Assembly: GCA_021298015.1 (NCBI GenBank)
Contig: JAJTGY010000014.1
Span: 1 to 64,000, forward strand
Source of the DNA: Flammeovirgaceae bacterium
GTDB taxonomy: Bacteria > Bacteroidota > Bacteroidia > Cytophagales > Cyclobacteriaceae
Reading direction: 5' to 3'
Length of the DNA stretch: 64,000 nt
The first letter of the stretch is position 1; each line of letters opens with the position of its first letter. The notes under the pieces are model-generated. The model searched no databases and was not told the DNA's origin. It was given only the letters and a program-made list of their open reading frames with translations. Of the stretch, positions 1 through 64,000 are shown piece after piece. The translations under genes and the position numbers were made by a program.

Positions 1-1
1 T

Positions 2-109
2 GCGCAAATATTCTCTTATCGTGTTGCGAGATAGCCCTGTGAGCCTTTCCGTGTGGCGGATGCTTTGGCCATCGGATTGTAATTCAAGTATTCTTCTGAT
101 CTGGTGCAT
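2..109 (-). CDS. istA: IstA-like IS21 transposase, N-terminal fragment (cut by window edge)
   Basis: From ATG at 109 the minus strand reads MHQIRRILELQSDGQSIRHT followed by ERLTGLSRNTIREYLR. This is the N-terminal helix-turn-helix of IS21 IstA transposases: a helix, then a recognition helix of the LSRNTIREYL type. Only 36 codons are in the window, so the DDE catalytic domain cannot be checked. An in-frame stretch upstream (SQPLR before the Met) is also conserved in the second IS21 copy, where it does begin with ATG (MPQPLR), so the exact start is uncertain. It is the transposase of the element whose repeat-rich end occupies 110-378. Confidence 0.75.
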   Translation of the reverse strand, partial: MHQIRRILELQSDGQSIRHTERLTGLSRNTIREYLR

Positions 110-195
110 ACGTAATGGTTGTGACGTAAAGCGCTAGGGTTTACTTTTTCAATGCGCAAACCAACGCCTATCGGCATCAAATCCCAAAGCTCAAA

Positions 196-373
196 GGTGG
201 GTCAGATCATTTCCGGAATCCTGACCATCAGGTGGGTCAGGTAATTCCCGGAATATTACCTTGCCGAGTGGGTCAAACCATTCCCGGAATACCAGCGTCA
301 GGTCATTTCCGGAATTTCCACCCTGCCAGACAATTCCCGCAATCGGTAAGGTGGGTCAAATGATTTCCGGAAT
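196..373 (-). repeat. Six tandem-spaced terminal repeats of the IS21 element
   Basis: On the plus strand the unit is roughly GGTGGGTCAnnnnATTYCCGGAAT. Copies lie at 196-219, 231-254, 267-290, 295-315, 321-343 and 350-373; the fourth and fifth are degenerate. Spacing is about 23-36 bases between starts. Three copies of the same unit, in opposite orientation, occur at 29801-29873. Repeats of this kind are the expected transposase binding sites of IS21 ends; the binding role is inferred from the family. Confidence 0.8.
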
Positions 374-440
374 ATTCAAAAGGGAATTCCACTTTTTTCA
401 GCCGAAAGATAAGCTTTTTGAAATCGTTCGGTTCAAACAA

Positions 441-473
441 TTGGAAACGTTTGGCCGGCTTCCTTTACTTTTG
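441..473 (+). promoter_or_regulatory. Putative Bacteroidetes-type promoter for the TPR gene
   Basis: A TAnnTTTG -7 element (TACTTTTG, 466-473) has a TTG at 441-443 about 22 bases upstream. It lies only a few bases before the ATG at 478, so either the transcript is nearly leaderless or translation begins at the ATG codons at 490/493. Confidence 0.4.
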
Positions 474-477
474 CAGC

Positions 478-1242
478 ATGAGATGTGGGATGATGATTGG
501 ATTCATGTGTGTGGTGCTGGCCGTTCATGGTCAATCCGCAAATGATTTATTTGCCGAAGGGCTCGCATTGGAGAAGGCGTTCAAAGTTGAGGAGGCGTTG
601 ACCAAATATGAAGCCGTGTTGCAACGGCAACCCACCCATGAAGAGGCGCTTTGGCATGCGAGCCGAATGGAATCGAACGTGGGAGGCCATTTGAAGGAGA
701 AATCGGCCAAGCGAACACACTACGAAAAAGCACAGGCCTATGCACAGAAGGCCATCCAGTTGAATCCCCAATCAGTGGGCGGCCGTTTTGCGCATATCAT
801 TTCCATGGGCTTGCTGTCCGAAATTGCTGACAACCCGCGTGAAAAAATCAAGAATGCCAAAATTATCCGCGAAGAAGCGGAAACCATCGTGACGTTTGAC
901 TCCACGTTTGCCCCGGTGTATTTCGTATTGGGTAAGTGGCATTTTGAATTGGCAAAACTCAACTGGCTGGAGCAGGTGGCCTGCGATTTTTTCTTTGGCG
1001 GCATGCCCGAGGATGTTTCCATGGAAAAGGCCATCCGGCATTTTGAGCGTGCCAGCACACTCGACCCCGACAATATTCTTTTCCTCTATGGCGAAGCTTC
1101 CGTGTACCACTACCAAAAGAATTATCCGAGAGCCAAGGCGTTGCTGGTAAGGGCCGTGCGCCTAGCGCCCCGCGAGCCAGACGACATCCTTCGTAAAGAG
1201 AAGTGCCAGGCGATGCTGGATCAGATCAACGAGAAATCCTGA
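478..1242 (+). CDS. Secreted TPR-repeat protein
   Basis: About 254 residues. A short hydrophobic signal (MIGFMCVVLAVHGQ) is followed by helical tetratricopeptide-type repeats: one around DLFAEGLALEKAFKVEEALTK, a second around YEKAQAYAQKAIQLNPQS, a third around AIRHFERASTLDPDN, and a final one around YPRAKALLVRAVRLAPREP. The pattern resembles periplasmic TPR proteins with RMDN-like repeats, probably a protein-interaction scaffold; no enzymatic motif is visible. The reading frame is open upstream to 418, but that stretch overlaps the promoter-like region and lacks a signal-like start, so ATG 478 (or 490) is preferred. It sits between the IS21 end and the epimerase gene and could be transcribed with neither. 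Function unknown. Confidence 0.75.
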   Translation: MRCGMMIGFMCVVLAVHGQSANDLFAEGLALEKAFKVEEALTKYEAVLQRQPTHEEALWHASRMESNVGGHLKEKSAKRTHYEKAQAYAQKAIQLNPQSVGGRFAHIISMGLLSEIADNPREKIKNAKIIREEAETIVTFDSTFAPVYFVLGKWHFELAKLNWLEQVACDFFFGGMPEDVSMEKAIRHFERASTLDPDNILFLYGEASVYHYQKNYPRAKALLVRAVRLAPREPDDILRKEKCQAMLDQINEKS

Positions 1243-1466
1243 GACTATTCTGATCGGCAAGAGGAACTCGGTCGTGTACGCTGTGTCAAGCGGGCTGATT
1301 GACCTGGCCCACCGGCAGCGGCTGGAAAACGCAGGCAGAACGTACAGGCACATTGCACCTGTCTTTGTTTGCCTAACCGGTAAAATTGGCCATTTTTTTA
1401 TACCCGCGGTGGAGACGCCAGCCGAGCGAGTAGCCTTGTGTAAAATCCGTTTTTCAAGCCGGGCGA

Positions 1467-2597
1467 ATGATGTACCTTCCGCTCATGATTCGCCCGTTGT
1501 TTTTGGCTGCGATGATCACGTTGTCGTGTTCCACCCGTACTTCTGACTCTATGACTACCACGGTACCTGAAGTTGATCGCTTATTTCATGTGTATGAACT
1601 GCAAAATAAAAATGGGTTGCGAATGAAGGTCACCAACTTTGGTGGCCGCATCATGGAATTGTGGGTTCCGGACCGCGAGGGAAAACTTGCCGACATCGTG
1701 CTCGGGTACGATTCGGCCGCCCAGTATATCAACGGCAATCCGTACTTAGGTGCCCTGATTGGGCGCTTTGCGAATCGAATTACGCGTGGGCGTTTTTCGA
1801 TTGACGACCAGGAATATCAACTCAACATTGACACCGCGCATGCGCTGCACGGTGGGCCGGGAGGTTTCCATAACGTGTTTTGGCGATCGGAGTTGACCGA
1901 ACTGCAGGGAACCCAAAAGCTGGAATTGTATTACCTGAGCCGCGATGGGGAAGAGGGTTACCCCGGAAACCTGAAGGTGACGGTAACCTATTCAATCACC
2001 GATGAAAATGAACTGGTGGTCAACTATGAAGCCACAACCGATCAGACCACGATTATCAACCTTACCCAACATTGTTTTTTTCACCTGGCGGGCGCAGGGT
2101 CGGGCAATGTGTCGGGTCACCAACTTCAATTAATGGCAGACCGGTATTGCCCGGTAGATGATGGCCTGATTCCCACGGGCGTTATGGCTACCGTTGCCGG
2201 CACGCCTTTTGACTTTACCCAACCGCACGCTATCGGTGAGCGCATTGGCGAAGTTGACCCCCAACTTCGTGCCGGTCGTGGATATGATCACACATTTGTT
2301 TTGAACAAGCCAGTCAATGATCTTGGATTGGCGGCCGTAGTAACCGAGCCGGGCAGCGGACGGGTGATGGAGGTATGGACTACTGAACCTGGCTTGCAAT
2401 TCTACAGCGGCAACTTTTTAGATGGTTCGGACATTGGCAAGGGCGGCAGGGTGTATGTTCATCGCTCTGCCTTTTGTCTCGAGGCGCAACATTTTCCCGA
2501 TTCACCCAATCAACCCGGGTTTCCGACCACCGAATTGAAACCGGGCGAAACTTACCGCCAAAAAACGATTTACCGCTTCTCAGTGGCTACGCCTTAA
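1467..2597 (+). CDS. galM: Aldose 1-epimerase (galactose mutarotase), predicted lipoprotein
   Basis: Interconverts alpha and beta anomers of aldoses. The 376-residue protein has an N-terminal lipobox (LFLAAMITLSC, near residue 21), so it is probably tethered in the envelope. The GalM/mutarotase fold is shown by GRFANRI near residue 100, HALHGG near 128, NLTQHCFFHLAG near 200 (family usually NLTNHxYFNL, with the catalytic His), the GYDHTF segment near 270, and FCLEAQHFPDSPNQ near 336 carrying the catalytic Glu. An alternative start at ATG 1485 gives a more typical signal peptide (MIRPLFLAAMITLSC). The 3' end overlaps the convergent gene at 2587 by 11 bases. Secreted mutarotases usually act in sugar uptake, but no sugar-use genes are adjacent. 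Confidence 0.9.
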   Translation: MMYLPLMIRPLFLAAMITLSCSTRTSDSMTTTVPEVDRLFHVYELQNKNGLRMKVTNFGGRIMELWVPDREGKLADIVLGYDSAAQYINGNPYLGALIGRFANRITRGRFSIDDQEYQLNIDTAHALHGGPGGFHNVFWRSELTELQGTQKLELYYLSRDGEEGYPGNLKVTVTYSITDENELVVNYEATTDQTTIINLTQHCFFHLAGAGSGNVSGHQLQLMADRYCPVDDGLIPTGVMATVAGTPFDFTQPHAIGERIGEVDPQLRAGRGYDHTFVLNKPVNDLGLAAVVTEPGSGRVMEVWTTEPGLQFYSGNFLDGSDIGKGGRVYVHRSAFCLEAQHFPDSPNQPGFPTTELKPGETYRQKTIYRFSVATP

Positions 2598-3153
2598 TCA
2601 CCAGTTCGTTCCAGGTGAAAACCAGGCTTACCAACATTAAGACGAACAAGACCGATACGATGATCTGATGTACCCGCTCGGGCACAGATTGGCGCAGCAC
2701 GGTGGGCAAAAGCAACACCAGGATGAACAGCTTGTTGACTTGTTCAAGAAGCGGGTCGCCCAGAATCGCCAGGTTCGTTACGATGGATAAAGCGGCCAGA
2801 GAAATGAATCCCCAGTAGAGTTTTCGGAAGTGTTGCAGATAAAACGCTTTCAGGTTATAGCCCTCGGCCCAATTGATGGGGAAGAGCAGGCGTGCCAGCA
2901 CAAACAGGTTGATGGGGTAAAGCAGGGTGAACAGGAATTGGCCAAGTTGCCAGCTGGTGTTGGTGCGCATTTCGTAAAAAATCCACCATTCGTGCACGTG
3001 TAGGATAAACACCAGCAGCACCCACAGGACATGTGGCCAGTAAAACCGAACATTCTTTTGATGCAGGGCATCAGCCAAACCGGTGATGATTTGGGTTATC
3101 CCCAAGCCCAAGATAATCGACACCAGCACCGCTACGTATTCAAAGGGGCTCAC
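2587..3153 (-). CDS. Small integral membrane protein, uncharacterised
   Basis: 188 residues with about five hydrophobic helices: one at the N-terminus (YVAVLVSIILGLGITQIITG), one at HVLWVLLVFILHVHEWWIFY, one around LYPINLFVLARLLFPI, one at LYWGFISLAALSIVTNLAIL, and one or two in the C-terminal 60 residues. The second helix holds His-Val-His-Glu-Trp-Trp, which could bind a metal or heme but is not a motif I can assign. No homologous family with known function is recognised. It converges on the epimerase gene (11-base overlap) and diverges from the respiratory operon; the gap 3154-3390 carries the operon promoter. Confidence 0.7.
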   Translation of the reverse strand: MSPFEYVAVLVSIILGLGITQIITGLADALHQKNVRFYWPHVLWVLLVFILHVHEWWIFYEMRTNTSWQLGQFLFTLLYPINLFVLARLLFPINWAEGYNLKAFYLQHFRKLYWGFISLAALSIVTNLAILGDPLLEQVNKLFILVLLLPTVLRQSVPERVHQIIVSVLFVLMLVSLVFTWNELVIKA

Positions 3154-3324
3154 AATCAGGATATTTTCAGTTTATAACGGTTCTAAACAGTATGGGGCGG
3201 CAATTTGGCAAGTGTTTCGTTCAACGCTCGGTAGCAATTTTTTCCGGTCGCAAGTGGTAAGTTAAACATTCACTTGAAGTGAAATTGTCTAGCCAAATAT
3301 TATTCGTTCCCTAATGATTTTTTG

Positions 3325-3355
3325 TTTGAAAAACCGCCATTGGCCCTTAGATTTG
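3325..3355 (+). promoter_or_regulatory. Promoter of the ACIII / cytochrome oxidase operon
   Basis: TTTG at 3325-3328, a 19-base spacer, then TAGATTTG at 3348-3355. This is an exact match to the Bacteroidetes housekeeping consensus TTTG-N19-TAnnTTTG. Transcription should start near 3360, leaving a leader of about 30 bases before ATG 3391. Confidence 0.8.
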
Positions 3356-3359
3356 TGCC

Positions 3360-3380
3360 ACTTCGTTAAAAAGGCGAAGT
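3360..3380 (+). other. Small stem-loop in the actA leader
   Basis: ACTTCG (3360-3365) pairs with CGAAGT (3375-3380) around a 9-base loop, at the predicted 5' end of the operon transcript. It could stabilise the mRNA or affect translation of actA; no family is recognised. Confidence 0.4.
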
Positions 3381-3390
3381 CCTAAACGTC

Positions 3391-4665
3391 ATGATGCATT
3401 ACCGAGTCGCGCGTTTTCATTCTTTTTTAACCCTGCTTTTTTTCCTCACCGTCTCTTTTACCCTTTTCGCTCAGACTGTTCCGACAGATGACGAATCCAT
3501 CAAATCCGGGGAGCAATTATTTAAGACCAATTGTTACACCTGCCACCGCGTCAAGCAAAAGTGGACGGGCCCGGCCCTGGCAGGTTACGAAACCCGCGTA
3601 CCCTCCATTGCCTGGACCATCGAATGGGTGAAAAACTCGGCCAAGTTGATCGCCAGCGGGGACGAGTACGCCAACAAAATTTTTAAAGAGTACAATAACA
3701 GCCAGATGACGGCCTTCACTAACCTGAAGGACGATCAGATTCTCGATATTTTAGCTTATGTAGAAGCTGAGGCCAAGAAAGTTGATGCTCCTGCACCCGG
3801 TCAGGATACCGCTGCTCAGGCTGGTGGCGGTGCAGCTGTTCCCTCCGCCTACCTCAACCTGATCATCATCGGCATGTTTGTGATCTTGTTGTTGTTGCTG
3901 GTGATATTGGTGCTGATTGTTAATGCATTAAAGAAATTTCTAAACCAGCGTGACCTCAGTGAAGAGGACAAAGACGTAGTAGAGTCTCCTTACACAGCCG
4001 CCTCGATCATTCGCAGCCCGGGCTTCATCTTCGTGGTGGTGTTTGTGGTTTCGGCCGTAGTCTTCAAAACGGTCATAGACGGCCTGTACTCCATAGGCGT
4101 GCAGCAAGGGTATGCGCCTAAGCAACCCATTGCCTTCTCCCACAAAATTCACGCAGGCGTCAATGAGGTGGATTGCAAGTACTGCCATACCGGTGTACTC
4201 AAAGGCAAACAGGCCAACATCCCCTCGGCCAACATTTGTATGAACTGCCATACCTATATCCAGCAAGGCGCAATTTCCGGCACAGCCGAGATTTCAAAAA
4301 TTTATGCTGCGGTGGGTTACGACCCCGCCACCGGCCGGTATAGCGGCAAGCAAAAGCCAATCGAATGGATTCGCATCCATAACCTTCCGGACCTCGCTTA
4401 CTTCAACCACGCCCAGCACGTGAACGTGGGTAACATTGAATGCCAGACCTGCCATGGCCCAATTCAGGAAATGGATGTGGTAAAGCAATACTCGCTATTG
4501 ACGATGGGATGGTGCATTGACTGCCATCGCAAAACCAATGTAAACACCAAAGACAATGCCTACTATGACAAGTTGGAGCAGTTACACAAGGCCGCGAAAG
4601 GCCAGAAGGCTGCCATGAAAGTGGAGGATATTGGTGGTTTAGAGTGTGCCAAGTGCCACTATTAA
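3391..4665 (+). CDS. actA: Alternative Complex III subunit ActA, hexaheme cytochrome c
   Basis: Quinol:cytochrome c/oxidase electron transfer subunit on the periplasmic face. The 424-residue protein has a signal peptide, a monoheme cytochrome c domain (CYTCH at residue 48, likely axial Met in NNSQMTAF), an Ala/Gly/Pro linker, two transmembrane helices (about 155-180 and 210-230), then a multiheme domain with five more CxxCH motifs: CKYCH (262), CMNCH, CQTCH, CIDCH and CAKCH at the extreme C-terminus. Described ActA proteins are pentaheme; the N-terminal domain is an addition. First gene of the operon, 33 bases before actB. The two start Met codons at 3391 and 3394 are equivalent choices. Confidence 0.92.
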   Translation: MMHYRVARFHSFLTLLFFLTVSFTLFAQTVPTDDESIKSGEQLFKTNCYTCHRVKQKWTGPALAGYETRVPSIAWTIEWVKNSAKLIASGDEYANKIFKEYNNSQMTAFTNLKDDQILDILAYVEAEAKKVDAPAPGQDTAAQAGGGAAVPSAYLNLIIIGMFVILLLLLVILVLIVNALKKFLNQRDLSEEDKDVVESPYTAASIIRSPGFIFVVVFVVSAVVFKTVIDGLYSIGVQQGYAPKQPIAFSHKIHAGVNEVDCKYCHTGVLKGKQANIPSANICMNCHTYIQQGAISGTAEISKIYAAVGYDPATGRYSGKQKPIEWIRIHNLPDLAYFNHAQHVNVGNIECQTCHGPIQEMDVVKQYSLLTMGWCIDCHRKTNVNTKDNAYYDKLEQLHKAAKGQKAAMKVEDIGGLECAKCHY

Positions 4666-4698
4666 TAAGGGGTTTCTGATTTCTTTGACTATAGATCT

Positions 4699-7600
4699 AT
4701 GAGCAATACAACCAAAACGTACTGGAAGGGTCTGCCGCAACTGACCAACGACCCGAACTACGTGAAGCATGCCGATAAGGAGTTTGTTGACCTGGGCGTT
4801 GACCAAGATCCCGGCCACTCGCGCAGGGATTTCCTGAAGATGATGGGCTTCAGCGTAGCCGCGGTTTCTCTCGCTGCCTGCGAAGCTCCGGTGCGTAAGG
4901 CCATACCTTATATCAATAAGCCGGTTGATGTTGATCCAGGCATTCCCAATTATTATGCCTCCAGCTATGTTAATGGTGGCGACTACTGCTCGATTGTAGT
5001 AAAAGTGCGCGATGGACGTCCGATCAAGGTTGACGGAAACTCGCTCTCAAAAGTGACGTTGGGCGGTACCAGCGCCCAGGTTGAGGCATCGGTTTTGTCG
5101 CTCTACGATAACTACCGGCTACGGGGCCCGAAAGTTGGCACTGCCAACGCTGACTGGGACAAGGTGGACAGTGAAGTGATTGCCAAGTTGGGCGAGATTG
5201 CCGCTAAAGGTGGACAAATTCGCCTGGTTAGCCAGACTATTCTGAGCCCCAGCACACAACAGGCGATTGCCGCTTTCAAAGCGAAGTACCCCACCACGCA
5301 GCACATCCAGTATGACCCCGTGTCGTACTACGGGATTTGGAAAGCCAATGAAGAATCATTTGGCACGGGTATGATTCCATCTTACGATTTCAGCAAGGCT
5401 AACGTAATCGTGAGTATAGGTGCAGACTTCCTCAACACCTGGCTCGCCCCAATTGAGTTTTCAAAGCAATACGCAACTACACGCGAAGTCAGTGAAGACA
5501 AGCGCGAAATGTCTCGTCACTACCAGTTCGAGTCCAACCTTTCGCTTACAGGAGCCAATGCCGACTACCGCACTGCTATCCGTCCGTCCCAAGAAGGTTT
5601 GGTGGTAGCCGCGCTTTATAATCTTCTTGCCGGTAAGGCAGGCGTAGCGGGTATTTCATCTACCCTTAGTGGCGTGGCCAACCTGGAAAAAGCCGCAGGC
5701 GAGCTGTGGGAAAACCGGGGAAAGTCCGTGGTGGTCAGCGGCTCGAACGATAAGGCTGTTCAGGTCGTGGTCAATGCCATCAACAACTTGTTGGGCAACT
5801 ATGGTTCTACCATTCTTCCGGGGCTTCCCGTCAACTACCGTCAGGGTAATGACGAGGCCATGGCGGCTTTCATTGCCGAGGCCGAAGGCGGAAAAGTAGA
5901 CGGTGTGATTTTTTACAACTGCAACCCGGTGTACGATCACCCGATGGGTGAGAAGTTGGAGAAAGCGATCAAAGCGATGGCTTTGTCGGTGTCAACCTCT
6001 TACACCGAGGATGAAACGGCTTCGGCCTGTGCCTACAAAGCACCCGATCATCATTACCTCGAGTCGTGGAACGACTTTGAACCCAAGAAGGGACATTACT
6101 CGCTTTCGCAGCCGGCCATTACACCGATTTTTAAATCGCGCCAGGCCCAGGAAAGTTTCATGACGTGGGCCGGTGTGGCCAATGCCGATTACTACTCGTT
6201 TGTACAGAACAACTGGAAGAGTAAGTTTTTTGCCAACGATAGCCAGGGCTGGGACTTCCAGACCTGGTGGGACCAGCGTTTGTATGATGGCGTGTATGAG
6301 AGTGGCGCCTCTGCCGGGGGCAGCGTATCATTCCGCAACGAAGCTTTATCATCAGCCGATAGCAGCATTGGTGCGACCTACAAAGCAAACGCCAGTGGCA
6401 TAGAGCTGGTAATTGCCGAGAGTGCTACCGTAGGCAATGGCAGTATGGCCAATAACCCGCTGCTTCAGGAGTTACCCGATCCGATTACGAAAGCGGTTTG
6501 GGATCACTACGTAACCCTTTCGCTGAAGGACGCCAATGCACTGGGCATTAAGAACGATGCAGAAGGACGCACGCAGTTGGTCAGTGTATCAGCTAATGGT
6601 AAAACCGTAAAAGTAGCCGCCCTCGTGCAGCCCGGCCAGGCGCAAGGCACCGTGGGTATTACACTGGGTTACGGTCGCACCAAGGTGGGTACCGTAGCCG
6701 AGAATTTAGGCGTGAATGCCTACACGCTGCTTTCTATGCTGAACGGTTCTGTGAATTATTCAGCTACCAGCGGAGTGAAAGTTGAGAAAGTCAACGAAGA
6801 TTTTCAGATCGCCCAGACGCAGATCCACCAGACCTACATGGGGCGGACGAATGTGATTCAGGAGTCTACACTGGCGGAGTTCAAGAAAGATCCGGCAGCA
6901 GGTCGGGAAAACCCGATGATTACCAAGTGGGATGAGAAAGTAGAAGCTGCGTCCTTGAGTTTGTGGAAAGGCCACGAATATAAGAGCCACCACTGGGGTA
7001 TGGCCATTGATTTGAACACCTGTACCGGTTGCGGTGCGTGTGTAGTGGCCTGTAACGTTGAAAACAACGTGGCCCTGGTTGGCAAGCAGGAGGTTATCAA
7101 CAGGCGTGAAATGCACTGGCTGCGGATTGACCGCTACTACAGTTCAGATGCCCAGCCTGGTGATTACGAGGGCTTGGAGCAGGCATCAGAAAATCCGGAA
7201 GTTACCTTCCAACCGATGTTGTGTCAGCATTGCAACAACGCGCCTTGCGAAACGGTTTGCCCGGTAGCGGCCACCACGCACAGCTCGGAAGGTCTCAACC
7301 AAATGACGTACAACCGTTGTATCGGTACACGCTATTGTGCCAACAACTGCCCGTATAAAGTAAGACGCTTCAACTGGTTTAAGTACCACGACAACCAGCA
7401 GTTCTATCAGTCGAACCCGGCTATGAATACAGATCTCGGCCGCATGGTGCTCAACCCGGAAGTAACCGTCCGTTCGCGCGGGGTTATGGAAAAGTGCTCG
7501 TTCTGTGTGCAGCGCATCCAAACGGGTAAACTCACTGCGAAGAAAGAGAAGCGTGAGCTGAATGATGGCGAAGTGATAACCGCTTGCCAGGCTTCGTGCT

Positions 7601-7848
7601 CAACGGGTGCCATCGTCTTTGGTGACATGAACAACCCCGAAAGCCGCATCAGCAAGTTGTTGAAGATTGATCACTACAAGACGGTGAAGAACGCGAAAGG
7701 AGAGGAAGAGAGAGTCTTCAACTACGGTATTGACAAGAAGATTGGCAATCCGCGGGCGTACCGTGTGCTGGAAGAAATCGGTGTGAAGCCGAACATCTTC
7801 TACCTCACCAAGATCCGCAACAAGGACGGCAAAAAGGAAAACGCCTGA
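4699..7848 (+). CDS. actB: Alternative Complex III subunit ActB, molybdopterin-like/iron-sulfur protein
   Basis: 1049 residues. A twin-arginine signal (SRRDFLKMMGF) near residue 42 and a lipobox-like LAAC follow a short N-tail. The first two thirds resemble the molybdopterin oxidoreductase (CISM B1-type) domain, which in ACIII is known to lack cofactor. The C-terminal third is a four-cluster ferredoxin-like domain: CTGCGACVVAC near residue 775, CQHCNNAPCETVC near 842, CIGTRYCANNC near 874 and CSFCVQ with CQASC near 934-958. It passes electrons between ActC and ActA. Position, between actA and actC, is as in known ACIII operons. Confidence 0.95.
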   Translation: MSNTTKTYWKGLPQLTNDPNYVKHADKEFVDLGVDQDPGHSRRDFLKMMGFSVAAVSLAACEAPVRKAIPYINKPVDVDPGIPNYYASSYVNGGDYCSIVVKVRDGRPIKVDGNSLSKVTLGGTSAQVEASVLSLYDNYRLRGPKVGTANADWDKVDSEVIAKLGEIAAKGGQIRLVSQTILSPSTQQAIAAFKAKYPTTQHIQYDPVSYYGIWKANEESFGTGMIPSYDFSKANVIVSIGADFLNTWLAPIEFSKQYATTREVSEDKREMSRHYQFESNLSLTGANADYRTAIRPSQEGLVVAALYNLLAGKAGVAGISSTLSGVANLEKAAGELWENRGKSVVVSGSNDKAVQVVVNAINNLLGNYGSTILPGLPVNYRQGNDEAMAAFIAEAEGGKVDGVIFYNCNPVYDHPMGEKLEKAIKAMALSVSTSYTEDETASACAYKAPDHHYLESWNDFEPKKGHYSLSQPAITPIFKSRQAQESFMTWAGVANADYYSFVQNNWKSKFFANDSQGWDFQTWWDQRLYDGVYESGASAGGSVSFRNEALSSADSSIGATYKANASGIELVIAESATVGNGSMANNPLLQELPDPITKAVWDHYVTLSLKDANALGIKNDAEGRTQLVSVSANGKTVKVAALVQPGQAQGTVGITLGYGRTKVGTVAENLGVNAYTLLSMLNGSVNYSATSGVKVEKVNEDFQIAQTQIHQTYMGRTNVIQESTLAEFKKDPAAGRENPMITKWDEKVEAASLSLWKGHEYKSHHWGMAIDLNTCTGCGACVVACNVENNVALVGKQEVINRREMHWLRIDRYYSSDAQPGDYEGLEQASENPEVTFQPMLCQHCNNAPCETVCPVAATTHSSEGLNQMTYNRCIGTRYCANNCPYKVRRFNWFKYHDNQQFYQSNPAMNTDLGRMVLNPEVTVRSRGVMEKCSFCVQRIQTGKLTAKKEKRELNDGEVITACQASCSTGAIVFGDMNNPESRISKLLKIDHYKTVKNAKGEEERVFNYGIDKKIGNPRAYRVLEEIGVKPNIFYLTKIRNKDGKKENA

Positions 7849-7883
7849 AAATTGAATTGAACTACGACTATTGACTAATTGAT

Positions 7884-9263
7884 ATGCAAGTAACTTCCGC
7901 GATTCGCGAACCCCTGGTAACCGGTGGCAAATCGGTGGCCGATGTTTCGGAGGACATTAGCCGGCAGGTAGAAGCCGCGCCCGCCCGTTCGTGGTGGATG
8001 GCCTTTGGTTTCTCCCTCGTGCTGCTGCTCTTTGGCCTTTACTGCGTATGCATTATGCTGTGGGAAGGCATTGGCATGTGGGGTTTAAATAAAACCGTAG
8101 GGTGGGCATGGGACATCACCAATTTCGTTTGGTGGGTCGGTATCGGTCACGCAGGTACGCTCATTTCGGCCATTCTGTTATTGTTCCGCCAGCGTTGGCG
8201 AATGTCGATCAACCGGGCGGCTGAGGCCATGACCATTTTTGCGGTGATTTGTGCGGCCAGTTTCCCGGCCTTCCACATGGGTCGCCTCTGGCTCGGATTT
8301 TACTGGGCGCTGCCGCTGCCCAATGCGTTTGGATCACTGTGGGTGAACTTTAACTCTCCGCTGTTGTGGGATGTATTTGCGATCTCCACTTACTTCTCGG
8401 TTTCTTTGGTGTTTTGGTATATGGGTCTCATTCCGGACTTCGCGGTTATTCGCGACCGTGCCGTTGCCATGGGGCACAAAACCCGCGCGTTGATTTATAA
8501 TGCCTTAAGTTTTGGATGGGACGGAGCCGCCCGCACCTGGAGCCGCTACGAATCGGTGGCGTTGATTTTGGCCGGCCTTTCAACACCCCTCGTGCTGTCG
8601 GTTCACACCATCGTTTCCTTTGACTTTGCTACGTCTGTTATTCCCGGCTGGCATACCACCATCTTCCCGCCCTACTTTGTGGCCGGTGCGATCTTCTCCG
8701 GCTTCGCGATGGTGTTAACCCTGCTGCTGGTAACGCGCAAGGTTTTCAAACTCGAAGATTACATCACCATCTACCACATTGAGTTGATGAACATTGTGAT
8801 CATCATCACGGGTTCTATCGTGGGTATCGCCTACATCACCGAGTTCTTCATTGCCTGGTACGGTCAGGTGCCCGCAGAACAATACGCATTCATCAACCGC
8901 GCTACGGGTCCGTACTGGTGGGCCTACTGGAGTATGATGACGTGTAACGTGATTTCGCCCCAACTCTTCTGGTTCAAGAAATTGCGCACCAACATTGCCG
9001 CCACGTTTGTATTGTCCATCATTGTGAACATCGGCATGTGGTTCGAGCGCTTTGTAATTATCGTGACTTCGCTTCACCGCGATTACCTGCCTTCGAGCTG
9101 GTCTATGTTTTATCCCACCATGTATGATGTGGGTCAGTACGTATTCACGTTCGGTATTTTCTTTACGGCTTACTTCCTGTTCTCCAAGTATTTCCCGGTG
9201 ATCAACATGGCCGAAGTCAAGAGTATTATTAAAGCAACATCAGAACGCAAGCACCATGGATAA
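7884..9263 (+). CDS. actC: Alternative Complex III subunit ActC (NrfD/PsrC-like quinol-binding membrane protein)
   Basis: 459 residues, about ten transmembrane helices, matching the NrfD/PsrC family of polytopic quinol-oxidising subunits. Recognisable family features are the WWVGIGHAGTLISAILLLFR helix near residue 90, the segment with AAEAMTIFAVICAASFPAFH near 115, and VSVHTIVSFDFATSVIPGWH near 240. It is one of two NrfD paralogues in the complex (the other is ActF). The stop codon lies inside actD (8-base overlap), pointing to translational coupling. Confidence 0.95.
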   Translation: MQVTSAIREPLVTGGKSVADVSEDISRQVEAAPARSWWMAFGFSLVLLLFGLYCVCIMLWEGIGMWGLNKTVGWAWDITNFVWWVGIGHAGTLISAILLLFRQRWRMSINRAAEAMTIFAVICAASFPAFHMGRLWLGFYWALPLPNAFGSLWVNFNSPLLWDVFAISTYFSVSLVFWYMGLIPDFAVIRDRAVAMGHKTRALIYNALSFGWDGAARTWSRYESVALILAGLSTPLVLSVHTIVSFDFATSVIPGWHTTIFPPYFVAGAIFSGFAMVLTLLLVTRKVFKLEDYITIYHIELMNIVIIITGSIVGIAYITEFFIAWYGQVPAEQYAFINRATGPYWWAYWSMMTCNVISPQLFWFKKLRTNIAATFVLSIIVNIGMWFERFVIIVTSLHRDYLPSSWSMFYPTMYDVGQYVFTFGIFFTAYFLFSKYFPVINMAEVKSIIKATSERKHHG

Positions 9264-9780
9264 AGGCAAACACTATCTGGTTGGAGTATTCAATGATGAG
9301 GACGTGCTGCTGCATGGCGTAGAGCACATTCGCGAGAAAGGCGTACGTATCGAAGAAGTGTACACACCCTTTCCGGTTCACGGGCTTGACGAAGCACTGG
9401 GGTATAAGCGGTCACGCTTACCGATAGCCGCTTTCCTGTTTGGCATGACGGGCACCATGCTGGCGCTAACCATGCAGATCTGGATGTTGGGTTTTGACTG
9501 GCCGATGATTATTGGGGGTAAGAACTTTGCTTCCCTGCCGCCTTTCGTGCCGGTAACATTTGAGTTAACGGTGTTGCTGGCTGCCTTCGGTATGGTTGGT
9601 ACTTTTATGATCGTTAGTGATTTGAAGCCCTACAAGTGGCCCCGCCAGTTTGATATCCGCAGCACGAACGACAAGCATGTGATGGCCATTGATTTGGCCA
9701 GCAACAAACTTTCGAAGGATGAAATTGCCCGCATCCTGAAGGAAAACGGTGCAGAAGAAGTCAACGAAAAGAATTTCTAA
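9256..9780 (+). CDS. actD: Alternative Complex III subunit ActD (DUF3341)
   Basis: 174 residues with an N-terminal soluble alpha/beta domain (YLVGVFNDEDVLLHGVEHIR) and two transmembrane helices (about residues 58-78 and 97-120), the layout of DUF3341/ActD. The segment PFPVHGLDEALG near residue 37 is a family hallmark. The subunit packs against ActC in known ACIII structures; its role is structural or regulatory. It overlaps actC by 8 bases and precedes actE by 4. Confidence 0.93.
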   Translation: MDKGKHYLVGVFNDEDVLLHGVEHIREKGVRIEEVYTPFPVHGLDEALGYKRSRLPIAAFLFGMTGTMLALTMQIWMLGFDWPMIIGGKNFASLPPFVPVTFELTVLLAAFGMVGTFMIVSDLKPYKWPRQFDIRSTNDKHVMAIDLASNKLSKDEIARILKENGAEEVNEKNF

Positions 9781-9784
9781 GTCT

Positions 9785-10426
9785 ATGCGCAAAGGAATAA
9801 TAGCAATTGTGTTGGGTGCGGCCGCGGTACTGGCCGGTTGCAAAGCCGGTGGCGATTACCAGGGTTTGGAGTATGCGCCCAACATGTATCACTCGGTGGC
9901 TTACGAACCGTTGAGCCAGATAACGGATGAAAGTGCCGGCACGATTGTCAATTCATTGGACAACGGTCGTGGCGAATACTTTAATTCGAATAAGTACAAT
10001 CCGTATGGCATGAACTCGCGCGAGCCCGCTCCGAATACGGTGAAGCGCGATCAGCGCGGATGGCTGCCTTATCGTGGCAAACGCATCGCAAAAGACAGCA
10101 TTCCGGCCTATACGGCTAAGCTCTCTAACCCGTTACGCAAGGACACCGCGCAGGTGGCCGCCTACCTGGAGCAGGGCAAAGTGTTATACGTATCACAATG
10201 CCAGCATTGCCATGGCAAAACGGGCGCAGCCGAAAGCAAGATCGCACAGAATTATGCCTTAGGTGTGGCCAACCTGAAAGCGGAAAACTACCTGGGAATT
10301 ACGGAAGGACACATTTTTCATGTGATCACTTTTGGCGCGGGTAACATGTTGCCGCACGGCAGCCAGGTTAGCCCGGACGACCGTTGGAAAATCGCCATGT
10401 ACGTAAAGCAATTACAGAGCAAATAA
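9785..10426 (+). CDS. actE: Alternative Complex III subunit ActE, monoheme cytochrome c lipoprotein
   Basis: 213 residues from ATG 9785, chosen because it begins a lipoprotein signal (MRKGIIAIVLGAAAVLAGC) 4 bases after actD; the frame is open to 9749, inside actD. One heme-c site, CQHCHGKTG at residue 139; an axial Met is likely in the segment GAGNMLPHGSQV. The protein is anchored in the periplasm and hands electrons to the next carrier or the oxidase. Order actD-actE-actF matches known operons. Confidence 0.93.
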   Translation: MRKGIIAIVLGAAAVLAGCKAGGDYQGLEYAPNMYHSVAYEPLSQITDESAGTIVNSLDNGRGEYFNSNKYNPYGMNSREPAPNTVKRDQRGWLPYRGKRIAKDSIPAYTAKLSNPLRKDTAQVAAYLEQGKVLYVSQCQHCHGKTGAAESKIAQNYALGVANLKAENYLGITEGHIFHVITFGAGNMLPHGSQVSPDDRWKIAMYVKQLQSK

Positions 10427-10447
10427 TAACGACATAGATCAGTTACC

Positions 10448-11794
10448 ATGATAGCGGACGAAAAATTCGAGTTTACCTCCGGTGCCAAGCGAAAAATCAT
10501 ATACCTCGCGTTAGCGGGTATGTTCTTTCTCGGTGTCGGTCTGTGGATGGCCATGAGTGATGGTCACGGTGCTGGGCATGATGAACATGCAGCCGTGGTG
10601 AATCAGTCGCTGGTGGCGTCAACCAACGCAGTAGGGGCGGAGCCGGAGGCGGCCGGAGGCGAGCATCATGGAAGCGCACCGTGGCTGAAGCGCCTATACA
10701 CCTCGTTGTGGCATAACAATGTGTTCTTTGCCGGCATCGGTGTAATCGGTTTGTTTTTCATTGCGATTCAGTATGCCGCGCAGGCGGGCTGGTCGGCTCC
10801 AATTAAGCGCATTCCGCTGGCCATCGGGCATTGGATTCCCATTGCCGGTGTGATGATGGTGGGTCTCTGGTTTTTGGTGAAGGGCGATGTGTTTCATTGG
10901 ACCCACCACGACCTGTATGTAAAAGATACCCCCGGATACGACAAGATACTGGATGGTAAGTCGGCTTACTTCTTCTGGCCCTTTGCGGCTGGGGGGTTTC
11001 CGATCTTTTTCGTGGTGCGCATGATTGCCTTCTTTGGCTTGTGGTACCTTTTCTTCACTTGGATTAAGAAGGAAATGCTGGCCGAAGACCTGAGCGGCAA
11101 CACCGCCCACTTCTTCAGTGCCCGCAAGTTCTCGGCTATCTTCCTGGTCATCTTCGGTGTTACCTCTTCGGTTGCCGCCTGGGATTGGATTATGAGTATT
11201 GACACACACTGGTACAGCACCATGTTTGGCTGGTACATGTTTGCGAGCTGGTGGGTGACGGGCCTGGCGTTTATTACCCTCATTGTGGTGAACCTGAAAG
11301 ACGCAGGGTACCTGAAGATGGTGAACTCCAACCACCTGCACGACCTCGGCAAATTTGTGTTTGCCTTCAGCATTTTCTGGACGTACATCTGGTTCGGCCA
11401 GTTCCTGCTGATCTATTACGCCAACATCCCGGAAGAAACCGTCTACTTCATCACCCGTATGAAGACGGCACCGTACAGCTGGATTTTCTTTCTTAATCTG
11501 TTACTAAACTTTGTGCTTCCCTTCTTGTTATTGATGACGAGAGACGCCAAACGCCAAATGTCGATGCTGAAGGTGGTAACGCCTATCGTGATTCTTGGCC
11601 ATTGGTTTGACTTTTATAACATGATAACCCCCGGGGTGATGAAAGGTGAAGGAGGATTTGGGTTTTTGGAATTGGGCTTGCTGATGATTTTCCTGGCGGC
11701 CTTCCTTTACATCGTATTGAATGCCCTTTCTAAAGTTCAGCTGGTAGCCAAGAACCATCCGTTCATGCCCGAGAGTTTGAACCACCACATTTAA
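10448..11794 (+). CDS. actF: Alternative Complex III subunit ActF (NrfD-like membrane protein)
   Basis: 448 residues, about ten transmembrane helices, second NrfD-like subunit of the complex, paralogous to ActC. A first helix is followed by a His/Glu-rich periplasmic loop (DGHGAGHDEHAAVV), then helices with recognisable segments such as WDWIMSIDTHWYSTMFGWYM near residue 250 and WTYIWFGQFLLIYYANIPEE near 315. It ends 24 bases before coxB, so complex III and the terminal oxidase are cotranscribed. Confidence 0.93.
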   Translation: MIADEKFEFTSGAKRKIIYLALAGMFFLGVGLWMAMSDGHGAGHDEHAAVVNQSLVASTNAVGAEPEAAGGEHHGSAPWLKRLYTSLWHNNVFFAGIGVIGLFFIAIQYAAQAGWSAPIKRIPLAIGHWIPIAGVMMVGLWFLVKGDVFHWTHHDLYVKDTPGYDKILDGKSAYFFWPFAAGGFPIFFVVRMIAFFGLWYLFFTWIKKEMLAEDLSGNTAHFFSARKFSAIFLVIFGVTSSVAAWDWIMSIDTHWYSTMFGWYMFASWWVTGLAFITLIVVNLKDAGYLKMVNSNHLHDLGKFVFAFSIFWTYIWFGQFLLIYYANIPEETVYFITRMKTAPYSWIFFLNLLLNFVLPFLLLMTRDAKRQMSMLKVVTPIVILGHWFDFYNMITPGVMKGEGGFGFLELGLLMIFLAAFLYIVLNALSKVQLVAKNHPFMPESLNHHI

Positions 11795-11818
11795 ACCGAA
11801 GACGAAATACAACGAGTT

Positions 11819-12898
11819 ATGATGACCTTTTTGATAGTTGCGGCAGTAGTACTGGTAATAGCCATCCTCTACCTGATCTTCCGAATCGGAAATCTGGTAG
11901 GTGTGGTGAAGGGTAAAGAGGGCGATGCGGTCAGCGCTATGAATAACACCAATGCATGGCTTTTTATGTTGTTTTTGGTGGCCGGGCTCTCGGTTTTCTT
12001 TTGGTATTCGTTCACCTATTTTGCTGACTACACGCTTCCGGTGGCCTCCGAGCATGGGGTTGTTACGGATGGCTTGTTTTGGACCACCATGTGGATTACC
12101 GTTGGGTCTTTCACCATCATTTTCATCGGCTTGTTTTGGTTCACCTTCAAATACAGGTACGATAAGAACCGGAAAGCATCATTCTTTGCCGATAACCATT
12201 ACCTTGAATTAACCTGGACGATTGTTCCAGCCATTGTATTGACATTATTGATTTTCAAAGGACTTACCGCCTGGACAGATATCACCGGACCTGCCAAAGA
12301 CGATGCGGTTGTGATTGAATTAGTAGCGCAACAGTTCGCCTGGACATCCCGATACCCGGGAGTAAAAGACGGCCAGTTGGGTAAGAATAATTACCAGATG
12401 ATTGACGCGTCTAATGAGTTTGGCATCGATCTGTCAGACAAGCACTCATTCGATGACTTTAAATCGCTGGAACTTCACCTGCCAAAAGGCCGCGAGGTAT
12501 TGTTAAAAATTCGGGCGAAAGATGTTCTCCATTCCGTTTTCCTGCCGCACTTCCGTGTGAAGATGGATGCCGTGCCCGGTATTCACACCACGTTCAAGTT
12601 TACGCCCACGAAGTCAACCAACGACATGCGGGCCGAAACGGGTAATTCAAACTTCAATTTTGAGATGGCGTGCACCGAAATTTGCGGAAAAGGCCATTTC
12701 TCCATGAAGTTCCCCGTGTACGTACACGACAGCTACGAGGATTATGTGGCCTGGATGACCCAACAGGAAACCTGGCTGAAGCAAAACCCCGACTACCTGA
12801 AGCGCGTGCCGGCAGAACTGCGCGAGGTAGCCATGATTAAAGCCGGTTTGCCGCTGGAAAGTGTGGCAGCTCCGCAGGTAACTCAAACGTCCAACTAA
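11819..12898 (+). CDS. coxB: Cytochrome c oxidase subunit II (CuA protein)
   Basis: 359 residues with an N-terminal helix and the two-helix COX2 hairpin, then the periplasmic cupredoxin domain. CuA ligands are visible: His in DVLHSVFLPHFRVKMD near residue 238 and the C-x3-C-x3-H-x2-M set in CTEICGKGHFSM near residue 285. No CxxCH follows, so this is not a caa3-type subunit; electrons must come from ActA/ActE or a separate cytochrome. An insert of about 35 residues (SRYPGVKDGQLGKNNYQMID region) lies between the beta strands. A second ATG directly follows the first. Confidence 0.95.
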   Translation: MMTFLIVAAVVLVIAILYLIFRIGNLVGVVKGKEGDAVSAMNNTNAWLFMLFLVAGLSVFFWYSFTYFADYTLPVASEHGVVTDGLFWTTMWITVGSFTIIFIGLFWFTFKYRYDKNRKASFFADNHYLELTWTIVPAIVLTLLIFKGLTAWTDITGPAKDDAVVIELVAQQFAWTSRYPGVKDGQLGKNNYQMIDASNEFGIDLSDKHSFDDFKSLELHLPKGREVLLKIRAKDVLHSVFLPHFRVKMDAVPGIHTTFKFTPTKSTNDMRAETGNSNFNFEMACTEICGKGHFSMKFPVYVHDSYEDYVAWMTQQETWLKQNPDYLKRVPAELREVAMIKAGLPLESVAAPQVTQTSN

Positions 12899-12913
12899 GA
12901 TATTTTCCGAACT

Positions 12914-14797
12914 ATGGCAACCATCGATATCGACATCAAATCCGCCCAGCAGCACGATAGCCATGAGCACGATAGCCATGAGCACGAGCACCACGAAGGT
13001 AACTTCTGGACGAACTATATTTTCAGCCAGGATCACAAAGTAATTGCCAAGCAGTTCCTGATCACGGGCATGTTTTGGGCGCTGATCGGAGGCGTTCTCT
13101 CAGTGATCTTCCGTTTGCAACTTGGTTTTCCGGAAGCGAATCTCGAATGGCTTCGCCCGGTGCTGGGCGGCTGGATAACCCCGGAAGGAAAAATTGATGC
13201 TGAATTCTACCTGGCGCTCGTGACCATGCACGGAACCATCATGGTGTTCTTCGTATTGACAGCCGGCCTGAGCGGCACATTCAGTAACTTCTTAATCCCC
13301 CTGCAGATTGGTGCGCGCGATATGGCTTCCGGCTTCATGAACATGCTGTCCTACTGGTTCTTCTTTTTGTCCAGCGTGGTGATGCTGAGTTCCTTGTTCC
13401 TATCTACCGGCCCGGCCGGTGGCGGGTGGACAGTCTATCCCCCTCTGAGCGCGTTGCCTCAAGCTATCCAGGGTTCTGGTCTAGGCATGACGCTGTGGCT
13501 TGTATCAATGGCGTTGTTTATTGTAAGTACGTTGCTGGGAGGTATTAACTATATCACTACCATCATCAACATGCGTACGCAGGGCATGTCATTTACAAAG
13601 ATGCCCCTCACCGTGTGGGCTTTCTTCTTTACAGCTATCATCGGATTGTTGTCGTTCCCGGTGTTGTTCGGGGCGGCCTTGTTGTTGATATTCGACCGTA
13701 GTTTTGGCACCAGTTTCTTTTTGTCGGACATCTACATCGGAGGGGAGGCCCTGCCCAATGTAGGCGGCAGCCCGATCCTGTTCCAGCATTTGTTCTGGTT
13801 CCTGGGGCACCCGGAGGTTTACATTGTGTTGTTGCCGGCATTGGGAATTACCTCTGAAATCATTGCGACTAATTCACGCAAACCGATATTTGGATACAAA
13901 GCCATGGTGGGCTCCATGTTGTTTATTGCGATCCTCTCCTTCGTGGTATGGGCACACCATATGTTCGTAACCGGTATGAATCCATTCCTGGGTTCCATCT
14001 TCACCCTGCTGACGCTCATCATTGCTGTTCCCTCTGCGGTTAAAATATTCAATTATGTAACCACTTTGTGGCGCGGCAATATCAAGTTCACAGCGGCCAT
14101 GTTGTTCTCCATTGGCCTGGTGTCCTTCTTTCTTACCGGTGGTATTACGGGGATATTCCTCGGCAATTCAGCCGTAGACATTCAGCTGCACGATACCTAC
14201 TTTGTTGTGGCACACTTCCACCTGGTAATGGGTAGCGCCTCTTTCTTTGGCATGATGGCCGGGGTGTATCATTGGTTCCCCAAGATGTTTGGCCGAATGA
14301 TGGACGAACGCCTGGGCACTATTCACTTCTGGCTCACGTTCGTGGGTGTCTATCTCGTGTTTTTCCCCATGCACTACATCGGTATCGCGGGCTTCCCGAG
14401 GCGTTATTACTCCTGGACGAGCTTTGAAACCTTCAGTGGTTTCGCTGACCTCAATATGCTGGTGAGTGTGGCAGCTATTCTCACCCTATCGGCCCAGTTC
14501 CTGTTCCTGTTTAACTTTATCTACAGCATTTTCCGCGGTCGTCTGGCCCCGGCTAATCCCTGGAACTCGAACACGCTGGAGTGGACAACGCCTCGTTTAC
14601 CTCAGCACGGCAACTGGCCGGGTGCGATTCCTACCGTTTATCGTTGGCCCTACGACTACAGCAAGCCGGGTGCGAAGGAAGACTTTATTCCGCAGCACAT
14701 TCCTTATTCGGAAACACCTGAATCGAACCTGCCTCATGAAAATGAGCAGATCAAGCTGGAAGGTGTTGTGGTTAAGCCTTCGTCAGGTCACCACTGA
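12914..14797 (+). CDS. coxA: Cytochrome c oxidase subunit I (heme a / a3-CuB)
   Basis: 627 residues, twelve core transmembrane helices. Diagnostic segments: ALVTMHGTIMVFFVLTAGLS carrying a low-spin heme ligand region, FLGHPEVYIVLLPALG near residue 295 with the His-Tyr cross-link pair of the binuclear centre, WAHHMFVTGM with two CuB His near 345, and HDTYFVVAHFHLVMG near 425 with the heme a and a3 ligands. The N-terminus is a His/Glu-rich tail with a short repeat (HDSHEHDSHEHEHHE) that may bind metal. Downstream are the heme A synthesis genes. Confidence 0.97.
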   Translation: MATIDIDIKSAQQHDSHEHDSHEHEHHEGNFWTNYIFSQDHKVIAKQFLITGMFWALIGGVLSVIFRLQLGFPEANLEWLRPVLGGWITPEGKIDAEFYLALVTMHGTIMVFFVLTAGLSGTFSNFLIPLQIGARDMASGFMNMLSYWFFFLSSVVMLSSLFLSTGPAGGGWTVYPPLSALPQAIQGSGLGMTLWLVSMALFIVSTLLGGINYITTIINMRTQGMSFTKMPLTVWAFFFTAIIGLLSFPVLFGAALLLIFDRSFGTSFFLSDIYIGGEALPNVGGSPILFQHLFWFLGHPEVYIVLLPALGITSEIIATNSRKPIFGYKAMVGSMLFIAILSFVVWAHHMFVTGMNPFLGSIFTLLTLIIAVPSAVKIFNYVTTLWRGNIKFTAAMLFSIGLVSFFLTGGITGIFLGNSAVDIQLHDTYFVVAHFHLVMGSASFFGMMAGVYHWFPKMFGRMMDERLGTIHFWLTFVGVYLVFFPMHYIGIAGFPRRYYSWTSFETFSGFADLNMLVSVAAILTLSAQFLFLFNFIYSIFRGRLAPANPWNSNTLEWTTPRLPQHGNWPGAIPTVYRWPYDYSKPGAKEDFIPQHIPYSETPESNLPHENEQIKLEGVVVKPSSGHH

Positions 14798-14808
14798 TCC
14801 GTTAAGAC

Positions 14809-15831
14809 TTGGACTTTACAGCGACCAGGGCGTTTCACCGTTGGTGTATCACAACCCTGGTCGCTGTTTATTTTCTAATTGGCGTGGGCGGTGTTGTGCG
14901 CAGCACCGGCTCAGGCATGGGCTGCCCCGATTGGCCTCGTTGCTTCGGTAGCTGGGTGCCGCCCACCCGCGTTGAGCAACTCCCTGCGGACTATAAAACG
15001 ACCTACGCGGCCCTTCGGGAAAAGAAAAATCAAAAATTCGTGAGTTATCTGCGCGCAGCCGGCTTTTCGGAAACTGCCGCGCAACTTGAGCGTGATCCAT
15101 CCGTTCGGGTGGAGGAAGACTTTAATGCCACCAAAACCTGGATTGAGTACCTCAATCGCCTCGTGGGCGTTGCCATTGGGTTATTCATCATCATACTCGT
15201 CTGGCGCGGTTGGCAGGTACGCAGGCACAAATCCTGGCTGTTTTACGGGGCCATTGCCTTGTTGTTGCTTACCATGGTCCAGGGTTGGTTTGGTTCCATT
15301 GTAGTGTCGACTAATCTGACGACCTGGACGGTGACGGTGCACATGTTTTTGGCCGTCTTGATTGTCGGATTTTTGATTCACCTGTGGCATGCCAGTGGTT
15401 CGCAAACTCCCATTCAAACCGGGCCTGCCGTGCGATGGGTGGTAGTGGTTTGTATGATTTTGATGGCTGTACAGATCTTTTTGGGCACGGCTGTAAGGGA
15501 GATGGTGGATGTGGTTAGTCGGGAGGCCGATCGGTCGTTTTGGATTGAGCGGATAGGCCGCCCTTTTATTGTCCACCGCGGTTTTTCATGGTTGGTTTTG
15601 GGCGCCCATCTGGCGCTTTTGGCTATGCTTTGGCGTGCAAAAAACGCTTTAGCGCGTGCCGTATTCGTTGTAACTTTAGCGTCCATTCTCACAGGTGCGG
15701 GAATGGCGTATTTTGAAGTTCCTCCAGCCCTGCAGCCTCTTCATTTGCTCCTGGCTACCGTGTTAATCGGACTTCAGTATGTGTTGTATTTGCGCCTGAA
15801 CATCCAGGGAAAAGAAGTGTTTACTAACTAA
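14809..15831 (+). CDS. ctaA: Heme A synthase (COX15/CtaA), TTG start
   Basis: Oxidises heme O to heme A. 340 residues, about eight helices. The family signature lies at residues 27-47: GGVVRSTGSGMGCPDWPRCF, followed by a Bacteroidetes-type loop. His ligands are likely in MHLH-like positions of helices, e.g. TVHMFLAVLIVGFLIHLWHA and IVHRGFSWLVLGAHLALL. The only canonical start between the in-frame TAA at 14803 and the conserved region is TTG at 14809. The first codons contain a perfect 13-bp hairpin (14818-14867). It ends 2 bases before ctaB. Confidence 0.92.
   Translation: MDFTATRAFHRWCITTLVAVYFLIGVGGVVRSTGSGMGCPDWPRCFGSWVPPTRVEQLPADYKTTYAALREKKNQKFVSYLRAAGFSETAAQLERDPSVRVEEDFNATKTWIEYLNRLVGVAIGLFIIILVWRGWQVRRHKSWLFYGAIALLLLTMVQGWFGSIVVSTNLTTWTVTVHMFLAVLIVGFLIHLWHASGSQTPIQTGPAVRWVVVVCMILMAVQIFLGTAVREMVDVVSREADRSFWIERIGRPFIVHRGFSWLVLGAHLALLAMLWRAKNALARAVFVVTLASILTGAGMAYFEVPPALQPLHLLLATVLIGLQYVLYLRLNIQGKEVFTN
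14818..14867 (+). promoter_or_regulatory. 13-bp perfect inverted repeat overlapping the start of ctaA
   Basis: ACAGCGACCAGGG at 14818-14830 and CCCTGGTCGCTGT at 14855-14867, a 24-base loop, followed by TTATTTTC. It resembles an intrinsic terminator or attenuator, yet it falls inside codons 4-20 of ctaA. It could reduce readthrough from coxA into ctaA or tie termination to ribosome passage; this is an inference. Confidence 0.6.
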
Positions 15832-15833
15832 GC

Positions 15834-16733
15834 ATGTCACCAGGGTATTTGTCAACGGTTGCAGATTTTTCGGCTTGGGTGCGGACAAAGGCATTTTATG
15901 AATTGCTGAAGCCGCGCTTGTCCATGCTCGTGGCCTTTTCGTGTGCCTTCGGTTATGCGCTGGCAGCGCCAACCCAAATCAACTGGAGCGTCCTGGTCAT
16001 GTTAACGGTAGGTGGGTTTCTGTTGAGCGGTGCTTCGGTATGCATGAATCAGGTGCTGGAGGAGGATTTGGATAAAATCATGACCCGCACGCAAAGCCGC
16101 CCCTTGCCCACGGGCAAAGTCACCCCGGCTGAGGCCACCCTGTTTGCGCTGATCTGTTTCGTAGTAAGTGTGGTTGTTCTGTTTATTGTAACCAACCCGT
16201 TAACCGTCATCTTATCCATCATTTCGGCCATCTTGTACACCGTGGTGTATACCCCATTAAAGCGTGTGGGGCCGGTGGCTGTTTTTGTGGGTGCCATTCC
16301 CGGGGCCTTGCCTCCGCTATTGGGTTGGATTGCGGCCACGGGACAAATCACCCACGAGGCCATGATCATTTTCGGTATACAATTTATTTGGCAGTTTCCC
16401 CATTTCTGGGCGATTGCCTGGGTGGCAGACGATGACTACAAGAAAGCCGGGTTCAAGTTGCTTCCCTCCGGTGGCGGAAAGGATTTGAACACGGCTATTC
16501 AGATTATGGTGTACACACTCTTCCTCATCCCCCTCGGCCTGTTGCCGATGAAGTTTGGTATCACCGGTATGGACTCAGCGATTGTGGCCACCGTTTGTGG
16601 CGTGTTGTTTTTGGCGCAGACCTTTTCCCTGATGAAAACGGGAAGTCGCCAAAGCGCCTTGCGCATTATGTTTGGCTCGTTTCTATACTTGCCGATTGTT
16701 CAAATTGCCTACTTGTTGGATAAAGTGAATTGA
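15834..16733 (+). CDS. ctaB: Protoheme IX farnesyltransferase (heme O synthase)
   Basis: UbiA-type prenyltransferase that adds farnesyl to protoheme for oxidase assembly. 299 residues with about eight helices. Two Asp-rich motifs are visible: NQVLEEDLDKIMTRTQSRPL near residue 72 and the second, degenerate one around AWVADDDYKKAGFKLLP near residue 198. YELLKPRLSMLVAF at the N-terminus is also typical. Located immediately after ctaA and 1 base before the subunit III gene, consistent with cotranslation. Confidence 0.95.
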   Translation: MSPGYLSTVADFSAWVRTKAFYELLKPRLSMLVAFSCAFGYALAAPTQINWSVLVMLTVGGFLLSGASVCMNQVLEEDLDKIMTRTQSRPLPTGKVTPAEATLFALICFVVSVVVLFIVTNPLTVILSIISAILYTVVYTPLKRVGPVAVFVGAIPGALPPLLGWIAATGQITHEAMIIFGIQFIWQFPHFWAIAWVADDDYKKAGFKLLPSGGGKDLNTAIQIMVYTLFLIPLGLLPMKFGITGMDSAIVATVCGVLFLAQTFSLMKTGSRQSALRIMFGSFLYLPIVQIAYLLDKVN

Positions 16734-16734
16734 T

Positions 16735-17328
16735 ATGGAGAATGTGATGAAGAATGATATCCGCATTGTGGAGGAGCCGCGCAAGCCCCTGGCGATGCAT
16801 CCCAAGAAGTTTGCCATGTGGCTGTTTCTGGCTAGTGTGCTGATGTTGTTTGCTGCGTTTACCAGCGCGTACATCGTGCGGCAAGCCGAGGGCGACTGGG
16901 TAATTTTCGACCTGCCGGACATGTTTACGTTTACCACGGTGGCTATTCTGGCCAGCAGCATACCGGTGCAGTGGGCGTACTTTGCCGCCCGGAAAAATCA
17001 ACAGAACCTGGTGGTGGCCCTCCTGGGTATCGGCACGGTTTTAGGCATTTTGTTTCTGGCCGGCCAGTGGCAGGGGTGGGGGCAGTTGGTGGATAACCAT
17101 ATTCACCTGGTGGGCAACCCGTCAGGGTCCTTTTTCTACCTCATCACGGGTTTGCATGGTCTACACATTATCAGTGCTGTCATTTACCTGATCATCACGC
17201 TCGTACGGGCGCACCGCGGAATTATTCATTCAGGCAACCTGGCACCCCTGGAAATGTGCGTTACGTACTGGCATTTTTTGGGAGGACTTTGGCTATATTT
17301 GTTCGTCTTTTTATTATTGAACCGATAA
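16735..17328 (+). CDS. coxC: Cytochrome c oxidase subunit III (short, first copy)
   Basis: 197 residues, five helices, heme-copper oxidase subunit III family. Typical segments: KKFAMWLFLASVLMLFAAFT, then FFYLITGLHGLHIISAVIYL and MCVTYWHFLGGLWLYLFVFL at the C-terminus. This five-helix form is paralogous to the next gene; Bacteroidetes operons often carry two subunit III genes. It starts 1 base after ctaB. Start could also be ATG at 16747. Confidence 0.92.
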   Translation: MENVMKNDIRIVEEPRKPLAMHPKKFAMWLFLASVLMLFAAFTSAYIVRQAEGDWVIFDLPDMFTFTTVAILASSIPVQWAYFAARKNQQNLVVALLGIGTVLGILFLAGQWQGWGQLVDNHIHLVGNPSGSFFYLITGLHGLHIISAVIYLIITLVRAHRGIIHSGNLAPLEMCVTYWHFLGGLWLYLFVFLLLNR

Positions 17329-17338
17329 CATTCGATCT

Positions 17339-18112
17339 ATGGCACACACAACGGTAGCAACAGCACCGGGCAAGAGTATCTGGGATGGGGGCGTATCGCC
17401 CATGGGCGCCAGCTATGGCAAACTCATGATGTGGTTTTTCCTGCTTTCCGATGCTTTTACGTTTTCTGGCTTATTGATTACCTACGGCTTGGTCCGCTCT
17501 TCGCACCAGGCCTACCAGGGAACCATTGATGCCTTTACGTTTTCAACCGAGTACTGGCCTGTACCCGAAAAGGTATTTGAGGCCGTTCCGTTCCTGCATG
17601 GTGTTGAGTTGCCGCTCGTGTTTGTGGGTATCATGACCTTTATCCTCATTATGAGTTCGGTGACCATGGTTTTGGCCGTAGAGGCCGGACATCGCATGGA
17701 TCGCAAAGCCGTAGAGAAGTGGATGCTGTGGACGATACTGGGCGGGATCACCTTCCTAGGCTGCCAGGCATGGGAGTGGACACACTTTATAGTAGGCACC
17801 GGAACACCAACGGTTAAAACCATTTTCGATTCAGTTACGGGGCTCTCTCAGCAGATTGACGTGTATGGCGCCAACCTGCATGTGAATCAGTATGGGCCGC
17901 AGACGTTTGCCAACTTCTTCTTCTTTATTACCGGCTTCCACGGGTTTCACGTGTTCAGCGGTGTGTTGCTGAACTTCTTGATTTACTACAACACGGTGAC
18001 GGGTGTTTACGACCGGAGAGGCCACTATGAAATGGTGGAGAAGGTAGGTTTGTACTGGCACTTTGTAGATCTGGTGTGGGTGTTTGTGTTCACCTTCTTC
18101 TACCTTGTGTAA
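17339..18112 (+). CDS. coxC: Cytochrome c oxidase subunit III (long, second copy)
   Basis: 257 residues with about six or seven helices. Contains KLMMWFFLLSDAFTFSGLLI near residue 27, the loop region with VGTGTPTVKTIFDS, FFFITGFHGFHVFSGVLLNF near residue 195 and LYWHFVDLVWVFVFTFFYLV at the end, all typical of COX3. Longer than the neighbouring copy because of an insertion after helix 2. Ten bases separate it from the first copy and 33 from the subunit IV gene. Confidence 0.94.
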   Translation: MAHTTVATAPGKSIWDGGVSPMGASYGKLMMWFFLLSDAFTFSGLLITYGLVRSSHQAYQGTIDAFTFSTEYWPVPEKVFEAVPFLHGVELPLVFVGIMTFILIMSSVTMVLAVEAGHRMDRKAVEKWMLWTILGGITFLGCQAWEWTHFIVGTGTPTVKTIFDSVTGLSQQIDVYGANLHVNQYGPQTFANFFFFITGFHGFHVFSGVLLNFLIYYNTVTGVYDRRGHYEMVEKVGLYWHFVDLVWVFVFTFFYLV

Positions 18113-18145
18113 TCCGACTATCAATATTTTAACGAGATAAAACTC

Positions 18146-18484
18146 ATGGCACATCACTCAAACGAACCTCAGGTTACCGTCCTTCCGCCCGATAAGGCAA
18201 AAATCATGCACCTCTGGAAAGTAGCGGGCATTTTGCTGGCGGTAACAGTTGCTGAATTTGCCGTTGCCTTTTTGGTGCCCCACGAATTCCATACCACCCG
18301 CGTGGCGATTTTCGTGGCTATGACCATTGTGAAGGCCGCTTATATCGTAGGCGAGTTTATGCACCTGAAGCACGAGGTTAAAGTATTGATCTGGTCAATC
18401 CTGATCCCGATGGTATTTGTGGTCTGGATGCTGGTGGCATTCGTGTACGAAGGCATGAAGTTGTCGGACATCCGTTTCTTCTGA
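18146..18484 (+). CDS. Cytochrome c oxidase subunit IV-like (CtaF/COX4_pro)
   Basis: 112 residues with three helices (LWKVAGILLAVTVAEFAVAF, VAIFVAMTIVKAAYIVGEFM, and VLIWSILIPMVFVVWMLVAF). The segment AAYIVGEFMHLKHE is typical of the prokaryotic subunit IV family. It stabilises the oxidase. It is the last gene before the intrinsic terminator at 18505. Confidence 0.88.
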   Translation: MAHHSNEPQVTVLPPDKAKIMHLWKVAGILLAVTVAEFAVAFLVPHEFHTTRVAIFVAMTIVKAAYIVGEFMHLKHEVKVLIWSILIPMVFVVWMLVAFVYEGMKLSDIRFF

Positions 18485-18504
18485 CATGATCATAGCATAA
18501 CAGG

Positions 18505-18531
18505 AAGGGCCGCATCAAACGGCCCTTTTTT
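18505..18531 (+). terminator. Rho-independent terminator after the oxidase genes
   Basis: AAGGGCCG pairs with CGGCCCTT around the loop CATCAAA, followed by a run of T to 18531. It separates actA-to-subunit IV from the SCO-like gene that starts 12 bases later, although readthrough or a promoter within the hairpin region must serve that gene. Confidence 0.85.
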
Positions 18532-18542
18532 GTTTCGAACGT

Positions 18543-18998
18543 ATGAAGCGTAAACCGATCTTACTTTTCCTGGCCCTGCTTTTGCCCGGATTGGTGTTTG
18601 TCTTCCTTAAATTCTTTGGAAAGAACCAATTTGATATTCCGGTCTATCACCACGACTCGATTGCCGCACCCGCGTATTGCCAAGTTCCCATTCAATTGCC
18701 GTATGCCCTGCCCGACTCCGTTTCGCCTTTGCGCGAAGGTCAGGTGGGTATTGTGATCAGCGGGGACTATGCAAAGGTGGAGATGGATCGGCTTTCGCAG
18801 GAGTTTGAGTCAACGGAATTTGTTTTTCGTCACGTATCCGAAAACCAGGCGTGGAGATGTGTGTTATTACTGGAGCCTCCGTGGAATACGGTGCTGGTGG
18901 ATACCCGTGGTCGAATTCGCGGATACTATGCCATCGGATCGCGTGAGGAAATGGATCGGCTGATGCTGGAAATGAAAATATTGATGAACAAGTACTGA
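18543..18998 (+). CDS. SCO/SenC-like protein lacking the copper-binding cysteines
   Basis: 151 residues. An N-terminal membrane anchor (ILLFLALLLPGLVFVFLKFF) is followed by FGKNQFDIPVYHHDS, as in Bacteroidetes SCO1/SenC proteins, and the C-terminus keeps VLVDTRGRIRGYYAIGSREE. In the family a thioredoxin-fold core of about 200 residues carries CxxxCP and a distal His. Here the central region is shortened, no CxxxC is present, and the two cysteines (AYCQVP, AWRCVL) are unrelated in position. It is probably a degenerate or repurposed oxidase assembly factor. It follows the terminator and is 2 bases before the DUF420 gene. Confidence 0.7.
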   Translation: MKRKPILLFLALLLPGLVFVFLKFFGKNQFDIPVYHHDSIAAPAYCQVPIQLPYALPDSVSPLREGQVGIVISGDYAKVEMDRLSQEFESTEFVFRHVSENQAWRCVLLLEPPWNTVLVDTRGRIRGYYAIGSREEMDRLMLEMKILMNKY

Positions 18999-19000
18999 TC

Positions 19001-19516
19001 ATGGAGAACAAAGAGCCTTACAAAAAACTTATACTAACTTTATCGGTCGCTATACCCGTGGCTGTTGCCGTTCTGTTTCGGGTACGTATTCCGGGCTACG
19101 ATCTTTCCTTTTTGCCTTCGATTTACGCCACGATCAACGGAGTTACGGCCCTCCTGTTGCTGGCCGGACTTTGGGCGATCAAAAACAAGAGGCGTGCACT
19201 TCATGAGACCATTATGAAGTATTGCCTTGGCCTGTCGGCTCTTTTTTTGTTGATGTATGTGGCCTACCACATGACAAGTGACCCCACTCCTTTTGGGGGT
19301 CAGGGTGCTGTTCGCATGGTTTATTATTTCCTTTTGATCAGCCATATCGTGCTTTCGGTGGCCGTGGTACCCCTGGTGCTTTTTACCTTTTCCCGTGCGC
19401 TGGCAGGCAATTTTGAGCGGCATCGGAAACTGGCTAGATTTACATTCCCGATTTGGTTGTATGTAGCTGTCACGGGAGTTGTTGTGTACCTGATGATCAG
19501 TCCGTATTATGCTTAA
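19001..19516 (+). CDS. DUF420 membrane protein
   Basis: 171 residues, four or five helices, typical of DUF420 (YozB-like) proteins that are encoded beside cytochrome oxidase genes. Recognisable segments are FLPSIYATINGVTALLLLAG, ALHETIMKYCLGLSALFLLM with conserved His, and the C-terminal FPIWLYVAVTGVVVYLMISP. Function unproven; a role in oxidase assembly or copper/heme handling is suggested by context. Its end overlaps the next gene by 8 bases. Confidence 0.9.
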   Translation: MENKEPYKKLILTLSVAIPVAVAVLFRVRIPGYDLSFLPSIYATINGVTALLLLAGLWAIKNKRRALHETIMKYCLGLSALFLLMYVAYHMTSDPTPFGGQGAVRMVYYFLLISHIVLSVAVVPLVLFTFSRALAGNFERHRKLARFTFPIWLYVAVTGVVVYLMISPYYA

Positions 19517-19769
19517 GAGAATTACCTTGGCGCTGGGTGCTATCGTGCTGGCTACGCTATCTGCGGAAGCGCAATGCGCCATGTGCCGGGCCACTCTCGA
19601 AAACAACGTGAGCAATGGCAACGTTGGTATTGCGGCCGGAATCAATACCGGGATTCTTTATCTTTTTTTTGCACCGTACCTGGCGGTGGCTGTTCTTGCT
19701 TTTTTCTGGTTCAGAGCCAGTCGTAGAAATGCTACCCCGAAGCTTACCGGCAGCCATTTGGCAGGGTAG
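19509..19769 (+). CDS. Small membrane protein with CxxC motif, conserved near oxidase genes
   Basis: 86 residues. A signal-like N-terminus (MLKRITLALGAIVLATLSAEA) is followed by QCAMCRATLENNVSNG and then one transmembrane helix (GILYLFFAPYLAVAVLAFFW) with a basic tail. The CAMC motif directly after the signal suggests a periplasmic thiol or metal site. I recognise no named family. It overlaps DUF420 by 8 bases and DUF983 by 41, so it is translationally coupled within the assembly-factor tail of the operon. Confidence 0.75.
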   Translation: MLKRITLALGAIVLATLSAEAQCAMCRATLENNVSNGNVGIAAGINTGILYLFFAPYLAVAVLAFFWFRASRRNATPKLTGSHLAG

Positions 19770-20100
19770 ATGCCCGCGCTGCCGCCAAGGCAAGATGTTT
19801 CTTGCGTCTGCGTGGGATCTGAGGAACTTTTCGCGAATGAATGCGCATTGCCCCGCGTGTGGTGTTGCTTTGGAGCCCGAACCCGGATTTTACTTTGGTG
19901 CCATGTTTGTCAGTTATGCCATTAACGTAGCCATTTTCGTTTCCGTGTGGCTTGTTTTGAGCGTCTTGTTTAGCCCGGCCGATTGGGTGTATCTGGTTGC
20001 CCTTCCGGTCAGCGCCATTGTCTTTCTTCCCTGGACCTACCGGTACTCGCGCATCTTATTCCTATATGGATTCGGAGGCCTCCACCCCGTGAAACCCTAA
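19729..20100 (+). CDS. DUF983 protein (zinc-ribbon plus two helices)
   Basis: About 123 residues from ATG 19729. The frame is open to 19615 but there it only shadows the previous gene. An N-terminal zinc ribbon (CPRCRQGKMF and, about 25 residues on, CPACG) precedes two helices (FGAMFVSYAINVAIFVSVWL and LVALPVSAIVFLPWTYRYSR). This is the DUF983 layout. The family is often found beside cytochrome oxidase genes; function unknown. The 41-base overlap with the previous gene is unusually long. Confidence 0.88.
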   Translation: MLPRSLPAAIWQGRCPRCRQGKMFLASAWDLRNFSRMNAHCPACGVALEPEPGFYFGAMFVSYAINVAIFVSVWLVLSVLFSPADWVYLVALPVSAIVFLPWTYRYSRILFLYGFGGLHPVKP

Positions 20101-20138
20101 GTGCCTTTTTGCTACCTTCGTAGCATGCATTTTTTCGC

Positions 20139-23100
20139 ATGAAGGTGTCCTTTCGCGTGCTTCTTGTGCTCACGCTGCTATCGGCTTTGGGTGGTGGTGT
20201 CCTGTTTTCCATAACACGTGATGAGGCTGAGCGTGCGCAAGCGATTAACATTCGGGCGCAATTGATGGTGCGTGAAGTCGAGTCAGACGCGGTTCGTCTG
20301 GCGTCATACCCGGACAGCCTGGAGTTGTGGAGTAACACGAGATACCCTTTCTTTTTAATTCGGGAGGGAATGGTAGTCAGGTGGAGCGACCATACCCAAA
20401 TTCCTCAGCAGTTGCTTCTGGCCGACTCAGACAACTGGGCCTACACCGCAAGTCCACGTGGCCAATTTTTGATCAAAGGGTGGCGAACCGCAACCGGTTA
20501 CTTGCAGGTCAACATTCCTTTAGTGCAGCAGTACCGCGTTACCAATCAGTATCTCTTCCCTACGTGGAACTCCGATTTGTTTGGAGAAGGTAAACCGGAG
20601 ATTTATGCGGTGGGAGCGTCAGGTTATGTTGTTGAAATGGCGGGAAAGCCGATGTTTACAGTGGGGAAGCTTCAGCCCGATCGGCCCTTTGCCCGGGCCG
20701 GTGCCGGGCTATTGTTGGTGGCTACGGTTGGGTCCTTAACCATGCTCGCCCGCTGGCTGCGAAGCCGAAGTCCGGCCTGGAGTTGGTTGGGTATGGCGGT
20801 TGTACTGGTGGCCGCTCGCCTGGTGATGATCCGCGTGGATTTCTTCGGGCCGTTTCGCCATCTCTCGATCTTCGATCCTCAGGTTTTTGCTTCTGCGTGG
20901 TATAACCCTACGCTAGCCGATTTTACCCTTAACCTGACCGTGTTGGCGGTCGTGTGTTGGCTCTTTCAACAGAGCGCTTTAACATCGACATGGATCGAAC
21001 GGGTGACGCAACGGGGTGCCATTCGATTCGCTGTAGTAATTGGCCTGTTGTTCCTTGCTGTTCTCGGGTTTTTGCATCCGTATTTGGTAGTGGAGGCGTT
21101 GTATCACAACTCGGGCTTAACCCTTGAGATCACGGAGTCGATCCGGATGGACCTCCCGCGCATACTTGCCTGGGCTAGTATATTGATGGGTTGCACGGCT
21201 ACTGTGTTTTGGGTTCGCCCGCTCATTCGGGCCGCGTTTCACATCGTGCCGGATCATTTCAATCGGACTGCTGTAGTTACTGCAACCCTAGTCTTGTTTA
21301 TCTTGTTTTCTATTTCATTTGGTCGGTTCGATTGGGTAGCGGCATCGGTAGCCGCGGTGGGAATCGCCCTTATCGGATACAAACGGGATGAAGCTGGTCT
21401 CTCCTGGCGGCCATTTCGGGGGGATATGTTGCTGGTGCTGTTGCTGGCATTTCAGGTTTCGGTGGGTGTCTGGATTTTTGCAGCCGAGCGGTCGCTTCGC
21501 GATCAGATTCGCTACGCGACCACCCTGGCCGATCAGGATGTACTGGCCGAGTTTTTATTGAATGAGGCCATCGGGAAGATCAGCGAGGATCGATTTATTC
21601 AGGCTCAGCTGGGCAGCGCCATCCTGCCGAAGGGGACTATTCGGGCCCGCATTGTTCAGAACTACCTGTCGTCCTACTTCAATCAATATGATGTACGTGT
21701 GTTGATCTACAATCAGGCGCAGAACCCGGTGGCCGGGGGAGGAATACCCTGGGCCGAAGTCGCCCGGGGCTTGCAGACAGCCGTGCGAACTGAGTATGAG
21801 GGTGTGTATTATCACAGCCAGCCCGATCCGGATGTTGTGCGGCAGTACTCAGCCGTTGTCCCGTTCCTTCTCGATCAGCAACCGGTGGGTACGGTAGTAC
21901 TCCAATTTCGCCTTAAGAAAGAGCTGCCCCGAAGTGTGTATCCCGAGTTGCTGGTCGATAATCGTTTTGGCCAGTATCTTCAATCGCGAAACTTTAGTTA
22001 CGCGTATTTTCGCGATGGTAAATGGCTGGGCCAGTTCGGTGAGTTTGACTACGTGCGTCAATTTCAACCGGAGTGGCTTCATCAGCCAACGCTTTACCGT
22101 ACGGCCATCGCGCAAGGCCAGGCGGTGCATGTGGCCACGCAAGATGCCGGTGGCCGGGTTACCGTTGTCACGGCCGCCCGGTATACCCCTTGGCGGTTCT
22201 TTTCAAATTTCTCGTTTTGGTTGTTTTCCGGATTGATGATTTGGCTTACCGTGGTGCTGCTGGGTGTGGTTTACCGCCCCGTTGGCTCTGGGTTGCCGTA
22301 TGCTTTTAAGATCCAGTTGTATCTGCTCACTGCGTTGTTTGTTCCGGTGGTGGTGCTTTCAGTTGTAGTGGTAAGCGTAATTACCGAACAACGCATTGGT
22401 GAATTGCGAAGTGATTTTGTCGCAAAAGCGCGGCAGGCGGTAGCGTTGCTGGAGACTGAAAATGAGCAAGATTCAGTTGTTCAGATTTCGTGGGCCGAAC
22501 GGGTGGCCAATGTATCGCAGCAGGTTCAGGCCGATTTGTCGGTTTTTGATTCCGCGGGTCATTTACTGGCATCCAGTCAACCCGCAATCTTTAATAATTG
22601 GCTTTGGGGTCCCTATCTCAATGTCAGGGCTCTTGCCGAACTGCGAACGAAGGCCGAGATGGTGGTGGAGGAACAAATGGGTGCGCTGACGTACCAAAGT
22701 GTGTATGTGGCACGGCAGCCGTTTAAAGGAAGTCTGGATGTGGTGCAATTGCCGTTCTTTGGCTCAACCGCGTCCATTGAGGCGGTCAGATTGTCGGTGA
22801 TCACCACGGTGCTGACGGTGACGGTTTGGCTCGTCCTGCTTTTCATGGTCTTGAGTTTGTATGCCATCCGCAACCTGGTGAAGCCCATTCAACTGGTAGC
22901 CTCGGCCCTCGAACGAACATCCTGGCTGAAGGCCAATCAGCCCATCCCGTTGCGCTCGAATGATGAGTTAGGACAATTGGCCGCGCGGTATAATCAGCTG
23001 TTGGCTAATCTTGAACGAAGCAAAGCCGAATTGGCTCGTAACCAGCGCGAAGCCGCGTGGCGCGAGATGGCCCAGCAGGTGGCCCATGAGATTAAGAATC

Positions 23101-23693
23101 CGCTTACGCCCATGCGGCTCTCGTTGCAGCGCATGGAGCTCGCCAGTCGGGAAGATGAGCGGCAATTGAGCGCGGTGCGCGCCCTGTTGCAGCAGGTGGA
23201 TATTCTGAATGAAATTGCCTCTTCGTTCAGCGCATTTGCCCGCATGCCGGCTCCCGTCATTGAGCGATTGGATCTGGCAGTGGAGTTACCGAAAGCGTTA
23301 GCCTTGTATGCCAACGATACGCGAGGTGAAATTGTATGGCAAAAGCTTGCGGAAAGCATTATGGTTATGGCCGATCCGGCCCTTTTGAATCGGGTGTTTT
23401 CCAACGTTATTCTCAATGCGTTTCAGGCGCGGGAGGAGGGGACGGTTCATCTTACCGTGAGTATCACGCGCGGTGACCGAGTGGTTCGCGTTCATTTTTC
23501 GGATGACGGCCCGGGGGTTGATGTGGCGATGCGGGAGAAGATCTTTCAACCTCATTTTACAACCAAGAAATCGGGGTCGGGGTTGGGCCTCGCGATTGCC
23601 CGGCAGGGATTGAACCAATTGGGCGGAAACATAGAATATCAGCCGGAGCCCGGTGGTGGCTCGCGATTTACGGTCGAGCTGCCCTTGGCGTAG
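20139..23693 (+). CDS. Large membrane sensor histidine kinase (NtrY-like)
   Basis: 1184 residues. A signal/first helix is followed by a periplasmic segment, then a block of about ten helices between residues 180 and 450, a second extracytoplasmic sensor region (about 455-680), two helices, another periplasmic loop (about 740-880), a helix, a HAMP domain (LVKPIQLVASALERT) and the kinase core. The phospho-acceptor is in HEIKNPLTPMRL at about residue 983; the N box is NVILNAFQAREEG, the G1 box DDGPGVD and the G2 box SGSGLGLAI. No partner response regulator is adjacent. Its stop abuts the convergent mlaF with no gap. Unusually long; signal unknown. Confidence 0.9.
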   Translation: MKVSFRVLLVLTLLSALGGGVLFSITRDEAERAQAINIRAQLMVREVESDAVRLASYPDSLELWSNTRYPFFLIREGMVVRWSDHTQIPQQLLLADSDNWAYTASPRGQFLIKGWRTATGYLQVNIPLVQQYRVTNQYLFPTWNSDLFGEGKPEIYAVGASGYVVEMAGKPMFTVGKLQPDRPFARAGAGLLLVATVGSLTMLARWLRSRSPAWSWLGMAVVLVAARLVMIRVDFFGPFRHLSIFDPQVFASAWYNPTLADFTLNLTVLAVVCWLFQQSALTSTWIERVTQRGAIRFAVVIGLLFLAVLGFLHPYLVVEALYHNSGLTLEITESIRMDLPRILAWASILMGCTATVFWVRPLIRAAFHIVPDHFNRTAVVTATLVLFILFSISFGRFDWVAASVAAVGIALIGYKRDEAGLSWRPFRGDMLLVLLLAFQVSVGVWIFAAERSLRDQIRYATTLADQDVLAEFLLNEAIGKISEDRFIQAQLGSAILPKGTIRARIVQNYLSSYFNQYDVRVLIYNQAQNPVAGGGIPWAEVARGLQTAVRTEYEGVYYHSQPDPDVVRQYSAVVPFLLDQQPVGTVVLQFRLKKELPRSVYPELLVDNRFGQYLQSRNFSYAYFRDGKWLGQFGEFDYVRQFQPEWLHQPTLYRTAIAQGQAVHVATQDAGGRVTVVTAARYTPWRFFSNFSFWLFSGLMIWLTVVLLGVVYRPVGSGLPYAFKIQLYLLTALFVPVVVLSVVVVSVITEQRIGELRSDFVAKARQAVALLETENEQDSVVQISWAERVANVSQQVQADLSVFDSAGHLLASSQPAIFNNWLWGPYLNVRALAELRTKAEMVVEEQMGALTYQSVYVARQPFKGSLDVVQLPFFGSTASIEAVRLSVITTVLTVTVWLVLLFMVLSLYAIRNLVKPIQLVASALERTSWLKANQPIPLRSNDELGQLAARYNQLLANLERSKAELARNQREAAWREMAQQVAHEIKNPLTPMRLSLQRMELASREDERQLSAVRALLQQVDILNEIASSFSAFARMPAPVIERLDLAVELPKALALYANDTRGEIVWQKLAESIMVMADPALLNRVFSNVILNAFQAREEGTVHLTVSITRGDRVVRVHFSDDGPGVDVAMREKIFQPHFTTKKSGSGLGLAIARQGLNQLGGNIEYQPEPGGGSRFTVELPLA

Positions 23694-24455
23694 TCAGAGC
23701 GAGGTAACTTTACCTTTAAGGTTCTTCATCACCTTGTTGGTGAAGACGAAGTCGTCCAGTTCTTTCACACCCGAATTCATGATTTCGCGGTAGGAACCCT
23801 CCCAGAGTTTTTGTCCTTTGTACAGAAACATGATTTTTTCGCCAATCCCCATCACAGAGTTCATGTCGTGCGTAACCACTACCGTGGTGATGTCATATTC
23901 CTCGGTGATCTCTTTGATGAGTTCATCAATCACGATAGAGGTTTGGGGATCAAGGCCGGAATTTGGCTCATCGCAAAAGAGGTAGTTGGGGTTGTTGACG
24001 ATTGCCCTGGCAATCCCCACCCGTTTCTTCATGCCCCCGCTTATCTCGGACGGCATTTTGCTGTTGACGTTCTCCAGGCCAACCCGTTTCAAACAAAAGT
24101 TCACGCGGTCCAGCTTTTCCTCCAATGGTTTGGTGGTGAGCACGTCCAGCGGAAACATCACGTTTTGCTCAACATTTTTCGAATCAAATAGTGCGCCCCC
24201 TTGAAACAACATGCCCATCTCGCGCCTGATCTCGGATTTCATCTCTTTGTCGGCTTCTGTAAAATTCCGAAGGTCAAAATAGACGCTGCCCTGGTCGGGC
24301 TGGAGCAACCCGACAATACACTTGAGTAATACGCTTTTACCTGTACCGCTGGAGCCGATAATCAAGTTCGTTTTTCCTTTATCGAACTCCCCGCTGATGG
24401 AGTCCAGCACAGACCGGCCGTTGAATGCTTTCGATATGTGGTTGATTTTGATCAT
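23694..24455 (-). CDS. mlaF: ABC transporter ATP-binding protein, MlaF-like
   Basis: 253 residues, complete ATPase: Walker A GSSGTGKS near residue 34, Q-loop LFQGGALFDS near 84, signature EISGGMKKR near 138, Walker B YLFCDEPNSGLDPQ near 159 and H-loop VVTHDM. The ISGGMKKRVGIARA signature and LFQGGALFDS are typical of the MlaF/Ttg2A family that moves phospholipids across the periplasm. It overlaps mlaE by 4 bases (ATGA), so the pair is coupled. No MlaD-type substrate-binding gene lies next to it. Confidence 0.93.
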   Translation of the reverse strand: MIKINHISKAFNGRSVLDSISGEFDKGKTNLIIGSSGTGKSVLLKCIVGLLQPDQGSVYFDLRNFTEADKEMKSEIRREMGMLFQGGALFDSKNVEQNVMFPLDVLTTKPLEEKLDRVNFCLKRVGLENVNSKMPSEISGGMKKRVGIARAIVNNPNYLFCDEPNSGLDPQTSIVIDELIKEITEEYDITTVVVTHDMNSVMGIGEKIMFLYKGQKLWEGSYREIMNSGVKELDDFVFTNKVMKNLKGKVTSL

Positions 24456-25180
24456 AGGAGTAACTGGGCCAGAAAGTAATCCGATAACAGCACGGCAATG
24501 ACACTGGTGGTAACAGCCGAAGTACTGGCAATGCCGACTTCGAGCGCTCCACCCTGGGTGTAGTATCCCTTGAAGGAGGAAATGGAGCTGATGAGAAAGG
24601 CAAAAACCAGCGATTTAATCAGGGCGAATGAGATGAAGTAGGGGTTGAAGGCCAACCGGATGCCATAGATATAGTCCTCAGCCGTCATGATCCCCGTCAG
24701 GGTGCCTACCAGATATCCACCCACCAGCGAGCACACGCCCGCAACGATCACCAACAGCGGGTACATCAGAATCGAAGCAATGATTTTGGGCAGAACGAGG
24801 TAGGAGGAGGAGTTTATACCCATCACTTCAAGGGCATCAATCTGTTCGGTGATGCGCATGGTACCCAGGCCACCCGCCATGCTCGACCCCACCTTACCGG
24901 CATAAATGATCGCCATGATCGTGGGGGCTAATTCCAGAATGGTCATTTCACGAACGACTTGCGAAATGATGTATCGCGGGATAAGTGGATTCACCAGGTT
25001 GGCCGCAGTTTGAATGGTTGACACGGCCCCCATAAATGTGGAGACCAACACAAAAAGCAAAATGGAACCTATGCCGATGATGATGCACTCTTCCAGAACC
25101 AGCTGGTAGTACGTCTTGAAGGTTTCCCTTCGAACAAACAACGACCCAAGAAAGATGACGTACTTTCCAAATCCTTTCAT
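24452..25180 (-). CDS. mlaE: ABC transporter permease, MlaE-like
   Basis: 242 residues, five or six helices, with the family hallmark region around residues 90-120: AGKVGSSMAGGLGTMRITEQ followed by IDALEVMGI. Members form the inner-membrane part of the Mla phospholipid transport system. It is upstream of mlaF and diverges from the SDR gene; the 51-base gap holds a promoter for each direction at most. Family assignment is secure; direction of lipid transport is not deducible. Confidence 0.93.
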   Translation of the reverse strand: MKGFGKYVIFLGSLFVRRETFKTYYQLVLEECIIIGIGSILLFVLVSTFMGAVSTIQTAANLVNPLIPRYIISQVVREMTILELAPTIMAIIYAGKVGSSMAGGLGTMRITEQIDALEVMGINSSSYLVLPKIIASILMYPLLVIVAGVCSLVGGYLVGTLTGIMTAEDYIYGIRLAFNPYFISFALIKSLVFAFLISSISSFKGYYTQGGALEVGIASTSAVTTSVIAVLLSDYFLAQLLL

Positions 25181-25212
25181 GAACAGGGGTGGTGAAAAAA
25201 CGCTAACTTGCT

Positions 25213-25220
25213 CAAAGATA
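25213..25220 (-). promoter_or_regulatory. -7 element for the mlaEF operon
   Basis: Minus-strand TATCTTTG matches TAnnTTTG exactly, 33 bases upstream of the mlaE ATG. A TTTG 16 bases further upstream (25240-25237) is closer than the usual 19 and lies inside the SDR coding region. Confidence 0.5.
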
Positions 25221-25231
25221 ACTGATTTTGC

Positions 25232-25936
25232 ATGAACAAATTAGCGGTAGTCACGGGTGGCTCGCAAGGTATTGGTCGGTGTATTGCTGAGCGTTTTGCG
25301 CGCGAGGGATTTGATATCGTGACCTGCGCCCGCAAACGTGCGCCCCTGGAGGCGATGAAGGAACACATGGAAAAGATGTTTGGCAACCAGGTGCTTTTTC
25401 ACACCGCGGATATGGCCGAACGCGGGCAGATCAAATCGTTCACCGATTTTGTGCTGGCGTTGAACCGGCCCATCGATGTGCTCGTCAACAACGCAGGATT
25501 TTACGTGCCCGGCAAACTCACCGAAGAGCCCGAAGGTACGCTCGAGCAAATGCTGGCCGGAAACGTGGTGAGCGCGTACTACACTACGCGCGGGTTGGCC
25601 GATCACTTCAAGAGCCGCAAGGCCGGTCACATCTTTAACATCTGTTCGGTGGCCAGTATCCGGGCCTACGTCAATGGCGGTTCGTATGGTGTGGCCAAGT
25701 TTGCCCTGCTGGGTTTTTCCAAGACGCTCCGGGAGGAACTCAAAGATTTTAACATCCGCGTGACGTCCATTTTGCCGGGTGCCACCAAAACCTCCAGTTG
25801 GGATGGCGTAGACGTGGAGGAAGGCCGATTTATGAAGCCGGAAGATGTGGCCGAAATGGTGTACGCGGCTTATGCGGTGTCTCCCCGCAGCGTAGTGGAA
25901 GAAGTCCTCATCCGGCCGCTTTTGGGCGATATTTAG
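25232..25936 (+). CDS. Short-chain dehydrogenase/reductase (SDR)
   Basis: 234 residues, classical SDR Rossmann fold. NAD(P) motif TGGSQGIG at residues 8-15, NNAG near 87, catalytic Ser in NICSVASI near 137 and the YxxxK pair in SYGVAKFALLGFSKT near 151-155. RKR residues after the second strand (TCARKRAPL) suggest NADP preference. The substrate is not apparent. Divergent from mlaE and 72 bases before ispG, which has its own promoter. Confidence 0.92.
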   Translation: MNKLAVVTGGSQGIGRCIAERFAREGFDIVTCARKRAPLEAMKEHMEKMFGNQVLFHTADMAERGQIKSFTDFVLALNRPIDVLVNNAGFYVPGKLTEEPEGTLEQMLAGNVVSAYYTTRGLADHFKSRKAGHIFNICSVASIRAYVNGGSYGVAKFALLGFSKTLREELKDFNIRVTSILPGATKTSSWDGVDVEEGRFMKPEDVAEMVYAAYAVSPRSVVEEVLIRPLLGDI

Positions 25937-25983
25937 GGCCTTTTCGGGCTCGAAAATCTGAACAATTAACTGGTTTGGAGAGT

Positions 25984-25991
25984 TAACTTTG
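25984..25991 (+). promoter_or_regulatory. -7 element for ispG
   Basis: TAACTTTG matches TAnnTTTG exactly, 17 bases before the GTG at 26009. No good TTTG is found 19 bases upstream (TCTG at 25957-25960 is the closest). The leader would be very short. Confidence 0.5.
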
Positions 25992-26008
25992 TACGACAAT
26001 TCTGAGCT

Positions 26009-27967
26009 GTGAATACGGGCATTTCCTCTTTGCGAAGCTACTGCACCAGCCTGGTGAGTTACCACAGGCGCGAGACTATTGAAGTGAAAATCGGAGATGT
26101 GCCCCTCGGTGGGCGTAATCCGATCCGCGTTCAATCCATGACTACGGTGGATACCATGGATACGCTGGGCTCGGTGGAACAAACCATCCGCATGGTCGAT
26201 GCCGGGTGTGAGTATGTGCGCATCACGGCTCCCAGCATCAAGGAAGCACAGAATCTCGAACACATCCGCAACGAATTACGCAAGCGCGGTTACACGGTAC
26301 CCTTGATTGCGGACATTCATTTTACACCCAATGCAGCCGAATTGGCCGCGCGATTGGTCGAGAAAGTGCGGATTAATCCCGGCAACTATGCCGACCGAAA
26401 GCGCTTCGAAACTATCGAGTACACCGAGAGTTCCTACCAGGCGGAGCTGGACCGCATACGCGATAAATTCTTGCCGCTGGTGCGGATATGCAAAGAGTAT
26501 GGAACGGCCATGCGCATCGGCACAAACCACGGTTCATTGTCCGACCGGATTATGAGCCGCTACGGAGATAATCCCACCGGTATGGTGGAGTCCGCACTGG
26601 AGTTTCTCCGCATCTGTGAAGACGAGCAGTTCTATAACATTGTGTTGTCCATGAAGTCGAGCAACCCGCAGGTGATGGTACAAGCCTACCGCTTGCTGGT
26701 TCAAAAGCTTCAGGAAGGAAACTTTAAGCCCTATCCGTTGCACCTGGGCGTTACCGAAGCAGGCGATGGTGAAGATGGTCGCATCAAGTCATCTCTGGGT
26801 ATCGGCACGTTGCTGGAAGATGGGCTTGGGGACACCATCCGCGTGTCGCTCACCGAAGAACCGGAGGCGGAAGTACCGGTGGCCAAGGCACTGGCTGATC
26901 GATACACCCATCGCAAGGGAAATCCGATTCCGGAGATTCATCAGTACCCGATTGATCCATTTAGCTACACCCGCAGGGCCACCCGCCAGCCGGCCAACCT
27001 CGGTGGGCACGAGGTACCGCGCGTCATCGCGGACATGTCCGGCAGGCAAGCGCTGACACCGGCTTCGTTCTTCGCGGTGGGGTATCATTATTCGGTGCCG
27101 CTCGACAAATGGAATATCAGCGACATGGCCTGCGACTATGTCTATGCCGGATCCAATCCGGTTGATTTTGAGATTCCGGGCACGCTGGGCATTATATACG
27201 ATGTGGCCACCTGGCAACAACGCAGGCAGCAGCCAAGGGCTTTTCCGCTGTTCCATTTGCCGGATTACCTGGCTTCAACCGATAGGTCAGCCACGCTCAA
27301 TTTCGTCCGCACCGACTTGTCGCAACTGACGAACGAGGCTATCGCCCGGCTAACGCAAGACGATACAACGGTATTGGTGATCGACACGCAAAACGAACAT
27401 GGTTACGCAGAACTCAGGAGGCTTTTTGTTGAGTTGATGGAAGCGGATTGCCCGATACCGGTAGTGATTGCCCGCAGATACCAAGGCCTGCATGAGGAAG
27501 AGTTTCAGTTGTATGCCGGTACGGATGTCGGTGGCCTGTTGGTGGATGGACTGGGCGATGGGGTGATGCTGTCGGCTGACCAGAACCCCCGGCTTTTGAA
27601 TGCTACTGCGTTTAACATCCTGCAAGCTTCGCGCACGCGCATCTCGAAGACGGAATACATTTCCTGTCCCTCCTGCGGACGCACACTTTTTGATTTGCAG
27701 GAGACCACCGCCAAAATCCGATCGCGCACCAGTCACCTCAAGGGCATTAAGATTGGTATCATGGGTTGCATTGTGAACGGCCCCGGTGAAATGGCCGATG
27801 CCGACTACGGCTATGTGGGTTCCGGACCGGGTCGCATTACGCTCTATCGCGGCAAGGAAGTGGTGAAGAAGAATGTGCCGACCGTCAATGCCGTAGATGA
27901 ACTGATCGGCCTGATTCGTGAAGATAATCTCTGGACTGAACCTAAGCTTGAAACACAAACGGTATGA
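26009..27967 (+). CDS. ispG: 4-hydroxy-3-methylbut-2-enyl diphosphate synthase, long form
   Basis: Penultimate step of the MEP isoprenoid pathway. 652 residues, the long form seen in Bacteroidetes, Chlamydiae and plants, with an extra domain of about 250 residues between the TIM barrel and the iron-sulfur domain. N-terminal PLGGRNPIRVQSMTTVDTMD near residue 33 is the family start. Cluster ligands: CPSCG at 553-556 and the Cys of GCIVNGPGEMADADYG at 587, with the conserved Glu of GPGE. GTG at 26009 is the start because conserved sequence (YCTSLVSY) begins a few codons later and no ATG is available in frame. It overlaps the next gene by 4 bases. Confidence 0.95.
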   Translation: MNTGISSLRSYCTSLVSYHRRETIEVKIGDVPLGGRNPIRVQSMTTVDTMDTLGSVEQTIRMVDAGCEYVRITAPSIKEAQNLEHIRNELRKRGYTVPLIADIHFTPNAAELAARLVEKVRINPGNYADRKRFETIEYTESSYQAELDRIRDKFLPLVRICKEYGTAMRIGTNHGSLSDRIMSRYGDNPTGMVESALEFLRICEDEQFYNIVLSMKSSNPQVMVQAYRLLVQKLQEGNFKPYPLHLGVTEAGDGEDGRIKSSLGIGTLLEDGLGDTIRVSLTEEPEAEVPVAKALADRYTHRKGNPIPEIHQYPIDPFSYTRRATRQPANLGGHEVPRVIADMSGRQALTPASFFAVGYHYSVPLDKWNISDMACDYVYAGSNPVDFEIPGTLGIIYDVATWQQRRQQPRAFPLFHLPDYLASTDRSATLNFVRTDLSQLTNEAIARLTQDDTTVLVIDTQNEHGYAELRRLFVELMEADCPIPVVIARRYQGLHEEEFQLYAGTDVGGLLVDGLGDGVMLSADQNPRLLNATAFNILQASRTRISKTEYISCPSCGRTLFDLQETTAKIRSRTSHLKGIKIGIMGCIVNGPGEMADADYGYVGSGPGRITLYRGKEVVKKNVPTVNAVDELIGLIREDNLWTEPKLETQTV

Positions 27968-28173
27968 ACGAAGAACAAGTAAATAAAGAACCCAAAAAAC
28001 TTTCGGTGCGCGAGTTTTTGTCGTTGGGAGAAGTAGGCGGGTATTTCTTTCGGGGTAAAGACCCGAGCCGGCCGCGCAACTTCAACATCCGGATGATGCA
28101 CGGCATCAACAAGCTTTCGATTATCATGTTCCTGATTGCGATAATCATTATTGTCGTCAGGCGGTTTTTTTGA
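27964..28173 (+). CDS. Small single-pass membrane protein (DUF6728-like)
   Basis: 69 residues: a charged N-half with LSVREFLSLGEVGGYFFRGK and DPSRPRNFNIRMMHGINKLS, then one C-terminal helix (IIMFLIAIIIIVV) and a basic end. The pattern matches a small protein family conserved in Cytophagales that I associate with DUF6728; that name is from memory and should be checked. The start codon overlaps the ispG stop (ATGA), suggesting translational coupling. Function unknown. Confidence 0.7.
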   Translation: MNEEQVNKEPKKLSVREFLSLGEVGGYFFRGKDPSRPRNFNIRMMHGINKLSIIMFLIAIIIIVVRRFF

Positions 28174-28183
28174 CCGGGCGGTG

Positions 28184-28537
28184 ATGAACATTGAAGCCTT
28201 TCGGAAGTACTGCCTGCATAAGCCGGGCGTGACGGAAGCGTTTCCTTTTGATGAATCGGTATTGGTATTCAAAGTGGGCGGCAAGATGTTTGCCCTGACA
28301 GACGTAGACACCTTTGAGAGTGTGAACCTCAAATGCGACCCGGAACGGGCTATAGAATTGCGCGAACGCTACGAGGCCGTCCGGCCGGGGTATCACATGA
28401 ACAAGAAACACTGGAATACCCTGGTGATGGATGGCAGCCTGCCCGACACCTTCCTGCGGGCTGAAATTGACGCTTCCTATGCCCTGGTGGCCGCCAGGCT
28501 GCCTAAAAGTGAAAAATTAAGAATAGGTATTAAATAG
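28184..28537 (+). CDS. MmcQ/YjbR family protein
   Basis: 117 residues from ATG 28184; the open frame to 28151 needs a TTG inside the previous gene. MmcQ/YjbR (CyaY-like fold) signatures: FRKYCLHKPGVTEAFPFDES at the start, VFKVGGKMFALTDV in the middle and GYHMNKKHWNTLVMDGSLPD, where the His-Trp-Asn is typical. The family is described as double-wing DNA-binding, but its function is poorly known. It is the third gene of the ispG unit, 10 bases after the previous stop. Confidence 0.88.
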   Translation: MNIEAFRKYCLHKPGVTEAFPFDESVLVFKVGGKMFALTDVDTFESVNLKCDPERAIELRERYEAVRPGYHMNKKHWNTLVMDGSLPDTFLRAEIDASYALVAARLPKSEKLRIGIK

Positions 28538-28636
28538 TCTGATTATCAATTTTTTACAAATTGGTTACTTTTATTACCTGGGTCAATATTCATCGCTTTG
28601 AAATCCTTATTTTTGAAGCTTGTACGTTCTCTATTC

Positions 28637-29518
28637 ATGCTCAGAGCGTTAGGTGTCTTGGTTGGCGTTTGGGTGCTCAGTTCGTGCACCCAAAAAATGG
28701 TTTGCCCCGCTTACCAGAGCGCCTTTATTTTCGATAAACCAACCGCCCGCGAGCAGTTTGTGTATTTCAATGCCGACACCGCGAATGCGCGCGATGTGGT
28801 GGCCAGCGCTGACCGGTCTTTTACACTCCCTCCGAAACCGACACCGGGAACGAAGGCCTTTTATCGGGGCGATAGCGTGGAAGTGAAGTACGAAGTGATG
28901 CAGGGCCCCGCCTTGCCTAAAGCCAAAACGGTTAAGCGCGACCGTTACCTGTTGATGCCGCGCAAGACCTATCAGAAAGCGTTGCGCAGTCTCATGACGG
29001 TGGAGATGAAGCCCGTTTACCCGAAGAAAGTGGAGGACGACTCCGCCATGGCAGCCCGGCAGTTGGCCAACATCATTCGCGATGAAAATGACTCCAAATT
29101 CGGCACCCGCCCTGAAGCGAAAGGCGACAGCGTGTATGTGATCTCCAAAGCCAAAGAAAAATTCAACGTAGAGCAAGATAACTACCTGTGGTACTTCCGC
29201 GACATGCTGGTGCTGCCCGATGTGCGGTTGGCGATGGAAGGCCAGGCCGGTGGCGAAAGCTCAGAAGGAGGGCAATCCTCCAGGAAGAAGGGTTTCTTCA
29301 AAAACCTGTTTGGGAAGAAGAAAAAGTCAGCCAACGACTCCACGTATATGAAGGACTTGCAGTCGACCGACTACCCGCTGGATAGCGCGACAAGTTCACC
29401 GAAGAAGAAAAAGGGGCTGAGCCTTAACCCGTTCAAAAAGAAAAGCAAAGTTGATCCGGCCGCCACACCCAAACCTCAACAACCTGCCAGGAAGGAAGAA
29501 GAGGATGATGGGTTTTGA
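28637..29518 (+). CDS. Lipoprotein with Lys-rich low-complexity tail, uncharacterised
   Basis: 293 residues from ATG 28637 (an in-frame TTG at 28598 would add a basic N-extension). Lipobox VWVLSSC then TQKMVCPAYQSAFIFDKPT, a start I recognise in Bacteroidetes envelope lipoproteins of unknown function. The middle has repeated phrases RYLLMPRKTYQKALRSL and VEMKPVYPKK. The last third is rich in Lys/Ser with two related blocks, RKKGFFKNLFGKKKKS and KKKGLSLNPFKKKSKV, probably disordered. A strong hairpin terminator follows 10 bases after the stop. No enzymatic motif seen. Confidence 0.75.
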   Translation: MLRALGVLVGVWVLSSCTQKMVCPAYQSAFIFDKPTAREQFVYFNADTANARDVVASADRSFTLPPKPTPGTKAFYRGDSVEVKYEVMQGPALPKAKTVKRDRYLLMPRKTYQKALRSLMTVEMKPVYPKKVEDDSAMAARQLANIIRDENDSKFGTRPEAKGDSVYVISKAKEKFNVEQDNYLWYFRDMLVLPDVRLAMEGQAGGESSEGGQSSRKKGFFKNLFGKKKKSANDSTYMKDLQSTDYPLDSATSSPKKKKGLSLNPFKKKSKVDPAATPKPQQPARKEEEDDGF

Positions 29519-29528
29519 TTTGTTTAGA

Positions 29529-29572
29529 GGCGTCAGACCGCTCTTTGACTTCGTCAAAAGCGGTCAGACGCC
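29529..29572. terminator. Long hairpin terminator between the lipoprotein gene and the SRAP fragment
   Basis: GGCGTCAGACCGCTCTTTGAC and GTCAAAAGCGGTCAGACGCC form a roughly 20-bp stem with one A-A mismatch, one bulge and a 3-base loop (TTC). It lies 10 bases past one stop and 20 bases before the end of the minus-strand fragment, so it can serve both strands. A T-rich flank exists only on the right side (CTTGATCTT). Confidence 0.65.
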
Positions 29573-29592
29573 TTGATCTTGCGTAAATCCAG

Positions 29593-29796
29593 CTAATCGA
29601 ACAACCTCAGATTTCCGAACTGATCGGCCGGGGCGGTGGGCCGGTTGGCCAGCGGGCTGATGAAATTCACCTGTTGTATCTGCGGAGGTACCGGGTAATG
29701 ATCCATCAACGCGGCAGGGTAGGGTGTTAACCGCGAGAGGAGATCTTCCGCGGAGACTCCTGACTTGTACTTTTTAGTGCGGATAGAATATGTGAT
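29593..29796 (-). pseudogene. C-terminal fragment of an SRAP (YedK/HMCES-like) gene, cut by IS21
   Basis: About 67 codons on the minus strand ending at 29593. The residues GVSAEDLLSRLTPYPAALMD then HYPVPPQIQQVNFISPLA match the C-terminal part of SOS-response-associated peptidase/HMCES proteins, where SAEELLxLLxPYP and xxYPVSxxVN are conserved. These proteins crosslink to abasic sites in DNA through an N-terminal Cys, which is missing here along with the whole catalytic domain. The frame continues into the adjacent IS21 end at 29797, which is the break point. No remaining 5' part is found on the far side (30084-30180), so a deletion also occurred. Identification rests on a short segment. Confidence 0.55.
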
Positions 29797-30083
29797 TGAA
29801 TATTTCGGAAACGTTTGACCCACCGTTTCGGGAATGGTTTGACCCGGGGAATCCGGGAATGGTTTGACCCACCCCAGCGACTGGGATTTGATGCAAAATG
29901 GTCTTTGCTTAGCTGGTTTTAAACCCCTAAGCCATGCCACAACCACTACGTATGCATCACGTAAAACGCATCATTGAATTTCATAAGCAAGACACTTGTA
30001 CATTTAACCAAAAGTTGAGCGTTTGGGGTTACCCACATCCCAACATCGATGACAATAACAACATTCCGACATCATTAAGCTAA
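29797..30083 (+). mobile_element. Decayed IS21-family end with istA start
   Basis: From TGAATATTTCGG at 29797, three terminal repeats lie at 29801-29824, 29825-29846 and 29850-29873, then TGGGATTTGATGC and a short open frame homologous to the istA start of the element at 1-378. No other end, istB or right-hand repeats were seen before the gene at 30182, so this is a solo or truncated end. It interrupts the SRAP gene on its left. The right limit is not defined. Confidence 0.65.
29934..30083 (+). pseudogene. istA: Truncated istA (IS21 transposase) N-terminus
   Basis: Starts MPQPLRMHHVKRIIEFHKQ, parallel to the minus-strand start in the first element (SQPLRMHQIRRILELQSDG). After about 18 codons the similarity ends and the frame runs through unrelated sequence to TAA at 30081, 49 codons in all. 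The helix-turn-helix and catalytic regions are missing, so no active transposase can be made. Confidence 0.6.
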
Positions 30084-30181
30084 GAAAGACCCCAAATTGG
30101 TCTGATAAACGGGGCAGTCGTAATACTAACTAACCAGTCAACTTTTTTCAGAACTAGCCATTGTAAAGATCTAAAAGGTAT

Positions 30182-30661
30182 CTAATTCTTTACCAGCGAA
30201 GCAGGGGAAGGTGCTTTTTTGTTGGCCTTAGGCTTATCGGTCACAAATTTATAAAAGAAAAGGCGGGCGTATTCTCCCTCGGTAACCAGGAATTCCGCAG
30301 TCATGCCATTGGTGATTTCGAGCATCTTTTCATTCTTGAGTGTGCCATCGCTGTTGAAATAGTTCTCATCAATCCGCTTGTCCCAGTCCTCGAACGTGCC
30401 ATCGGTTTTCTGCACCTGCAAACGTCCGTTTACCTTACCATTTTGCACACTGATGCGACCCATGAAGCACTCTGAATAGCTGGTGCTTCGAAAGGCAATA
30501 ATAACATCCTGCATACCATCGGCAATGGGTTTTGCTCCCCTTTCCTTGAAGAGTGAATACCAATCCGAATAACAATTTGAGGCCGGAGCTTTAGCGGGTG
30601 GATTTTGGGCCCAAGCCGTGAGAGTAAAGAAAAAAGCGATTAATGTTGCGAGCGTTTTCAT
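30182..30661 (-). CDS. Secreted protein of unknown function
   Basis: 159 residues with a clear signal peptide (MKTLATLIAFFFTLTAWAQ). The mature part begins NPPAKAPASNCYSDWYSLFK and includes MQDVIIAFRSTSYSECFMGR, with two cysteines that could form a disulfide, and ends in a Lys-rich segment. No known family recognised. It sits alone between the decayed IS21 end and a divergent barrel gene. The divergent gap 30662-30832 holds two inverted repeats. Confidence 0.7.
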   Translation of the reverse strand: MKTLATLIAFFFTLTAWAQNPPAKAPASNCYSDWYSLFKERGAKPIADGMQDVIIAFRSTSYSECFMGRISVQNGKVNGRLQVQKTDGTFEDWDKRIDENYFNSDGTLKNEKMLEITNGMTAEFLVTEGEYARLFFYKFVTDKPKANKKAPSPASLVKN

Positions 30662-30707
30662 AATGATTCAGGTTCAAAAAAATTCTGCGACAAGTAACAA
30701 CAATTTC

Positions 30708-30766
30708 CCGCCAGATTCAAATGATCTGGCGGACACCTTCCTTGGCATAAATAAACGGTTCCGTTT
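30708..30766. repeat. Two inverted repeats in a divergent intergenic region
   Basis: CCGCCAGAT (30708-30716) and ATCTGGCGG (30724-30732) are a perfect 9-bp pair with a 7-base loop. AAACGG (30753-30758) and CCGTTT (30761-30766) form a second, near-palindrome. Both lie between the start of the minus-strand gene and the plus-strand barrel gene, so they may be operators or small hairpins; no regulator is identified. Confidence 0.5.
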
Positions 30767-30832
30767 AGGATTTACGATAGATATCAAATGGGTTACAAGT
30801 GTTGTACACGTTATTGGGGTCTTGTGTAGCTC

Positions 30833-32014
30833 ATGCTGAGGCTGTGGATGACATTAATTGGCTTGCTAACCGCTTTACCTGGCTTAACGGCCAGCCAGAA
30901 AGACACAACAGCGGTGGATTTGGTTGACCTCGTGATTGGGCGGAAGAAGTTCAGGCAAGCCAACCAGATTCGGGCCGATCGGAAGGTGTATTTTTCCCTT
31001 TTCCCAGCCCCGGTAAGCACTCCGGGCGGAGGGCGGGCTGTAATTACGGCAGTGAATGCTGCTTTCCATTTGGGCCATCCGCAAACCACTAACCTTTCTA
31101 ACGTTTATTTTATTCCCTACACAGACCTGGCTACCCGTTTTGGTATATATGTAAAGCCAACGATTTGGCTGTCCGAAAACAAATGGAATTTTGTCGGTGA
31201 CTACCGTCTTGCCAGTTTCCCCCAATATACCTGGGGGCTGGGTGGGAATACTCAGGAGTTTGAGCGAACACTCATTGATACGGATTTTCTTCGGGTGTAT
31301 CAGAATGCCTTGAAAAGGATTGGGGATGCCTGGTTCGCGGGTGTTGGATATGCCCTTGACTACCACTATAACATTGAAGAGCGGGAGGTTACCATGGAGA
31401 CCGGACATTTGGAGAGGTACTCTGTGGCGCTGGCCGATCCTTCGGTGTCCTCCGGGCTCACGATGAATGTCGCCTATGACCGAAGGATTAATGTGATCAA
31501 TTCGCCCGGTGGAAGCTATTTTATGGCCACCTGGAGGGTTAACCAAAAAGCGCTGGGTAGCGATCAGGATTATCAGACACTGTATCTGGATGCCCGGAAA
31601 TACATTCCGTTTAGCGCTAAGCGGGTTAACCTTCTCGCGTTGCGAGGCTACTATTGGACGGTGTTGACCGGAGAGGTTCCCTACCTTCATCTGCCATCAA
31701 CCAATTGGCCACCGGCATTTGGAACAGCCAGCCGGGGGATTCAGTCGGGCCGTTACCGATCCAATGGCATGGTGTACGGTGAGGCCGAACATCGACATCA
31801 ATTGACTCCAGACGGGTTAGTCGGTGTGGTGGTATTCATGAATTTTTCCTCCGTTTCTGAATTTGAAACCCACCAGTTTAAGTACTGGATAGTAGGAGCC
31901 GGAACCGGTGTCCGATTGAAACTAAACAAGTATTCCGGGGCGAACCTCGCCATCGATTTTGGATTCAGCGAGAATTTTTGGAGCGTTTGGCTAAACGTTG
32001 GCGAAATGTTCTAA
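30833..32014 (+). CDS. Outer-membrane beta-barrel protein, D15/surface-antigen type
   Basis: 393 residues. Signal peptide (MLRLWMTLIGLLTALPGLTA), then alternating hydrophobic strands to the C-terminus. Segments such as YFSLFPAPVSTPGGGRAVIT and WFAGVGYALDYHYNIEER fit the bacterial surface antigen (BamA/TamA C-terminal barrel) family; the barrel has no POTRA domains and is shorter than BamA. The C-terminal residues WLNVGEMF end in Phe as expected for outer-membrane insertion. No partner genes adjacent. Family call is moderate, membrane location is good. Confidence 0.65.
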   Translation: MLRLWMTLIGLLTALPGLTASQKDTTAVDLVDLVIGRKKFRQANQIRADRKVYFSLFPAPVSTPGGGRAVITAVNAAFHLGHPQTTNLSNVYFIPYTDLATRFGIYVKPTIWLSENKWNFVGDYRLASFPQYTWGLGGNTQEFERTLIDTDFLRVYQNALKRIGDAWFAGVGYALDYHYNIEEREVTMETGHLERYSVALADPSVSSGLTMNVAYDRRINVINSPGGSYFMATWRVNQKALGSDQDYQTLYLDARKYIPFSAKRVNLLALRGYYWTVLTGEVPYLHLPSTNWPPAFGTASRGIQSGRYRSNGMVYGEAEHRHQLTPDGLVGVVVFMNFSSVSEFETHQFKYWIVGAGTGVRLKLNKYSGANLAIDFGFSENFWSVWLNVGEMF

Positions 32015-32059
32015 GGTCTACCATAAAGGTCAATCTGCGTACAAGTACGGCCGGCTTCG

Positions 32060-33145
32060 TTATCCCTCCTTCTTCACTTCCATTGAACTGTTGATCCAGA
32101 CTTGCAAGAGTTTGTATCCAACCGAGAGAATGATTGCACCGGTAAACAGCCCGATGAATCCGGTTCTCATAAATCCGCCAATAGCTCCCAAGAACACAAC
32201 CAGCATGGGTACCGGTGCACCTTTGCCCAGCATAATGGGTTTTAATATGTTATCCATAATTCCAACAATGATCATCCAAACCGTAAGCAAGGTGGCGGTT
32301 AACGTAGTCCCATGTCCCCAGATATAAATGATTACCCCGATCGAAACCGGGAGAAGCCCCACCTGCACAATCGCCAATACCAGGCACACCACAATCCAGA
32401 GCCCTGCCAGCGGAATTCCAGCCAGCACAAATCCGATGCCCGCCATGAGGGATTGAATAAAAGCCACACCCAATATGCCCTTTGCTACATTGCGCACGGT
32501 TACTTCGGCCACTGCCGTCATTTCTTCTCCCATCTTGCCCATCAATCGCTTAACTATTTTCCTGACAAAGTCACCCGTGGGCTGGGCGTAGGCCAGCAGG
32601 GCCCCGCTGGCAATCAATGCCAGCGTAAACAATAAAATGCCCTTTCCGGTGCTGGCAAGAAGTTCAAGAAACTTCAGCGAAATCGCTTTCACCTGGTCGG
32701 TGTGTTCCATAACCAGGGAAGTGATATTGGAATTACCGGCCGACCAAAGCTCGTAGACTTTGTTTCCGATCATCGGCCAGCTCTTTACATTCTCGGGCGG
32801 GGGCGGAATATGAAACTGACCGGCCCGGTACAACTCAGTCAGTTGACGAACTTCCTGTACAGTTGAAAACAAGAGCCAGGCGGCCGGAACAATAAGTAGT
32901 CCAACCATCACCAGGGTAATGATTGAGGCCGCCCACCCATTCTTACCTTTCAGGCGAACAGCCAATTTCTTTTGCAAGGGGAAAAGGGTAATCGCCAGAA
33001 CGCTGACCCAAACCATGAGCGTAATGAACGGTGCCAGAATGGAATAACAAGCCCACAGCAGCAGGGCCAGGGCCAGTAACTGTAGGGTGTGATGGATAAC
33101 CGGACTAATCTTGAGTTGGGGGGTCTCGCCAGATTCTGTACTCAT
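32060..33145 (-). CDS. AI-2E family transporter-like membrane protein (PerM/YdiK)
   Basis: 361 residues with the usual PerM layout: two N-terminal helices and a third (WAASIITLVMVGLLIVPAAW), a central soluble stretch, then four to five helices including VWMIIVGIMDNILKPIMLGK near residue 290 followed by GAPVPMLVVFLGAIGGFM, the conserved family signature. Members are described as transporters for autoinducer-2 or Na+/H+, but substrates are uncertain. It is the last minus-strand gene of the 32-45 kb block, converging on the barrel gene with 45 bases between them. Confidence 0.9.
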   Translation of the reverse strand: MSTESGETPQLKISPVIHHTLQLLALALLLWACYSILAPFITLMVWVSVLAITLFPLQKKLAVRLKGKNGWAASIITLVMVGLLIVPAAWLLFSTVQEVRQLTELYRAGQFHIPPPPENVKSWPMIGNKVYELWSAGNSNITSLVMEHTDQVKAISLKFLELLASTGKGILLFTLALIASGALLAYAQPTGDFVRKIVKRLMGKMGEEMTAVAEVTVRNVAKGILGVAFIQSLMAGIGFVLAGIPLAGLWIVVCLVLAIVQVGLLPVSIGVIIYIWGHGTTLTATLLTVWMIIVGIMDNILKPIMLGKGAPVPMLVVFLGAIGGFMRTGFIGLFTGAIILSVGYKLLQVWINSSMEVKKEG

Positions 33146-33273
33146 AACTGCAAGGGGAGTAGTTTAGTGAGAGACTAAATTTTTTTCACCAGCTACAAGG
33201 TATGATAATGTCGATCAATTTAACCGTGATTTTAACAGGATTTTGCCATTGATTCTTTTAGGGTAACGTCCGG

Positions 33274-34638
33274 CTAGGATAAAAGTAATACCCAGGCTAC
33301 GATTAACGCTGGGCCGAGTAGGCCGATCAGGATACCGCCAATCCGCAGGTCCTTTTGCTCAATTACCCCGGAACTAAAGGCAATGGCGTTCGGAGGGGTG
33401 GACACGGGCAGAAGCAAGGCGGTTGATGCAGACAAGCCAATAATCATGGCTACTTCAATCGGCTGATGGGGGAGTATGGCCATACCGAGGGGGATCAACA
33501 CGGTGCACGTGGCGGTGTTGCTCATGATGTTGCTGAAAAACATGGTGGCATATGCCAGCATCAAATAGAACAGGGTGTCGGAAAGTTGCGCGGCTGCTAT
33601 TCGGCTGCCGTACAAGTCCATCAGGCCGGTCTCCTGCAATGCCTTACCCAAAGCAAGTCCGCCTGCCACCAACAGCAAGGTATCCCAGCCCATACTCCGG
33701 ATGTCTTCACCGGTGATGATGCCAGCCAGGGGGAGTACAACCAGCGGCAGTGCGGCCACGGCAGACGTGCTGAGATGATGCCAGGGTGAAGTAAGCCACA
33801 GAAACACCGTGGCCGCCAGGATCAGAGTAACAACCCAGCGCTGCACCGGAGAAACCGGTAGATCATGTTTGCCATCGGATCGGGTGCCCATCAGTTTGAG
33901 TTTGGATTCCTTGATTAAAACTCGTGTCAGCACATACCACGAAATCAGCGTGAGTAACACCGAAACAGGCAGGCCGTAGGTCATCCACCTCGTGAAGTCG
34001 ATGGCACTGCCGACATTCGCCAATGCGCCCGCAGCGATGGCATTGGGAGGACTGCCGATCAGGGTACCCATTCCACCCGTAGTGGCGGCAATGGGTATGC
34101 CCAGAATCAAAGCTTTGCTCGCGGGAGAGTTCTTTCCAATTTTCACCAACAACGGCATGATGGCTGCAATGACCATCGAAGTGGTGGCGGTATTGGAAAT
34201 CAACATCGAAGCCACCATCGTCACGATCATCATACCAAGCAGTACGTTCCTGGGATTCTTGCCACAAATGCTCAGTACGAGGGTCACGAGCAACTCATCA
34301 ATTCTGGTTTTCGTCATGGCTGCTGCCAGGAAGAACCCACCGAGCATGAGCCAGATCACACTACTCGAAAGAGTTTGGGTATACATCGAGACATCAACGG
34401 GTGTATCCGTAAATTTCTCGTAGCCAAGTGAGAAGGCGAGGAAACCGATGATCAGGATTCCAACCGAGAAGGGCGGAACCGCTTCAGTTAGCCAGAGCGC
34501 GACCGAGAACAAGAGCAAAAACAAGACAGATGTTTGAGCGGGGGTAAACGAGGTTTCGCGGAGAAGGTACGTTAGTCCAAGTGCGCCCAGCAGGGCGACC
34601 AGGAAAAGTATGACTGATTTTAACCGGATATTTTTCAT
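33274..34638 (-). CDS. DASS/SLC13 family sodium:dicarboxylate symporter
   Basis: 454 residues, about eleven helices, two-fold pseudosymmetry. Both substrate-binding hairpins with the conserved Ser-Asn-Thr are present: SNTATTSMVIAAIMPLL near residue 147 and SNTATCTVLIPLGMAIL near 369. GIPIAATTGGMGTLIGSPPN near 182 and STPPNAIAFSSGVI near 412 are also typical. It would take up succinate, fumarate or malate with Na+. It lies 3 bases after the DUF4403 gene and downstream of the aspartase and porin genes on the same strand, fitting uptake of the fumarate they would produce. Confidence 0.93.
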   Translation of the reverse strand: MKNIRLKSVILFLVALLGALGLTYLLRETSFTPAQTSVLFLLLFSVALWLTEAVPPFSVGILIIGFLAFSLGYEKFTDTPVDVSMYTQTLSSSVIWLMLGGFFLAAAMTKTRIDELLVTLVLSICGKNPRNVLLGMMIVTMVASMLISNTATTSMVIAAIMPLLVKIGKNSPASKALILGIPIAATTGGMGTLIGSPPNAIAAGALANVGSAIDFTRWMTYGLPVSVLLTLISWYVLTRVLIKESKLKLMGTRSDGKHDLPVSPVQRWVVTLILAATVFLWLTSPWHHLSTSAVAALPLVVLPLAGIITGEDIRSMGWDTLLLVAGGLALGKALQETGLMDLYGSRIAAAQLSDTLFYLMLAYATMFFSNIMSNTATCTVLIPLGMAILPHQPIEVAMIIGLSASTALLLPVSTPPNAIAFSSGVIEQKDLRIGGILIGLLGPALIVAWVLLLS

Positions 34639-34641
34639 GAT

Positions 34642-36150
34642 CTACGGCTTAGCCGGTTTTTTCTTTTTATCAAATAGTCCTTTTTGTAGCTCGATGTTTG
34701 CCTTACCCTTTGCAGACAAAACAAGCTGAATGTCAGTGGTGGTGATCAGGGACGAATAGAAATTTACATCCAGCTCATCGAAATTCAGATCCATTTTCTT
34801 GCCGAGTTTTCCTTTCTCCACGCCTTTATTGATAAGTTCAGGTATCCTGGAAAACAGATTTTCGATCGGTATCGACAGGTAGGGGCGGAGCCGGTCAATG
34901 ATCACATCGTGCCCCAGCCAGGCTGCCGCACTCAATAGACTTTCCTCCGAATTAAGGTCGAACCTAAAGTTTTCAATTACAATCTTCTTCTCCAGTGAAT
35001 CAAATCCAATGGTTCCTTTTAGGAATACATTGGCCTTCAGGTCTCCGCGAAGCTCAATGCCGATAGCCAATCCGTTCGGAGTGCCATATAGGTCACAGGC
35101 TTCTATTCGAACACGCCTGCTGCCAAAATCAAACGAAAGTGTATCAACCGCCTGATTAATGACAGAGTTTAGTAGCTCGAATGGTAGGGTCACCAATGCG
35201 TAAGCATGCAGGTTTTGGCCGTGTTCCACCTGCCGTTTGAGGTTGGGCAGTGCACGGGGCTTGGTCAGTGAAGCTGCGGAATCAAGCACCGTGTGCAGCC
35301 GCGCATTCAGTCGCGCTTCAATCATCAGGGTGTCTTCCGACCGGGAAGATAGTCTGCCGTCAATATCGGTGGCGTCCATTTGTAGCCATACGGGCACGGC
35401 CTTCCGGTTGATCCGAATGGGTTTTTGAATATCGCCCCAGAGTTTTTCAATCGACTGACGAATCTTGGTGATTTCTCCTGCCGACTCATCAAGCTTAGCC
35501 ACAAGCTTATCTTTATTGTTATTCAAAGCCTTCTCAATGGCGCCTCGTAAGTTGATCTTGATTCCAGCTACATTCAACTTGGGCTCCTCCACCCATTCAA
35601 TTTTTCGCAATTCCGTTTGAGGTGCCAGGTTCCAGTCATCCTTAAGGTAAAGGTTGGAAAACATGGTGATAATGAGTTTTGCCCGAACAGCTTTCTTATT
35701 CCGCACGCGTATACCTGCGACTTTACTATTGACAAACCCCTCAATTTTGACTGGAATTTTGTAGGTAATACCCCGGTCACCGTCATATTTCAACCTAACC
35801 GGCTGAAATCGGGAGATGTTCAGGTGAAGACTATCGTTGTTATTCGAAATAGCCAAATGGGCCTCAATGATTTTGGCCTGCAGTTTTTCATTGATCATAT
35901 TTTCCAGTTCCTTCACGGGGTAGTAGATGGGAACATGTAGTTCTGAAACCGGGAAAGCCAGGGTGGAGTCAAGCGCGATTTGCTCGGGGGCCGGGGAAGC
36001 AATCTTTTTCCCGCAGCAAGCCAAGAGCCATGCGAGTACGCATAAACTGGATATGATGGAGAACTTGATTTGAAAGGCGGCAGTTGTTTGGGCATACCGG
36101 AACAAACAAGAGGAGGTACGGGGCAATGAAGTGTTGAAAATCGGGATCAT
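34642..36150 (-). CDS. DUF4403 lipoprotein
   Basis: 502 residues from ATG 36150 (an in-frame TTG at 36180 is the only longer start). A hydrophobic stretch (FSIISSLCVLAWLLACCGKK) with a lipobox precedes about 450 residues of alternating strands, typical of the DUF4403 family of large Bacteroidetes envelope proteins. Tandem structural units appear, e.g. VPIYYPVKELENMINEKLQA near the start and LVTLPFELLNSVINQAVDTL in the middle. These proteins look like lipid-binding tubular or BPI-like folds, but that is an inference. It follows the DUF2490 gene by 10 bases and precedes the DASS gene by 3. Confidence 0.8.
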   Translation of the reverse strand: MIPIFNTSLPRTSSCLFRYAQTTAAFQIKFSIISSLCVLAWLLACCGKKIASPAPEQIALDSTLAFPVSELHVPIYYPVKELENMINEKLQAKIIEAHLAISNNNDSLHLNISRFQPVRLKYDGDRGITYKIPVKIEGFVNSKVAGIRVRNKKAVRAKLIITMFSNLYLKDDWNLAPQTELRKIEWVEEPKLNVAGIKINLRGAIEKALNNNKDKLVAKLDESAGEITKIRQSIEKLWGDIQKPIRINRKAVPVWLQMDATDIDGRLSSRSEDTLMIEARLNARLHTVLDSAASLTKPRALPNLKRQVEHGQNLHAYALVTLPFELLNSVINQAVDTLSFDFGSRRVRIEACDLYGTPNGLAIGIELRGDLKANVFLKGTIGFDSLEKKIVIENFRFDLNSEESLLSAAAWLGHDVIIDRLRPYLSIPIENLFSRIPELINKGVEKGKLGKKMDLNFDELDVNFYSSLITTTDIQLVLSAKGKANIELQKGLFDKKKKPAKP

Positions 36151-36160
36151 GCTTTGAGGT

Positions 36161-36910
36161 TTAGTCTGGCGATGATGCAACAGTTTTGGCAGGGTTCAGG
36201 AACATTTTATACTTGATCTGGATCACATTGTCGGCTCCGGTAAACGTGCCGTCAATTTCGTTTCTCGCATTTTGGAGGGTGTAACCTAAATCAACACGGT
36301 GTTTATAGGTGAACCGGTAACCCACCCCAAGGCGGGCTCGCCTTCGGTTGGCAAAGCGCTCTTCTACTTGCTGATCAAATACGGTGAACTCCTCATAGTC
36401 GGCAAACAGGTACCAGAGTTTATCGGTAAACAGATTGGGCCCGTTAATGCTGTAGAACATTTCTATCCGAAACCGGGAGCGATTACTGGATGTCCGGTCA
36501 CCGGTCTCTAGGTTCTTCAAGCTTCGGGGTTGATATCTCAGCACGATTCGCGTATCCAGTTTTTTTCCCTGGGTAATAAAAAAGCGTCCTCCCACCATGG
36601 GAGCGATTTCGATGGTACTGGCATCCTCGGTCTGGTTGGTGTAGGCAAAGCCTAATTCGCTCACCAGGTCCAGCCATCTGACCAACGACATTTCGAACGT
36701 GGGGCTGATGGCCAGGCTTCGCCACTTGTTGTCAGGGTTCAACAGCGTTGAATACGAAGTGGTATTCTCCAGCAGATAACGCCCTCCGAAAGGATAGGAT
36801 AGCTGAAACTCAAGCCAGAGTTGCTCATCGCGCTGCGCCCAACACGGGAAAATAACAGTCACGCGCAGGAAAAAGATGGCGGCAACTCGTTTGACTATTG
36901 ATCGAAACAT
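36161..36910 (-). CDS. DUF2490 outer-membrane beta-barrel protein
   Basis: 249 residues. Signal peptide ending in WAQ, then QLWLEFQLSYPFGGRYLLEN and a series of amphipathic strands (e.g. ARLGVGYRFTYKHRVDLGYT), typical of DUF2490, a small outer-membrane barrel family. It is a paralogue of the gene at 58625-59377 (same start QLWFEYMLNYPF and end ..IRxxxxxFL). It follows a porin gene remnant and precedes DUF4403, suggesting a small envelope operon. Function unknown. Confidence 0.82.
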   Translation of the reverse strand: MFRSIVKRVAAIFFLRVTVIFPCWAQRDEQLWLEFQLSYPFGGRYLLENTTSYSTLLNPDNKWRSLAISPTFEMSLVRWLDLVSELGFAYTNQTEDASTIEIAPMVGGRFFITQGKKLDTRIVLRYQPRSLKNLETGDRTSSNRSRFRIEMFYSINGPNLFTDKLWYLFADYEEFTVFDQQVEERFANRRRARLGVGYRFTYKHRVDLGYTLQNARNEIDGTFTGADNVIQIKYKMFLNPAKTVASSPD

Positions 36911-37029
36911 CTTTCAACTATTGAATATTCACCATCCGACCTATGCCGGTTGCTTTTGGGCTTTGGAAGTAGCCTTGCGGATTTGAACGGTTGTTCACCT
37001 ACGGGTTTAGGCAGCATTTAAATACAGAT

Positions 37030-37272
37030 TCAGAGCAAAGAAACTTGAATTCGCGCCTGAAAAAAACAGGTAGTTCCTTTCAGGTTGAATCGATCCAATA
37101 CCCCCACAGGCACAAAGCCATAAATGGCCGTGGCCGCATAGTAGGGACTTGACTCTCCGGTAATCAGGTAGCTGGCAAAAAATTCACTTCCGTTAAAAAC
37201 GGGGTTGTTCTCCTCGGGGGAGTGAAAACGATGCGAATAAATTTCAGTTCCCAGCAGCCCGGGACCGGAGGT
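37030..37272 (-). pseudogene. Fragment of a phosphate-selective-porin-like gene
   Basis: An 81-codon open stretch, without a start codon, between TAA at 37273 and TGA at 37030. It reads LLGTEIYSHRFHSPEENNPV and then FNGSEFFASYLITGESSPYY followed by AATAIYGFVPV. In OprO/OprP-type porins a segment G-x-Y-x-x-A-S-Y-x-L-TGE-x-x-PY precedes G-x-F-x-R-V-K-P, and the order here is the same. It therefore looks like the 3' half of a porin gene whose 5' part is gone. It lies just downstream of the intact porin gene at 37338-38555. The 37000-37337 gap holds nothing else except an inverted repeat. Confidence 0.5.
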
Positions 37273-37281
37273 TTAGGCCAT

Positions 37282-37315
37282 CGGATAGCAAACAGGTAAC
37301 CCTGTTTGCTATCCG
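37282..37315. terminator. Perfect 15-bp hairpin after the porin gene
   Basis: CGGATAGCAAACAGG (37282-37296) and CCTGTTTGCTATCCG (37301-37315) with loop TAAC. It lies 22 bases beyond the stop of the minus-strand porin gene and before the porin fragment, so termination of the aspartase-porin transcript is likely. No T-run follows on the minus strand. Confidence 0.6.
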
Positions 37316-37337
37316 CTTTGCCGAGTCAAGCGCCCCG

Positions 37338-38555
37338 TTAGAAGATGCCCATTGGTGAAATGAATCCAACCGTAAACCGTCCGGTAGTATAATCCACGGC
37401 ACCAAAGCGGGATTTGGCGTAATCCGAGTAATCATAGCTTCTGCCTACCCAGTTCGCAAAAAACTTGATATTCAGATCACTCCAGGGATAATACTCGACA
37501 GCCGGAATAAATCCCCAGGCATTGCGAATGTGTTCTTCACCCGTTGTATTGGCCGGATCGTTAAAGCTATTTTTCCAGTTGGCCACGTCCAGCATGGCTA
37601 CCATGGTAAGATGAACTTTATCACTTACCTTGTACCGAAGGTTAATCCAGTGGCCGACATACAAGGTATTGGCCACCGAATAATCGTAGAGACCACTGGC
37701 CTTTATGGTTTCACTCACAATACTCGTTCTATCCAGCTCTTCATCACTCAACTTGAAATCATAGATGAATCTGAATTTGCCGAAATTAAACTCGTTACCT
37801 AAGGCGATGTAGTTCATGTTGGCAGCATTACCATTGGCATCCTGTGCTTCATTAAACAAGGAGTAAGACCAGATGGTGTTTATTTTTCCATCCAATAACC
37901 GGCCGCGCCAGTTCGCTACAAAAGCCAATGGCGCTTTGGATTCGGTAAAATTGGGTTGAGTGGCACCGTACAATTCATCGAATGATTTCGTTCGGGAATC
38001 CAATACCTGGAACGTCCACTGATTTTTCGTGCTGGGGGTGAAGGTAAAGCCGACCCCGGTAAGAAAGTTGTCAGCATACTCGACAATATCCGAGTATTCA
38101 TAAATATCAATCGGATTCCAGTCAAATTCCCAGGCACCCCAGTCCGCACACATCTTACCGGCCGAAACGCTCCACTTGTCAGATACATTCACACGGATAT
38201 AGGCCATGTCTACCGATCGGCTGAGGTTATCTATCGACTCGGAAGTTTGCGCCCGTGTATAGCGATCGCGAAACCGGAAGAATACTTTATCGGTCACGTT
38301 TCCGCGAAACTCCAGGCGGAACTGCTCATTTCTGAAACGCGACTGGCTATACTCGCCATCCACGAATTCATTGCGAAAGGCAAAGTTCATGTTGGCAATC
38401 ATGCTCATGTTTTTCAGTAACCCTTGCTTCGTTTCCGGAATCAGGGTTTTGTAATAGGTGGTATCGCCTATTTGCCGCTCCTGTTTTTGTGCCCATGCCA
38501 GGGATGGTAAAAGGAGAAGCACCAAGATCCATTTCGAATTTATGATTGATTTCAT
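37338..38555 (-). CDS. Outer-membrane porin (phosphate-selective porin O/P-like)
   Basis: 405 residues from ATG 38555 (the open frame to 38579 begins at GTG). Signal peptide MKSIINSKWILVLLLLPSLA then WAQ. Sixteen or so amphipathic strands; segments such as RLEFRGNVTDKVFFRFRDRY and AYIRVNVSDKWSVSAGKMCA are typical of porin O/P-type barrels in Bacteroidetes. C-terminus ends ...GFISPMGIF with terminal Phe. It lies 28 bases downstream of the secreted aspartase, which suggests that it lets asparagine, aspartate or C4 acids through the outer membrane; substrate not provable from sequence. Confidence 0.82.
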   Translation of the reverse strand: MKSIINSKWILVLLLLPSLAWAQKQERQIGDTTYYKTLIPETKQGLLKNMSMIANMNFAFRNEFVDGEYSQSRFRNEQFRLEFRGNVTDKVFFRFRDRYTRAQTSESIDNLSRSVDMAYIRVNVSDKWSVSAGKMCADWGAWEFDWNPIDIYEYSDIVEYADNFLTGVGFTFTPSTKNQWTFQVLDSRTKSFDELYGATQPNFTESKAPLAFVANWRGRLLDGKINTIWSYSLFNEAQDANGNAANMNYIALGNEFNFGKFRFIYDFKLSDEELDRTSIVSETIKASGLYDYSVANTLYVGHWINLRYKVSDKVHLTMVAMLDVANWKNSFNDPANTTGEEHIRNAWGFIPAVEYYPWSDLNIKFFANWVGRSYDYSDYAKSRFGAVDYTTGRFTVGFISPMGIF

Positions 38556-38583
38556 ACGTGTAGTCTTTTGCAGCAGCACATCT

Positions 38584-40071
38584 TTAGTTTTTCTGCCCGG
38601 TCAATGTGACCGGATCTAACAGATTCTTGATCTGATCTTCGGTCAGGATTTTTTTCTCCCGGATCAACTCAAGAATTCCTTTTCCACTTTGCAAAGCTTC
38701 TTTTGCCAGTTCGGTTGTTTTTTCATACCCGAGAACAGGGTTAAGAGCCGTTACAATCCCCACTGTGGTTTCCATGTAGCGTTTCAGCACGGCTTCATTG
38801 GCTGTAACGCCAGCAATGTTTTTGCCGAACAGGGGCATCACTTTAAAGAGGAGGGCTTGCGACTCCATAATGGCTGTCGCCACCACGGGTTCATAGGCAT
38901 TCAACTGGAGTAGGCCGTCCCTTGAAGCAATCGTAACCGTGGCATCATTTCCCATCACCTTATAGCATACCTGGTTCATGACTTCGGGCATTACGGGATT
39001 AACTTTACCGGGCATAATCGAGGAGCCGGGCTGCAGGGCGGGTAAATTGATTTCAAAAATGCCGTTGCGCGGGCCGGAGGCCAGGAATATCAAGTCGCTG
39101 CTGATCTTAGACAAGGTAACCGCCAGATTTTTGTACGCGGACGAAAACATGACGAACCCCTGCATACTGCTGGTGGCCGCGATCAGGTCTTTCGGTCCAA
39201 CGATTGGTTTACCCGTGAGTTTGGCAAGATGAGCCACGCATTTCTCTGCATACCCCGGGCTTGCCGTCAAACCCGTGCCGATAGCGGTGGCACCCATGTT
39301 CACTTCGTACAGATACGCTTCGGACTTGCGGAGCGCCTCAATAGCGGCATCGATTTGTGAACCAAAGGCGTGAAACTCCTGGCCCAGTGTCATCGGCACC
39401 GCATCCTGTCCTTCGGTGCGCCCCATTTTCACCAAATTCTTGAATTCATCACCTTTTTTATGAAAAACCTGAGCGAGCAGTTCAGCTTCCTTCACCATTT
39501 TATCATTGTGCAACAACAACGCAATGTGGATGGCGGTCGGATACACATCGTTAGTGGATTGACCCATATTCAGATCATCATGCGGTTCAATAAACTGGTA
39601 TTCACCTTTTTTATGACCACTCATCTCCAGCGCGATGTTAGCCAGCACTTCATTGGCGTTCATATTGGCCGAGGTGCCGGCACCACCCTGATACAAATCG
39701 GTTAAGAACTGGTCGTGGTATTTCCCATCGATTACGGCCTGGCAGGCTTTTTCGATAGCGGCCAGTTTTTCCGGTTTCATTCTTCCTACCTCCGTATTGG
39801 CACGGGCAGCCGCCAGTTTAACGATGGCGTAGGCCTTAACGTAGTCCGGGTAGAAATTTGTTTTTACTCCGCTAATGGGGAAGTTCTCCAACGCGCGAAG
39901 CGTTTGGACCCCATAGTAAGCTTCAAAAGGAATTTGTTTTTCGCCCAGCAGATCTTTCTCCACGCGGAACTGTGGTGTCTGTTCAGCCGGTTTTTTCTTT
40001 TGCGCCTCTGTAGAATGAATGCATAGCATTACCAGTAGTGCTATTGCCATGCTAACTCTTACTTTTTTCAT
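38584..40071 (-). CDS. aspA: Aspartate ammonia-lyase with signal peptide (periplasmic aspartase)
   Basis: Converts L-aspartate to fumarate and ammonia. 495 residues. The enzyme core has GGAGTSANMNANEVLANIAL near residue 130, QSTNDVYPTAIHIA near 173 and the signature GSSIMPGKVNPVMPE at about 349, which distinguishes aspartase from fumarase. Unlike usual cytoplasmic aspartases it begins with a strong signal peptide (MKKVRVSMAIALLVMLCIHS, then TEAQ), so export is likely. Upstream on the same strand is a secreted asparaginase; downstream a porin. The gap to asparaginase (40072-40170) contains a short repeat. Location should be confirmed, but the signal is unambiguous in composition. Confidence 0.93.
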   Translation of the reverse strand: MKKVRVSMAIALLVMLCIHSTEAQKKKPAEQTPQFRVEKDLLGEKQIPFEAYYGVQTLRALENFPISGVKTNFYPDYVKAYAIVKLAAARANTEVGRMKPEKLAAIEKACQAVIDGKYHDQFLTDLYQGGAGTSANMNANEVLANIALEMSGHKKGEYQFIEPHDDLNMGQSTNDVYPTAIHIALLLHNDKMVKEAELLAQVFHKKGDEFKNLVKMGRTEGQDAVPMTLGQEFHAFGSQIDAAIEALRKSEAYLYEVNMGATAIGTGLTASPGYAEKCVAHLAKLTGKPIVGPKDLIAATSSMQGFVMFSSAYKNLAVTLSKISSDLIFLASGPRNGIFEINLPALQPGSSIMPGKVNPVMPEVMNQVCYKVMGNDATVTIASRDGLLQLNAYEPVVATAIMESQALLFKVMPLFGKNIAGVTANEAVLKRYMETTVGIVTALNPVLGYEKTTELAKEALQSGKGILELIREKKILTEDQIKNLLDPVTLTGQKN

Positions 40072-40093
40072 ATCAACTTATTAATTCGGTATG

Positions 40094-40163
40094 GTTGTTA
40101 GTTGTTAGTTGTTAGTTGGTGATTGATTGTATGGTCGAACAACTACCAACCAACAACTATCAA
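40094..40163. repeat. GTTGTTA tandem repeats facing an AACAAC-rich arm
   Basis: Three copies of GTTGTTA (40094-40114), followed after about 20 bases by CAACTACCAACCAACAAC (from about 40140), which is imperfectly complementary. Could form a weak hairpin in the asparaginase-aspartase intergenic region. No function assigned. Confidence 0.55.
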
Positions 40164-40170
40164 CGATTTG

Positions 40171-41247
40171 CTAATACGTGAAGAAAATCTCCTGAAGTTG
40201 TTTCCGGTCTTTCGTCCGGGTGAGGGCCAACATCAGCAAGATTCGGGCTTTCTGAGGCGTGAGGTCATCCGAGACAATGGTTCCCAGTTCGTCATCATTG
40301 ATTTCATCGTAGAGCACAACCCGGCCTGAGGGTGCACGGCTGGCACGGCAAACCACGATACCCGCCTTTACCGCACGTTTCACGGCTTCCAGGTAGGCCT
40401 TGTTGAAATTGCCATTTCCTACTCCGGCAATCACGATGCCGTCAACCTTCTTGCTAATCAAAAAGTCGATTTGATCAGCCGGGGCATCGGCATACATGTA
40501 CACGATGTCAACTCGCGGCAACTTGGTATCGGCAGTCAATACAATGGGTTTGGGCGGATTCACTTCGCGCACTGCGGATGAATAGTATTCCACGCGACCG
40601 TCATACGCCTGTCCGATGGCTCCGGTATTGGGGGAGTCAAAGGCATTGGTTTTAGTGGTGCTCATCTTCATGACTTCGCGGCCATCGAAGATACCTTCGT
40701 TAAAACTTACCAGCACCCCACGGCCCTTGGTTTGAGGATTGATGGCAACCGTGATGGCGTCATACAGATTTTTCGGACCGTCTGCGCTGATTGCCGTGGC
40801 CGGCCGCATAGACCCCGTGAGTACTACGGGTTTGTCGGACGGAACCACTAGATCCAGAAAATACGCTGTCTCTTCCTGCGTGTCAGTGCCGTGGGTTACT
40901 ACGATCGCATCGGCTTCATTCTTGGCAAAAATTTCATTGGTGCGCATAGCCAGTTTTTTCCATATCTCAATCGTCATATCCTGACTACCGACAGATGCAA
41001 TCTGCTCTCCGCTGATATTGGCAATTTTCTTTACCGAAGGAATAGTACCGATCAGATCGTCAATCGGAATTTTTCCCGCTGTATATCCGGCCCGGTCGGC
41101 CGAAGCACCCGCGCCAGCGATTGTGCCGCCCGTGGCCAGAATGATAACCCGGGGCAGTTTACTTTGAGCTTGACCTTGACCTTGTGCCTGGGACTGCATC
41201 TGGAGCCCCCAGGACAACAGTAACAGAATGGACAGAAGCTTTTTCAT
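40171..41247 (-). CDS. ansB: L-asparaginase, type II (secreted)
   Basis: Hydrolyses asparagine to aspartate and ammonia. 358 residues with signal peptide (MKKLLSILLLLSWGLQMQSQ, then a Gln/Gly-rich AQGQGQAQ stretch). Catalytic motifs: ILATGGTIAGAGAS near residue 38 and VVTHGTDTQEETAYFLDL near 117, with both nucleophile Thr residues, and the Lys in GSMRPATAISADGPKNLYDA near 150. The C-terminal YxxxxxKxDG and Glu elements are also in place. It lies between a Dcu-type carrier and a secreted aspartase in one orientation. Type II asparaginases are periplasmic and have high affinity. Confidence 0.95.
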   Translation of the reverse strand: MKKLLSILLLLSWGLQMQSQAQGQGQAQSKLPRVIILATGGTIAGAGASADRAGYTAGKIPIDDLIGTIPSVKKIANISGEQIASVGSQDMTIEIWKKLAMRTNEIFAKNEADAIVVTHGTDTQEETAYFLDLVVPSDKPVVLTGSMRPATAISADGPKNLYDAITVAINPQTKGRGVLVSFNEGIFDGREVMKMSTTKTNAFDSPNTGAIGQAYDGRVEYYSSAVREVNPPKPIVLTADTKLPRVDIVYMYADAPADQIDFLISKKVDGIVIAGVGNGNFNKAYLEAVKRAVKAGIVVCRASRAPSGRVVLYDEINDDELGTIVSDDLTPQKARILLMLALTRTKDRKQLQEIFFTY

Positions 41248-41290
41248 AATGGTTGTTGTTTGGTTTTATAAATTGGTTTATCGCATGTGT

Positions 41291-42643
41291 TTACAAGAGG
41301 ATCGATTGCAGAAGTAAACCGGCCAACACCGAAGTTGCGGTGGTGACCAGACCGGGAAGCATAAAACTATGATTCAATACATATTTGCCGATGCGGGTGG
41401 TGCCCGTTCGGTCGAACTGAATAGCCGTAAGTAACGTGGGGTATCCGGGAATAAAGAAGTGTCCGTTGCACGCTGGAAAAATCCCTACCAGGTATGCTGG
41501 AGGTATACCCAGCGACAAACCTAGAGGCATCAGGGCTTTGGCGGTGGAGGCCTGGCTGTACAACAACATACTGAGCAGAAAGAGCGCGATGGCAAACGAC
41601 CACGGGTAGGTGGCTACGAGATCACCCAATGTTTTTTGAATGACTTCAAAATTGTTGTTCATAAAGGTGCTGCTCATCCACATCACGCCAAACACGGCTA
41701 TGGTGGCCTGGCCGGCCGATACAAACAAACTGGCTTTTGTTACGTTCGCAGCCGTGGTGTTGGCCAACAGCACAATCAACCCGGTAGCGGCCAGCATGAT
41801 CATCATAATCATGGAAGGCATCAGCACATGGCCGGCTTCATTCACGGCAAAGCCCGGGGTAAAACCCGGTTTGTTTCCAAACTCCGGCAATAGCTGTGGA
41901 GAGGAACCCAGGACCACTACCGCAACTACGGCCAATCCGAAAATGATGACTGATTTGATGGCACCGGGCGCCAAAACAAATTCTTCTTTCTTTTCGATGC
42001 CTTCCAAGTTGGCGGCAAAGGCCGGGTCCTTCAGGCGTTCCTGAAATTCAGGGTCTTCGCTTAGCTCTTTTCCACGTTTCCATACAAACAATATCCCGAT
42101 CATCACCCCGATCAGAGTCGATGGAATAGCGATCAAGAGAATGTCGGCCAATTGCACACCCTGAGCCCCCAACACGGTGAGCAGAGCAGCGGCTGCCGCT
42201 GAGACCGGACTTGCCGTAATGGCCATGTGCGCGGCCGTCACACTCATGCTCATCGCTCGCTCGGGTCGAATTCGGTTTTTGATCGCCACTTCGGCAATAA
42301 TGGGCATGATGGAGTACGAGATATGTGCGGTGCCGGCAAAGAGTACAAAGGCATACGTGATCAGCGGCCCCAGAAGTGTGATCTGCTTCGGATTTTTGCG
42401 TAAAATTTTTCCGGCCACCTGAACCAGATAAGCCATGCCGCCTGCTGCCTGCAGTGCAGCTGCTGCCGTTACAACACTCAAGATGATCAGCATCACCTCC
42501 AGCGGAGGATCAGCGGGTTGTAATCCAAACCCAAACATGAGAATGAGTAACCCGATCATACCCATAATACCCAAGCCGATACCCGACATGCGGGCGCCAA
42601 GAAAGATGCAGACAAGCAGGATGGTAAGTTCAATAAAGATCAT
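41291..42643 (-). CDS. dcuA: Dcu-type C4-dicarboxylate carrier
   Basis: 450 residues, about twelve helices, DcuA/DcuB family. Typical segments: AALQAAGGMAYLVQVAGKIL near residue 63, then FAGTAHISYSIMPIIAEVAI near 102, ITASPVSAAAAALL near 142 and FFIPGYPTLLTAIQFDRTGT near 400. DcuA/B exchange fumarate, aspartate and succinate in anaerobic bacteria. Here it precedes asparaginase by 43 bases and could export succinate or take up aspartate and fumarate. DcuA versus DcuB cannot be decided. Confidence 0.92.
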   Translation of the reverse strand: MIFIELTILLVCIFLGARMSGIGLGIMGMIGLLILMFGFGLQPADPPLEVMLIILSVVTAAAALQAAGGMAYLVQVAGKILRKNPKQITLLGPLITYAFVLFAGTAHISYSIMPIIAEVAIKNRIRPERAMSMSVTAAHMAITASPVSAAAAALLTVLGAQGVQLADILLIAIPSTLIGVMIGILFVWKRGKELSEDPEFQERLKDPAFAANLEGIEKKEEFVLAPGAIKSVIIFGLAVVAVVVLGSSPQLLPEFGNKPGFTPGFAVNEAGHVLMPSMIMMIMLAATGLIVLLANTTAANVTKASLFVSAGQATIAVFGVMWMSSTFMNNNFEVIQKTLGDLVATYPWSFAIALFLLSMLLYSQASTAKALMPLGLSLGIPPAYLVGIFPACNGHFFIPGYPTLLTAIQFDRTGTTRIGKYVLNHSFMLPGLVTTATSVLAGLLLQSILL

Positions 42644-42661
42644 AGCGGGGCGGTTTAATAA

Positions 42662-42988
42662 TTACGTGCCGGGGTCCGACATGTCAAATAGCTGGGTGTC
42701 TACGAGTTTTCCGGTGGCCGCCTCCCGATATTCGCCCAGTGCCATAAAAGCACCTTTGAGTAAATGAAATTCATGGCTGGCCGTAAAGGCATGCAGGCCT
42801 TCTTCCGATCCCCACATGGAAAACATGTGGTACAGGTTTTTTTGATAAACATCAAGAGCCAGGTTCCGGCTAATGCAGACAGACGGAAGGTTGTTGAAAA
42901 TGAACCTTATTGTTTGTTCAAATTCACGGTGCTTTCCGGGGCTGATTTCTCCGGATACCTTCAGGAAGAGCGTGTGTTTTTCATCCAT
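42662..42988 (-). CDS. Antibiotic-biosynthesis-monooxygenase-like (ABM) small protein
   Basis: 108 residues with the pattern of a dimeric alpha/beta barrel: HTLFLKVSGEISPGKHREFE at the start, a central CISRNLALDVYQKNLYHMFS and MWGSEEGLHAFTASHEFHLL, as in ABM/quinol-monooxygenase-like proteins. The usual catalytic residues are not clear. It is 18 bases upstream of the Dcu gene, so probably cotranscribed. Function in the operon unknown. Confidence 0.6.
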   Translation of the reverse strand: MDEKHTLFLKVSGEISPGKHREFEQTIRFIFNNLPSVCISRNLALDVYQKNLYHMFSMWGSEEGLHAFTASHEFHLLKGAFMALGEYREAATGKLVDTQLFDMSDPGT

Positions 42989-43268
42989 AGGTGGTAGCGT
43001 ATCAGTATTCCCTCTCTCACTTCGCTACCCAAGGAGTGTACCAATTCACCTTAATCCGGAAACTATTTCTAATGAATTGATTGATAGAACGTTGATCTTC
43101 ACCGTATCAGCAGTAGAATGGTGGTGGTGGGTAACTCGAAAATGTTGTTTCGGTACCATCACGATATTTCGTCAGTTAAACCAAGAGCTGGTGTGCCGGT
43201 GTGTGATTGGCGGGTGTTGGCTTTGGGAGATGAACGGCACCGTTTGCCAAGGGCAGCGGAGGCCCCGC
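42989..43268. other. Intergenic region between regulator and Dcu operon
   Basis: 280 bases with no gene I can support. It should contain the promoter of the minus-strand ABM-Dcu-asparaginase-aspartase genes. I looked for a sigma54 -24/-12 site (TGGCAC-N5-TTGC) on the minus strand and found only partial matches. A near-palindrome GGCACCGTTTGCC sits near 43228-43240. Confidence 0.6.
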
Positions 43269-45176
43269 CTAGAACAGGTCGTGTACGGGGCGCTTAATGT
43301 TCAGTCTCTTCATTCGGGAGCGCAGCGTATTGGGGTGCATGTTTAACTTCTCAGCGGCCCCATATTCGCCATTTATTTTCCAGTGGCAAGACTCCAGAAC
43401 CTTGAGAATGTGCTGCCGATCCACATCTTCCAGACTGCTGGGTGGCAACGCGGCTTCATCGTGCTCATCAAAAAACCAATCCAGGCGCAACGTGTTTCCT
43501 TCACTGGCAATCACCGAACGTTCAATCACATTCTTCAACTCACGAATATTACCGGGCCAGGGGTACTCCGTCAGGCGTTGCAGATCGGCCCTGGAGATCT
43601 GGTCAATTTCCTTCCTGTATTTTTTGGCCTCCTGATGAATGAAATGATTGATGAGCAAGGGCAGGTCATCTTTGCGCTTCCGCAACGGGGGAATGGTGAT
43701 TGGAAAAACATTTAACCGGTAAAACAGATCATCGCGAAAATGGCCTTTTGTGACTTCCTGCGCCAATTCGCGATTGGTTGCCGCAATGATGCGCACATCA
43801 ACTTTCAGGGTTTTTTGACCACCCACCCGTTCAAACTCCCCGCTTTGAAGCACCCGCAAAAGTTTTGGCTGCATGTCAATGGGTAGTTCGCCCACTTCGT
43901 CCAGAAAAATGGTGCCGCCCTCCGCTAACTCAAATCTGCCTTTTCGGGCCTGGAACGCAGACGTGAAAGCACCTTTTTCATGGCCAAACAATTCGCTCTC
44001 CACTAATTCCTTCGGTAAGGCACTACAGTTGACCTTAACGAGGGGCCCGGTGCTGCGCGAACTTTGCTCGTGAATCAAATCAGCTATCAGTTCTTTCCCA
44101 ACACCGGTCTCGCCTTCCAGCAGAACTGGGGCAGCCGTTTTGGCCACTTGCATGGCCTTGTCAATCGTGTACCGGATAACTTCACTCTTCCCGATGATGC
44201 GATCGACCAGGTTCGTTACGTTTTCGGCAGGAGGGGTCAGCTTCTCTTTCTCCAATTCCAGTTGTAAGTCGTGGATTACCTGGTTGGCTGTGACGGTTTG
44301 TGTAATATCGGAGCCAACGCAAATGATACTACCGGGTAAATGATCGGCCGCAGAGCTGAAGTAATTCACCCAATGCAGGATGTAATCAGAACCGGTTTTG
44401 GTCTTAATCGTATTGGTGAAGGCCAGCGAAGTGGTATGGCCTTTGAACAGCGACTCAATGTCTTGTCGGCACTCCATCCTGTTGTCGGAAGCAAACTGAT
44501 CGCCCCAGTTGGTGCCGATCAGTTCATTTGCATGTTGATAGCCTAAAAGATTAACACCAAAGTCGTTGATGAAAGCAATCTTTCCGCCAGCATCCAATTC
44601 GACCACAAACAGGGGAGCAAAATACATGAGGGATTGCCATTTTTTATCTTTCGCCTTGACGATGCGCTCAAGGCGAAAACTTTCATTAATTTGTACAACC
44701 ATCCTGAACCCCATCACGAAAACCAGGAGAAGGGCGTGTAGATGAATGGAAAAGAAAAAGTGCAGACCAAAAAGGCGCTGAAAAAAGTCGGGTGTAAGTT
44801 GGTTCAGTGTCGTTAAAACCAGCAAAAGACCAAAAAAGGAAAAGGCAATGAGCAGCCAGATTGCTTTTGCTTTCCCGTGCCGCAGTAACCGTAGGCTTGT
44901 CACCAAACCATAGACGAAGATTGCTCCAAAAACGAATAGCGCAAGCCATATCCAGAGGGGTATTTTTTCACTTGCGCCAGCGGTCGCCATCATGACATAG
45001 GTTACCAAGGTTAGCAACGAAATGAGCCAGGGTACGATTTTGTTCTTGCCTTGCGTATAGTAGAAAATAAACCACGGCATAAGTCCGTAGTAGCTGAAAT
45101 TAAAAAGGCGTTTGATCAGGATCTCGGAGGAATAAGGAGGTTGATCGGTATTGGATATGAAGCCAAGCGGTGGCAT
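43269..45176 (-). CDS. Sigma54-type transcriptional activator with membrane and PAS domains
   Basis: 635 residues. N-terminal 190 residues hold about seven hydrophobic helices, resembling a 7TM sensor module, followed by a PAS domain (about 195-310), an AAA+ domain (Walker A GETGVGKE near 357, GAFTSA loop near 400, Walker [13 protein letters not shown] near 425, R finger region [14 protein letters not shown]) and a Fis-type helix-turn-helix near the C-terminus ([20 protein letters not shown]). The loop normally GAFTGA has Ser in place of the second Gly. Located at the head of the asparagine/C4-acid genes on the same strand, so it is a plausible regulator of them. Start ATG at 45176. Confidence 0.9.
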
Positions 45177-45244
45177 TAGGAGAAAGATGCAGTTTCAAAT
45201 CTGACGAACTGATTTTTGTCATACCGACCGGTTCAAAGTTTATC

Positions 45245-45252
45245 TAGATTTG
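45245..45252 (+). promoter_or_regulatory. -7 element for the DUF1704 gene
   Basis: TAGATTTG matches TAnnTTTG exactly and lies 27 bases upstream of ATG 45279. The expected TTTG 19 bases further upstream is not present. Confidence 0.5.
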
Positions 45253-45278
45253 GCACCGGTAGAAGGGAGAACGAGTTG

Positions 45279-46607
45279 ATGATGCAGGAGTATAGTCGAA
45301 TCTGGGTTCAGCAAATTCACACGGCAATGATGAACAATCAACAGAAGATAGTGGAACTGGATACCGCGCTGGTTGATGCTTCCCGAAAAATTAAAGTGCT
45401 GAACACCTTGAGCTGGCCTCCGGGCGTGGAAGAGAAGTTTCTTGCCGGTTGGCGAAAGGGCCGGGCCCGATTACCAAAAGTAACCATCAAACCTCCGGAT
45501 ATTCAGGCAAACATTGATGCGTTGGACGCCATTGCCTTGCGGTGTGATCAGCAAAATCCGGCAGAAAAATTTCTTTGTGAAACGGCATGGAGCTACGCGC
45601 AAGCAGGGCGCATGCTGATGCACGTGGGTACGCCTGGGTTTACGCGCTACTCGGTAAAAATTTATGGCCGTCCTGATGCGATATATAAGCTTCAAGGGCT
45701 CACCGGAGTGGATGGTGCCCGGTTTTTTTTGGATGTGACGGATAAGTTAGTTGGAAACCCAAACATACAACTTCCCGAGCCGGATGTTTCGGCTATTGAT
45801 TTTGCCGGCTGGCTAAAGAGCAAGGTGGATGAGTTTTTTTTTGATGACACGGTGGAGGTGCTGCTTGATGAACGCATCTCATCGAAAGCATTAGCCGGGG
45901 CAAAACGAATACGCGTACGAAGCAATGCTATTTTTTCTCAGTTGGACAAAGATCAACTCCTCGCTCACGAAGCTTTTGTTCATACGGCCACGCAGCTCAA
46001 CGGCAGAAAGCAGAAGAACCTTCGATCGCTTGGGCTTGGCGCACCCCGCACGACCCGAACTCAGGAGGGCATTGCCGTGTTAGCCGAGTTGGTGACCAAT
46101 TCGATTGATCTGGCTCGCTTGCGGAGGGTTGCGCTTCGGGTTATTGCGATCGCGATGGCCTTAGATGGTGCGGATTTTATTGACTTGTTCACGTTTTTCC
46201 GTGATGCCGGACAGTCCGATAAGGAATCGGTGAAATCGGCACAGCGTATTTTCCGGGGTGGTGCGGTAAAAGGAGGTGTCGTGTTTACGAAGGACGCGGT
46301 GTATTTGCAAGGGCTCCTGGAGGTACACACATTTTTGCGCATTGCGATACGTGACAATCGACCGGACCTGGTTCGCAACCTTTTTGCAGGCCGGTTAACG
46401 ATGGCGGATGCCTTGCGCCTGAATCCACTATTTGAGAGCGGGTGGTTGGCTCCTCCCCAATACATACCTGCCTGGGCATCGGATTTGACGCGGCTGGCTG
46501 CAATGATGGCTTATTCGGCATTCGTCACTAAGGTTGATTTGGATAAGGTCTATTTGGACCGGGCTATTGAAATGGAAGATGAAATCAAACAACTGGCGAA
46601 ACCCTAA
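45279..46607 (+). CDS. DUF1704 (QEGLA motif) putative zinc peptidase
   Basis: 442 residues from ATG 45279 (next ATG at 45282; longer frame from TTG 45216 overlaps the promoter). Zinc site: AHEAFVHTATQLNGR near residue 230, with HExxxH, and the family's QEGLA motif as QEGIAVLAELVTN near 260, where Glu is the third ligand. The family is annotated as flavohemoglobin expression-modulating or tyrosine/matrix metallopeptidase-like, with unclear biology. It diverges from the sigma54 regulator and ends about 107 bases before the RND operon. Confidence 0.85.
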   Translation: MMQEYSRIWVQQIHTAMMNNQQKIVELDTALVDASRKIKVLNTLSWPPGVEEKFLAGWRKGRARLPKVTIKPPDIQANIDALDAIALRCDQQNPAEKFLCETAWSYAQAGRMLMHVGTPGFTRYSVKIYGRPDAIYKLQGLTGVDGARFFLDVTDKLVGNPNIQLPEPDVSAIDFAGWLKSKVDEFFFDDTVEVLLDERISSKALAGAKRIRVRSNAIFSQLDKDQLLAHEAFVHTATQLNGRKQKNLRSLGLGAPRTTRTQEGIAVLAELVTNSIDLARLRRVALRVIAIAMALDGADFIDLFTFFRDAGQSDKESVKSAQRIFRGGAVKGGVVFTKDAVYLQGLLEVHTFLRIAIRDNRPDLVRNLFAGRLTMADALRLNPLFESGWLAPPQYIPAWASDLTRLAAMMAYSAFVTKVDLDKVYLDRAIEMEDEIKQLAKP

Positions 46608-46640
46608 AAAAATCCGGAATGGCTGAAGACCGATTTTACT

Positions 46641-46672
46641 TATATTTGACTCAATGCTCATATAGGTCATTG
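46641..46672 (+). promoter_or_regulatory. -7 element and possible operator for the RND operon
   Basis: TATATTTG (46641-46648) matches TAnnTTTG exactly. CAATG (46652-46656) and CATTG (46668-46672) form an inverted pair with an 11-base spacer just downstream. The pair could be bound by the broken TetR-type regulator at 52435-53034, as TetR operators often overlap promoters of efflux operons; no direct evidence. Confidence 0.35.
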
Positions 46673-46714
46673 GTGCATCGTAAACAAACTACTCACGAAT
46701 AATTTTTGGAGCTC

Positions 46715-47863
46715 ATGAAAATATTTTTCTGCGACAGCAAGGTACACGTTGTAATGGTTTTAGTGGCGAGCAGTTGCTTAACCAGTTGCAAAAAAACAGA
46801 AGTACCGGTATTGCCGCCAGCTAAGGTCAATGTAATCAAAGCCGTGCAGGAGGACGTTCCCTTGTACGAAGACTTCGTTGCGCAGGTTTACGGCCAGTCC
46901 GATGTTGACATTCGTTCGCGGTCCGAAGGGTGGGTTACCTCGGTAAATTTTAAAGAAGGGTCGATGGTGAAAAAGGGGGATCTACTGTATGTGATTGACG
47001 ATGTTCAATACCAGACGCGGGTAGACCGGGAGGCAAGTGCGCTCACTAGTGCCCAAACTGAACTTGTGCGAGCACAAAACGAACTCAGCCGCGTGAAACC
47101 TTTGGCTGAGATGAACGCCTTAAGCAAGAAAGACCTTGACAATGCCACGGCTTCGTTTGAGGCCGCGAAGGCACACGTGCGGGCGGCCGAGGCTTCGCTT
47201 CAGAACGCAAAAATTGAATTGGGTTATACGCGAGTCTACGCACCGTTCAACGGCATCGTAGGTATTTCGAATGTGCGCGTGGGAGATTATACCAGTCGCG
47301 CAGGGTCAAATTCAATCCTCACTACGATCTCCAGCATTGGAGCCGTGCGTGTTCGTTTTCAGATTAGTGAACGCGAATACCTTCGGATCTCGAAACTCAG
47401 TCAGTCGGAGCGGCAAAACTTACGGTATGTTAAACTCGTTTTGGCTGATGGTTCCATTTATCCGGAACAGGGCGAAGTGAACTTTGCTGACCGGGAAATT
47501 GACCCCTCCACCGGGACTTTGACCATTGAGGCCTCATTTCCCAACCCGACCGGATTGTTGAGGCCTGGCCTGTATGTAAAGGCACGCGTGTTGGTGAGCA
47601 CTTTTCCTAAAGCCGTTCTTGTACCGCAGCGAGCTGTAATGCAGTTGCAAACTTTGTCGCAGGTGTTTACCGTTACCGATTCCAGCACGCTCAAGGCTCG
47701 GGTGGTGGAGGTGGGTGCCAAAATCAATGATGCCTGGATCATCACCAAAGGGCTGGAGCCAGGGGAACGCGTGGCGGTCATCGGCACGGCTGCTATAACC
47801 CCGAACTCAAAAATTGAAGTTGTGGAAATGGCATGGCCGGAAAAAAGTCAGCAACCCCAGTAA
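46715..47863 (+). CDS. RND efflux periplasmic adaptor (MFP), lipoprotein
   Basis: 382 residues from ATG 46715. A lipobox (LTSC) follows a hydrophobic signal. MFP architecture: a barrel-sandwich half (VDIRSRSEGWVTSVNFKEGS near residue 65), a coiled-coil hairpin (ALTSAQTELVRAQNELSRVK and LDNATASFEAAKAHVRAAEA), then LGYTRVYAPFNGIVGISNVR and beta-barrel and membrane-proximal domains. It links the inner-membrane pump to the outer-membrane channel. 22 bases upstream of the pump gene. Confidence 0.93.
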   Translation: MKIFFCDSKVHVVMVLVASSCLTSCKKTEVPVLPPAKVNVIKAVQEDVPLYEDFVAQVYGQSDVDIRSRSEGWVTSVNFKEGSMVKKGDLLYVIDDVQYQTRVDREASALTSAQTELVRAQNELSRVKPLAEMNALSKKDLDNATASFEAAKAHVRAAEASLQNAKIELGYTRVYAPFNGIVGISNVRVGDYTSRAGSNSILTTISSIGAVRVRFQISEREYLRISKLSQSERQNLRYVKLVLADGSIYPEQGEVNFADREIDPSTGTLTIEASFPNPTGLLRPGLYVKARVLVSTFPKAVLVPQRAVMQLQTLSQVFTVTDSSTLKARVVEVGAKINDAWIITKGLEPGERVAVIGTAAITPNSKIEVVEMAWPEKSQQPQ

Positions 47864-47884
47864 ACTGCCAACACGGCCGAATTT

Positions 47885-50800
47885 ATGAGTGAATTTTTTA
47901 TCCGCAGGCCCATCGTGGCCATGGTTATTTCAATCCTGATGATCATTATGGGACTGATCACCCTTCGGGGCATTCCCATTTCGAAGTATCCTGACATCAC
48001 CCCTCCGATGATCCAGATCACGACTTCATTCAACGGAGCGAATGCTGTGAATGTGGAGCAGGCGGTGGCCACACCTATTGAGCAGCAGGTTAACGGTGTG
48101 GAACGGATGTTGTACATGAAGTCGACAAACGCGGCAGACGGCTCCATGACCCTCGCGGTATCATTCGAAGTTGGTACCGATCTGGACAATGCGAACATGC
48201 TTACGCAAAACCGGGTGTCGCAGGCCAATGCGCGAATGCCTTCAGAGGTGAAGGCCATGGGTGTCACCACGAAAAAATCGTTGGTTTTTCCAGTTATGCT
48301 GGTAGGACTTTCTTCCCCCAATGGTACGTATGATGGTGCTTTTCTTAATAACTACGCCAACATCAATATTGTCGACCAACTCAAGCGCCTGCAGGGCGTG
48401 GGCGATATCGCATTGTTTGGTGGTGCCGACTATGCCATGCGGGTGTGGCTGAAGCCCGAACAACTAACCAAGCTTGGCCTCACGGTAAATGACGTAGCCA
48501 ATGCTGTACGAAAGCAGAATGCCATTGCACCGGGTGGAAAATTTGGTGCGCCACCGTCACCCGCAGGCGTGGAATACACCTACACGGTAACCTTGCAGGA
48601 GCGATTGATTTCGGAGGAAGAATTTGGAAACATCATCATCAAAGCCGATAACGAAGGCGCCATTGTGCGGCTTAAAGACATAGCCCGAATTGAGTTAGGT
48701 CTGGAAAACTACAATTCAGCCAGCCGCTTGAATGGAAAAGCGGCCGCCACCATCGTAATCTATCAGATGCCGGGCTCAAATGCATTGGAAGTGGCGGCCC
48801 GCGTGGAGCAAACCATGAACGAACTGGCAGGTCGGTTTCCTGATGATTTGAAGCACGACATTTCACTGAACACCACGCGAGCGGTTTCGGTTGGTATCGA
48901 AGAAATTGTACACACGCTTTTTGAAGCAGTAGTACTGGTGATTCTGGTGGTCTTCCTTTTCCTTCAAGATTGGCGGGCTACCCTTATTCCGCTGTTAACC
49001 GTACCCGTAAGTCTCATCGGCACGTTCATCATCTTCCCTTTGCTTGGCTTTTCGGTGAACGTGTTGTCCCTGCTCGGATTGGTTCTGGCGATTGGATTGG
49101 TCGTGGACGATGCCATCGTGGTGGTGGAGGCTGTGATTCACAACATCGAGCATGGTATGAATCCGCGCGAAGCAACCCAGAAGGCTATGAAAGAGGTGGG
49201 TGGGCCCGTGGTGGCCATTGCATTGATTCTGGCTGCCGTGTTTGTGCCAGTCGCGTTTGCGGGTGGTATCACCGGCAGGCTGTATCAGCAATTTGCCATT
49301 ACCATCGCGATCTCGGTTTTGTTTTCGGCCTTCAACGCACTCACGTTGAGCCCCGCACTGAGTGCTATTATTCTGAGACCGAAAAAAGAATCCAAAGGCT
49401 TGCTTCAGCGGTTCTTCAACGGGTTCAATCGCGTGTTCGACAAATTTACATTGGGCTACACGGGGGTTGCGGGTATCGTGGCACGGAAGTCAATTCGTTC
49501 AGTACTTATTATGGTGATTGTTTTGGTGTTCTCCGGTTTACTGGGCCGAGCGGTGCCGGGCGGATTCGTGCCGGAAGAGGATGAGGGGTATTATCTCATC
49601 AACGTTCAATTGCCCGATGCATCTTCTCTGGAGCGGTCGGACGAGGTGGCCAAGAAAGTGGAAGCCATCCTCAATAAGGTCGAAGGTATTGAGTACAGCA
49701 CGATGGTGCTGGGTTACAGTTTACTTACCCAGTCATTTTCGACCAACAATGCGTTTGTGTTCGTTTCACTTAAACCATGGGAAGAACGAACCAAGACTGC
49801 AAAGCAATTAATAATGGAGACCAACCTGGCCTTTCGAAGCACCATTACGGAAGCCACGGCAATAGCCTTTGGCCCGCCCCCGATTGAGGGATTGGGTACA
49901 TCATCTGGTTTCACGTTGCAGTTGCAGGACCGCTCTGGAAACTCACCGGAATTTTTGGATGCCCAAACGCGGCAGTTTGTTGCTGCGGCTCAGAAGCGGC
50001 CGGAAATCGAAAGCATCTTTTCGTTGTATCGCGCCAACGTGCCTCAGAAGCGAATCGAAATTGATTATGACAAGGTTGAGAAGATGGGCATCGATCTCTC
50101 GGAAGTGACCAGCACCATCTCCACCTACCTTGGCAGTTCCTACGTTAACGACTTCAATCGATTTGGTCGGCAGTATCGTGTGTATGTGCAGGCGGAGGCC
50201 GAAGACCGTGTGCAGCCGCTTGATCTTGGTCGGTATTATGTGCGAAGCCGAAAGGGTGACATTGTGCCGCTCAATACGCTGGTGTATGTCCAGGACATTG
50301 CCGGTCCGTCCTATACGAATCGATTCAATATGTACCGATCGGCCGAGATCTCAGGAGCGCCAAGGGATGGTTATAGCTCAGCCGATGCGCTGCGAGCTCT
50401 CGAGGAGGTAGCGGCAACTATGCCCAAAGAGATCGGGTATGCGTGGAGCAATATGAGTTACCAGGAAAAGGCAGCTGAAGGCACGGGGGGCACTATGTTT
50501 TTGATGGCAATCGTTTTTGTATTTCTGATTCTGGCTGCCCAATACGAAAGCTGGAAACTGCCCTTCAGTGTATTGCTGGGCGTGCCTGCTGCGTTAATGG
50601 GTGCTTTCTTCGGACTCTGGTTGGGTGGATTGTGGAGCACCAGTTATGTCAATAACGTGTTTGCACAAATTGGTTTGGTCATGCTAATCGGCCTCACTGC
50701 GAAAAATGCAATCCTGATCGTGGAGTTCGCCAAAATGTTATACGAGCAGGGCAAGCCCCTGTATGAGGCTGCACTGGAGGCAGCTAAACTTCGCCTTCGC

Positions 50801-51028
50801 CCCATCTTGATGACCTCATTTGCTTTCATGTTGGGCGTGGTGCCCTTGCTTACCGCTGAAGGTGCAGGAGCTGAGGCCCGTAAAGTAATGGGTATGGCTG
50901 TATTCATGGGGACACTCATCGCCACCATAGTAGGCGTTATTGTCGTGCCCGCCCTTTTTGTTTTTATTGAGAGTATCGGCAGCAAAAAGAAGCCGGCTTC
51001 CGAAACGTCCACCCAATCGGCACATTGA
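47885..51028 (+). CDS. RND multidrug efflux pump, HAE1/AcrB type
   Basis: 1047 residues, full length. N-terminus SEFFIRRPIVAMVISILMII and GVERMLYMKSTNAADGSMTL are typical. Proton relay Asp pair lies in LVVDDAIVVVEAV near residue 408; the pore and docking domains and second set of helices (e.g. LIGLTAKNAILIVEFAKMLY near 930) are complete. Pumps drugs, dyes or bile salts with proton motive force. Middle gene of a three-gene operon; stop is 1 base before the outer-membrane gene. Confidence 0.96.
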   Translation: MSEFFIRRPIVAMVISILMIIMGLITLRGIPISKYPDITPPMIQITTSFNGANAVNVEQAVATPIEQQVNGVERMLYMKSTNAADGSMTLAVSFEVGTDLDNANMLTQNRVSQANARMPSEVKAMGVTTKKSLVFPVMLVGLSSPNGTYDGAFLNNYANINIVDQLKRLQGVGDIALFGGADYAMRVWLKPEQLTKLGLTVNDVANAVRKQNAIAPGGKFGAPPSPAGVEYTYTVTLQERLISEEEFGNIIIKADNEGAIVRLKDIARIELGLENYNSASRLNGKAAATIVIYQMPGSNALEVAARVEQTMNELAGRFPDDLKHDISLNTTRAVSVGIEEIVHTLFEAVVLVILVVFLFLQDWRATLIPLLTVPVSLIGTFIIFPLLGFSVNVLSLLGLVLAIGLVVDDAIVVVEAVIHNIEHGMNPREATQKAMKEVGGPVVAIALILAAVFVPVAFAGGITGRLYQQFAITIAISVLFSAFNALTLSPALSAIILRPKKESKGLLQRFFNGFNRVFDKFTLGYTGVAGIVARKSIRSVLIMVIVLVFSGLLGRAVPGGFVPEEDEGYYLINVQLPDASSLERSDEVAKKVEAILNKVEGIEYSTMVLGYSLLTQSFSTNNAFVFVSLKPWEERTKTAKQLIMETNLAFRSTITEATAIAFGPPPIEGLGTSSGFTLQLQDRSGNSPEFLDAQTRQFVAAAQKRPEIESIFSLYRANVPQKRIEIDYDKVEKMGIDLSEVTSTISTYLGSSYVNDFNRFGRQYRVYVQAEAEDRVQPLDLGRYYVRSRKGDIVPLNTLVYVQDIAGPSYTNRFNMYRSAEISGAPRDGYSSADALRALEEVAATMPKEIGYAWSNMSYQEKAAEGTGGTMFLMAIVFVFLILAAQYESWKLPFSVLLGVPAALMGAFFGLWLGGLWSTSYVNNVFAQIGLVMLIGLTAKNAILIVEFAKMLYEQGKPLYEAALEAAKLRLRPILMTSFAFMLGVVPLLTAEGAGAEARKVMGMAVFMGTLIATIVGVIVVPALFVFIESIGSKKKPASETSTQSAH

Positions 51029-51029
51029 T

Positions 51030-52406
51030 ATGAAGAGCGTTCTGTTAGGAATTGGAGTACTCATGATGGTCGCCAGTTGTATGGTGGGGCCGAAGTATTC
51101 GCGCCCGACCACGCTACAACCTGAAAAATATGTTCAGGCACCAACCTCTTCCGATTCGATCACGAATCTGAAGTGGTGGGACGTTTACCAGGACACCACC
51201 CTGCAGCGTTTGATTCGCGGGGCAATCGAGGCTAACTACGATTTAAAGATTGCCATCGCCCGGGTTGACGAAGCCAAAGCGATTCTTGGATTTAATCAGG
51301 CTAACTTGTTTCCCTTCCTCGACTACCGCGCCCAAGGCCGCGCCTCGGAGTTTCGCTCGTCTGCTTCTCAGGCTGGTGTAGGATTTCCCGGTAATTCTGT
51401 TTCACTACTGGGAAACGTCTCTTGGGAAATTGATATCTGGGGACGTCTGCGTCATGCGAACCGGGCGGCTTATGCAGAACTGGTCTCTACAGACGAAACA
51501 CGTAAGTCGGTTTACATCAGTTTAGTCGCTCAGGTGGCGGAGTTGTATTTCCAGCTACGGGGCCTGGATGAACGGCTGGCCATTACGCAGCGTACGTATG
51601 AAACCCGGAAGGAATACCTGCGCATTATTGTGCTGCGCTTTGAAAAGGGTCAAGTGTCGGAGTTGGATAAGTTGCAGGCCGAACAAATTGCAGCAGCAGC
51701 CGAGTCGCAGTTGCATAGCCTGGAGCGTGCAATCATCATTACCGAAAACGCAATCAACGTTTTACTCGGGCGCACCTATGCCCCGATTACCCGCGGGTTG
51801 GAGAATGACGTGCAGAACCTGCCGGTTGATATTCCCAGCGGCTTGCCTTCGGAATTGCTGGAACGGAGGCCTGACATCCGGTCGGCTGAACAGCAATTGG
51901 TAGCCCAGACTGAGCGAGTCGGTGTAGCCGTGGCTATTCGTTTCCCTTCCCTGAGCCTTACCGGGTTTTTAGGTGTGGCCAGTCCCGAGGTATCGAACCT
52001 TTTTTCGAGTGATGCTTTTGTGGGTTCTGTCACCGGCCAGTTGGCTGGCCCTATTTTTCGCTTTAACCAAAATAAACGTAGGGTAGAGGGCGAACGCGCC
52101 CGGCTGCAGCAAGTGGGGTTTGCCTACGAACGCACGGTGCTAAGCGCATTTGCAGAAGTGGAGAACTCACTGGCTGAGATTCGTACCTACCGCAATGAGT
52201 TTGCTGCCCGACAAACCCAGGTAACGGCAACGGAAAAGTCGCTGATGCTTTCCAAAGCACTCTACGACAATGGGTATACCTCGTTCCTGCAGGTGTTGGA
52301 TGCCGAGCGCGAGCTCTACAATTCACAGTTTGAGAAATCCATTGCGTTACAGAGTCAACTCATCTCAACTGTGCGCCTATACAAAGCGCTTGGTGGTGGT
52401 TGGTAA
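51030..52406 (+). CDS. RND outer-membrane channel lipoprotein (NodT/TolC family)
   Basis: 458 residues from ATG 51030, 1 base after the pump stop (the frame extends into the pump gene but without a better start). Lipobox VASC then MVGPKYSRPTTLQPEKY, the NodT-type beginning. Two outer-membrane efflux domains: LKWWDVYQDTTLQRLIRGAI near residue 45 and GLPSELLERRPDIRSAEQQL near 275, the latter the classic RRPDI motif. C-terminus ends in helices VLDAERELYNSQFEKSIALQ as usual. Completes the efflux system. Confidence 0.94.
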   Translation: MKSVLLGIGVLMMVASCMVGPKYSRPTTLQPEKYVQAPTSSDSITNLKWWDVYQDTTLQRLIRGAIEANYDLKIAIARVDEAKAILGFNQANLFPFLDYRAQGRASEFRSSASQAGVGFPGNSVSLLGNVSWEIDIWGRLRHANRAAYAELVSTDETRKSVYISLVAQVAELYFQLRGLDERLAITQRTYETRKEYLRIIVLRFEKGQVSELDKLQAEQIAAAAESQLHSLERAIIITENAINVLLGRTYAPITRGLENDVQNLPVDIPSGLPSELLERRPDIRSAEQQLVAQTERVGVAVAIRFPSLSLTGFLGVASPEVSNLFSSDAFVGSVTGQLAGPIFRFNQNKRRVEGERARLQQVGFAYERTVLSAFAEVENSLAEIRTYRNEFAARQTQVTATEKSLMLSKALYDNGYTSFLQVLDAERELYNSQFEKSIALQSQLISTVRLYKALGGGW

Positions 52407-52434
52407 ATTCCGAGATTGATTCCAGCTACTCCCA

Positions 52435-53034
52435 TCAGACGAACCTGCGAATGCTGATTTCCTGTGTGTGCTCTAACTGGAGTTGACGTATCAAGTCTTC
52501 GGCATTGACAATGGCCTCGTCAAGGGATGCCCAGGTCAGGCTTTGCCCGGTTGAGTTGCTGAGATAGGCATCACGCACCAGCGCAATGAATTTCGCCACC
52601 ACATTCGTTGAGAGAGATAGGGTGGCACGGGTGATCTACATGTCAGCCAGGATTGGTTCAGCCATGTGGTTCACTTTGTCAAACGCAGTGGCAAAACAGG
52701 GGAATCTGTGAGAAAGGAGCATCTGACGATGAACCAGTAAGAACAACTTGAATTCGTCAAACAATGGGCGGAAGCTGCTGGCCAGTATCAGGCGTTGCTT
52801 TAACCGATCCAACAGGAGCACCGATTGCCTGATGTGGAAATTGGCGAGATGCTCGAAGTAGGTCTCCCGTGTGCCGAAGTAGTAATAAAAACCTGATTTG
52901 TTCAGGTCGAGCAGTCGTGATAACTCCTCGACATGTATTCCTTCTGGGCCAGTGTTGGCCAGTTGATGGTAGCCGATTTCAATCCAGCGATCATACGATT
53001 TGGTACTTCTCATGGTGATGAGGGTTTTAGACAT
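52435..53034 (-). pseudogene. TetR-family regulator interrupted by in-frame TAG
   Basis: From ATG 53034 a TetR-type helix-turn-helix is visible: GPEGIHVEELSRLLDLNKSG then FYYYFGTRETYFEHLANFHI. The frame stops at TAG (52636-52638, codon 133). Read without that codon it continues for 66 codons in the same frame (ITRATLSLSTNVVAKFIALV then RDAYLSNSTGQSLTW...) to TGA at 52435, giving 199 residues, the normal TetR length. The first 132 residues include the DNA-binding part but lack the end of the ligand/dimer domain. The gene is beside the RND operon (opposite strand), so it was probably its regulator. Confidence 0.75.
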
Positions 53035-53259
53035 GGGTCAGAAACCCCTATTCCAATGACCGTACCAAGTTGAAACGAATCGAAAATGAATTGAAGATCA
53101 ATACATTAGTAAACGGTATGGGCAATCGGTGTCCAAAAAGATTAGATGGTTGCGATCAATTTCCGTAGGTGGTCACGAAATTTCGTGAGACCAGCACATT
53201 GCCACCAAACATCATCATGGTATCCAATTGGGCGTTTCCAAATGGAAGAGCTGCCTGGC

Positions 53260-54382
53260 TTATAATCCAAACCGGTATTGAATGCCCGTAATCACCTGTG
53301 TTCGGGAGCCCAGCAAGCCCACCTCACAACGAAACTGCACGTGTTTGTTCAACTGAAACTGTCCGCCAATAATGAAATTCCAGGCATCCTTTACGGTTTT
53401 ATCCATGGCGTTGAACCGTTGACGTGGCCACCCTATTAACCGGTGCATCAGCCGCTGAGAGAAATTCACCAGCGCGGGCGAGCGCCTGATTGGCGGCCTC
53501 AAATTTCGCCTTGTTCACCGGGTTTTGTTGTTCAAGAGGGCTTAAATTGCTCCACCAGGTATTCACCTGTTGTTGGGCATCGCCCACGCGTTGAATTTCC
53601 TGATCAATTCGGCCACCCATTTCAGTACCACCTCCGGGAAGAACTTCGGCCAGGGCCAGCGACCCATTCGTTTCGCTTGCGATGGAGACGCGGAATCCAC
53701 CCACCCATACGGCAACGGATTGTTCGGGCTTCTTCAGCTTAAAATTTTTTCCGAAGCGGGGGCCGAAAACAAAGGTGCGCGCAGGCTTGCTCAACTGGGG
53801 AACATCAACCCAGGCCACGTTCATATCGAGTGCCAAAAATCCACCGCCAACACCAATGGTTGGCGTTGCCCCAATGCCGAAGGCAGTTGTGTTAAAGTCA
53901 ACCGTAGAGCCGGCATTTAATATCTCTTTTTCAACCCCGGTTGAATCCGGAACCCACACGCCAAAGTTTACGGCAGTTGACGCTTGCGCTTTGCCGAGTA
54001 TGCCATACACGTTGAGAAAAGGGAACACCCAGACATCCGGCCTTACCGTTACGGAACTGGCTACCGCTTTGGCCTCATCGAAGCGTACCAGACCGTCCAG
54101 ATTATACATCGTGTTATTGTTGAACCCTACATTCAGGTTGTCAATAAGAACGGCCGATTCTTGCCAGAAATACTGAACGCTGATACCCGCGGAATAGGGC
54201 AGGGCGTAGCCAGCCTTGGTTGCCTTATCCCCCCAAATCGGAAGTGAATACGGGTAATCGGTTGTTTTCAGGCTGTCAATCAAGACTTGATTTTTCTTGC
54301 CCACTTCTTTGTTGGTAAAAACCTGAGCGCTTGCTGCACTGCTCAGTAAAACAAGAAAGATAAAGTGTCGTGGGGTTTTCAT
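53260..54382 (-). pseudogene. Outer-membrane beta-barrel protein gene with a frameshift near the 3' end
   Basis: Reading from ATG 54382 gives a signal peptide (MKTPRHFIFLVLLSSAASA, then Q), then a barrel with strands such as SAGISVQYFWQESAVLIDNL and TFVFGPRFGKNFKLKKPEQS, but it runs to TAA at 53399 with a nonsense tail. In the neighbouring frame the sequence continues from AMDKTVKDAWNFIIGGQFQL then NKHVQFRCEVGLLGSRTQVI and ends GIQYRFGL, a typical last outer-membrane strand. The 1123-base span is one base off a multiple of three; the shift lies near 53405-53420, where one extra base in CAACGCC would explain it. Total about 373 residues if repaired. Confidence 0.7.
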
Positions 54383-54470
54383 TTCGCGTGTAGATTTAAT
54401 GTTGCTGTCTGTTTTTCGCAGTTGAGTTACTTTTTCCGATGTACGTGTAGTTCATTTTTTTGAAGTGTCA

Positions 54471-55188
54471 TCAATTGTCCGCTTCCGCTCGCTGCCTCGC
54501 CTTGCCCGCGCCAATGGGTATACCTACGGCCAGGTAGAGTGATCGGTTGAAGACGTTGGGCGAGTTATCGTCCACCACGATATCCACCACACCATAATAA
54601 TACCGTATGCCCAGGTTCATGCCGTTGCCCCGGAGAAGCCGATAACCCAAACCCGCGGTCAGGCCGACATCCAGCGGGTGAAACTGATCTTTAATGTTCA
54701 CGGTATAGGACAGGTCGTTTGAGGTGTTAATATCGTTTTCGAATTTGTCGAAGGCCTTGTAAAGCAGGCCCAGTATAATGCCCCCCTCGGCATAAAAATG
54801 GTTCCTGAACGGATACTTGATCATAACCGGAACATTGGAGCACCTGAGATTTCGGCTTACGATTCCTCCCTGGAAAGCCTGGTCAAGGTCCGGATTGCCC
54901 AACGGGTAGACTGGCAAGCCGTGGGCACCCAGGGGTGATTTTACAATCACCCCGGTGTGAAATAGCCATTGATGTTTCGTTTTGATATCAAAGTAGAATC
55001 CAAGGTGAAAGCCAGTGGCTGTATCCGAGTCGGGTACGCCAGCCAGTGAGAAAAAATTTGCTCCGCCATCGAGCCCGAATTCAACCTTCCCTGAATTCAA
55101 TTTATCGCCCAGCAGCGATATAAGCACCTGTCCAAAAAACCGGATTAAGTGTTGCCAGAAATAGAAAGAGCAGCAAACCCTGTTTCAT
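54471..55188 (-). pseudogene. Outer-membrane beta-barrel protein with a frameshift in a T6 run
   Basis: ATG 55188 starts a signal peptide (MKQGLLLFLFLATLNPVF), but in that frame translation ends soon after. The mature barrel (GKVEFGLDGGANFFSLAGVP, LRGNGMNLGIRYYYGVVDIV) is open in the next frame down to 54471. The two frames meet at a run of six T on the minus strand (A6 at 55134-55139); with five T the reading would be PVFGQVLISLLGDK, joining signal and barrel perfectly. The barrel part resembles PorT/outer-membrane protein beta-barrel domain family proteins. Without repair only a GTG-started fragment at 55127 would be called. Downstream of DUF4136 and a second barrel gene on the same strand. 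Confidence 0.75.
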
Positions 55189-55293
55189 TATCGGATGTTG
55201 AAAAAAGTCATTGCATTAGAAAACCTATCCCCACAATGCCCTACATCGTCAAAATTCACAGGGCGTGCTGCCCTTGTTTGCTGCTGACGCTGG

Positions 55294-55884
55294 CTATTTG
55301 TGGAAAACCAAACCTACATTTAGAGACAAATAGTTTTGCCCGGCATCAAAGTCACCGGCTTTAAAGCCATTGACGTATTTGAGGCCAACCAAAAGACCAG
55401 TTGAGTCATCGATGGAGTATTGCAGACCTACTTCAGGTGTTACACTGAAATGCCACGCATCCTGCTCCAGGGTGTACAAGTTCATATCCGTGTTTCGAAG
55501 GGTATACATGGTGCCCACCCCCAAGCCGACATACGGATTTAATGATTCCCCGGGTTTGAGGTAGTAGTTGCCGGCCAGCAGCAAGGGAAACTGGTTGCTA
55601 TACCGGTATTGTTTGCCACTGAGTGAAGAATTGTCTACCGTGTAAGTAGCGTATGACTTTTCTTCATAAAACACATTCCATCCGAGTGTGAATCCTACTC
55701 CGATATTGGGTTGAACCATCTTGCGATAGTCGATCGCAATACCCCGAAAACTTGGCTTCTCTACAAAATCGCCCAAGTCACCGGTGCCAAACCCCATCGA
55801 ATAGGTTACGGCCGTCTGAGTCTGTGCCCAGGACACGGGAGCCAGAATAAACAGAGCGAAAGCGAGGATAATTAACTTTTTCAT
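55294..55884 (-). CDS. Outer-membrane beta-barrel protein
   Basis: 196 residues from ATG 55884 (the frame is open to 55923 but without a signal start). Signal peptide MKKLIILAFALFILAPVSWA then eight predicted strands, with GVGFTLGWNVFYEEKSYATY, PYVGLGVGTMYTLRNTDMNL and SVTPEVGLQYSIDDSTGLLV, ending NVGLVFHK. This fits the outer-membrane protein beta-barrel domain (OmpW/OmpA-like) type. It lies 7 bases downstream of the DUF4136 gene and is probably cotranscribed with it and with the frameshifted barrel gene. Confidence 0.75.
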   Translation of the reverse strand: MKKLIILAFALFILAPVSWAQTQTAVTYSMGFGTGDLGDFVEKPSFRGIAIDYRKMVQPNIGVGFTLGWNVFYEEKSYATYTVDNSSLSGKQYRYSNQFPLLLAGNYYLKPGESLNPYVGLGVGTMYTLRNTDMNLYTLEQDAWHFSVTPEVGLQYSIDDSTGLLVGLKYVNGFKAGDFDAGQNYLSLNVGLVFHK

Positions 55885-55891
55885 GGCTCGG

Positions 55892-56527
55892 TTATTTTGT
55901 GTTAAGGTAAGGGGACTGAGCAAAGGCCTGATCGATGGCTGTGTTAATGCGATTCACATCATAGGTGCCCACATATAAACCGTTGGCGACCGCAACCCAG
56001 GTGGCGGGCGAGCGTCTGATCGGAGATTCTACTTTTGGATCGGCCATCGTGATGATGAGAGATCCCGTTGTATAGCTTGAAACGGTGTAATAGGGGGGAT
56101 AGTACCAGCCCCAATATCCGCCATACCATCCGCCATATCCATACCACCAGTCATACCAGTAGCTGTAAAAGTACGTGGTTGATGAAAGTGCGGCAGGAGT
56201 CACCACAATGTCCGGACGATTAACGGGCGTGGGCGTAATCTTCGTCCAGCCGTTGGCCGTCATGTTCCGCTCAATCGCTTGCAAGATGGGCTGAGCAAAA
56301 GCATCCTTCATGAAAACATACGTGGTGTCACCGTTATCGATCTCAACATCGGTGACAATCTTATCGGGCAGGGCGTAGGTTGACTTGCTCTTAAAGTCGT
56401 ATTCTTCGTCAAACGAAGTGAACACGACATCTAAATCCTCTGCGTAGTCGGGGCCAGCAGGATAGCAACTCCATATCATACCACACAGGGCGGCTATGAC
56501 GAGAAAAAAGTTTAGCTTTCGTAACAT
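55892..56527 (-). CDS. DUF4136 lipoprotein with aromatic-rich loop
   Basis: 211 residues. Lipobox IWSC after a signal. The DUF4136 fold begins FTSFDEEYDFKSKSTYALPD. A distinctive insert YWYDWWYGYGGWYGGYWGWY near residue 125 is followed by YPPYY, then VSSYTTGSLIITMADPKVES. DUF4136 proteins are periplasmic lipoproteins of unknown role in Bacteroidetes and Proteobacteria. First gene of a three-gene unit with the two barrel genes. Paralogue-like to 58056-58616. Confidence 0.8.
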   Translation of the reverse strand: MLRKLNFFLVIAALCGMIWSCYPAGPDYAEDLDVVFTSFDEEYDFKSKSTYALPDKIVTDVEIDNGDTTYVFMKDAFAQPILQAIERNMTANGWTKITPTPVNRPDIVVTPAALSSTTYFYSYWYDWWYGYGGWYGGYWGWYYPPYYTVSSYTTGSLIITMADPKVESPIRRSPATWVAVANGLYVGTYDVNRINTAIDQAFAQSPYLNTK

Positions 56528-56813
56528 GGTTAAGAGTTTTATTAAGCAAAGTTAACTTTCTTGAGGTCTAAGAAAATATGATTTCTATCACGAAGAGGTA
56601 AATCAACGCATCCGTCTACGTTTACTGGTGTATGGCAGTTGAGCTATGTTTCGGGCTGGGTTAACTGTCCGATTCTTTTGATCGGCATAGGCAATTTGTT
56701 TATTTTTCGACAGTGCTGGGATAGGATCGCGTTATCACCGGGCACTGGTGGTGAAGTAAGGTGGTAAACTTGTGAAATATTTAAATGTGTTTTGATCTAG
56801 CCCGGTACTGCCC

Positions 56814-58025
56814 ATGATCGATGACGTCCAACTGGCCTTTGATGGTTTATCACCCTTGGTGCGCTTTGCGCTTGCATTTGGCCTCGTTTTGCTGGTACCA
56901 AGGATTTTTCAACGATTCCGTCTGCCCGGAGTGCTGGCTCTTATTGCGATAGGCGTTGCCTTTGGTCCGCGTGGCCTTCACCTGTTTCGGGAGAATGGCG
57001 AGGTGCTCATGATTTTCGCTATCCTCGGCAAACTCCTGCTGCTTTTTTTCTCGGGCCTTGACATTGAAATTGAGGATCTCAAGAGGAACATCCGGAAGTC
57101 GATGCTGTTGGCTGGCTTTTTGTTTTCCTTGCCCCTGATCGGGGGGATCGTGCTTGGCTTTGTTTTCGGTTATGGATTTCTCACTTCGTTGATGATCGGT
57201 ATTCTTTTCTCCTCTCACTCGGTCATTGCCTATCCCATCATGATCAACGCGGGGGTGGCCAAACGCGAGGCCGTTGCCGTTACCGTAGGCGCTACGGCCA
57301 TAACGGATATTACCTCACTGGTAATGTTTGCCATCTGTCTACCCATTCACACCACCGGATTTGTCTGGAGTGCGTTTTTCATTCAATTAATTTTCATTGT
57401 TGCGTTCATCCCCGGGGTGATCATCTCCTTTCGCTGGCTGGGCAATAATGTGTTTAAACGACTCGGGGACGACCCAGCTCAACAGTTGATCTTTTTGTTG
57501 CTGGTCGTTATTGTGGCTGCGCAGGGGGCAGAGCTGGTTAACATGGATTCGATTGTGGGGGCATTTCTGGCCGGCCTGGCCGTTAGCTCTACATTGCCCA
57601 ACAAAGGCATCCGCGGGCAACTGGAAACACTTGGCAACACGCTGTTTATCCCAGCCTTCTTTATTTCATTAGGGGTGTTAATTGATCCCAAAACGGTACT
57701 GCAAACGGTGCGCGAGCACTTCGGATTGGTCGTGGGAGTGTCCGGTACGCTGGTGGTTACGAAAATACTGGCAGCCCAATGGGCGGGCACCTTGTTAAAG
57801 TTTGACGGAATTTCAAAAAAACTGATCGGTTCGCTCACGATTCCGTAGGTTTCCTCAACTCTGGCGGTGGCGCTGGTGGCCTATGAAAGCATGAACGCTG
57901 CCGGGGAGCGCCTGATTGACAGTGCCTTACTGAACAGCATTCTGGTTCTGATGGTCGTGACCTCGCTGTTGGGTACCATTCTGGCTCAGCGGTTTGCCAC
58001 CAAAATGGCGGCAGTAGAATTGTAA
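56814..58025 (+). pseudogene. CPA2-type cation:proton antiporter with in-frame TAG
   Basis: Residues 1-344 are a typical CPA2 (Na+/H+, KefB-like) exchanger without RCK domain: eleven helices with DITSLVMFAICLPIH and FIPAFFISLGVLIDPKTVLQ. The frame ends with GSLTIP and TAG (57846-57848). Past that codon it continues in frame for 58 codons: VSSTLAVALVAYESMNAAGE and a last helix ILVLMVVTSLLGTILAQRFA, ending MAAVEL and TAA at 58023. Members carry Gln there (..IPQVxxTLAxxLVxY), so CAG to TAG is likely. The last helix is needed for the fold, so the truncated form is probably inactive. Confidence 0.8.
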
Positions 58026-58055
58026 AATGGAGTCGTGTTTACCAAACAAATAGAA

Positions 58056-58616
58056 ATGATGCGCATTTTTTTCCTGCTCGCGGTTTTGTTTACCTCCGGC
58101 AAGACGGTTGCACAATCCGTGAAAACAGACTACGACACCCGCCTGGACTTTGATCGGTTCACCACGTATGCCTGGCTCGCTCCAGACGACAGTGTGCTCA
58201 ATCGTTACCGGAAGGACAAGATTTTTGGTGGATTCATTACCTACCGCGCAGACACGGAGTTGAAAGCGCTCGGTTTTCGGCAGGACACGCTTCGCCCGCA
58301 GGCCATCTTCATGTTCTTTACTTCGGTAGAGGAGATCACGCGCTATTCTCAAAGCCCGACACTTTCCGTAGGGGTTGGCGTGGGTGGCCCCGGCTACTAT
58401 GTGTCGGCCGCGGGGCCGGTGGCCGGAGGAAAAATTACCGCTAGCACGGAGGAAAACGGAATGCTGAAATATATGATGTACGATGCCTCCAGCGGTAAAA
58501 TAGTCTGGTCCGGCCTGGTGAATAAGACGTTTAAGCCTACGGACGATATCGAGGATTTGATTGCTGATTACACCGCTAAGATCTTCAAGAAGTTCCCGCG
58601 TAAACGAAAAAAGTAA
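58056..58616 (+). CDS. DUF4136 lipoprotein-like secreted protein
   Basis: 186 residues from ATG 58056 (or 58059); a GTG at 58035 is the only longer start. Signal MMRIFFLLAVLFTSGKTVAQ, then VKTDYDTRLDFDRFTTYAWL, the DUF4136 start pattern. A Gly-rich stretch (GVGVGGPGYYVSAAGPVAGG) lies in the middle and a Lys/Arg-rich end. It converges on the DUF2490 gene (8-base gap). No lipobox Cys seen, so it may be periplasmic and soluble. Confidence 0.78.
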   Translation: MMRIFFLLAVLFTSGKTVAQSVKTDYDTRLDFDRFTTYAWLAPDDSVLNRYRKDKIFGGFITYRADTELKALGFRQDTLRPQAIFMFFTSVEEITRYSQSPTLSVGVGVGGPGYYVSAAGPVAGGKITASTEENGMLKYMMYDASSGKIVWSGLVNKTFKPTDDIEDLIADYTAKIFKKFPRKRKK

Positions 58617-58624
58617 AGGAGACT

Positions 58625-59377
58625 TCAGTTACCGACTCCCGAGGCGGTCGTGGGTTTTACCTTTCGCAGGAAGTGTTTGACGCGAACCCGGAATATGTGG
58701 TCGGTGGTAGAAAAGGAGTCCTCCAGCGTGTTTCGACTTTTTTGAAGGGTGTACACGAATTCAACCCTGAACGAATAGCTGATGCGATACCCGATGCCGT
58801 TGCGAATCCTCACTCGATTGGCAAATCGCTCCTCCACGTCCTGGTCCATGACAATAAAAGCTTCGCCATCCAGTATACCGTACCACAAATGATCCCCTGA
58901 AAACATGGTCGGCTTGTTGAATGGAATCAAAAATTCAGCGCGCAAACGGCTCCGATTACTCTCGCTCCATTCTCCCGTTTCCTGATTTTGAAAATTGCGT
59001 TGCTCGAAACGCACCAGCAAACGGGTAAGTATTCGCCTGTTGGGAGTGAAGTGAAATCGGGCGCCCACCATAGGGCGAATCTCGAGTGTTTCCAGCGACT
59101 GGTTTTGAAAGGTATTGCTCACCAACAGGGCACCCATCAGGTCCACGTTTTGGCTCAACGCGTACTCGGGTGTAACTTGTACATCGAATGCCCGCCATCG
59201 GGGTGAGGTAAATGCCGTGCTGTACGTGCCAGCCAACTCCACATTCCAGGAGTTGGCAAACGGATAATTCAGCATATACTCAAACCAAAGCTGCTCATTG
59301 GTCTGTGAGTGGGCGGGGGAGGCCGTTGCTACCACCAGGGCGAAGCCCACCAACCCTCGCTTCAAAAGACGGACCAC
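58625..59377 (-). CDS. DUF2490 outer-membrane beta-barrel protein
   Basis: 250 residues. Signal peptide (MVRLLKRGLVGFALVVATAS, ending AHS) then QTNEQLWFEYMLNYPFANSW and ten or so strands such as RIRNGIGYRISYSFRVEFVY. It is a paralogue of 36161-36910. The stop converges on the DUF4136-like gene; upstream by 1 base is the secreted protein gene 59379-60047, so these are likely cotranscribed. Confidence 0.82.
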   Translation of the reverse strand: MVRLLKRGLVGFALVVATASPAHSQTNEQLWFEYMLNYPFANSWNVELAGTYSTAFTSPRWRAFDVQVTPEYALSQNVDLMGALLVSNTFQNQSLETLEIRPMVGARFHFTPNRRILTRLLVRFEQRNFQNQETGEWSESNRSRLRAEFLIPFNKPTMFSGDHLWYGILDGEAFIVMDQDVEERFANRVRIRNGIGYRISYSFRVEFVYTLQKSRNTLEDSFSTTDHIFRVRVKHFLRKVKPTTASGVGN

Positions 59378-59378
59378 T

Positions 59379-60047
59379 TTACTTGACTCGCTGTGTATAG
59401 TCCTGATTCACCGCGTTGATTTTCATTTTCTGGGCAGGCATATCCAGTACGGTGGTGGTTCCGTGATTGATGCCGGAACTGAACTTCTCGTAATTGATTT
59501 CACCACTCACCGGGTCTTTCCCGAGCAGGCTGCTAAACGTCTTTTTCACGTACAGGTTTGTCTTTTTGTCGATCAGCAGCGTGAGTTTGTCACCTTTGAC
59601 ATACACGTCTGCGGCCGTGGCTTCAAGGGTTTCACCGCTTTCCGTAACGGTGGCTTTGGAGAAAAAGTCCATCAATTGGCCTTTGGTCATAAACGTGTAG
59701 GCCACGGATAGTTCCAGAGCTTTTTGAACATATTCCGCTTTATCATCCACTGCGTTTTGCTGCATCTTTCCGCGGATACCGCGTTTTTGCTCCACGCTGC
59801 TTTCAGCATCCACGAGCTTGGCCTGCAGTTTTCCCTGGTCGTCAAAACTAAACTCGGTGATCGTGGTCAGCTTAACCTGACCATCCACGGAGACGTCCGA
59901 TTTGCGTTTCCAGATGTACGCTTTGAGCTTTTCGTTGTTCGCCTCATCGGCTGCGCTAATAGCCAGGGTCAGGTTTTCGTTCTGGGCAAAAGCAACAAGC
60001 GAAGCTGCCAGTGCAATGAACACAAGCACTAATCTTTTCGTTTTCAT
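59379..60047 (-). CDS. Secreted protein, outer-membrane lipoprotein-sorting-like fold
   Basis: 222 residues from ATG 60047 (TTG 60053 is an upstream alternative). Signal MKTKRLVLVFIALAASLVAF, then AQNENLTLAISAADEANNEK. The mature part contains LTTITEFSFDDQGKLQAKLV, SGETLEATAADVYVKGDKLT and LLIDKKTNLYVKKTFSSLLG, which recall LolA/DUF4292-like half-barrels, but I cannot name a family. Cotranscribed with DUF2490 downstream and 19 bases past the sulfatase stop. Function unknown. Confidence 0.65.
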   Translation of the reverse strand: MKTKRLVLVFIALAASLVAFAQNENLTLAISAADEANNEKLKAYIWKRKSDVSVDGQVKLTTITEFSFDDQGKLQAKLVDAESSVEQKRGIRGKMQQNAVDDKAEYVQKALELSVAYTFMTKGQLMDFFSKATVTESGETLEATAADVYVKGDKLTLLIDKKTNLYVKKTFSSLLGKDPVSGEINYEKFSSGINHGTTTVLDMPAQKMKINAVNQDYTQRVK

Positions 60048-60066
60048 TGGCAAAGGTTTATGTCTT

Positions 60067-62430
60067 TTAAGATCGGGTACTGATCACAACCTTTTCAATC
60101 TTTCCGGTGAACTTCTCCTTGCCCTTATAGGGTGGATACACGGGTGTATTTTCATCTACTCCAACGTCAGCCGATTCATCGATACCAAACGTGTTGGCGT
60201 TTGTTTTTTCGATTTTTCCCTCCGCCACTTTTTTATCATCGATAAAAATGGATGCTATGCCGCCAGCTCCGCGGCCACCTTCATAGGCGAAATCAAACCT
60301 AAGGGTGTGTTTACCGGGCAGAAGCTTTGTGTTGGATGTAACGGTAAATGTCTCAAGCCCTACCCAATTGTAGGAGTAGGCCGGCTTGCCATCCAATACA
60401 TAAAATGTCCAACCACCAAAGTCGCCCCCCTGGCATACAATTACTCCATTTGTATTGGCTTTAACATCTACTTGCGCGGTTATGGTAAGCGAGGTGTTTT
60501 TGATATTGATGAACGCATTTTCGGGGATGCCGGTTGCGCCTTCATAAAGAGTAAGCGATGTTTTTCCGTTCATCAGGTCAGGCCGACCAGCAATAGCCGG
60601 ATCGAGTCGTTCAATTCCACGATCGTCAATCGGTAATACGTTGTACTTCACGGCTTCATCCATGAATTTCTTTTTCAGCTCCTCAAGTTTCCCCGGGTTC
60701 TCAGCGGCTACGTTTTTCGCCTGGCTGAAGTCTTCATTTACGTTGTACAGTTCCCAGATATCTTCGGTCAATGGCCTTCGGGGCTTAGCTTCCCAAGGTG
60801 CTTTGTGGATGGTGCCGGCAAACCAACCTTCATGGTAAATAGCCCGGTTGCCAATCATTTCGAAGTACTGTGTTTTTCTGATATCAGCGGCAGTGGCATT
60901 GTCAAACGAATACTTCATACTTACGCCCTCGATGGGGCGTTGCTCGATTCCATTTACAACACGAGGTGCGGGAACGCCTACGCATTCATACACCGTGGGT
61001 GCTACATCGATAACATGATGGAACTGAGAACGAACTTCATTTTTTGCCTGTATGCCTTTTGGCCAATGCATTACCATACCATTTCGGGTACCGCCAAAAT
61101 TGGAGGCTACCTGTTTGGTCCAGGTAAAAGGCGTGTTGCCCGCCACAGCCCAGCCAGCGGCAAAATGGTTATAGGTTTCTTCCGTACCCAGCTTGTCAAT
61201 TTTATCAAGCTGCATGTCGAGCGTTTCCTGGACACCGTTGAAATAGGTGTTTTCGTTAAACATACCGATCATGCCTCCCTCTGCACTAGATCCATTGTCG
61301 CCCACGATGTACAGAAAAATGGTATTCTCCAGTTCACCACGTTCTTCCAAAGCAGCCACGAGGCGACCGATTTCATAATCGGTGTGTTCGGCAAATCCGG
61401 CAAATACCTCCATTTGACGCTCAAAGAGGCGTTTCTCATCGGCTGTCAGGTCGTCCCAGTTTTTGATGGCTTCGGGTTTGGGTGCCAGCACGGTATTTTC
61501 AGGCACCACGCCAAGTTTCTTTTGGCGAGCCAGTGTTTCTTCGCGCACTTTATCCCAGCCCTGCGCAAACTTGCCCTTGTATTTTTCGATATAGCTTTTG
61601 GGCGAATGGTGCGGAGCATGAGTGGCACCGGTGGCAAAATACAGGTAAAAGGGCTTTTCAGGGGTCAAGGATTGTTATGTGTTCATCCAGGCAATAGCAC
61701 GGTCCGTCATGTCGGTGGTAAAGTGATAGTTGGGGTCCTCCACATTTGGGTAGACGCGCGTGTTGCCGTCATACACCATGGGGTGCCATTGGTTTGTTTC
61801 GCCACCAATGAATCCGTAAAACTTATCGAACCCAGAGCCGGTAGGCCAGCGGTCGTACGGCCCCGAAACAGATGCTTCCCAGGGGGGCGTCTCATGGTAC
61901 TTTCCAAAGGCAGCCGTGCTATACCCGTTCATGCGCAACACTTGAGCGGCAGGAGTTATGGATTGAGGACGGATGCCGGTATTACCCGGAAACGCAGTAC
62001 CTACTTCCATGATGGCACCGGCATTGTTCGAATGATGATTGTAGCCCGTTAGCAGAGCCGTGCGGGTAGGTGAGCACAAGGCCGTAGTATGAAACCGGTT
62101 ATACTTCAATCCGTTAGCGGCCAGTTTCTCCAGCGTGGGCATTTGAATGGGACCACCAAAGGCACTCGAATGACCGAATCCGATGTCATCGACCAACACA
62201 ATCACCACATTAGGCGCCTGATCAGGCTTTTTTGCCTCAAACCGGGCGGGCGCTTTTGCATTTCGTGCATCCAGTTCGGTAATGACGGGATACGTGGGTT
62301 CTTTGATTGGCAGAACCGTACGATCCAACTGACCGGGAACGGCTGTGGCTAATTCTGCTGTAGGAGGATTGCACGAAGCGATTCCCAAGGTTATGACACC
62401 GAGAAGTACCAAACGTAGTAATGCTTTCAT
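60067..62430 (-). pseudogene. Arylsulfatase with in-frame TAA
   Basis: From ATG 62430 a lipobox (LGIASC) precedes a sulfatase: NVVIVLVDDIGFGHSSAFGG near residue 80 (metal ligands) and TTALCSPTRTALLTGYNHHS near 115, where CSPTR is the FGly motif. The frame stops at TAA (61675-61677) after AIAWMNT, codon 252. It resumes in the same frame with QSLTPEKPFYLYFATGATHAP (residue 253 on) and runs 535 codons further to 60067, ending in a concanavalin-like C-terminal domain. Total 787 codons, normal for the family. Neither half has both the nucleophile and the full metal site, so loss of function is expected unless the codon is read through. Confidence 0.85.
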
Positions 62431-62549
62431 GGATTGATTGATAGGGTTTTGAGTTACGAATATCGCAAACTTAATCAGAAACGAATTGCGCAGGAGTGAA
62501 CGGCTACGTCTAATTTGCAAAAGCTGACGTACTGCCCGTAAAAAAGTGG

Positions 62550-62843
62550 TTAGGTCCGGTTTAGGTCCAGCACAAGTCCCTTTGCTTCGGGTGCCAGCAT
62601 AACCAGGAAATCATTGTGAAGCGTGTTGTCGGTGATGCGGGAAAAGAACATGTTCCGAATCATCTCAAAGTAGCGCAAGGCCAGCAGCTGGTTATGTGCC
62701 AGGCCAATAAATTCGGCCCATAATGGCAGCAGGGCTGTTTCAATTTTCTGCGTCACCTCCCGATAGGTTTCCATAAGCATGGGCACGTTCCGGTTTCGCA
62801 CCAGTTGCATCGTGGCCAAAATCGTCAGTTTGTGGTTAGCCAT
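62550..62843 (-). CDS. Small helical protein of unknown function
   Basis: 97 residues from ATG 62843, mainly helical: ILATMQLVRNRNVPMLMETY and REVTQKIETALLPLWAEFIG, then LAHNQLLALRYFEMIRNMFF. No signal peptide or known domain. The open frame extends upstream to 62891, just past a stop, within the 3' region of the carbonic anhydrase remnant, and it could be the 3' piece of another gene. It lies 44 bases after that remnant. Treat as a weak gene call. Confidence 0.4.
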   Translation of the reverse strand: MANHKLTILATMQLVRNRNVPMLMETYREVTQKIETALLPLWAEFIGLAHNQLLALRYFEMIRNMFFSRITDNTLHNDFLVMLAPEAKGLVLDLNRT

Positions 62844-62886
62844 CGGGTACAGAAACCCAGGATCGAATTGAGCGCATACCCGAATT

Positions 62887-63510
62887 TCAGTTCACATCGG
62901 TAATGTGTTTGCTTTCGCCCTTGGCACTGGGCAGGTTGGCGATAATCTTTTCAAAGTTGGGGTTCGGGGTGGTTCCTTCCTGAAATAAAACGCCTACCAC
63001 AGCCGGTGTGCCGTTATCGGCCTGGTGTACCACGTGTATTTCCATCGGGGCATGCTGCCCGTCAAGTGTATGCTCACCGGGGGTGTGAAAGTGGAACTGT
63101 TTCAGATGGTAGTGTTTACCGGCAAATGTGAACGCGCTGCCTTCGTCCACGGTAATTTGAATCGTGTGCCCGTTGTCGATAATGTCTTCCATGTGTTCAT
63201 TGTGCGCGATGCGTAGAGAAGTTGACTTGTAATCCAGCCGCCACGTGGCCCCGCCTCTGGCATCTGTTTTTACAAAATTAACGGGCGACTGTCCCGTGCC
63301 GCAAAACGCGTAAGCCGGGCTAAGCGTAGCCCAGGCTTGTGGGCCGTCTTCACCTTCGTAGCCCCCGTGAGCAGGGCGGGCCGATACTTTTTTGTCAACC
63401 GAGTCGGCCTTCGTGGCGGAGGCTTCTGACGAGTCGGTCGGTTTCGATGTGCAACTGGCCAACAGCGCGCTTGAGAGTGCGCCCGACATTGCGAGTATAA
63501 ATCTTTTTAT
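62887..63510 (-). pseudogene. Alpha-carbonic anhydrase remnant, lost start and truncated C-terminus
   Basis: An alpha-CA domain with a lipoprotein signal. All three zinc His are present in FHFHTPGEHTLDGQHAPMEI then HVVHQ, and QSPVNF and DNGHTIQIT fit the family. Two defects: (1) the natural beginning of the signal peptide, KRFILAMSGALSSALLASC, starts at an ATA (63510-63508) where ATG is expected, leaving ATG 63489 (MSGALSS...) which lacks the basic N-region; (2) the frame ends at TGA 62887 right after HITDVN, so the C-terminal third, including the usual SLTTPPC segment, is absent and is not found in other frames nearby. Confidence 0.7.
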
Positions 63511-63540
63511 GTCACAGTTCGATTTAGGTTTTTGATGTTT

Positions 63541-64000
63541 TTATGGCAAGGGTGTCGAAATGATTTCGGGACGTTTCCAGGTGCCATTGATCGCCTCAGG
63601 CTTCGGCCAGTACAGGCGCAACACGACCATGAATGGTCCGTTGGGTGCAGGCAACCAGTTTGGTTCTCTATCTTTTCCGGGAGATTGATGCTGGATGTAA
63701 AGGGTGATAGTCTGGTCGCTGTTTTTTTTCAACCTTGGTAGCATCGGTGAATTGATGAGGTAGCGATCAACAGGGTTAGGTGTGAGCAGACTGGCAGGCA
63801 TTTCGTACATGGTGAACGACCAGAATGAATTGACCGGTGGTAAATCCTTAGGGTGCAAGGTAAGCGTATACGTGTTTTTTGATGCGTCCAACGCTTGGCC
63901 ATTGGCATCACTCAGATAGAAGGGATACATGGCCTCATCGTGCGAGTTGCCGTAGATGCCGATGACTGCACCCGCGAAACGATACAGGTAATTGTTCTTC
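63541..64000 (-). CDS. DUF1254/DUF1214 protein, C-terminal part (5' end outside window)
   Basis: The frame is open from the window edge to 63541, 152 codons. Residues NNYLYRFAGAVIGIYGNSHD and EAMYPFYLSDANGQALDASK lead into PPVNSFWSFTMYEMPASLLT near the middle and LYIQHQSPGKDREPNWLPAP towards the end, followed by GPFMVVLRLYWPKPEAINGT. This is the DUF1214 domain that follows DUF1254 in large secreted proteins. The start, signal and DUF1254 part are beyond 64000. An ATG at 63930 is internal. Function of the family unknown. Confidence 0.88.
   Translation of the reverse strand, partial: KNNYLYRFAGAVIGIYGNSHDEAMYPFYLSDANGQALDASKNTYTLTLHPKDLPPVNSFWSFTMYEMPASLLTPNPVDRYLINSPMLPRLKKNSDQTITLYIQHQSPGKDREPNWLPAPNGPFMVVLRLYWPKPEAINGTWKRPEIISTPLP

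Follow-up and report, generated by a model that had tools for sequence, protein, structure and literature searches.

Six heme c sites in ActA, one in an N-terminal monoheme domain, in a bacterial act-cox gene cluster and its relatives

Alternative complex III is encoded in this DNA next to a cytochrome oxidase, and its ActA subunit carries a cytochrome c domain ahead of the multiheme core. The question that this raises is whether the extra domain is peculiar to the organism and to what it would pass its electrons. The stretch that we analyzed, called the window, comprises the 64,000 nucleotides at positions 1 to 64,000 of contig JAJTGY010000014.1 from a Flammeovirgaceae bacterium. An earlier note on this DNA had described the domain as an extra one and suggested that it might pass electrons to the oxidase, in which subunit II has no heme c.

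ActA joins a monoheme cytochrome c domain to a pentaheme core

The features of the actA gene are as follows.

3391..4665, + strand: actA, six-heme ActA of alternative complex III, 424 aa, a single uninterrupted ORF
3499..3768, + strand: N-terminal class I monoheme cytochrome c domain, approximately residues 37-126 (Pfam PF00034)
3532-3546, + strand: CYTCH motif of the N-terminal domain
3706-3708, + strand: M106, probable Met ligand of the N-terminal domain
3826..4101, + strand: two membrane helices that link the N-terminal domain to the core (approximately residues 146-186 and 201-237)
4102..4662, + strand: pentaheme ActA core, with CXXCH at 4174, 4237, 4441, 4513 and 4645

Within the 424-residue ORF there are six CXXCH motifs, at residues 48 (CYTCH), 262, 283, 351, 375 and 419, in agreement with the six heme c sites that had been predicted for ActA from its sequence. 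Chance was rejected as the source of these motifs, since no more than two appeared in any of 20,000 shuffles of the ActA residues. The Pfam Cytochrom_C model (PF00034) matches residues 38-125 (E 4.6e-10) and Cytochrome_C7-type models match the core; these matches and the motif positions confirm that a monoheme cytochrome c domain precedes the helices and the five-heme core, as had been proposed. A misreading in which a separate gene encodes the N-terminal domain and only seems fused to actA was also rejected, given that the frame is uninterrupted and that the same fusion is found in 6btm_A, the ActA chain of F. johnsoniae.

Hydrophobic stretches are found at approximately residues 9-31, 146-186 and 201-237 (Kyte-Doolittle windows above 1.6), the first of which is read as a predicted signal peptide. 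We infer a topology in which the signal peptide is followed by a periplasmic domain and by two helices that would bring the chain back to the periplasmic side, where the five-heme core would lie. A His/Met class I cytochrome c is expected to keep the Cys and His residues of its CXXCH motif along with its Met ligand. In a 20-row ActA alignment chosen from loci of the organism's own class, C48, C51 and H52 do not vary at all, and M106 is nearly invariant.

The AlphaFold model of ActA (20-row alignment) has block pLDDT values of 84-97 over residues 31-130 and places helices at residues 152-188 and 210-234. The core is poorly modelled (mean pLDDT 60.4), and the model is good for the N-terminal domain only. 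When this part was compared with known structures using Foldseek, it was found to resemble R. marinus cytochrome c (3cp5 and 6cun; TM-scores by target of 0.69 and 0.74, respectively).

The adjoining oxidase has no heme c on subunit II

Seven further genes of the cluster follow actA on the same strand.

4699..7848, + strand: actB, with molybdopterin-like B1 and iron-sulfur B2 domains fused (Pfam Fer4 models)
7884..9263, + strand: actC, NrfD/PsrC-like (Pfam NrfD, E 7.8e-19)
9256..9780, + strand: actD (Pfam ActD, E 5.7e-64)
9749..10426, + strand: actE, monoheme, CQHCH at residue 151 (best PDB match 6btm_E, E 8.1e-16)
10448..11794, + strand: actF, assigned only by its position between actE and coxB
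11819..12898, + strand: coxB, cytochrome oxidase subunit II (Pfam COX2 and COX2_TM; CuA-type motif)
12914..14797, + strand: coxA, cytochrome oxidase subunit I (Pfam COX1, E 1.8e-146)

The cluster has the A-B-C-D-E-F gene order of alternative complex III, including a fused B1-B2 ActB, an NrfD-like ActC and ActD. ActA and ActE were assigned through the 6btm chains, ActB, ActC and ActD through Pfam and NCBIfam models, and ActF through position only, as the Pfam and NCBIfam searches returned no family match for it. The NCBIfam QrcB, QrcC and DsrO models match actB, all below their cut-offs, and ActB contains no CXXCH.

The earlier note had counted on ActE being present as well, on an oxidase subunit II without heme c, and hence on seven heme c per complex. 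All three points stand: ActE has one CXXCH, which together with the six of ActA makes seven c-heme sites at the level of sequence, and a search of CoxB for CXXCH found none, so that a subunit II with heme c was rejected. The oxidase therefore lacks the heme c domain on subunit II that marks caa3-type enzymes and, with its CuA-type motif, corresponds to an aa3-type partner. The motif in question is CTEICGKGHFSM at residue 285 of CoxB, which we take to be the CuA motif.

Elsewhere in the window, two adjoining genes (16735-17328 and 17339-18112, + strand) each give a match to oxidase subunit III models that falls short of the curated cut-offs, and a frame judged by eye to be sulfatase-like (60067-62520, - strand) consists of two same-frame ORFs split by an in-frame stop. 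The organism's own genome (G000) contains two more heme-copper oxidase subunit I genes (C85 and C86) outside the act-cox cluster.

The same architecture is present in F. johnsoniae

A PDB sequence search aligned residues 37-424 of the window ActA with 6btm_A, the 444-residue ActA of F. johnsoniae (E 1.4e-99, 336.2 bits), in an alignment that takes in the N-terminal domain and the heme site at residue 48. From this alignment, the Pfam match and the CXXCH at residue 48, the window protein has an N-terminal monoheme domain of the F. johnsoniae type before its membrane helices. The matches to R. marinus 6f0k_A, Chloroflexus 8k9e_A and Roseiflexus 6lod_A are confined to the core region, and these chains, 6btm_A and the five core CXXCH motifs together indicate that the five-heme core is homologous to that of solved ActA proteins.

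The F. johnsoniae system (6BTM) likewise combines a six-heme ActA, in which the N-terminal domain lies ahead of helices and core, with a monoheme ActE and an aa3 partner, although its ActA is longer (444 residues versus 424) and the two sequences have diverged. In the report on this complex (Lorencik et al. 2021, PMC8552683), the sixth heme of ActA is placed in a mobile N-terminal domain that was unresolved by cryo-EM and that, in the model proposed there, ferries electrons to cytochrome aa3. The 6btm_A chain has 221 residues in the structure library as compared with 444 in the sequence, which fits an unresolved domain. The same paper describes a physical supercomplex of alternative complex III and the oxidase with the mobile N-terminal domain, and it reports that aa3 activity is lost upon deletion of actA and is unimpaired upon deletion of actE. 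F. johnsoniae also has cytochrome bd according to that text (PMC8552683), whereas cytochrome bd subunit I was not found in the window organism's own draft genome (115 contigs).

The R. marinus complex, which is paired with a caa3 oxidase (6F0K; PMC5928083), shares the pentaheme ActA core and the monoheme ActE. It differs, according to PMC5928083 and PMC8552683, in that its ActA has no N-terminal heme domain and heme c sits on its oxidase subunit II. The Chloroflexus (8K9E) and Roseiflexus (6LOD) complexes share the multiheme ActA core, but their ActA chains, 219 and 226 residues long, match nothing outside the core region, which leaves no room for an N-terminal heme domain. Thus, the earlier statement that described complexes carry their sixth heme on ActE is correct for Rhodothermus marinus (PMC5928083) and does not extend to F. 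johnsoniae, in which ActA itself has six c hemes besides ActE (PMC8552683).

Six-heme ActA is the usual form in the class

Among the 58 genomes searched, consisting of the window organism's own and those of relatives, 55 gave a match and 54 contain the ActA core; three gave no match, and in one (G022) the match was a lone N-terminal-like cytochrome that was not counted as ActA. The N-terminal domain is present in 53 of the 54 core-bearing genomes (own included), the remaining one being cut by a contig end. Those scored as having the domain include one genome in which ActA lies on two contigs (G011) and two with adjoining matches (G019 and G046). In a wider sample of the phylum, 219 of 296 genomes gave a match. 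All 71 matched genomes of the organism's own class or nearer have the N-terminal domain; 70 of them align from residue 39 or earlier, and the other (G163) has two N-terminal hemes. At least two genomes of the class in this sample (G285 and G293) gave no match. Matches from other classes, among those listed, begin at residue 183 or later, and thus take in the core and membrane part only; what we say of other classes rests on the matches listed and on 20 fetched loci.

The fetched loci separate in the same way. ActA contains six CXXCH motifs in 19 of the 20 loci of the class and seven in one, whereas it contains five in 19 of the 20 loci from other classes and four in one, and an N-terminal heme domain ahead of the ActA core is absent from all 20 of the latter. 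Six CXXCH motifs are also found in every ActA of the best 80 of 595 confirmed stretches, a set of named loci biased toward window-like ActA because it was retrieved with a six-heme alignment. The named loci include Cyclobacteriaceae, Algoriphagus, Chryseolinea, Hymenobacter, Mucilaginibacter, Flavobacterium and Chitinophaga, names from which we infer that the class is Bacteroidia. Some of them are the same contigs as fetched genome loci, so that the 158 loci counted in the combined sets represent fewer than 158 independent genomes.

Six-heme ActA is therefore the usual form in the class and one already described by structure and genetics. As a discovery it carries little weight, the architecture being present in the sequence of a deposited structure and in a genetic study. 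What the survey does confirm is that members of the class generally have a tethered donor, unlike the sampled loci from other classes of the phylum.

CoxB and other possible c-type relays

CoxB was found in 18 of the 20 fetched loci of the class (two have no CoxB in the stretch) and in 62 of the 80 named loci (the best 80 of 595), and none of these CoxB proteins has a CXXCH. Of the 20 loci from the other classes, 16 yielded a CoxB. In six of these, CoxB itself carries a CXXCH; in the other ten, the stretch contains another ORF with the motif on the same strand, and two of the six (L063 and L074) have such ORFs in addition to the motif on CoxB. Four loci from other classes have no CoxB in the stretch; one of these (L069) has further CXXCH ORFs, and in the remaining three (L062, L067 and L078) no further CXXCH ORF was found in the stretch either. 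Within the class, further CXXCH ORFs occur in two of the 20 fetched loci, both with the CXXCH near the N-terminus. These ORFs were picked by motif alone and are candidate cytochromes.

Judged by these motifs, every locus from other classes in which CoxB was found has another possible c-type relay, and the class has the ActA domain instead. This pattern agrees with the idea put forward in PMC5928083 that the extra ActA domain apparently substitutes functionally for the cytochrome c domain on subunit IIc of caa3 oxidases. The pattern is incomplete and may go back to a single evolutionary event, and so is not a test repeated many times over.

In L063-L066, L068-L070, L072 and L074-L076, all from other classes, a much longer ORF of 379-455 aa with CXXCH at residue 293-373 matches ActE, and further CXXCH ORFs lie in the same stretch. 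In L060 (10672-11697, - strand) and L061 (8077-9081, + strand), the ORF that matches ActE has two CXXCH motifs (341 and 334 aa, respectively), and CoxB there also has a CXXCH.

The N-terminal domain as a probable electron donor to CuA

The window very probably contains the usual Bacteroidia act-cox cluster, in which electrons would run from menaquinol through ActC, ActB and the ActA core to a mobile N-terminal heme of ActA and then to CuA of the aa3 oxidase. Menaquinol would be oxidized at ActC, and electrons would enter the five-heme wire of ActA via the membrane-nearest cluster of ActB. They would then pass through or past ActE to the tethered monoheme domain, which would move and hand them to CuA of the adjacent oxidase, a task that in caa3-type partners falls to a heme c domain on subunit II. 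For the path and the mobility we rely on what has been published for F. johnsoniae and R. marinus, while the sequence anatomy and the spread of the domain were observed directly. Electron delivery by the ActA domain to an oxidase without heme c is the published F. johnsoniae model, with which our locus comparisons agree, and this shuttle model should apply to the window organism.

A different reading is that the N-terminal domain serves some other acceptor, such as a soluble cytochrome, another oxidase or a peroxidase, and that ActE or the core reduces aa3 directly. The two further oxidase subunit I genes outside the cluster would suit such an arrangement, and the F. johnsoniae authors do suggest that there is more than one acceptor, but their suggestion concerns ActE (PMC8552683). 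According to the same paper, aa3 activity does not depend on ActE and the N-terminal heme is the presumed donor to aa3, and CoxB lacks CXXCH in all loci of the class where it was found, all of which makes service to another acceptor improbable. That the domain is peculiar to this organism or to a narrow lineage, giving an unusual seven-heme complex, could draw on its absence from R. marinus and Chloroflexus-type ActA, but there is hardly any chance of it, given that the domain is present in F. johnsoniae (6btm_A; PMC8552683), in 53 of 54 ActA-core genomes from the 58 searched and in 71 of 71 matched class members. The earlier note had held that the domain would be ordinary if the known ActA proteins of the lineage already had it; they do, and the finding is ordinary.

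Tandem N-terminal domains in one genus

In one genus of the same class, that of G163, ActA can have two N-terminal monoheme domains in tandem. Among 17 genomes of this genus searched, 16 bear ActA, with seven CXXCH motifs in 11 and six in 5. Among four papers on alternative complex III listed by one literature search, none has a title or abstract opening about a tandem-monoheme ActA. It is conceivable, if somewhat doubtful, that the tethered heme domain is a class-wide and multipliable replacement for the c-type relay that elsewhere lies on CoxB or in separate genes; if so, the shuttle would be a modular, expandable tether and not a fixed part. The seven-CXXCH form is represented by the following gene.

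L096, 16711-18336, - strand: seven-CXXCH ActA (also in L180-L190)

In L096 the two tandem domains share 61% identity over 98 alignment columns. They bring the heme sites in this ActA to seven and, with the single CXXCH of the L096 ActE, those in the complex to eight.
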